Origin: a virus
Length of the DNA: 25,130 nt
Virus record (IMG/VR): IMGVR_UViG_3300025109_000061
Coordinates: 1-25,130 of that record
Strand: one strand, 5' to 3'
The notes below the pieces were generated by a model that saw nothing but the letters and a program-made list of their open reading frames with translations, was not told where the DNA came from and made no database searches. Shown here in pieces: positions 1-25,130 of this stretch. The position numbers and the translations under genes are program-made. The first letter of the stretch is position 1. Every line of letters begins with the position of its first letter.

Positions 1-1
1 G

Positions 2-28
2 GCTCTCTTGAATATATTCAGCAAATGA
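2..28 (+). CDS. 3' end of an upstream gene (partial)
   Basis: The first bases stay open in the frame starting at base 2 and read ALLNIFSK before a TGA at 26-28. That stop overlaps the ATG of the next gene at 25 in the ATGA arrangement used repeatedly in this window (for example at 6149 and 24177). This suggests the last eight codons of an upstream gene in the same operon. Eight codons are too few to identify a product, and the reading could be chance. Confidence 0.3.
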   Translation, partial: ALLNIFSK

Positions 29-561
29 CATGCACGCTCATTTTCGACACAGAAACCACTGGCCTCATTGACAACTCCCTGATCAGGGAGCAGCACCAGC
101 CTAGGATAATCGAGTTCTTCGGCAATGTGATCAATGAGAAAGGCAAGGTCATCGAGGAGTTGGAGTTCTTCGTGGACCCTGGCATCCCCATCCCACCGAT
201 CATCACCAAGATCACCGGCATCAATGCACAGACCTTGAAGGGTGCTAAGCCATTCAACGAACATGCTGATGCAGTCATCAAGTTGATTGGGTCTTCGGAT
301 GCTGTGGTGGCTCACAACCTGAGCTATGATCATGCCATCATGGAGTTTGAGATGCGGCGGCTGGGTCTTCAGCCAGAGTGGCCTGACACAATGGTGTGCA
401 CTGTTGAGGAGACTGAATGGTTCAAGGGTCACCGGCTCAAGCTGCAAGACCTTTATGAGTATTTGTTTGGCGAGGTGTTTGAGAATGCCCACAGGGCACG
501 CAACGATGTTGATGCTCTTACCCGGTGCTTCAATGAGCTCAGGAAGCGAGGGGACATCTGA
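25..561 (+). CDS. dnaQ: DnaQ-like 3'-5' exonuclease (DNA polymerase III epsilon type)
   Basis: This 178-residue protein is a DEDDh-family exonuclease, the type that proofreads for DNA polymerase III. The Exo I motif FDTETTG lies at residues 7-13 and supplies D8 and E10. The Exo II segment AHNLSYD supplies D102, and the Exo III segment HRARND supplies H156 and D161, so all five catalytic residues are present. It covers only the exonuclease domain; the clamp-binding and polymerase-binding tail of about 60 residues found in E. coli epsilon is missing or very short. The stop overlaps the start of the polymerase alpha gene by one base, so the two are probably translated together and work as one enzyme. 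A role in degrading host DNA is possible, but the coupling favours proofreading. Confidence 0.92.
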   Translation: MTCTLIFDTETTGLIDNSLIREQHQPRIIEFFGNVINEKGKVIEELEFFVDPGIPIPPIITKITGINAQTLKGAKPFNEHADAVIKLIGSSDAVVAHNLSYDHAIMEFEMRRLGLQPEWPDTMVCTVEETEWFKGHRLKLQDLYEYLFGEVFENAHRARNDVDALTRCFNELRKRGDI

Positions 562-3425
562 TGGCACGTATCCGCACAGGCTATTCCTTTCGCAATGCTG
601 TGGGCAAGCTGGACAATGTCATTAAAAGATTGTCCGAAATACACAACGAGGATGGAATCTACCCAGCTGCACCTATCACCGACAGAGCAAGTGCATTTGG
701 CTGGGTGCGCTGGTCGAAGCTCTGCGAGGACCACGACGTAAGGCCTGTGTTCGGGGTTGAGCTGGCTGTGACCAAGTCCATCAATGAGAAGCGACCGGTT
801 GCTGACCACTGGACATTCATAGCTGGCAAGAGCCTCGTGCCAATCAATCAGCTCATAGAGCTAGCCACGCAGCAATTCCGGTATCAGCCATTGCTGACCT
901 ATGAGCAAGCCTTGGCCAGTGGTGTAACAGTTATCGTCGGGCACCGTTCAGACCTGGACTCTGTTCCTCTTGGCAAGGACATATACATCGGCCTGGGCCC
1001 AGCCACCAGCAAGGGTTACATCGCCAAGGCTCTGAAGTTGAAGCATCAGCTGATTGCTGTGAGCGATAACAAGTATCCTTGGGCAAATGACCAAGGATTT
1101 TACGAGGTGGTGTGCGGCCGGAATGCCAGCACCCAATCGTACCCTCAGCACATATTATCGGACAAAGAGTGGAAGAAGGCAGTGTCTAAGGCTGTGCTCA
1201 GCCCTAAAACCCTACGCCAAGCGATGCTGAACACAAAGTCTGTTTTAAATAAATCTGTGGCAAAACTTGAGCAAGCTCATTTACTAATTCCGGAGAAGCC
1301 AAAGGCTTTACTGACGATGTGCCTTGAAGGTGCAGAGAAGTATGGCATTGATTTGAGCGATCCAATTTACAAAGAGCGCATGGATTATGAGCTTGGGCTG
1401 ATAGCTGAGAAGCAATACGAGGATTATTTTTACATCGTCGCTGACATCTGCGAGTTCGCTCGCAGCAGGATGATTGTTGGACCGGCTCGTGGTTCGTCGT
1501 GCGGAAGCCTTGTGTGCTACATGCTTGGCATTACAACCATTGACCCAATCCCCTATGGCCTTATCTTTGAACGGTTCATTGACATCAACAGGGATGACTT
1601 GCCAGACATTGACATCGACTTCTCTGATCAGCAGAGGCAGCTGGTCTTTGATTACATCAAAGACAAGTATGGCAAGGAGCGATGCGCTCGGCTCGGCACA
1701 GTGGCCATGTACAAGTTCAAAAGTGCACTGGGTGAAAGCGGTGCTGCCCTTCACGTCCCCCGGTGGAAGTGCGATGCTGTGAGCGAGTCAATGATCGTGC
1801 GGTCATCAGGCGACTCACGTGCACTGAACACCCTCGAGGATACGATGAAGACTATGCCGGCTGGCATTGAGCTGCTGGAGGAATTCCCTGAGATGATGGT
1901 GGCCACCAAGATGGAGGGTCACCCACGGCATTACTCCCAGCATGCGGCTGGAATCTGCATCGCTCAGAACCCCATCACAGACACCATCCCCATTGACCAC
2001 CGCTCTGGCGCCACCATGTGCGACAAAAAGGATGCTGAGGATTTGAACCTGCTCAAGATTGATGCATTGGGCCTGACCCAGCTGAGTGTGTTTGAAGATT
2101 GCCTTGAGCTGGCAGGATTGACCAGAGACGAGCTGGGTGATATCCCACTTGACGACAAGGCTGCATTTGATGTCTTGAATGATTCACATTTTGCTGGCAT
2201 CTTTCAATTCAATGGGATGGCCCTGCAATCCATAATCAAGCAGTTCAAGGTGAAGTGTTTCGACGACATCGTCTGTGTCACTGCGTTGGGTCGGCCAGGT
2301 CCACTAGCCTCTGGCGGTGCCCATGAATGGATCAGGCGCAAGAATGGCATCAACCCAATCACCTACCCTCATGAGATATTTGAGCCTTACCTGAAGGACA
2401 CCATGGGCATCGTCCTGTTTCAGGAGCAGGTGATGCAGATTGGTAAGGAGATTGGTGGCCTTGATTGGGAAACAGTCAGCACACTCCGCAAGGCGATGAG
2501 CAAGTCACTGGGCAAGGAATACTTTGACCAGTTCGGTGACCCTTGGAAAAAGGGTGCACTGGCCAAGGGTGTTGACCCCAAGGCAGCCGACAAGATCTGG
2601 GATGACCTGTGTGCGTATGGTTCATGGTCATTCAACAAGAGCCACTCTGTGGCCTATGGCATGATCAGTTATCAATGCTGTTGGCTCAAGGCACATCACC
2701 CATTTGAGTTTGCAGCTGCCACTCTCAGCCATGAAAATGACCCTGGGAGGCAGATCCAGTTGCTCAGGGAGATGCATGCAGAAGGCTACAGCTATGTGCC
2801 AATTGACCCAGAGAACTCTGGCCGGAAATGGTCGATCGGAGACAGGGACGGAAAAAAGGTTCTTGTGGGCCCATTGAACAACGTCAAGGGCATAGGCCCG
2901 AAGCTGGTGGCCAACATCACAGCTGCCCGTAGCCGTGGTGAGCCAATGCCTGACCGTGCACGCAAGCTGATGGAGAATGCCGTCACTCCGATTGATTCTC
3001 TGTGGCCGATACGTGATGGGTTCAGGAAGCTGCTGCCTGAACCTGCTGAGAGAAACATATACACACCACCCACCAACATTGAAGATGTGCAGATTGAGGC
3101 AGATGATTACGAGACCCTTGTGTTCTGCACACTGAGCAAGATCAATCCACGTGACGAGAACGAAGTGGTGATCGTGGCAAGGCGAGGCTATGAGGTCAAG
3201 GATGGCTTGACCACCTCACTGAATTTGCAGTTGACAGATGACACAGACACTGTCTTCGGAAAGATTGACCGCTGGAAATTTCCTAAGATGGGCAAAGAGA
3301 TTATTGATCGTGGTCGTGTGGGCAAAGCTCTGTACGCTATTAAAGGCAGGGTGCGTGGCGGTGGCTCATTCCGCATGATCATGATCAAAGGCATCAGATA
3401 CATAGGAGACTTGGATGAAAATTAA
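561..3425 (+). CDS. dnaE: DNA polymerase III alpha subunit, DnaE type
   Basis: This C-family replicative polymerase has 954 residues, shorter than the roughly 1160 of cellular DnaE. The palm motif PDIDIDF gives catalytic D349 and D351, and the segment KIDALGL gives the third aspartate, D501. GPARGSSCGS near residue 311 and FNKSHSVAYG near residue 691 are further DnaE hallmarks. A helix-hairpin-helix (NNVKGIG) lies near residues 775-781 and an OB-like domain fills the last 110 residues. The N-terminal PHP domain is recognisable, but its metal ligands are gone: the usual HxH is replaced by IRTGYSF and the usual TDH reads TDR. It probably cannot proofread itself, which fits the separate exonuclease gene just upstream. 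The start is set by the 1-base overlap and a GAGGGG ribosome binding site. I see no clear beta-clamp motif. Confidence 0.95.
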   Translation: MARIRTGYSFRNAVGKLDNVIKRLSEIHNEDGIYPAAPITDRASAFGWVRWSKLCEDHDVRPVFGVELAVTKSINEKRPVADHWTFIAGKSLVPINQLIELATQQFRYQPLLTYEQALASGVTVIVGHRSDLDSVPLGKDIYIGLGPATSKGYIAKALKLKHQLIAVSDNKYPWANDQGFYEVVCGRNASTQSYPQHILSDKEWKKAVSKAVLSPKTLRQAMLNTKSVLNKSVAKLEQAHLLIPEKPKALLTMCLEGAEKYGIDLSDPIYKERMDYELGLIAEKQYEDYFYIVADICEFARSRMIVGPARGSSCGSLVCYMLGITTIDPIPYGLIFERFIDINRDDLPDIDIDFSDQQRQLVFDYIKDKYGKERCARLGTVAMYKFKSALGESGAALHVPRWKCDAVSESMIVRSSGDSRALNTLEDTMKTMPAGIELLEEFPEMMVATKMEGHPRHYSQHAAGICIAQNPITDTIPIDHRSGATMCDKKDAEDLNLLKIDALGLTQLSVFEDCLELAGLTRDELGDIPLDDKAAFDVLNDSHFAGIFQFNGMALQSIIKQFKVKCFDDIVCVTALGRPGPLASGGAHEWIRRKNGINPITYPHEIFEPYLKDTMGIVLFQEQVMQIGKEIGGLDWETVSTLRKAMSKSLGKEYFDQFGDPWKKGALAKGVDPKAADKIWDDLCAYGSWSFNKSHSVAYGMISYQCCWLKAHHPFEFAAATLSHENDPGRQIQLLREMHAEGYSYVPIDPENSGRKWSIGDRDGKKVLVGPLNNVKGIGPKLVANITAARSRGEPMPDRARKLMENAVTPIDSLWPIRDGFRKLLPEPAERNIYTPPTNIEDVQIEADDYETLVFCTLSKINPRDENEVVIVARRGYEVKDGLTTSLNLQLTDDTDTVFGKIDRWKFPKMGKEIIDRGRVGKALYAIKGRVRGGGSFRMIMIKGIRYIGDLDEN

Positions 3426-5616
3426 ATCGCTTGATGATCTGAAATCAGTCAGAGCATATCTAACAAGGGTGGGGGCAGAGGCCCGATCCCTCAAGACAGC
3501 TGTTATCAGGGAGCAGTTCGGTAACTATTGGAAAGACCTTGCAATCATCCGTTTCAACAAGGAAGGCGAAGTCAATTGCTCGGTCGCTGAGCACGCACCA
3601 ACAGACTTGGAGGAGGCTTCCATCAAGCAGGAGTTCGCCAACGTAGAGTGGCCGACCATCAAGCCTCTGCACTCCATCGTCAAGCCTCCCAAGATGATCA
3701 AGGAAGCTGCCAAGGAGGACATATACGAATTCAGGAACACTACTGGTGAGATCATCTTCATTCAGGTACGCATTGAGCGTGAGGGAGACAAGAACTATGT
3801 GCCCTGGACCTTCTGGGACGATGACACGTGGCGGTGTTGTGAGCCTGACGGTCCATTGCCTTTGTACGGCGCAGACCGGCTCAAAGACAACTACGCAGTC
3901 TTCATCCACGAAGGAGCCAAAGCTGCCAGACACTGCCAGTGGATGGTTGATGCCGAGGAGGACAATGCCAAGAAGACTTTGGCGACGCACCCTTGGGGCA
4001 AGGAGCTAGCTGGTGCAGCTCACATAGGTTGGGTCGGTGGGGCCATGAGCCCGTACCGCACTGACTGGTCAATCCTGCAGAAGATGGGAATCAAAAGAGC
4101 ATACATCGTAGCGGACAACGACGAGCCTGGGAGGGCAGCTGTACCAGCGATCTCTCAACAGCTCCGGGCACCAACATTCATGATTCAATTCACTAATGAG
4201 TGGCCAGCATCGTTTGATCTGGCTGATGAGTTCCCTGAGTACTTGTTCGGTGAGGCTGGCGAGGCGCGACACTATGTAGGACCTAGCTGGCGCGATTGCC
4301 TGCATCCTGCCACATGGGCCACCGATCTGGTAGCTAACCCCAAGGGCAAGGCCACCCCGGTACTCAGGGATTCATTCAAGCATATGTGGTCTTACGTTGA
4401 AGAGGCTGACATGTTCATCTGCACTGAGATGCCTGAGATCATCCGCTCAGAGCCGATACTGAATAAGATGCTGGCACCCTTCAGCCATGCAGCAGAGACT
4501 TCCCGGCTCATCACCAAGGCATATAGAGGCAGGTCCACTAGGGTGTGCTACCGTCCTGATCATGATGGGTTGTTGGTGACATTTAGGGGCAGCTCGGCAA
4601 TCAACTTGCATGTCCCAACAAACATTAAGTCTGTCAAGGGTAATTCAAAGCCTTGGGAGGGCTTCCTGGGTTATATGTTCATGAATGAGAGCGAGTGCCA
4701 TGAGGTCATGAGGTGGTGTGCAACCCTGATCGCCAAGCCAGAGATACGCATGGGCTACGGCATGTTGCTGGTCTCTGAGAAGCAAGGCATAGGCAAGACG
4801 ACCCTAGGTGCCCACATCCTTGCGCCATTGGTAGGGGACCAAAATGTAGGCTTCCCTGGTGAGACTGACATAGCCAATTCAGCCTTCAATGACTGGATGG
4901 CCAACAAGCGCCTCGTCGTTGTGGGAGAGATATATTCCGGTCACTCATGGAAAGCCTACCACGCACTCAAGCCGGTGATTACTGACAGGGACGTGACCGT
5001 CAATCAGAAGTACATGAGGCAGTACCGTATTGAAAACTGGTGTCATGTGCTGGCCTCATCAAACTCCATGCGTGCATTGAAGATGGAGAACGATGATCGA
5101 CGATGGTTCTATCCGGAGGTGAGCGAGGTGGCATGGCCCAAGAGCAAGTTCCGTGACCTGCGCAAATGGATTGATGGTGGTGGGCTAGCCATCATCAAGC
5201 ACTGGGCAGAGAACTTCGGAGATTACGTTGATGTAGCTGACCGAGCGCCTATGACCGAGCGCAAGAAGGAGATGATTGAAGGCTCAAGGAGCGAGGCTCA
5301 GGCCGAAGCTGTGGCCTTGGCTGAAAGCCTAGCCGACTCTCAGGTTCCTGGCGCTATGGCCATGAAAGATGTGGTGATGTGGGTGCGCCAAGCCTCGCAG
5401 GGTAGGGTCTTTGACTCTGACTATGAGCTGCGCAAGGCGATGACTGAAGCTGGCTTACGCTCATGGCCGAAGAGGGTGAAGATTTCTGGCCGTTTGCAAA
5501 ATGTGGTGATGAACGAGTTGCTGTGGGACGAGGCTAAACGTAACAAGGCAGACTCAATTGAAACCATTCGTGAGGCGTGCAAAAAGCCTTCCGAGTTTAT
5601 GGAGTCAGCAATGTGA
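3415..5616 (+). CDS. Primase-helicase (TOPRIM plus P-loop ATPase)
   Basis: The 733-residue protein joins a primase-like TOPRIM half to a helicase-like ATPase half. The TOPRIM part shows IHEGAKAA (E166) followed by VADNDEPG (D234, D236), the acidic residues that bind metal in DnaG-type primases. The ATPase half has a Walker A motif, EKQGIGKTT, at about residues 455-463 (K461) and a Walker B-like stretch VVVGEIYSG (E505). It continues into a region resembling the DUF5906 phage/plasmid helicases, with SSN and DDRRW segments. There is no obvious N-terminal zinc finger. Residues 1-130 are not recognised beyond a short region usual upstream of such TOPRIM domains. The ATG follows AGGAG by six bases and overlaps the polymerase gene by 11 bases. 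It most likely unwinds the phage DNA and primes the lagging strand. Confidence 0.85.
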   Translation: MKIKSLDDLKSVRAYLTRVGAEARSLKTAVIREQFGNYWKDLAIIRFNKEGEVNCSVAEHAPTDLEEASIKQEFANVEWPTIKPLHSIVKPPKMIKEAAKEDIYEFRNTTGEIIFIQVRIEREGDKNYVPWTFWDDDTWRCCEPDGPLPLYGADRLKDNYAVFIHEGAKAARHCQWMVDAEEDNAKKTLATHPWGKELAGAAHIGWVGGAMSPYRTDWSILQKMGIKRAYIVADNDEPGRAAVPAISQQLRAPTFMIQFTNEWPASFDLADEFPEYLFGEAGEARHYVGPSWRDCLHPATWATDLVANPKGKATPVLRDSFKHMWSYVEEADMFICTEMPEIIRSEPILNKMLAPFSHAAETSRLITKAYRGRSTRVCYRPDHDGLLVTFRGSSAINLHVPTNIKSVKGNSKPWEGFLGYMFMNESECHEVMRWCATLIAKPEIRMGYGMLLVSEKQGIGKTTLGAHILAPLVGDQNVGFPGETDIANSAFNDWMANKRLVVVGEIYSGHSWKAYHALKPVITDRDVTVNQKYMRQYRIENWCHVLASSNSMRALKMENDDRRWFYPEVSEVAWPKSKFRDLRKWIDGGGLAIIKHWAENFGDYVDVADRAPMTERKKEMIEGSRSEAQAEAVALAESLADSQVPGAMAMKDVVMWVRQASQGRVFDSDYELRKAMTEAGLRSWPKRVKISGRLQNVVMNELLWDEAKRNKADSIETIREACKKPSEFMESAM

Positions 5617-6152
5617 TTGAAAGATATCAAAAGGGACATGTGAACGGGTTCGTGCCGCTTAGGTCAGGCAACATGGTGCATTTGATGATACCCAAGTGTG
5701 GGACCAACACTGTCGCTGAGGTGCTTCAGCATCGCAATGGCTGGGAGCGGTTCAGAGAAAAGATGTTTGATGAGGAGTGGGAGTACACTGCCATTGTGCG
5801 TCACCCTGTTGACCGTTGGGTGAGTGGGGCAATGCAATACGAGCAGGGTGGACAGCAGCGTCGGCATGGGTCTGTTGACAATGCCATTAAGAAGATGGTG
5901 TTTGACTGCCACACAGCGCCACAATATCTGTGGCTGATGGGCTTTGATGGTCATGTCAATCTCAAGTTGTTCAAGCTAGAGCACATTAAGCGTTTGTGGG
6001 AGCATCTTGGCATTACAAATTGGCGTGGAGTGCACAAACAGAAACGGATATACTTCCCAGGCCGAAGCAAGTTGGTGCTTGAGGAGAAGCATGAGGAACG
6101 CATCATGGATCACTATGCTGAGGATATGAGACTTTATGAAAGGGCAGAATGA
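5613..6152 (+). CDS. Sulfotransferase-like protein (PAPS-dependent)
   Basis: The protein carries both signature motifs of cytosolic/Golgi-type sulfotransferases. IPKCGTNT at residues 26-33 matches the 5'-phosphosulfate loop (usually PKxGTTS). VRHPVDRWVSG at about residues 62-72 matches the 3'-phosphate binding motif RxPxxRxxS, with R63 and S71. The family moves a sulfate group from PAPS to sugars, tyrosines or small molecules; the substrate here is unknown. An open frame begins with a GTG at 5577, inside the previous gene. I chose the GTG at 5613 because it overlaps the previous stop by 4 bases and has GGAG (5601-5604) eight bases before it, giving 179 residues. GTG at 5640 (after AAGGGA) and ATG at 5673 are alternatives. 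It is embedded in the replication operon, so it should be made early. There is no signal peptide, so it should act in the cytoplasm. Confidence 0.75.
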   Translation: MIERYQKGHVNGFVPLRSGNMVHLMIPKCGTNTVAEVLQHRNGWERFREKMFDEEWEYTAIVRHPVDRWVSGAMQYEQGGQQRRHGSVDNAIKKMVFDCHTAPQYLWLMGFDGHVNLKLFKLEHIKRLWEHLGITNWRGVHKQKRIYFPGRSKLVLEEKHEERIMDHYAEDMRLYERAE

Positions 6153-6385
6153 TGGCTGAGATAATAGGTGTGAAGAGGCCAGCGTGGCCTGTGAGGATGG
6201 AGATCAATGGCAAGGGTGTAAAGCTCAATGCTGATGGTAGTGTTGAAGGAGACATTGATGAGTTCATTAAGGAGGGTGAAGGGTATAAAGGTGATCTTGG
6301 TCCTCTTGGTGTTCCGCTTTGGTTGGTGCTCATACACCTGAGAGAAGAGAAAATATTCCAGAATGTCAGCAAAAATCAAGTGTGA
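6149..6385 (+). CDS. Small hypothetical protein
   Basis: This 78-residue protein of unknown function starts with two ATG codons and overlaps the sulfotransferase stop in an ATGA, with AGGG eight bases upstream. The sequence is mixed charged and glycine-rich in the middle. It has a short hydrophobic stretch (LGVPLWLVLIHL) near residues 52-63, too short and too near charges to be a confident membrane segment. No family is recognised. It overlaps the downstream nuclease gene by 23 bases, which supports it being part of the operon. Confidence 0.65.
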   Translation: MMAEIIGVKRPAWPVRMEINGKGVKLNADGSVEGDIDEFIKEGEGYKGDLGPLGVPLWLVLIHLREEKIFQNVSKNQV

Positions 6386-6794
6386 GCGCGATGTGCGCAA
6401 ATGGGTCACTAAAGAGTTTGGTGATCAGGTGCTGTGGGTTGAACATGCCTCTGGTGGCAGTGTTGGCTTCCCTGATTGTGTGCTGCTCATGGATCAGATG
6501 TGCTGGCCGATGGAGCTTAAATATGGCAACATTAAGAATGGCTATTGGTCTGGGTGGCTTCGTTCTGCACAAAGGATGGTTGGTAAACAGTTCTTGAAGC
6601 ATGGTGTGAAAATGCACATCCTTGTTGGTTCGGAATTTGAAAAGGTGCTATGGCTGTGCTCTTTTGAAAAGTATTTTCAGGCTGGTGAAGATGATAAAGA
6701 GGTGAAAATGGAACCTGTTTCCTGTCGGCTTGATGTTGTTTCTGCATTGTCCAAGTTGCCTGCAGCTAAAAAGCTGTGTGATGGGCTGTCGTGA
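6363..6794 (+). CDS. PD-(D/E)XK nuclease, VRR-NUC/Holliday-resolvase-like
   Basis: The 143-residue protein begins with a helix holding E8. The segment SVGFPDCVLL supplies D38 and MELKYG supplies E51 and K53, the layout G-x-PD ... E-x-K of VRR-NUC and archaeal Hjc-type nucleases. These enzymes cut branched or flapped DNA with divalent metal. In a phage, such an enzyme at the end of the replication operon would be expected to resolve branched replication intermediates before packaging, or to break down host DNA. Its N-terminal half carries all the catalytic residues; the C-terminal 60 residues are unrecognised. It starts inside the preceding gene, and its ribosome binding site is weak (GAGAAG, more than 10 bases upstream), so translation may rely on coupling. 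It is the last gene before the non-coding gap. Confidence 0.7.
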   Translation: MSAKIKCERDVRKWVTKEFGDQVLWVEHASGGSVGFPDCVLLMDQMCWPMELKYGNIKNGYWSGWLRSAQRMVGKQFLKHGVKMHILVGSEFEKVLWLCSFEKYFQAGEDDKEVKMEPVSCRLDVVSALSKLPAAKKLCDGLS

Positions 6795-6841
6795 TTGTGG
6801 AAAAAACCAAAAAGTTAAGTCCTTGTTTTCATTGAATACTG

Positions 6842-6951
6842 AGGTTCGGAGTTCGCTTTTTTTGCTTGTTTCAAGACTTTCAGGGAATTAATAAAGAGAA
6901 AGTAATTCCTAAGAGTTTTGGAATACAATGAAAAAAGCGAACTCCGAACCT
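6842..6951. repeat. 110-base near-palindrome (foldback)
   Basis: Bases 6842-6862 and 6931-6951 are perfect 21-bp inverted copies. Each arm has a GGTTCGGAGTTCGC core ending in a run of T (A on the other arm). The inner parts (6863-6890 against 6903-6930) are the same length and still partly complementary: the seven bases GGAATTA/TAATTCC next to the loop pair perfectly, and several other positions pair as G-U in RNA. The loop is the 12 bases 6891-6902. The whole element can fold into one long hairpin in RNA or a cruciform in DNA. It lies between the replication genes and the late genes. The T-run is inside the stem rather than after it, so it is not a standard intrinsic terminator on the + strand. 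Confidence 0.9.
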
Positions 6952-6980
6952 TGAGCCATACAGACCTGAAACTGTGTGAT

Positions 6981-7008
6981 TTGAAAACACACTTTGGCTT
7001 TATATAAA
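6981..7008 (+). promoter_or_regulatory. Candidate sigma70-type promoter for the late genes
   Basis: TTGAAA at 6981-6986 and TATAAA at 7003-7008 are separated by 16 bases, each one mismatch from the -35 and -10 consensus. The site lies in the only large gap of the window, just after the palindrome and about 80 bases before the first packaging gene. Transcription would begin near 7015, in a T-rich leader. This is a sequence match only, and the surrounding A+T-rich DNA makes chance matches more likely. Confidence 0.5.
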
Positions 7009-7062
7009 ACAGGAATTTTTATTTTGTTTCTTTTTGTGGCAGTTTGGTGCATAACTTCTGTA

Positions 7063-7075
7063 CCGTTTAGAACGG
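7063..7075 (+). other. Small hairpin in the late leader
   Basis: CCGTT and AACGG pair around a three-base loop (TAG), ending 12 bases before the first possible start codon of the small terminase gene. It has no U-tract after it. It could shape the leader of the late mRNA or be chance. Confidence 0.3.
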
Positions 7076-7087
7076 CGTGTTTACGGA

Positions 7088-7405
7088 TTGGGAAGTGTGG
7101 CTGTTAAAAAATCAATGAATGGCACAGGCAAGGAGGCCACGCAATTTAAAGCAGGCAATCCTGGTCGTGCCAAAGGCTCGAAGAACAAGCGCACTGTGGC
7201 TGTGGCCGAAGCACTGCAGTCAGCGTTTGATGGCATTGGTGGGGTTGATGCTCTTATCAAATATGCAAAGACAGACACCGAAGGCTTTTATAAGCTATGG
7301 GTCAAGATGCTCCCACAACAAATTAAAGCAGACATAAGCATGAACGCTCCACTCATTGAGATCATCCAAGAGGGGAGGCGACGTGCATCACACAAACAAA
7401 GTTGA
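7088..7405 (+). CDS. terS: Small terminase subunit-like protein (DUF5681 type)
   Basis: The 105-residue, basic protein has the segment FKAGNPGRAKGSKNKR at about residues 20-35, typical of the DUF5681 proteins found just upstream of phage large terminase genes. This stretch probably contacts DNA, and the rest would form the helical oligomerisation part. In the family the small subunit finds the packaging site and feeds DNA to the large subunit. The start is uncertain. TTG at 7088 gives the longest reading, while GTG at 7097 and ATG at 7115 are in frame; none has a well-placed ribosome binding site (GGGAAG at 7090-7095 is too close to 7097). It overlaps the large terminase gene by 23 bases, which supports the assignment. 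It is the first gene behind the candidate late promoter. Confidence 0.7.
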   Translation: MGSVAVKKSMNGTGKEATQFKAGNPGRAKGSKNKRTVAVAEALQSAFDGIGGVDALIKYAKTDTEGFYKLWVKMLPQQIKADISMNAPLIEIIQEGRRRASHKQS

Positions 7406-8903
7406 TCCTGAGGTGATGCTGTGTGAGGACATGGCGCTCTTTTATACTGACCCATTAGGGTTTGTGATGTATGCATATGACTGGGACAATGATGCATCAA
7501 TTCAGATAGTTGAGTTGGCTGAGCCATGGGCCAGTAAGTATAATAGTAAGTATGGTCCTGATAAGTGGTCATGCAAGTTCCTTGATCGTTTGGGTGAGGA
7601 AGTTAAGAAGCGAGGCTTTGATGGCATCAATGCTGTCAACCCCATACGCATGGCAGTGACGTCTGGCCATGGCGTAGGCAAGAGCGCAATGACTGGTTGG
7701 TTGGTCAACTGGATCATGAGCACTCGCCCATACGCTCAGGGCACAGTCACTGCCAACACATATGCTCAGCTTGAGACCAAGACGTGGGCCCAAATCATTA
7801 AGTGGACTAAGAAGTGTGCCACATCACATTGGTTCGCAACGTCAGCCACTAAGATGTATCACAAGGACCACTCGGAGTCCTGGTTTTGTTCAGCCCAGAC
7901 ATGCCGTGAAGAGAACAGTGAGGCATTCGCTGGTCAGCATGCTGTGAACAGTACATCCTTTTACATCAATGATGAAGGCTCTGCCATTGCCAATATCATT
8001 TATGAGGTGCAGGAGGGTGGCCTGACCGATGGTGAGTCTATGCAGTTTAACTTTGGCAACCCAACACGCAACACTGGCTTCTTCCGTGAGTGCTGGCGCA
8101 AGTTCCGTCATCGCTGGATCACATTCAAGGTGGACAGCCGTGATGTTCAGATCACCAACAAAGAGCACCTACAGTCGCTCATTGATGACTATGGCATTAA
8201 TAGTGACACTGTCAAGGTGCGTGTACTAGGTGAGTTCCCAGCCCAGTCATTCAAGCAATTCATCAACGAGGCTGATGTTGAGGCAGCCATGGATCGTCAC
8301 ATCAAGCAGACATCCTACAGCTTTGCACCCAAGGTCATTGGCGTTGACCCGTCATGGTCAGGAGATGATGAGTTCGTCATAGGCATTCGCCAAGGACTCT
8401 TTTATAAGCAGCTGGGTAAATGGGAGAAGAATGATAATGATATTGAGATGGCCAACATCATTGCACGATTTGAGGATGATGAGGGAGCTGATGCTGTCCA
8501 CGTTGACGGTGGGTTTGGCACTGGCATTGTGAGTGCTGGCAAGACCATGGGTCGCAACTGGCAGATTGTATGGTTTAGCGCCAAGAGCCCAGATGTCGGT
8601 TGCATGAACCTGCGTGCCTATATGTGGAACCAAACACGTGTGTGGCTTAAGGACGGTGGGTGCATCCCTAAGGACGACATCCTTCATAGTGACCTCACAG
8701 GCCCAGAGACTGTGCCTCGTGTTGATGGCAAGATCCAGCTGGAGTCCAAAGAGGATATGAAGCGTCGTGGTGTGCCATCGCCCAACAGAGCTGATGCTCT
8801 GGCTCTGACATTTGCTATGCCTGTGGTCAAGGTTGATCATGTGCCAGTTAAGAAACAGAAAGCCCAGCATGACTTTGACCCATATGCACAGGAGAACGCA
8901 TAA
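7383..8903 (+). CDS. terL: Large terminase subunit
   Basis: This is the packaging motor ATPase and nuclease of about 506 residues. Walker A is SGHGVGKS at residues 94-101. The Walker B-like strand FYINDEGS gives D197 and E198, and FNFGNPTRN follows as the coupling region. The C-terminal RNase H-like nuclease shows GVDPSWSGDD (D322), VHVDGGFG (D375) and NRADALAL (D471), a full acidic triad. It cuts concatemeric DNA and pumps it into the prohead through the portal. The open frame extends upstream to a TTG at 7356, but the GTG at 7383 is preceded by GGAGG (7374-7378) at four bases, so I take that as the start. Its stop TAA overlaps the next ATG by one base. Confidence 0.93.
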   Translation: MHHTNKVDPEVMLCEDMALFYTDPLGFVMYAYDWDNDASIQIVELAEPWASKYNSKYGPDKWSCKFLDRLGEEVKKRGFDGINAVNPIRMAVTSGHGVGKSAMTGWLVNWIMSTRPYAQGTVTANTYAQLETKTWAQIIKWTKKCATSHWFATSATKMYHKDHSESWFCSAQTCREENSEAFAGQHAVNSTSFYINDEGSAIANIIYEVQEGGLTDGESMQFNFGNPTRNTGFFRECWRKFRHRWITFKVDSRDVQITNKEHLQSLIDDYGINSDTVKVRVLGEFPAQSFKQFINEADVEAAMDRHIKQTSYSFAPKVIGVDPSWSGDDEFVIGIRQGLFYKQLGKWEKNDNDIEMANIIARFEDDEGADAVHVDGGFGTGIVSAGKTMGRNWQIVWFSAKSPDVGCMNLRAYMWNQTRVWLKDGGCIPKDDILHSDLTGPETVPRVDGKIQLESKEDMKRRGVPSPNRADALALTFAMPVVKVDHVPVKKQKAQHDFDPYAQENA

Positions 8904-9142
8904 TGTGTATTGGCCCTTTCGCACCTAAAATCCCATCACCACCCAAGTTTGAGCCACCGCCAGTTCCGCCACCACCGCCGCCACCTCCCACCAAGGCGAA
9001 TGAATCGGTGAGGCGGGCACGTGAGGATGCTGAAACGCGTGCACGCCACCTTGCTGGTGACCGTTCAACCATTGGCCCCCTAGGTGCACAAGGACTATTG
9101 GTGCCAGAGAATACTGGCAAGACAACTCTGTTAGGAGGTTAG
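8903..9142 (+). CDS. Proline-rich small protein, copy 1
   Basis: The 79-residue protein starts MCIGP and has a proline run at residues 13-29. A short basic and acidic helix-like stretch (RRAREDAETRARH) follows, and the end reads GKTTLLGG. Small proline-rich proteins with a KTLLG-like end occur between terminase and portal genes in related podoviruses, but their function is not known to me; a portal- or head-associated minor protein is likely from position. The ATG overlaps the terminase stop (TAATG) and follows GGAG by eight bases. It is a paralog of the next gene. The closing codons contain AGGAGG, which serves as the ribosome binding site of the next gene. Confidence 0.8.
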   Translation: MCIGPFAPKIPSPPKFEPPPVPPPPPPPPTKANESVRRAREDAETRARHLAGDRSTIGPLGAQGLLVPENTGKTTLLGG

Positions 9143-9146
9143 ACCG

Positions 9147-9392
9147 ATGTGTGGAGGATCAGCGCCATCACCACCAGCGCCAGCGCCAGCGCCAGCGCCG
9201 CCACCGCCTGCTCCGTTGCCTCCCAAGGCACCAAAGGGCAGTAGGCGTCGTGCCAATGCAGCTTACTCAGCAACAAGGTCCAGGAACTCTGGAGCTTTGC
9301 AGCAGACAGGCGCAAGTGCAACCATCGGATCAAGCACCTTGCTGTCACAGGTAGGAGCAGGGTCCACTGGCAAGACTCTTTTAGGAGCTTAA
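9147..9392 (+). CDS. Proline-rich small protein, copy 2
   Basis: The 81-residue protein has the same plan as the gene before it: MC start, an Ala-Pro/Pro repeat at about residues 7-28, a basic segment (KGSRRRANAAY) and the end STGKTLLGA. The repeated gcgccagc DNA encoding APAPAP is a candidate for copy-number slippage. AGGAGG at 9133-9138 lies eight bases before the ATG. The last codons again hold AGGAG, now serving the TTG start of the portal gene. Function unknown; position next to the portal suggests a minor head or connector part. Confidence 0.8.
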   Translation: MCGGSAPSPPAPAPAPAPPPPAPLPPKAPKGSRRRANAAYSATRSRNSGALQQTGASATIGSSTLLSQVGAGSTGKTLLGA

Positions 9393-9396
9393 CTTG
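9383..9396 (+). promoter_or_regulatory. Ribosome binding site that fixes a TTG start for the portal gene
   Basis: AGGAG at 9383-9387 lies six bases before TTG at 9394, with the previous stop (TAA, 9390-9392) in between. The portal reading frame has no upstream ATG after that stop, so the TTG is the natural start. The AGGAG is also part of the last codons (Leu-Gly-Ala) of the proline-rich gene. Confidence 0.75.
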
Positions 9397-11136
9397 GCCA
9401 CAGTCAATCCCATCGCAGGATCCAGCAACACAAAGCCCACCACAGCGCATGATTATGTCACACGCCGCATTGGTGCTATGAACTCAGAAAGAGCTTCGTG
9501 GGACTTCCATTGGAAAGACTTAATGGATAACTTCTCTCCTCGCAGAGGGAAGTTTCTATCCACTGACCGGAACAAAGGCGCTAAGCGAAACACATTATCA
9601 AATAATACACCTTTGTTCGCTAGACGAGTTCTGGTCAGTGGGCTTATGACGGGCATCACCAGCCCAGCAAGACCTTGGTTCCGGCTGTCATCGCCAGACC
9701 CTGACATGGATGACTTTGGCCCAGTACGTGAGTGGCTTGACAGTGCAGAGAAGCTGATGTACAAAGTGTTTGCCTCGTCCAACTTGTACAAGGCGCTGCC
9801 ACTCATTTACGAAGAGGCAGGAGTCATCGGTACAGCTGCCATGATCCAAGAGGATGATTTTGACAACGTCATACGCTTCACCAACTTCACTGTTGGCGAG
9901 TACATGCTGGACATTGATGGCAGGTTGAAGGTGGACACATTTGGTCGTGAGTATGAGATGACCGTTCACCAGTTGATTGATGAATTTGGTTACGAGAATG
10001 TCAGTCGGACTGTTCAGAACCTTTATGACGTGGGCACATATGGCTCATGGATCAAGGTCGTCCACCTGATTGAGCCAGTCAGCAACATGGAGTTTGATGA
10101 GTTTAATCTTGATCCGAAGTTCAAGTGGCGCTCTATCTATTATGAACCAGGCAGGGACGGCCTACATAAGACCAAGTTCCTCCGTGTCAAAGGCTATGAG
10201 AATTTTCCAATCCTTGCCCCTCGTTGGGATGCCAAGGCAGGTGACATATATGGATTCAGCCCTGGCATGGATGCTCTGGGCGATAGCCGGGTACTGCAGG
10301 TTCAAGAGCGTGAGAAGGGCAAGGCAATTGCCAAGATGGTTGCCCCACCGACCACTGCTCCAAGCGCACTCAAGAATACCAATGTCAGCTTGCTTCCTGG
10401 AGCGAACAACTTTAGTGATGACCCTAATAACATCTTTAAGCCGATCTATCAGGTTAACCCCAGAGTGGCAGAGCTGAGTGCAGACATACAGTTGACAGAG
10501 GATCGCATCAACAGAGCCTTTTACGTGGATCTGTTCCTGTTGATCAGTCGGCAGGACGATATACGCACAGCCACTGAGATCAACGCAAGGCAGGAGGAGA
10601 AGCTGCTTCAGCTAGGTCCAGTGCTTGAGGGCATGCATGACGAGCTACTTGACCCGCTCATTGACAACACCTTTGCTCGCCTGATGAGGCTGAGTGAGCC
10701 GGGATGGTCAGACGAAAGCCAGCCCCAGATGCTTCCGCCACCTCCTGATGAGATCTTCGGTGCAGAGCTCAAGGTTGATTACATCAGCATCCTCGCTCAA
10801 GCCCAGAAGCTGGTAAGCACTGGCGCTATGGAGCGTTGGGTTGGGTTCACTGGTCAGCTAGCTGGCTTACGGCCGGAAGTTCTTGATAAGCTCAATGCTG
10901 ACGAGATCGTTGAGATCATGGCAGATGATCTTGGTGTTCCGAACCAAGTGGTTATTGGTGAGGAGCAGGTTCAAGAGCAACGTCAGGCACGTGCCGAGAA
11001 GATAGCGCAGCAAGAGACTGCACAGAGCCTCCAAGGTGTAATAGAAGGAGCCAAAGGATTAAGCGACACCGATACCACTGCTGGCAATGTGCTGGGTGAT
11101 CTTGTTGGTGGGTTGAATTCGCAGGGAGGCCAATAA
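9394..11136 (+). CDS. Portal (head-tail connector) protein, podovirus type
   Basis: The 580-residue protein matches the T7-like head-tail connector family. It shows the N-terminal segment ERASWDFHWKDLMDNFSPRRGKF-type pattern, then LVSGLMTGITSPARPWFRL near residues 80-98 and a GTAAM segment near residue 145, and usual family length. Twelve copies form the ring at the capsid vertex through which DNA enters and leaves. The C-terminal 90 residues are helical and glutamine-rich (EEQVQEQRQARAEK), as in the barrel end of portals. It starts with TTG behind a strong AGGAG. Its stop overlaps the next ATG by one base. The place directly after terminase and before the Bbp19-like and capsid genes is the usual one. 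Confidence 0.93.
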   Translation: MATVNPIAGSSNTKPTTAHDYVTRRIGAMNSERASWDFHWKDLMDNFSPRRGKFLSTDRNKGAKRNTLSNNTPLFARRVLVSGLMTGITSPARPWFRLSSPDPDMDDFGPVREWLDSAEKLMYKVFASSNLYKALPLIYEEAGVIGTAAMIQEDDFDNVIRFTNFTVGEYMLDIDGRLKVDTFGREYEMTVHQLIDEFGYENVSRTVQNLYDVGTYGSWIKVVHLIEPVSNMEFDEFNLDPKFKWRSIYYEPGRDGLHKTKFLRVKGYENFPILAPRWDAKAGDIYGFSPGMDALGDSRVLQVQEREKGKAIAKMVAPPTTAPSALKNTNVSLLPGANNFSDDPNNIFKPIYQVNPRVAELSADIQLTEDRINRAFYVDLFLLISRQDDIRTATEINARQEEKLLQLGPVLEGMHDELLDPLIDNTFARLMRLSEPGWSDESQPQMLPPPPDEIFGAELKVDYISILAQAQKLVSTGAMERWVGFTGQLAGLRPEVLDKLNADEIVEIMADDLGVPNQVVIGEEQVQEQRQARAEKIAQQETAQSLQGVIEGAKGLSDTDTTAGNVLGDLVGGLNSQGGQ

Positions 11137-11453
11137 TGGCAGAAGTAGCTGAAGACTTTACTGACCCACGGCAGCACAAAAAGCGAAGCAAGGCTTTCAA
11201 GCTGCGTGAGACAAAGGAGAAGGAAGACTTAAGCAAGATGCTTAAAGACCCATCAGGGCGCAGAGTGCTATGGCGGATCATGGAGCAATCAAAATTGTTG
11301 GCGCCAGATATGTTCACTGGCAACAGCACCACTTTTTACAACCTGGGCAAGCGTGACCTCGGTCTTTGGTTGTACAACGAAATCATGGGGTCAGAACCTC
11401 AAGCGTTCATGAAGATCATGGACGAGCAATTAAAGGAGACGTTACATGGCTGA
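11136..11453 (+). CDS. Bbp19-like phage protein
   Basis: This 105-residue protein contains a pattern I recognise from Bordetella phage BPP-1 Bbp19 and its relatives: DPSGRRVLWRIMEQ, then FTGNSTTFYNLGKRDLGLWLYNEI at about residues 45-80 (written in two parts here because it is interrupted by KLLAPDM). The family is always found between portal and capsid genes in this type of phage; its role is not established. The first 35 residues are highly charged. GGGAGG at 11124-11129 sits six bases before the ATG, and the gene overlaps the portal stop by one base and the scaffold gene by eight. Confidence 0.8.
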   Translation: MAEVAEDFTDPRQHKKRSKAFKLRETKEKEDLSKMLKDPSGRRVLWRIMEQSKLLAPDMFTGNSTTFYNLGKRDLGLWLYNEIMGSEPQAFMKIMDEQLKETLHG

Positions 11454-12150
11454 AAAAGTTGCGGAAGAAAACACCGAACCCGCAGGTGAAAGTCAAGACG
11501 AGTCTTCAGACGATAAGGACGTGACCTCCTCGGCCGACGAAACCTTATTGACTAAAGACGAAGCTGCTGATCAAGATGCCGACAAAGCAGAGGACACCGA
11601 GAGTGACGATGCTGAAGGCGACGGTGAAGCAGAGCCTGTTGATTACGAAGATCTTACAATGCCTGAGGGCATGGAGATCGACGAGGCAATGTTGGGAGAA
11701 TTCAAAGATATCGCTGCCAAGATGAATGATGGTAAGGGATTGTCCAAAGAAGATGCCCAGCTGCTTGTTGATTTCAGAGCTAAGACCGTCAAGGATTCAA
11801 TAGGCGAATGGGAGCTCAAGTTCTCTGAGTGGCGAGGCGAACTGCTAAGCGACAAAGAGATCGGTGGTGACAAGTTTAAAGCAGAAACTGTCCCCAACGT
11901 CCTTGCAGCCACCGAAAGGTATGGCGACAAGGAGATGCTTGTCCTCCTACAAACGAACAAGATGTATGGTGAGAACCCTGCACTCGTTCGCATGCTAAAC
12001 CGTGTCGGGGAAACACTGCGAGCAGATCAACACGCTCGTGGAAGAGCGTCGGGACCGAATGATGAAGAAGCTCGGTTGCGTCGCATGTATCCAAGCCATT
12101 ACAACGAGGACGGGACCATGAAAGAACAAACGACTGGTTCCAAGTCTTAG
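11446..12150 (+). CDS. Putative scaffolding / capsid assembly protein
   Basis: The 234-residue protein is very acidic in its first 75 residues (runs of Asp, Glu, Ser). A predicted helical middle follows (about 80-150), and the C-terminus has a short basic stretch (HARGRASGPNDEEARLRR). Acidic helical proteins encoded directly before the major capsid gene normally act as internal scaffolds that guide coat assembly and then leave. Their sequences are poorly conserved, so the assignment rests on position, charge and length. AAGGAG lies seven bases before the ATG, inside the preceding gene. Confidence 0.7.
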   Translation: MAEKVAEENTEPAGESQDESSDDKDVTSSADETLLTKDEAADQDADKAEDTESDDAEGDGEAEPVDYEDLTMPEGMEIDEAMLGEFKDIAAKMNDGKGLSKEDAQLLVDFRAKTVKDSIGEWELKFSEWRGELLSDKEIGGDKFKAETVPNVLAATERYGDKEMLVLLQTNKMYGENPALVRMLNRVGETLRADQHARGRASGPNDEEARLRRMYPSHYNEDGTMKEQTTGSKS

Positions 12151-12177
12151 TTGCATGCTAAATAAGGAGAAAAGCAA

Positions 12178-13182
12178 ATGGCAACTCTCTCTGTCAAAAA
12201 TCCCACTTTGCTGGATCTGGCTAAGGCCACTGATCCGGATGGTGGGATCGCAGACATCGTTGAGATCCTCTCTGAAACGAATGAGGTTCTTGATGACATG
12301 ACCTGGGTCGAGGGCAACCTCACCTCAGGCAATAGAACGTCGATCCGTACTGGACTGCCCACCCCTACGTGGCGCAAGATGTATGGCGGCGTGCAGCCGG
12401 ACAAGGGCACTCAGACCCAAGTCGATGACACCACAGGTATGCTGGAAGCATATGCTGAGGTGGACAAGGCTTTGGCTGATTTGTCCAACAACACTGCAGC
12501 TTTCAGGATGGTTGAAGAACGTGGCCACCTTGAAGGTCTCAACCAGGAAATCGTCGATACGCTGTTTTATGGAAATGAAGACTCCGAGCCGGAAGCCTTT
12601 ACTGGTCTTTCTCCTCGCTTCAACTCCACCACTGCAGCCAACGGCGAGAACGTCATCGCAGGTGGTGGCAGTGGTTCAGACAACGCCTCAATCTGGCTTA
12701 TTGTTTGGTCACCTCAGACATGCTTCGGCATCATCCCCAAAGGCTCGGTTGCTGGTCTTCAGCGCACTGATCTTGGTGAAGTCACCATTGAGGATGCATC
12801 TGATGGCTCCAACTCTGGCCGCATGCAGGCGTATCGGACTCACTATCGCTGGGATGCAGGCCTCTGTGTCCGTGATTGGCGTTATGTGGTTCGCATCGCC
12901 AACATCGACAAAAGTACTCTGACTGCAGATGCATCCAGTGGTGCTGATATCCCTGACCTGATGTTTCAGGCTATGACGCAGATCCCCAACCTTTCGCTTG
13001 GTCGGGCTGCTTGGTACATGTCTCGTAACACCATGTCGTACTGTCGTCGCCAGGCAACCAATGCTACGTCTGGTTCCACTTTGACCATCGATAATGTGGG
13101 CGGTAAGATGATCACCCACTTCTCGGGCATTCCTCTGCGGCGTTGCGACAGCCTCTCCGCTGATGAAGCAACGGTCAGCTAA
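12178..13182 (+). CDS. Major capsid protein, BPP-1 lineage
   Basis: The 334-residue protein opens with MATLSVKNPTLLDLAKATDP and has the segments EGNLTSGNRTSIRTGLPTPTW and RKMYGGVQP near residues 43-75. It continues with ALADLSNNTAAFR and QEIVDTLFYGNEDSEP near 100-140. This pattern is characteristic of the BPP-1-like (HK97-fold, GP7-type) coat proteins of podoviruses. It assembles into the icosahedral shell together with the cement protein encoded just downstream. The 27-base gap before the gene holds a strong ribosome binding site (AAGGAG, eight bases before ATG), fitting high expression. Codon choice shifts toward C-ending codons compared with the replication genes. Confidence 0.95.
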   Translation: MATLSVKNPTLLDLAKATDPDGGIADIVEILSETNEVLDDMTWVEGNLTSGNRTSIRTGLPTPTWRKMYGGVQPDKGTQTQVDDTTGMLEAYAEVDKALADLSNNTAAFRMVEERGHLEGLNQEIVDTLFYGNEDSEPEAFTGLSPRFNSTTAANGENVIAGGGSGSDNASIWLIVWSPQTCFGIIPKGSVAGLQRTDLGEVTIEDASDGSNSGRMQAYRTHYRWDAGLCVRDWRYVVRIANIDKSTLTADASSGADIPDLMFQAMTQIPNLSLGRAAWYMSRNTMSYCRRQATNATSGSTLTIDNVGGKMITHFSGIPLRRCDSLSADEATVS

Positions 13183-13207
13183 CCCTGGATCAAGAAGGAG
13201 TATTGAA

Positions 13208-13690
13208 ATGATCTTGGATGAAAGACTTGAGTTCTGCGACGATACGGACATTTCGGCATCTGCCGGCACCGCTCTCGTTGGAGACGTCATCGACCTGGAA
13301 GTTGCCCGCGACATTGGCGGTGGTCAGCCGATCTATCTGTATATCCGTACAGGTGGCACGGAAATCATCACCGGTGGCTCAGCTGGAACACTCGGGTTCA
13401 AACTGGCATCAGACTCTGGGGCTGCGATCAGCACCTCAACGTCAACGATCCATCTTGCGACGACGCTGTTCGTCACTGATGGCACAGATGCTAATGCTGC
13501 AGAGATGAAAGTCGGCGGCACCATCTTCTTTGGGGCACTCCCAGGTGAAGGTGATCCATACGAGCGTTACGTAGGCCTCTTGGCTGTAACTGCGACGACC
13601 ACGACGACTGCTGGCACGATCAATGCCGGTTTGACGTTTGATCCGTCAACGTTCTCGTCCAATAAGGTGTACGCGGACGCCACCAACTAA
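13208..13690 (+). CDS. Cement (capsid stabilising) protein, Bbp16-like
   Basis: The 160-residue protein starts MILDERLEFCDDTDI and runs through GDVIDLEVARDIGGGQPIYL, the signature of the Bbp16 family. In BPP-1, Bbp16 forms the cement layer that clamps the coat. It is beta-rich, with a Ser/Thr-rich middle and an FFGALPGEGDPYERYVGL segment near residue 113. An earlier in-frame ATG at 13163 would add 15 residues overlapping the capsid gene. The ATG at 13208 has AAGGAG seven bases upstream and matches the family's N-terminus, so I prefer it. It is followed by a strong hairpin. Confidence 0.9.
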   Translation: MILDERLEFCDDTDISASAGTALVGDVIDLEVARDIGGGQPIYLYIRTGGTEIITGGSAGTLGFKLASDSGAAISTSTSTIHLATTLFVTDGTDANAAEMKVGGTIFFGALPGEGDPYERYVGLLAVTATTTTTAGTINAGLTFDPSTFSSNKVYADATN

Positions 13691-13731
13691 AGGGTGTTAG
13701 CAGGGGAGCGGTAACACCCGCTCCCCACCCT
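13691..13731 (+). terminator. Strong hairpin with an alternative fold after the cement gene
   Basis: GGGGAGCGG (13703-13711) and CCGCTCCCC (13718-13726) form a 9-bp stem with a six-base loop. An outer stem AGGGTG/CACCCT (13691-13696 with 13726-13731) can extend it. A competing 8-bp stem, GGGTGTTA (13692-13699) with TAACACCC (13712-13719), uses part of the same bases, so only one fold can exist at a time. No U-tract follows, so it may be a weak terminator, an mRNA end protector or a processing site downstream of the capsid genes rather than a full stop. Confidence 0.45.
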
Positions 13732-13755
13732 TGCCATTGAGAAGGAGCAATTGAT

Positions 13756-14556
13756 ATGGCATCATTCACTTCTGCTGGTGACTCTCTCGTATTGTCTGTC
13801 CCTAATAAAGGAACGACAATTGATGTGGCGATCTCCGGCACTTACAACATGACCATCGACCTTGAGCGTGAGGTTGGGGCTGTGGGCTCTGGTGCATGGG
13901 AGTTGATTGAAAGCTATTCAACTGCCAATGCCACAGTCGCAGATACTTATACGTCTGACAATTTCAACGAGCGCATTCGGCTCTTTGTTACTGTTGACAC
14001 ATCAGGAACTGCGACTGCTACTCTCACCGACAATGATGATAAGCTGAAGACCAAGTGGACTGATCAGGTTGGCAATGCTCTTATGGAGTTGCGTGATTCT
14101 GGTCTGATCCTTTATAAAGGTGTGCGTCATGGCACTGGGCATTCCGCTGTTGTTAATACAACAGAGGCCTTGGCCTTGACTGCTGCAGCTCATGCCGGTC
14201 GTATTGTCACCGCCAATCATGCAACAGGTTTTGCAATCACATTGCCTGAAGCAATTGGCAATGGTGATGTTTACACAGTCTTCTATGGTACTACCGTTGC
14301 GTCTGGTAGTGCAACAATTGTGGCTCCATCGGCCAGCACATCGTTCCTTGGTGGTTGTGGAATCTCAACCGATATCGCAGGTGTGACGATCATCTGTAAT
14401 ACCGGCGATGATACCATCACCATGAACGGTGGGACGACTGGCGGTCTGCTCGGTACTTGGTTCCGGTTCACAGACGTTGCCTCGGGCATCTTTATGCTTG
14501 AAGGCTTCCTCTGCTCGACTGGCTCCGAAGCTGATCCATTCAGCGCAGCCGTTTAA
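13756..14556 (+). CDS. Beta-rich virion structural protein (putative head decoration or fibre)
   Basis: The 266-residue protein lacks cysteine-rich or enzymatic motifs. Its first half (1-100) looks like an immunoglobulin-like or similar beta domain (TTIDVAISGTYNMTIDLEREVG). A hinge follows (LKTKWTDQVGNALMELRDSG), and the C-terminal half has the pattern FAITLPEAIGNGDVYTVFYG plus FLGGCGISTD. I have seen this pattern in small phage structural proteins near capsid genes. It is probably a virion surface protein; its partner is unknown. AAGGAG lies eight bases before the ATG. It follows the bistable hairpin and precedes a small basic protein. Confidence 0.7.
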   Translation: MASFTSAGDSLVLSVPNKGTTIDVAISGTYNMTIDLEREVGAVGSGAWELIESYSTANATVADTYTSDNFNERIRLFVTVDTSGTATATLTDNDDKLKTKWTDQVGNALMELRDSGLILYKGVRHGTGHSAVVNTTEALALTAAAHAGRIVTANHATGFAITLPEAIGNGDVYTVFYGTTVASGSATIVAPSASTSFLGGCGISTDIAGVTIICNTGDDTITMNGGTTGGLLGTWFRFTDVASGIFMLEGFLCSTGSEADPFSAAV

Positions 14557-14567
14557 GGAGCAGTACC

Positions 14568-14753
14568 ATGCTTGTGAACTTTAAAAGGGATTTTCATTAT
14601 GGGGAGGGTCGTTTCAGGGAGCGAAATAACCCTAATGAGGTTCCAGACTCAATGGCGGACGAACTTCCCGCTGATGTAGAGATCGTTGAAGGTCCAGCGA
14701 AGAAGGCTAAAGCCAAGGCACCTAAAAAGGTCAAGGCGAAGGCAAAGGCTTAA
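14568..14753 (+). CDS. Small basic-tailed protein near the head-tail genes
   Basis: The 61-residue protein has an N-terminal part with LVNFKRDFHYGEGRFRER and an EVPDSMADELPADVEIVE segment. It then turns into a Lys/Ala-rich tail (residues 45-61) that could bind nucleic acid or DNA ends. Short proteins with a ...EVPD...LP...E core followed by a Lys/Ala tail occur at this place in related podoviruses; the function is not known. AAGGAG sits seven bases before the ATG. A strong hairpin follows the stop. Confidence 0.7.
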   Translation: MLVNFKRDFHYGEGRFRERNNPNEVPDSMADELPADVEIVEGPAKKAKAKAPKKVKAKAKA

Positions 14754-14758
14754 GTCTA

Positions 14759-14798
14759 GAAGGGGACAGGGTTTACCTCCCTGGCCCTTGTCCCCTTC
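14759..14798 (+). terminator. Strong hairpin between 14753 and 14818
   Basis: GAAGGGGACA (14759-14768) pairs with TGTCCCCTTC (14789-14798), a 10-bp perfect stem. An inner stem, CAGGG/CCCTG (14767-14771 with 14779-14783), partly competes with or extends it. The following bases, GCTCTTATG, are not a long U-tract, so termination would be partial. The ribosome binding site of the next gene (GAGG at 14807) begins nine bases after the hairpin. Confidence 0.45.
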
Positions 14799-14817
14799 GC
14801 TCTTATGAGGAATTGAA

Positions 14818-15438
14818 ATGGCAGTTAGCGAAGCACAGATTTGCAACTTGGCTCTTGCTCACATCAAGCAGACCAAGACCACAATCGCCAATCTTGATAC
14901 AGACACAGGCAATACAGCTGTTCAGTGCAGGATTCACTATGATACATGTAGGCAGTTTGTGCTCGTTGATCATAACTGGAACTTTGCAACACGCAGAGTT
15001 GGCTTGGCAGACATAAGCTCTGACCCGATGTCGCCGGTCATCTGGGGGTTCCGTTATGACTACCCATCTGACTGCCTTAAGATACAAGAGATTGAGCCTC
15101 TCAACAAGCTTAACTCTCCAACCCCATTTGCTGTTGAACAGGAAAATGATGGGTCGGGACTCAGCATCTTGACCGATCAGGAGGATGCTCGTGTTGCTTA
15201 CACCACAGATGTTACCAACACCACCCTGTTCTCACCAGCCTTCATCAAGTCTCTTGGCTGGTACCTTGCCAGCGAGCTTGCCCCGGCACTGTCAGGAAGC
15301 GAGACAATTCAAGAGGCTGCACTGACAGTTTATCGCAACACGCTCATTGCTGCCCAGGCAATCGACTCTGGCGAAGGACAAGCAGACCCAGAGCTCAATT
15401 CACCTTGGGAGCGTGCAAGAATAGGGGGACGCGCATAA
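14818..15438 (+). CDS. Tail tubular protein A-like (T7 gp11 type)
   Basis: The 206-residue protein has the family opening AQICNLALAHIKQ, then an ARxxY-type segment (CRIHYDTCRQFVLVDHNWNFATRR) at about residues 40-62 and the FRYDYPSDCLKI turn near 80-91. This matches the T7 gp11-like adaptors that form a ring under the portal and join it to the nozzle. Family length is about 200 residues, so it is complete. GAGG lies seven bases before the ATG. Its stop overlaps the next start by one base (TAATG). Confidence 0.85.
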   Translation: MAVSEAQICNLALAHIKQTKTTIANLDTDTGNTAVQCRIHYDTCRQFVLVDHNWNFATRRVGLADISSDPMSPVIWGFRYDYPSDCLKIQEIEPLNKLNSPTPFAVEQENDGSGLSILTDQEDARVAYTTDVTNTTLFSPAFIKSLGWYLASELAPALSGSETIQEAALTVYRNTLIAAQAIDSGEGQADPELNSPWERARIGGRA

Positions 15439-15809
15439 TGCCAACAAAGTTGGATGCTAAACTTTTCAGAATGTTTCCCACAAATCAAAATAAATTTGAT
15501 CCTGAGGGTTCAGAATATGATATGGAAACTGCTTTGAAAGCAGGAATGACTGCGAGTGAGGACCCTGGTGAAAATTTTGGTCATTTTGGTTCTGTTGTTC
15601 AGACTACAAAAAAGGAGCGAAAAAAACATAATTTGCCTGAAGACAGTTTCTTAATTCTTAAGGGTCGTAACCATCCCACTTTTCATAAAGCTGAAGAGGC
15701 TGAAAACAAACGAGGTTTTAAGATTGTCAAAAAGGGAAAAAGATACTATTCAATTCCAGATCCCGAAGGTGAAGGCACCATGCTAAACTTTTCAACATAC
15801 TCCATTTGA
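15438..15809 (+). CDS. Small phage structural-type protein, A+T-rich gene
   Basis: The 123-residue protein shows FDPEGSEYDMETALKAG, then GHFGSVVQ and LKGRNHPTFHKAEEAE. The order YDM...A...G, GHxxxx and HPTF recurs in small uncharacterised phage virion proteins, so I place it there; the role is unknown. The longer frame begins at 15405, but the ATG at 15438 overlaps the previous stop by one base and has AGGGGG nine bases upstream. The gene is visibly richer in A and T, with many AAA, TTT and GAA codons, than both flanking tail genes. This suggests a later insertion between tail tubular A and B. Confidence 0.65.
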   Translation: MPTKLDAKLFRMFPTNQNKFDPEGSEYDMETALKAGMTASEDPGENFGHFGSVVQTTKKERKKHNLPEDSFLILKGRNHPTFHKAEEAENKRGFKIVKKGKRYYSIPDPEGEGTMLNFSTYSI

Positions 15810-15833
15810 TGAGCTTGAGAGAAGAATAAAATA

Positions 15834-18818
15834 ATGCCATCGGAAATCCCACAAATAGCATTTTCAGGCGGCGCTATATCGCCAGCAACATTCTCACGTG
15901 CTGACCTTGCCAAGTTCGGTTCGGCGGTCAAGACGTTGCGCAACTTCTTTGTGAGGGCAGAAGGTGGTGCCTCAAACAGAGCTGGCTTCACCTATATGAA
16001 GGAAACAAAGGACAGTTCTGTTCAGTCTCGCATCATTGGTTTTGAGTTTAACGAGGAGCAAGCTTACATCTTGGAGTTTGGCAATCTTTATTGCAGGGTG
16101 TACAGCAATGGCGGTGCCGTGCTTGAATCAACAACTACGATATCAGGTGCAACAGTTGCCAACCCTGTTGTGATCACTGATACAGCACACCCATATTCCA
16201 ATGGTGAGGAGATATTCATCACTGGTGTTGTGGGCATGACTGAGTTGAATGATAAGTTTTACAAGGTGGCCAATAAAGCCACAAACACTTACGAGCTTAC
16301 AGACATTGATGATGCTAACATTGATGGATCAGCATTCACAGCCTATTCATCCGCTGGCACATCAGCAGTTGTCCACACCATCACCACACCTTACACGACT
16401 GCCGATCTTGCTAAGCTGAAGTACAGGCAATCGAACGACACACTTTATTTAACCCATACATCTTATGCACCACGCACTTTGGTCAGGACTGGTGCAGCCA
16501 ACTGGACTCTCACTGTCATAGACTTTGAGCCAGACCATACATTCCCAACAGGGATAGGTGTTACAGTTAACACCACTGGCAGCGAGACCGATATTTATAT
16601 TGTGACAGCAGTGGCTGAAGAGACTGCAGAGGAAAGTCTTATTGGCATCAACAATACCACTCAGGCTATATCTGGTGCCACTGCTGCTGACCCAGTTGTG
16701 CTCACTGTTACGTCGCACCCATTCGAGGATGGGGATGAAATCCACATATCTGGCGTGGTCGGGATGACTGAGCTCAATGGTCGCCGTTTCATTGTTGCCA
16801 ATGAAGCAACAAATAGCATTGAGCTTAAAGATGAAGATGGCTCTGCACACACCACCTACAGCTCAGGTGGCTCGGCCAATCAGACATTTGTGAAAGTTAC
16901 GAACAGCAACACCACGAGAGACAACACAATAGCATGGACTGCTGTTGCCGGCACTGATTCATACAACGTCTATCGAGAGGATAATGGGCTCAAAGGGTTC
17001 ATTGGAGCAACAGAGGATGCTACATTCCTGGACGACAACATTGCACCCGATCTGGATGATACCGCTCCCAAGTGGCGGCAACCATTTGAGACAGCCACCA
17101 ACTACCCAGGAGCGATTGGCCTTCATGAGCAGAGGTCTGTCTTTGGCAATACAACCACAGACCCATTGACGCTCTGGATGTCACAGACATCTCAGTTTGA
17201 GAACATGAATGTGTCATCTCCAACACGAGACGCTGACGCTGTTACAGTCAGGCTGGTGACTGGGCGAGGCAATGAGATTCGTCACTTTAGGTCTTTCCAG
17301 GACCGGCTGTTTATCTTTACATCTGGTGCTGTGTGGTCGCTGCAGCCTGGTGGTGACGTTGATGCCATAACCCCAGCCTCAAAGAAGCTGTCAATTGAAG
17401 AGTATCTTGGATCAACCGATGTGCCACCTCTGACGATTAAGTCGAACCTACTCATCTGCTCTGGCCAAGCCAACCTTGGCTTCGAAATCCACTCCCTAGG
17501 CTACAAGTTTGAGACTGATGCTTACGCTGGCTCTGACCTGACTGTCCTTGCTCGGAATTTGTTTGAAGACTACACCATCAACGAGTGGGCATACGCAGAG
17601 CGCCCATTCAGGTTTGTGGCATGCATCAGAGACGATGGCAAGATTCTTGTCATGACCTATCTCCAGGAGCACCAGGTGTTTGCATGGAGTTTGTGGGAAG
17701 CGTCTGGAACCGATGCCGCCTTTGAGAGTATTGCTTCTGTGCCAGAGGGTCAGGTTGACAAGATTTATGTGATTGTCAAGCGCACAATAAACGGATCAAC
17801 CAAAAGATACATTGAGCATCTTCACACCAGATCATTCACAGCCATCGAAGATGCCTTCTTTGTTGACAGTGGCCTTACTCTTGATACGCCAATCACGATC
17901 ACAGGTATCACAGCTGCCAATCCTGCAGTTGTCACAGCAACTGCCCATGGCCTGACCGATGGTGATCCTGTCAAGATCAGGGATGTGTCTGGGATGACAG
18001 AGGTTAATGGGGATCAGTTCATCGTCATTGAGAAGACGACCAACACCTTTGAGATACTGGATACAGATGGTTTTCACAATGTCACTGGTGTCACAGCAGC
18101 CAACCCTGGGGTTGTCACGACACTCAGCGCCCATGGGTTCACCACTGGGGATGAGGTTGGCTTCTTGACGATTGGTGGCATGACTGAGCTGAATGGCAAT
18201 GGTTACACAATCACTGTGTTAACAACAACCACTTTTTCAATCGGAGTTGACACATCCGCATTCACTACATTTACGAATGGCGGAAAGGTATACTTGAACA
18301 CTGATTCCTCAGCCTTCACAGCTTATGCCTCGGGCGGCGAGGTGCACCTGGAGGTGACATCTGTTTCTGGCCTTGATCATCTTGAAGGTGAAGCAGTTAT
18401 TGCGCTTGCTGATGGCAATCTTGTCACAGGCTTGACGGTTGCAAGTGGTGCCGTCACGCTAGCCACTGCAGCATCGGTAGTTCACGTCGGGAAGAGTTAC
18501 GATGGTACGATTGATAGCTTACCACTGGACCTTCCTGGCCCAGTACCGACAGTTGCAAAGCGCAAAGTTGTTAAGCAGGTGTCAGTCAGGGTTCAGGACA
18601 CTCGTGGTTTGTTCATTGGGCCGGATTCAACCGACCTTGAGGAATACCCATCAAGGTCAACCGAGCTGTGGGGTGATCCTGCTGCGACCTTGACCGATTT
18701 AATCAAGTTGCCCATCAGTGATGATTGGGCTCGAGAGGCTGGGATAACAATTAAGTCTGAACAGGGATTGCCAATGACAATACTCTCAATGATGGTGGAC
18801 ACCGATGTCGGATCATGA
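15834..18818 (+). CDS. Tail tubular protein B / tail nozzle with FCCH-like repeats
   Basis: At 994 residues this is the large nozzle protein of the short tail (T7 gp12 type). The N-terminus carries the family motif GGxxSPATFSRADL...YxxAxKTLRNFF in variant form (residues 12-40). GASNRAGFTYM follows at 45-55, where the family typically has a similar turn. Four FCCH-like repeats are inserted at about residues 103-176, 279-347, 689-749 and 750-818. A fibronectin-like segment (AWTAVAGTDSYNVYRED) at about 365-381 is followed by DDNIAPDLDDTAP. The core LHEQRSVFGNTTTDPLTLWMS-type stretch lies near 425-446, and FTSGAVWSLQ near 495. The rest is the beta-propeller and C-terminal ring typical of the family. 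It probably closes the tail until ejection. The ribosome binding site is weak. Confidence 0.88.
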   Translation: MPSEIPQIAFSGGAISPATFSRADLAKFGSAVKTLRNFFVRAEGGASNRAGFTYMKETKDSSVQSRIIGFEFNEEQAYILEFGNLYCRVYSNGGAVLESTTTISGATVANPVVITDTAHPYSNGEEIFITGVVGMTELNDKFYKVANKATNTYELTDIDDANIDGSAFTAYSSAGTSAVVHTITTPYTTADLAKLKYRQSNDTLYLTHTSYAPRTLVRTGAANWTLTVIDFEPDHTFPTGIGVTVNTTGSETDIYIVTAVAEETAEESLIGINNTTQAISGATAADPVVLTVTSHPFEDGDEIHISGVVGMTELNGRRFIVANEATNSIELKDEDGSAHTTYSSGGSANQTFVKVTNSNTTRDNTIAWTAVAGTDSYNVYREDNGLKGFIGATEDATFLDDNIAPDLDDTAPKWRQPFETATNYPGAIGLHEQRSVFGNTTTDPLTLWMSQTSQFENMNVSSPTRDADAVTVRLVTGRGNEIRHFRSFQDRLFIFTSGAVWSLQPGGDVDAITPASKKLSIEEYLGSTDVPPLTIKSNLLICSGQANLGFEIHSLGYKFETDAYAGSDLTVLARNLFEDYTINEWAYAERPFRFVACIRDDGKILVMTYLQEHQVFAWSLWEASGTDAAFESIASVPEGQVDKIYVIVKRTINGSTKRYIEHLHTRSFTAIEDAFFVDSGLTLDTPITITGITAANPAVVTATAHGLTDGDPVKIRDVSGMTEVNGDQFIVIEKTTNTFEILDTDGFHNVTGVTAANPGVVTTLSAHGFTTGDEVGFLTIGGMTELNGNGYTITVLTTTTFSIGVDTSAFTTFTNGGKVYLNTDSSAFTAYASGGEVHLEVTSVSGLDHLEGEAVIALADGNLVTGLTVASGAVTLATAASVVHVGKSYDGTIDSLPLDLPGPVPTVAKRKVVKQVSVRVQDTRGLFIGPDSTDLEEYPSRSTELWGDPAATLTDLIKLPISDDWAREAGITIKSEQGLPMTILSMMVDTDVGS
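16140..16874 (+). repeat. FCCH-like repeats 1 and 2 in the tail nozzle gene
   Basis: Two protein-level repeats of about 70 residues lie at 16140-16361 and 16668-16874. Each has the form ISGATxAxPVVxTxxxHP, then GxEIxIxGVVGMTELN, then VANxATNxxEL, ending in TxYSSxG. The pattern is the one annotated as ubiquitin-activating E1 FCCH domain in databases, seen often in phage tail proteins. In phage proteins it is best read as a small beta-barrel surface module. Confidence 0.85.
17898..18341 (+). repeat. FCCH-like repeats 3 and 4 plus a half repeat
   Basis: Repeat 3 (17898-18080) and repeat 4 (18081 to about 18288) are back to back, each starting with ITGITAANPAVV or VTGVTAANPGVV and containing GMTE(V/L)NG. 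A further half copy follows (DSSAFTAYASGGE, ending near 18341), nearly repeating DTSAFTTFTNGGK just before it. The tandem placement and partial copy suggest growth by duplication. Confidence 0.85.
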
Positions 18819-19275
18819 TTATGAGATCAGAGAGTCAAAGCTGGAGGATGCATTCCTCATGGCTCACAACATGAGAGAGGTGGATGTTCAGGAAATATGG
18901 GCCTCTCACATGATCAGGCCTCTTGAGGCTCTGGTTTATTGCATTCGCAACTCTGAGAATTCAACCACTGGCTTAGTTGATGGTGAGATTGCCTGCATGT
19001 TTGGAATCATTCGTCAAAACTTATTAGGATCAGTTGGAACCATCTGGTTGCTTGGCACAGACTTGCTTAAAATGCATGGGATTCGCTTTTTGAGAGAGAA
19101 TAAAAAGAAAATTGTTGAAATCTCTGAAGAATTCACGATAATAGAAAATTATTGTGATGCTCGCAACAGGACAACGCTGAAATGGCTTGATTGGCTTGGG
19201 TTCGTAATAGAAGAAGCGAAGCCTTATGGTATTTACAATCTCCCATTCCACCATTTTCACAAAGAGGTGGCATGA
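18805..19275 (+). CDS. GNAT-like internal virion protein (T7 gp13 type)
   Basis: The 156-residue protein has the fold pattern of an N-acetyltransferase-like protein: an N-terminal YEIRESKLEDAF strand-helix, a central GLVDGEIACMFG strand pair, and NYCDARNRTTLKWLDWLGF at about residues 114-132, the place of the GNAT C-terminal helix. T7 gp13-like proteins at this position are needed for virion assembly, and several look like degenerate GNATs. I do not see a clear acetyl-CoA P-loop (Q/RxxGxG/A), so enzyme activity is doubtful. It overlaps the nozzle gene by 14 bases and the next gene by four. Confidence 0.75.
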   Translation: MSDHDYEIRESKLEDAFLMAHNMREVDVQEIWASHMIRPLEALVYCIRNSENSTTGLVDGEIACMFGIIRQNLLGSVGTIWLLGTDLLKMHGIRFLRENKKKIVEISEEFTIIENYCDARNRTTLKWLDWLGFVIEEAKPYGIYNLPFHHFHKEVA

Positions 19276-19928
19276 TGTGCTTTGATGTAGTGTCTGCAGC
19301 CACCATGGCATCCATATTCGGTAAAGGTGTTGGTGCCTTGACTGCGTTTGATGTCATAGGTGTGGTCGGCACAGTTGTTTCAGCAACAAGCTCGTATCAG
19401 ACTGCCACCAATCAGCAGGATCAGTACGCATATCAGGCTGCAGTTAACCGGAATAATGCAATTATCAGGGATCGGCAAGCAGCAGATGTGGAAGCACAAG
19501 GCAGGCAGGACGCTCAGACCCGCAAGTTATTGACAAAGGCACAAGCTGATCGTGCTTTGGTCAGCTTGGCTGGCCAAGGCGGTGATGTAACCACAGGAAC
19601 CTCAATCAATCTTTTGGCTGACATCGAAGAAGCTGGCGAGCTTGACCGGCTCAAGGACATAAATAATGCAGAACGGGAAGCAAGTGCTATTCGAGCTGAT
19701 GCTACCAACTTAAGAGCGAATGCAATTGCCAATGAAAGGGCGGCTGGCTCAATAAACCCACTTCTTACAGCAGGCACCACTGCTTTGTCCGGACTTGGGA
19801 CAGTGGGTGCTCAATGGTACCAGAGATCTTCCCCGTCTAATATTATCATTACCGGTGGCCAACAACCGCCATCTCGTACACTCCCTCGCGCTCGCAATAG
19901 TGAGTGGGACTTTGGGTTACTTACATAA
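19272..19928 (+). CDS. Internal virion (ejection) protein B, T7 gp14-like
   Basis: The 218-residue protein has a hydrophobic, glycine-containing segment near residues 8-37 (FGKGVGALTAFDVIGVVGTV), then a long Gln/Ala-rich coiled-coil region to about residue 150. This is the layout of T7 gp14, which leaves the capsid and forms a channel in the outer membrane. The open frame extends back to 19191, but the ATG at 19272 overlaps the previous stop (ATGA). A second ATG at 19275 lies seven bases after GAGG and may be the true start. It is followed one base later by the gp15-like gene, as in T7. Confidence 0.8.
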   Translation: MMCFDVVSAATMASIFGKGVGALTAFDVIGVVGTVVSATSSYQTATNQQDQYAYQAAVNRNNAIIRDRQAADVEAQGRQDAQTRKLLTKAQADRALVSLAGQGGDVTTGTSINLLADIEEAGELDRLKDINNAEREASAIRADATNLRANAIANERAAGSINPLLTAGTTALSGLGTVGAQWYQRSSPSNIIITGGQQPPSRTLPRARNSEWDFGLLT

Positions 19929-21790
19929 TGGCTACAGTTCCAACACCTCTTTCTCTTGGGCAGGGCCAAGTTCAGACAACTCCTGACAGGACACCGCTGC
20001 AAAGCCCAGACATAAATGCAGTCACTGCGCCTGGTCGTATCCAAGCAGAACAGCTTAGCAATCTTGGCGGTGCCATCGCCCAGACAAGCTCCAATATTCA
20101 GCTGGCAGTTGATAAGGTGAAGAGCCGAGAGGACACCATCGATCGTGCTCGCAAGATCACACAGTTTAATAAAGAAGCAGAGAAGATTCTTCAGACTGCC
20201 AAGGACACCACAGACCTGTCATTGCCTGAGGCCATTCAAGACCTTAATACACAGCTCAGGGCCAAGCAGAACGAGCTTCTGTCAGACCATGGTGGCTCAG
20301 GCGACAGCAATGCAACTTTGGCTGCCCAGCTTGAGGTAGCAAGGTCTGGCTTTGCTAGCCTAGGAGCGCAAGAAAATGTTACACGGCAAAAGGCCATCGT
20401 CAATAACATCCTTGAAGAGAGGATGGGTGGCATAACAGCACAGGCGTTAAGAGAGCCAGGAGGATTAGAGAAGTATTTCAAGGAGTGGGACAGCGTTGTC
20501 GCTGATATGGCTGATGGCCTGGACCCAGAGGAAGAGATAGCTCACCTAGAGGCTGGCAGGTCCGCTATCGTGTTGAGCGCCATTGATGCTTTCATAGCCA
20601 GAGGGAATTACCTTGAGGCTAAGAAGCTGATTAATGAGAATCCATTCGTGATGAAGGCTCTTGATCCGGCACAGCAGCGTCAGGTGATGACCGAGATCGC
20701 CACAGGCCTTAAGGCTCAGGACGCATTGAATAATGCAGGCAATCTCAAGGTTCAAGAGGCTGAGCAAATCCTTGGTCGCAAACTCAACGGCCCAGAACGG
20801 GTCAAGTTGGCTGGCCTTGCTAATACAGGAACCCAGACTATAGCTGGGAAGATAGCAGACATTGAAAAAGCAATCGGTCGCGAACTCACTCGCGAGCAGA
20901 AAGAAGTCCTTGCTGGTCTCAGGTCCAAGCCGACAGCCGGAGGTGGCGAACTCGTCACCGAGGCGGGCAAGGCTTGGTCCGATGTTGACAGGGCCAAGGA
21001 TAGGTGGGGGGAAGGATCCACACAGCACAACGCATTGGTGGAAGTCGCAAAAGCCCTACAGAGCGGAGAAGACATCTCCGTGTCAGATGAGGGTGGCCTT
21101 CGGAAAGAATTCACGAAGCTCGCTCAGCCTTACGTCTTAGTGCGAGACGCATACGACAAAATCGAGGTTTCGGCCAAAAACTCAACACCAGCTGGTGATA
21201 TCTCTCTGATCATTGCCTATATGAAGCTGTTGGATCCAGGCTCAACTGTTCGCGAGGGTGAGTTCGCCACCGCCGAACAAGCAGGTAATGTTGGTCAACG
21301 GATTTACTCCATGTATGTAAAGCTGGTCACCTCTAAAGGTCGCCTCTCCCCTGAACAACGAAGCGACTTCGTGCAACGCTCCAAGGCGCTCATGCAAGGG
21401 TATCAGAAGAGTCACGAGCACCTCGAGGTGGTATTTAGGAAGTTAGCTAAATCCATGGGTGCGAACCCAGACCACGTCGTCATCGATTTCGTTGGCGATC
21501 GCGACCGGATCAATCAACTACTACCAGAAGACGGCCCTGTCGATGATGTGATACCGATAGAGCCAACTGAGATTGACCTAAAGGGTGAGCCTATTGTGTC
21601 CCAGCCAAGGTCTGTCGCAGATGAAAACGGGCGTTCAGAGAGCCAGCCAGCAAAAGTGAAGCGTGATCCGAATGCGAAGATTGATTTCGATAATATGGAT
21701 GCTGCAGCGTTAGGCCAAATTGACATCAAGGGACTGTCCAAGGCTGATAAGAACGCTCTCAGAAAACGTCTCAAGGAGCTTGGGCTATGA
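19928..21790 (+). CDS. Internal virion (ejection) protein C, T7 gp15-like
   Basis: The 620-residue protein is long, mostly helical and polar. The segment SLIIAYMKLLDPGSTVREGE-FATAEQAG at about 415-445, followed by SKGRLSPEQRSDF, recurs in phage ejection proteins (I break the string here for length). Helical repeats with Ala/Glu/Lys fill 20-330, and the last 40 residues form a compact KADKNALRKRLKEL helix. It should sit in the internal core above the portal and pass into the host to help form the DNA channel. The ATG at 19928 overlaps the preceding stop by one base; an upstream start at 19904 is in frame but less likely. Confidence 0.8.
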   Translation: MATVPTPLSLGQGQVQTTPDRTPLQSPDINAVTAPGRIQAEQLSNLGGAIAQTSSNIQLAVDKVKSREDTIDRARKITQFNKEAEKILQTAKDTTDLSLPEAIQDLNTQLRAKQNELLSDHGGSGDSNATLAAQLEVARSGFASLGAQENVTRQKAIVNNILEERMGGITAQALREPGGLEKYFKEWDSVVADMADGLDPEEEIAHLEAGRSAIVLSAIDAFIARGNYLEAKKLINENPFVMKALDPAQQRQVMTEIATGLKAQDALNNAGNLKVQEAEQILGRKLNGPERVKLAGLANTGTQTIAGKIADIEKAIGRELTREQKEVLAGLRSKPTAGGGELVTEAGKAWSDVDRAKDRWGEGSTQHNALVEVAKALQSGEDISVSDEGGLRKEFTKLAQPYVLVRDAYDKIEVSAKNSTPAGDISLIIAYMKLLDPGSTVREGEFATAEQAGNVGQRIYSMYVKLVTSKGRLSPEQRSDFVQRSKALMQGYQKSHEHLEVVFRKLAKSMGANPDHVVIDFVGDRDRINQLLPEDGPVDDVIPIEPTEIDLKGEPIVSQPRSVADENGRSESQPAKVKRDPNAKIDFDNMDAAALGQIDIKGLSKADKNALRKRLKELGL

Positions 21791-24180
21791 TGGCAGAGCC
21801 TAACCTTATCAATCCTGATGAGTCTCCTGTTTCTGGTGGTCTCTTTGGGACCACTACAGAAGAGGAAGCTGTAATTGCGCCTGCAGACCTTACGTCTGGG
21901 ATCATACCAAAAGAAGAAGAGGTGCAGAACCCGCCAGGACAAGATGGTGCACCAGAACCGATAAGTCCAGCTCCTGTTGATGAGGACGTTGAGCCACCTC
22001 AAGAACCTGACGAAACAGTACCACCCACAGAAGAGGCTCCAGGTCCAGAGCCTCAACCTGATGAGGTAGAACCAAATACTGAGGCCTCGCTTGAAGATGC
22101 CCAGCTTAACCTTCGCTTATCGATAGCCAGAGGCGAAGACCCGACAGCTCCGAAGAAGATTCATGTGAAGATCGGTGACACTGAAATCATCATCAATCAT
22201 GTTGGCCTTGGGCCACCGACATCAGAAGAGATCAAGGCTGCTATCGCAAATTACAGAAAAACACCTGAATTTGCAGCCACCATCGACAAAGAGACTGGCT
22301 CCTCTAACAGGATAAGGCTCGCAGTTGGCTCTGCTCAAACCCCAGAAGACAAGCTGGCCACGCTGCGTAGGTTTTACCCTGATGCAGTTGCATACGATGG
22401 CGACAACTTTGTGTATACTGATCCAAGCACAGGAAAGACCATCTTGCACAATCCAGAAGGCTTGGACGTTGGAGATGTTGCTGGATCAGCCAGAGAAATC
22501 ACCCAAGGTGTGTTTTCAACAGGTGGTGCTGTGGCTGGCGGTACTGGTGGTTTTATAGTAGGGACGCCTACAGGCCCAGGAGCGCTCCTGACAGGGACTA
22601 AAGGAGCCATCATAGGGTCTGGGGTTGGAAATGCCTTAGGAGGTGCTACATTTGACTTTTTTGCTAGTGCTTTTGGGCTGACTGTGGACACGAGAGGTCC
22701 CCTGGAGCAAACCCTTGGGACAGTCACTGACTATGGTATTGGCGTTGTTGGCCAGAGGGGCGGTGATATTGCATCAATTGGCCTCCAGAAAGCCTTTGGT
22801 GGTGGAAAAGAGGGAGCCAAGTTTCTTTACCAACAGTTTATCAAGTTGGGCGTTAAGGAGCCTCCGGCCGGAGCAGTCACTGGAAGCAGGGCACTTGGCT
22901 CGATCGAGAAAGGTTTAGGTAACACCCCATCTTCGGCTCAGATACTTCAAGACAAGGCAGAGGCAGTTATTAAGCAGGTGACAGAAACAGCCAGGAAGAC
23001 TGTTGCAAAGTTTGGCGAAGCCAAAAGCACTCAGGGTGCTGGCCAAATAGTTAAGAAGGCAGCAGAGAATGCTGCAAAGAAATTTGGGTTTAAGCAAGAG
23101 AAGATTTACACCGAAGCCTTTGATCTGGTTGGCGAGAACGCACCTGTTGCCCTGAATGCTGTCAAGGTTCTCAGGCAGGAGCTGGAGGATCAGCTTGCCA
23201 CAGCACCAGCCTCCCTTGCCAAAAGCCTTGGGCCTGCAATCAAATTCCTGAAAGGTGTCGAAAAGGATGCTCCAACATTCAAGTCATTCCGTATGATAAG
23301 GACAACTCTAAGGGAAGATCTTGCCTCACCGACCTTGACTGGCTCATCAGGGTCTGGCAACTTGAACATGGCAAGGGCATATGGGGCGCTGACACAGGAC
23401 ATGTCGGCCACTGCTGCTCGGGCTGGACCAAAGGCTGCTTCTAAGATAAAACAGGCAGACAAGCTTACTCGTATATGGATGGAGAAGTCTGCAGCCTTGA
23501 TGAATAAGATTGACAAGTTCGATGCAGATGAGAAGGCATTCAAGTTCATACAAACATCTGCCAAGGATGGTGGCTCTGCTCTTGCAAGACTGCGTGGCCA
23601 CTTTGCGCCAGAAGAGTGGGATGTGATTGCTGCAACAGTTCTTCACAAGATGGGCCTCGCAACAAACAGTGCACAAAATGCCGCTGGCGATGTCTTCTCT
23701 GTGTCAACATTCATGACCAATTATGCAAAGTTGGCGAAGGATGCTCCAGAGGCTTTGAAGGTCTTGTTCAGTGGACCACGGTACAAAGAGGCCAACGAGG
23801 CTCTTAATCTCTTAGTTCGGGCCACATCATCGCTGAAGGCTATTGAGAAGCTGACCAACTCTTCCAACACTGCCAATAGCATGATTGCATATTCAACGAT
23901 CTCCACCCTAGGTGCTGCATTGGGTGCAGCGGCAGGTGGGGATCTCCCCTCTGCCGCTGGCGGCGTTATAACAGTCATTGTTGCACCAAGGGTGGCGGCT
24001 AAGCTGATCACCAATCCTAAATTTGTTAAATGGCTCGTCACACCCATAACAGACCCATCCAAGATTCCTGCGCATATAGGGAGGCTGGTTGGGATCGGCA
24101 AGGTTGCTCCGGAGATCAAAGAGGAAATTCATGCATACATCAAGGCGCTAAGTGGAGAACCTGAAGGAGCAGCAGAATGA
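21787..24180 (+). CDS. Internal virion (ejection) protein D, putative gp16-like
   Basis: The 797-residue protein falls into three parts. Residues 1-105 are acidic and proline-rich (EEVQNPPGQ, EDVEPPQEPDE, EAPGPEPQPDEVEP) and look disordered. Residues 190-330 include LRRFYPDAVAYDGDNFVYTD, a segment I recognise from phage ejection-type proteins, then a glycine-rich hydrophobic stretch (GGAVAGGTGGFIVGTP and IIGSGVGNALGGATFDFFAS) that could insert in a membrane. The rest is long and helical, with a second glycine/alanine-rich segment near 708-725. No transglycosylase motif, such as the SLT Glu motif of T7 gp16, is seen. AAGGAG sits eight bases before the ATG, which overlaps the previous stop. Confidence 0.7.
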   Translation: MMAEPNLINPDESPVSGGLFGTTTEEEAVIAPADLTSGIIPKEEEVQNPPGQDGAPEPISPAPVDEDVEPPQEPDETVPPTEEAPGPEPQPDEVEPNTEASLEDAQLNLRLSIARGEDPTAPKKIHVKIGDTEIIINHVGLGPPTSEEIKAAIANYRKTPEFAATIDKETGSSNRIRLAVGSAQTPEDKLATLRRFYPDAVAYDGDNFVYTDPSTGKTILHNPEGLDVGDVAGSAREITQGVFSTGGAVAGGTGGFIVGTPTGPGALLTGTKGAIIGSGVGNALGGATFDFFASAFGLTVDTRGPLEQTLGTVTDYGIGVVGQRGGDIASIGLQKAFGGGKEGAKFLYQQFIKLGVKEPPAGAVTGSRALGSIEKGLGNTPSSAQILQDKAEAVIKQVTETARKTVAKFGEAKSTQGAGQIVKKAAENAAKKFGFKQEKIYTEAFDLVGENAPVALNAVKVLRQELEDQLATAPASLAKSLGPAIKFLKGVEKDAPTFKSFRMIRTTLREDLASPTLTGSSGSGNLNMARAYGALTQDMSATAARAGPKAASKIKQADKLTRIWMEKSAALMNKIDKFDADEKAFKFIQTSAKDGGSALARLRGHFAPEEWDVIAATVLHKMGLATNSAQNAAGDVFSVSTFMTNYAKLAKDAPEALKVLFSGPRYKEANEALNLLVRATSSLKAIEKLTNSSNTANSMIAYSTISTLGAALGAAAGGDLPSAAGGVITVIVAPRVAAKLITNPKFVKWLVTPITDPSKIPAHIGRLVGIGKVAPEIKEEIHAYIKALSGEPEGAAE

Positions 24181-25130
24181 CACTCACAACACAGACCCCT
24201 AAAGAGATCAAGACAGGCAATGGGAGCACGACTGTTTGGTCATTCACATTTGTGATTAATCAATCATCTGACCTTGTTGTTGTCAAGACTGTCACTGCCA
24301 CTGACGCTGAAACAACACTCACTGAGGGCACTGGCACCACCAACTATTCTGTGTCTGTTGGCACGTATCCTGGTAATGGCTCAATTACTTATCCTGCAAC
24401 TCTGGGCACTGAACTTCCATCAACTGAGACGATAACCCTCAAGCGTGTTGTTGATATTGACCAAGACACCGACCTAGTCAACCAAGGTGCATGGTCGCCA
24501 AGCACAGTTGAGAATGCATTTGATTATTCACGCATGATTGATCTCCAGCAAGACGAGGACATTGACAGGTCACTCAAGGTTCCTGTTTCTGTTGACACAA
24601 GTGCTGTTTCGACAACGCTTCCTGCTCCTGTTGGTGGCAGCTATATCAGATGGAATGCTGGCGGTACAGCGATGGAGAACACCACCACCACAGCAGGGCA
24701 GCATTTAATAGCTGATGGCACTGTCTCACTTCCTGGATATTCATTCACCTCTGACTCTAACACTGGGTTCTATAGGATTGGCTCTGGCAACGTTGCTTAT
24801 TCAGCCGATGGGTCAAAGGTCGTTGATTACAGCACTTCTGGAGTAAGCATAACAGGTACCCTTACATCATCAGGGATTCTTTCCGTTGATGACACTACTG
24901 AAAGCACTTCTGGCACCACGGGTTCTATACACACCGATGGCGGATTGGGTGTGGCTAAGAAATTACACGTTGTCGGTGTCGCCACCCACGGCGACGACAT
25001 AGTTTCCGACACAGATAGTACTGATGATTTGGGCACAACCGGAGTGCGGTGGGCCAATCTTTGGGTCGATGATATTACGATGACCAACGACCTCGATGTT
25101 GGCAACGACCTCACAGTCGCCGGTAACCTA
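24177..25130 (+). CDS. Tail fibre protein, N-terminal part (partial, runs off the window)
   Basis: The frame stays open for 318 codons to the last base. The first 140 residues are a tail-attachment domain of the T7 gp17/podovirus type: WSFTFVINQSSDLVV, then LKRVVDIDQDTDLVNQGAW and ENAFDYSRMIDLQQDED. A Thr/Ser/Gly-rich shaft follows, with elements typical of phage fibres: FYRIGSGNVAYSADGSKVVD, HTDGGLGVAKKLHVVG, and DDLGTTGVRWANLWVDDIT. Such fibres bind the host receptor; the receptor-binding tip lies outside the window. AAGGAG precedes the ATG by seven bases, and the start overlaps the ejection gene stop (ATGA). Confidence 0.85.
   Translation, partial: MTLTTQTPKEIKTGNGSTTVWSFTFVINQSSDLVVVKTVTATDAETTLTEGTGTTNYSVSVGTYPGNGSITYPATLGTELPSTETITLKRVVDIDQDTDLVNQGAWSPSTVENAFDYSRMIDLQQDEDIDRSLKVPVSVDTSAVSTTLPAPVGGSYIRWNAGGTAMENTTTTAGQHLIADGTVSLPGYSFTSDSNTGFYRIGSGNVAYSADGSKVVDYSTSGVSITGTLTSSGILSVDDTTESTSGTTGSIHTDGGLGVAKKLHVVGVATHGDDIVSDTDSTDDLGTTGVRWANLWVDDITMTNDLDVGNDLTVAGNL

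Follow-up and report, generated by a model that had tools for sequence, protein, structure and literature searches.

SaPI/PICI origins are located directly 3' of rep, and two sets of iterons flank an AT-rich region (PMC6092414; PMC7581432). pRN1 requires a 100-bp stem-loop, composed of a 21-nt stem and a 58-nt loop, 3' of its PrimPol-SF3 gene (PMC4234260). In pRN1-type stem-loops the shape is conserved and the sequence poorly so, and a similar loop has been proposed in the middle of the genome of Bordetella phage BIP-1 (PMC4234260). P4 alpha consists of a Toprim primase, a helicase, and a C-terminal winged-helix initiator, and binds origin repeats (PMC4234260). Phage NrS-1 carries two recognition sites in the middle of its genome, one on each strand (PMC7102993, PMC8718748).

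The DNA analysed here (the window, 25,130 nt) is an IMG/VR virus contig. A near-identical sister contig, G001 (38,029 bases), gives the larger context; base p of the window corresponds to base p + 11,969 of G001. Near base 7,000 of G001, to the left of the window, a leftward and a rightward operon diverge. In the window, a palindromic element is preceded by an exonuclease-type gene, a DnaE-type polymerase, the primase-helicase Rep, a sulfotransferase-like ORF, and a small nuclease, and is followed by the terminase small and large subunits, portal, protease, and major head protein. The features are as follows, in window coordinates.

561–3425, + strand: phage DNA polymerase III alpha-type (DnaE-type) polymerase.
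3415–5616, + strand: Rep, the proposed initiator, a primase-helicase whose N-terminus is Toprim-like, with DUF5906 (NrS-1-like helicase) and a winged-helix-like fold at the C-terminus.
6363–6794, + strand: small VRR-NUC-like nuclease gene, by homology to a gene of L011.
6842–6951, no strand: whole palindromic element, copy A; proposed replication origin.
6842–6862, + strand: left arm AGGTTCGGAGTTCGCTTTTTT, with tandem GTTCG words at 6844–6848 and 6851–6855 (period 7).
6863–6930, no strand: AT-rich spacer, 31% GC, partly self-complementary; possible melting region.
6931–6951, − strand: right arm AAAAAAGCGAACTCCGAACCT, with both words inverted (CGAAC at 6938–6942 and 6945–6949).
7088–7405, + strand: probable terminase small subunit (TerS), the first gene 3' of the element; conserved in L010, L008, and L011, and preceding the large subunit.
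7356–8903, + strand: terminase large subunit (TerL), epsilon15-type.

The assignment of the start codon of the probable terS gene is unsettled. The nuclease gene, searched by itself, matched no family; its homolog in L011 matches VRR_NUC at E = 0.007, which is below the cut-off, and the phrog_93 endonuclease at 1e-6. In most relatives with this Rep, the nuclease gene is located between Rep and the element. The ORF at 5577–6152, between Rep and the nuclease, is weakly similar to sulfotransferases (Pfam Sulfotransfer_2, E = 0.003, below the cut-off), and L010 has at the equivalent place an ORF with a similar size and C-terminus. Other repeats are present in the window. An exact inverted pair of 20 nt (GATGTGCTGGCCGATGGAGC) at 6497–6516 and 14323–14342, 7.8 kb apart, exceeds the length expected by chance; one copy is inside the nuclease gene and the other inside a late gene. 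At 8954–9235, the short ORFs between the large terminase and the portal contain runs of CCACCGCC/CCAGCGCC-type repeats. The 994-aa tail protein encoded at 15834–18818 has repeated modules (direct repeats at 16146, 16674, 17904, and 18087).

The two arms, AGGTTCGGAGTTCGCTTTTTT and AAAAAAGCGAACTCCGAACCT, are exact inverse complements separated by 68 nt, at precisely the coordinates given by the initial annotation. Among the longest inverted repeats listed for the window, they are the sole long exact pair at a short distance. The 110-nt unit is 73% identical to its own reverse complement (E = 2.4e-10) and was thus rightly called a near-palindrome; its loop of 12 bases, the presence of the T-run within the stem, and its location at the border between the replication and packaging-head genes had also been correctly described. 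No intrinsic terminator was called at 6842–6951 on either strand and the T-run lies within the stem, which agrees with the earlier statement that this is not an ordinary terminator. As RNA, 6832–6961 folds far below shuffled sequences on the + strand (−57.0 kcal/mol, z −9.8) and on the − strand (−46.9 kcal/mol, z −10.0), none of the 200 shuffles being as low on either. The DNA folds of the element, −31.0 (z −8.5) and −29.5 (z −8.4), are about equal for the two strands in comparison with shuffles. The inner mismatches had been characterised as often G-U compatible, with inner parts drifting as RNA-tolerant pairs. Copy A itself has 6 G.U versus 2 A.C mismatches, which fits the former statement; counts pooled from eight family members are 32:19 (p = 0.09), or 27:18 without the second copy, and those of a wider set are 41:33. 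Because the polarity over the eight members is not significant, RNA-tolerant drift is not established.

Each arm is composed of the tandem words GTTCG-GA-GTTCG, mirrored on the opposite arm around the spacer. In the 38,029-base contig, the 12-mer GTTCSNNGTTCS is found at exactly four places, namely the two arms of copy A and the two arms of a second copy, B. A test for tandem words is weak for the window arm alone (p = 0.20), and gives p = 0.0007 for the homolog in L010 and p = 0.001 for that in L108. Among related loci, 13 of 25 arms show p < 0.05, with a combined p of about 3e-19, for words that were spotted by eye before testing and for arms some of which were picked with the pattern in mind. 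The 68-nt spacer falls in the lowest 1% of 68-nt windows for GC (the genome is 50% GC), and the whole intergenic region holding the element in the lowest 0.2%. Spacers are AT-rich in most relatives, the exceptions being L054, L041, and L013. A search of viral contigs for the core pattern TCAGGGAA..GAGTTTTGGAAT returned extra matches that are mostly one identical, coding-looking, unrelated stretch; the match in L019 is also unrelated.

Copy B is found at 3653–3763 of G001, 15 kb away in the leftward operon and 17 nt upstream of the start codon of an SNF2-type helicase gene. It is a whole unit, 89% identical to A, and the likeness reaches the stem ends and extends little beyond. Both copies are intergenic and are oriented alike with respect to the operons in which they lie. 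A search of close relatives for copy B upstream of SNF2 helicases returned just the same species and one distant helicase. The missing second copy elsewhere means little, because several contigs are fragments. The SNF2-type helicase (L016:1970-3641, P0001) is similar to helicases of defence systems (DpdE, ZorD, and BREX) in PADLOC; its probable role in the phage is in replication or repair. The leftward operon of the 38-kb sister contig also contains, near a gene start, an exact inverted repeat of 19 nt (GAGGCACTTACCGGGAAGG; L016:5277-5295 and 5414-5432) with a span of 156 nt.

The two-copy arrangement recurs in a second lineage. In G012, the contig of L111, a word search revealed a second element, B2, at 3486–3590, 12 kb from the rep-linked element A2. 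It lies in a syntenic leftward operon with an SNF2 helicase 46% identical to that of the window phage and with visibly similar neighbour genes. Compared with copy B, B2 is one gene away, upstream of a different gene, and antisense to the operon; therefore, a conserved orientation to transcription can no longer be argued. Within a genome the copies are 89% (A and B) or 83% (A2 and B2) identical, and between the genomes 66–69%. Thus, all arms of one genome change together, in step with Rep.

In its helicase part, Rep is similar to the NrS-1 primase helicase (PDB 6k9c/6k9e; E = 3e-9 alone and 3e-13 with a profile). The N-terminal part contains the Toprim-like motifs EGAKAA and DNDEPGR. A structure predicted from 8 sequences has a mean pLDDT of 49.5, and only the Toprim-like part and the C-terminal domain of it are usable. 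The best matches of the predicted N-terminal fold are the primase domains of T7 gp4 and DnaG (E 9e-4 to 2e-2). The last ~100 residues, with pLDDT above 80, are predicted to fold into helices and then a small sheet, in the manner of a winged helix. The combination of an AEP PrimPol, SF3, and a winged helix is not that of the window Rep, and it is partly present in L007, L009, and L031.

Copy A has the features of PICI-type origins: it lies 3' of the initiator gene, with two iteron sets and an AT-rich middle. As in SaPIs and PICIs, this initiator is a primase-helicase; VapE-type helicases occur in some relatives of the window, and the window and the terS-carrying PICIs agree in the order rep - origin - terS. 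On the other hand, the window belongs to a tailed phage with its own DnaE-type polymerase; its element is 1.2 kb 3' of rep with small genes between, whereas the PICI origin is directly adjacent; and short mirror-image words form a near-perfect palindrome, which is present in two copies per genome in two lineages. The element resembles the structures of pRN1 and BIP-1 in being a ~100-bp stem-loop 3' of rep whose shape is kept while the sequence varies (here, stem 21 and loop 68). It differs from pRN1 in that the primase of the window Rep is Toprim-like, not AEP, the arms consist of tandem words, and there are two copies. The likeness to NrS-1 lies in the helicase part of Rep and in the two sites per genome; the NrS-1 sites are, however, single 8-mers and its primase is AEP-type, in contrast to the arm words and Toprim-like Rep of the window. 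The satellite phage P4 has two cis sites, ori and crr, and both are needed. Going by its description, P4 may be similar in the domain order predicted for Rep, and two copies of the element are present in G001 and in G012.

Two other genomes show the same design. In BPP-1, arms with tandem 9-mers, TTTGCCTCG twice and inverted, are found at 26607–26710 (L114:4608-4711) between the primase and terS genes, where TTTGCCTCGTTTGCCTCGTTTC is inverted around a short spacer. This repeat may differ from the BIP-1 structure, which was drawn next to position 27,177. In a Roseospirillum prophage, GGGGTCTGCGGGTCTGC arms lie 20 nt after the Rep stop codon and are followed by a small ORF in the position of terS and by an unrelated TerL. 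Because the design is common to SaPIs, PICIs, pRN1, BPP-1, and this prophage, the window element seems to be a member of the SaPI/PICI-pRN1 kind of origins. It looks to depart from the known kind in its Toprim-type Rep, its near-perfect palindrome, its distance from rep, and its duplication.

Relatives of Rep were found in other phages and in bacterial genomes. L108, L111, and L112 have Rep proteins 71%, 65%, and 50% identical to that of the window, and in the sequence examined they have no homolog of its TerL, TerS, or portal. The terminases identified, phrog_606/979 in L108 and phrog_83/9 in L111, belong to families different from those of the window. Nevertheless, all three loci have an inverted GTTCC-type element about 0.7–1.5 kb 3' of rep, and in L108 and L111 it precedes the terminase genes. 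Conversely, L007, L009, and L031 have homologs of the window TerL (76%, 70%, and 71%) and portal, but their Rep is an unrelated PrimPol-type protein and their inverted-repeat words are GGTGG, GGTAAC, and GGTG. These facts indicate that the word follows Rep, not the terminase. This is the prediction of an initiator-binding site, and not of a packaging site or a late-operon RNA signal. The initial annotation had suggested selection on the outer arms, or their recent formation, and a search of related phages. The search supports selection: the arms persist in relatives, a change of word affects both arms, and a single word is common to the two copies of each genome.

No such element was found in the sequence examined of the Rep relatives L109/L110, L121, and L123. 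L119, an alphaproteobacterial MAG contig with a related Rep, has four strong inverted repeats with unrelated words less than 5 kb after rep (8118–8288, 8438–8551, 11182–11297, and 11658–11828). The contig of L112 opens with a perfect 124-nt palindrome (L112:1-124, score 62); at the end of a contig, this could be an artefact of assembly or of the library.

Among 41 non-redundant TerL-related loci, 14 have their top inverted repeat within ~920 nt before terL (4.6 expected, p = 8.6e-5), and in the other 27 it is elsewhere. The words before terS vary by lineage: GGTAAC, GGTGG, GGACACATA three times, GCCCCATC, CCACA, and others. In the loci checked, the gene just upstream is a primase-helicase, which has Prim-Pol, PriCT_2, and DUF5906 in L007, L009, and L031, is VapE-type in L013 and L044, and is AAA_25-type in L041, L045, and L049. 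The element adjoins the 3' end of rep in L007, L009, L013, L030-L032, L041, L044, L045, L054, and L120. The word CCACCACC is confined to the element region in L007 (4 of 4 occurrences in the contig), and so is AAGGTAAC in L009 (7 of 7). Pattern searches with a gapped word whose gap was too short, and with GGGTCTGC at a spacing wrong for L120, gave nothing useful.

Several other roles have been considered for the element, most of them already listed in the initial annotation. A structured RNA in the mRNA, such as an RNase III site or a regulatory hairpin separating the replication and packaging transcripts, would agree with the very stable fold of the transcript, with the intergenic position and common sense of A and B, and with the lower raw free energy of the sense strand in most family members. 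The shuffle-corrected z of copy A is, however, equal on both strands, G.U mismatches do not significantly exceed A.C, B2 of G012 is antisense to its operon, and an Rfam scan of the element matched no family. An RNA model does not predict a word that follows Rep, either. An RNase III site or decoy RNA is therefore unsupported, a transcript role is not needed, and we consider such a role improbable. Alternatively, A and B could be a pair of Rep-binding operators which control the terS operon and the SNF2 helicase and are not origins. Both are upstream of genes, B being only 17 nt from the helicase start codon, and it is plausible that a DNA-binding replication protein also regulates transcription. 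The precedents in PICIs, SaPIs, and pRN1 are origins, however; the spacer is AT-rich, no promoter-like site above chance was found around copy A, and B2 is upstream of a different gene. This possibility, too, appears quite improbable.

If the element were a packaging (cos/pac) site for the small terminase subunit, whose gene comes next, its place immediately before terS in the window and many relatives would be explained. Against this role, the element goes with the replication protein rather than the terminase: phages with unrelated terminases have it in common, and it differs among phages with related ones. Two copies 15 kb apart do not suit a packaging site either, and we regard it as very improbable. 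Equally slight is the probability of a MITE-like mobile foldback element, copied between A and B and without a role for the phage. Such an element could account for the likeness of A and B that ends at the stem ends, and for the location of the second copy of G012 one gene away in the other orientation. Yet no consistent target duplication is visible by eye, and BLASTN returned nothing for the region against named phages or for the element against plasmids. Within a genome, a change of the word is seen on all arms at once. Homologs at the corresponding place in several phages (L010, L008, L011, L108, L111, and L112), and the recurrence of two copies with the same word in the second lineage, also speak against a foldback remnant.

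A replication signal was one of the roles listed in the initial annotation, and it is the one to which the evidence points. Judging from the sequence comparisons, the element is probably a double-stranded DNA replication origin that the Rep encoded by the phage itself recognises; it would belong to the SaPI/PICI, P4, and pRN1 type and is here duplicated. In this reading, the C-terminal domain of Rep would bind the arm words, and the tandem words in mirrored arms would bring two Rep assemblies face to face on either side of the spacer. Being AT-rich and self-complementary, the spacer would melt or extrude. Rep would unwind and prime the DNA, and hand over to the phage DnaE-type polymerase. Copy B would be a second Rep-binding site, acting as a second origin, a partner site like crr of P4, or an operator. 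Some facts count against an origin. GC skew tracks gene direction without switching at the element, rep is 1.2 kb away, each arm has only two 5-nt words, and the near-perfect stem is longer than word binding requires. So do the Rep relatives L109/L110, L121, and L123, with no such element in the sequence examined, the unrelated words of L119, and the 27 TerL-related loci whose top repeat is elsewhere.

A wider two-site system can be proposed only tentatively, and we think it rather unlikely. Tailed phages with self-loading primase-helicases might carry two inverted-iteron palindromes, 12–15 kb apart in divergent operons, which are kept alike in word by evolving in concert and are recognised by one Rep, and replication would need or coordinate both. 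If this were true, the PICI replicon and phage modules of this sort would be connected by their common gene order, rep - origin - terS.

To our knowledge, the origins of most environmental phages are unknown. A rule based on sequence alone, inverted tandem words 3' of a primase-helicase gene with a word co-varying with the initiator, predicts many phage origins, including that of BPP-1. The origin layout that was described as unique to phage-parasitising satellite islands is now seen in tailed phages with a putative origin of this kind, and this bears on the source of the satellite replicon.
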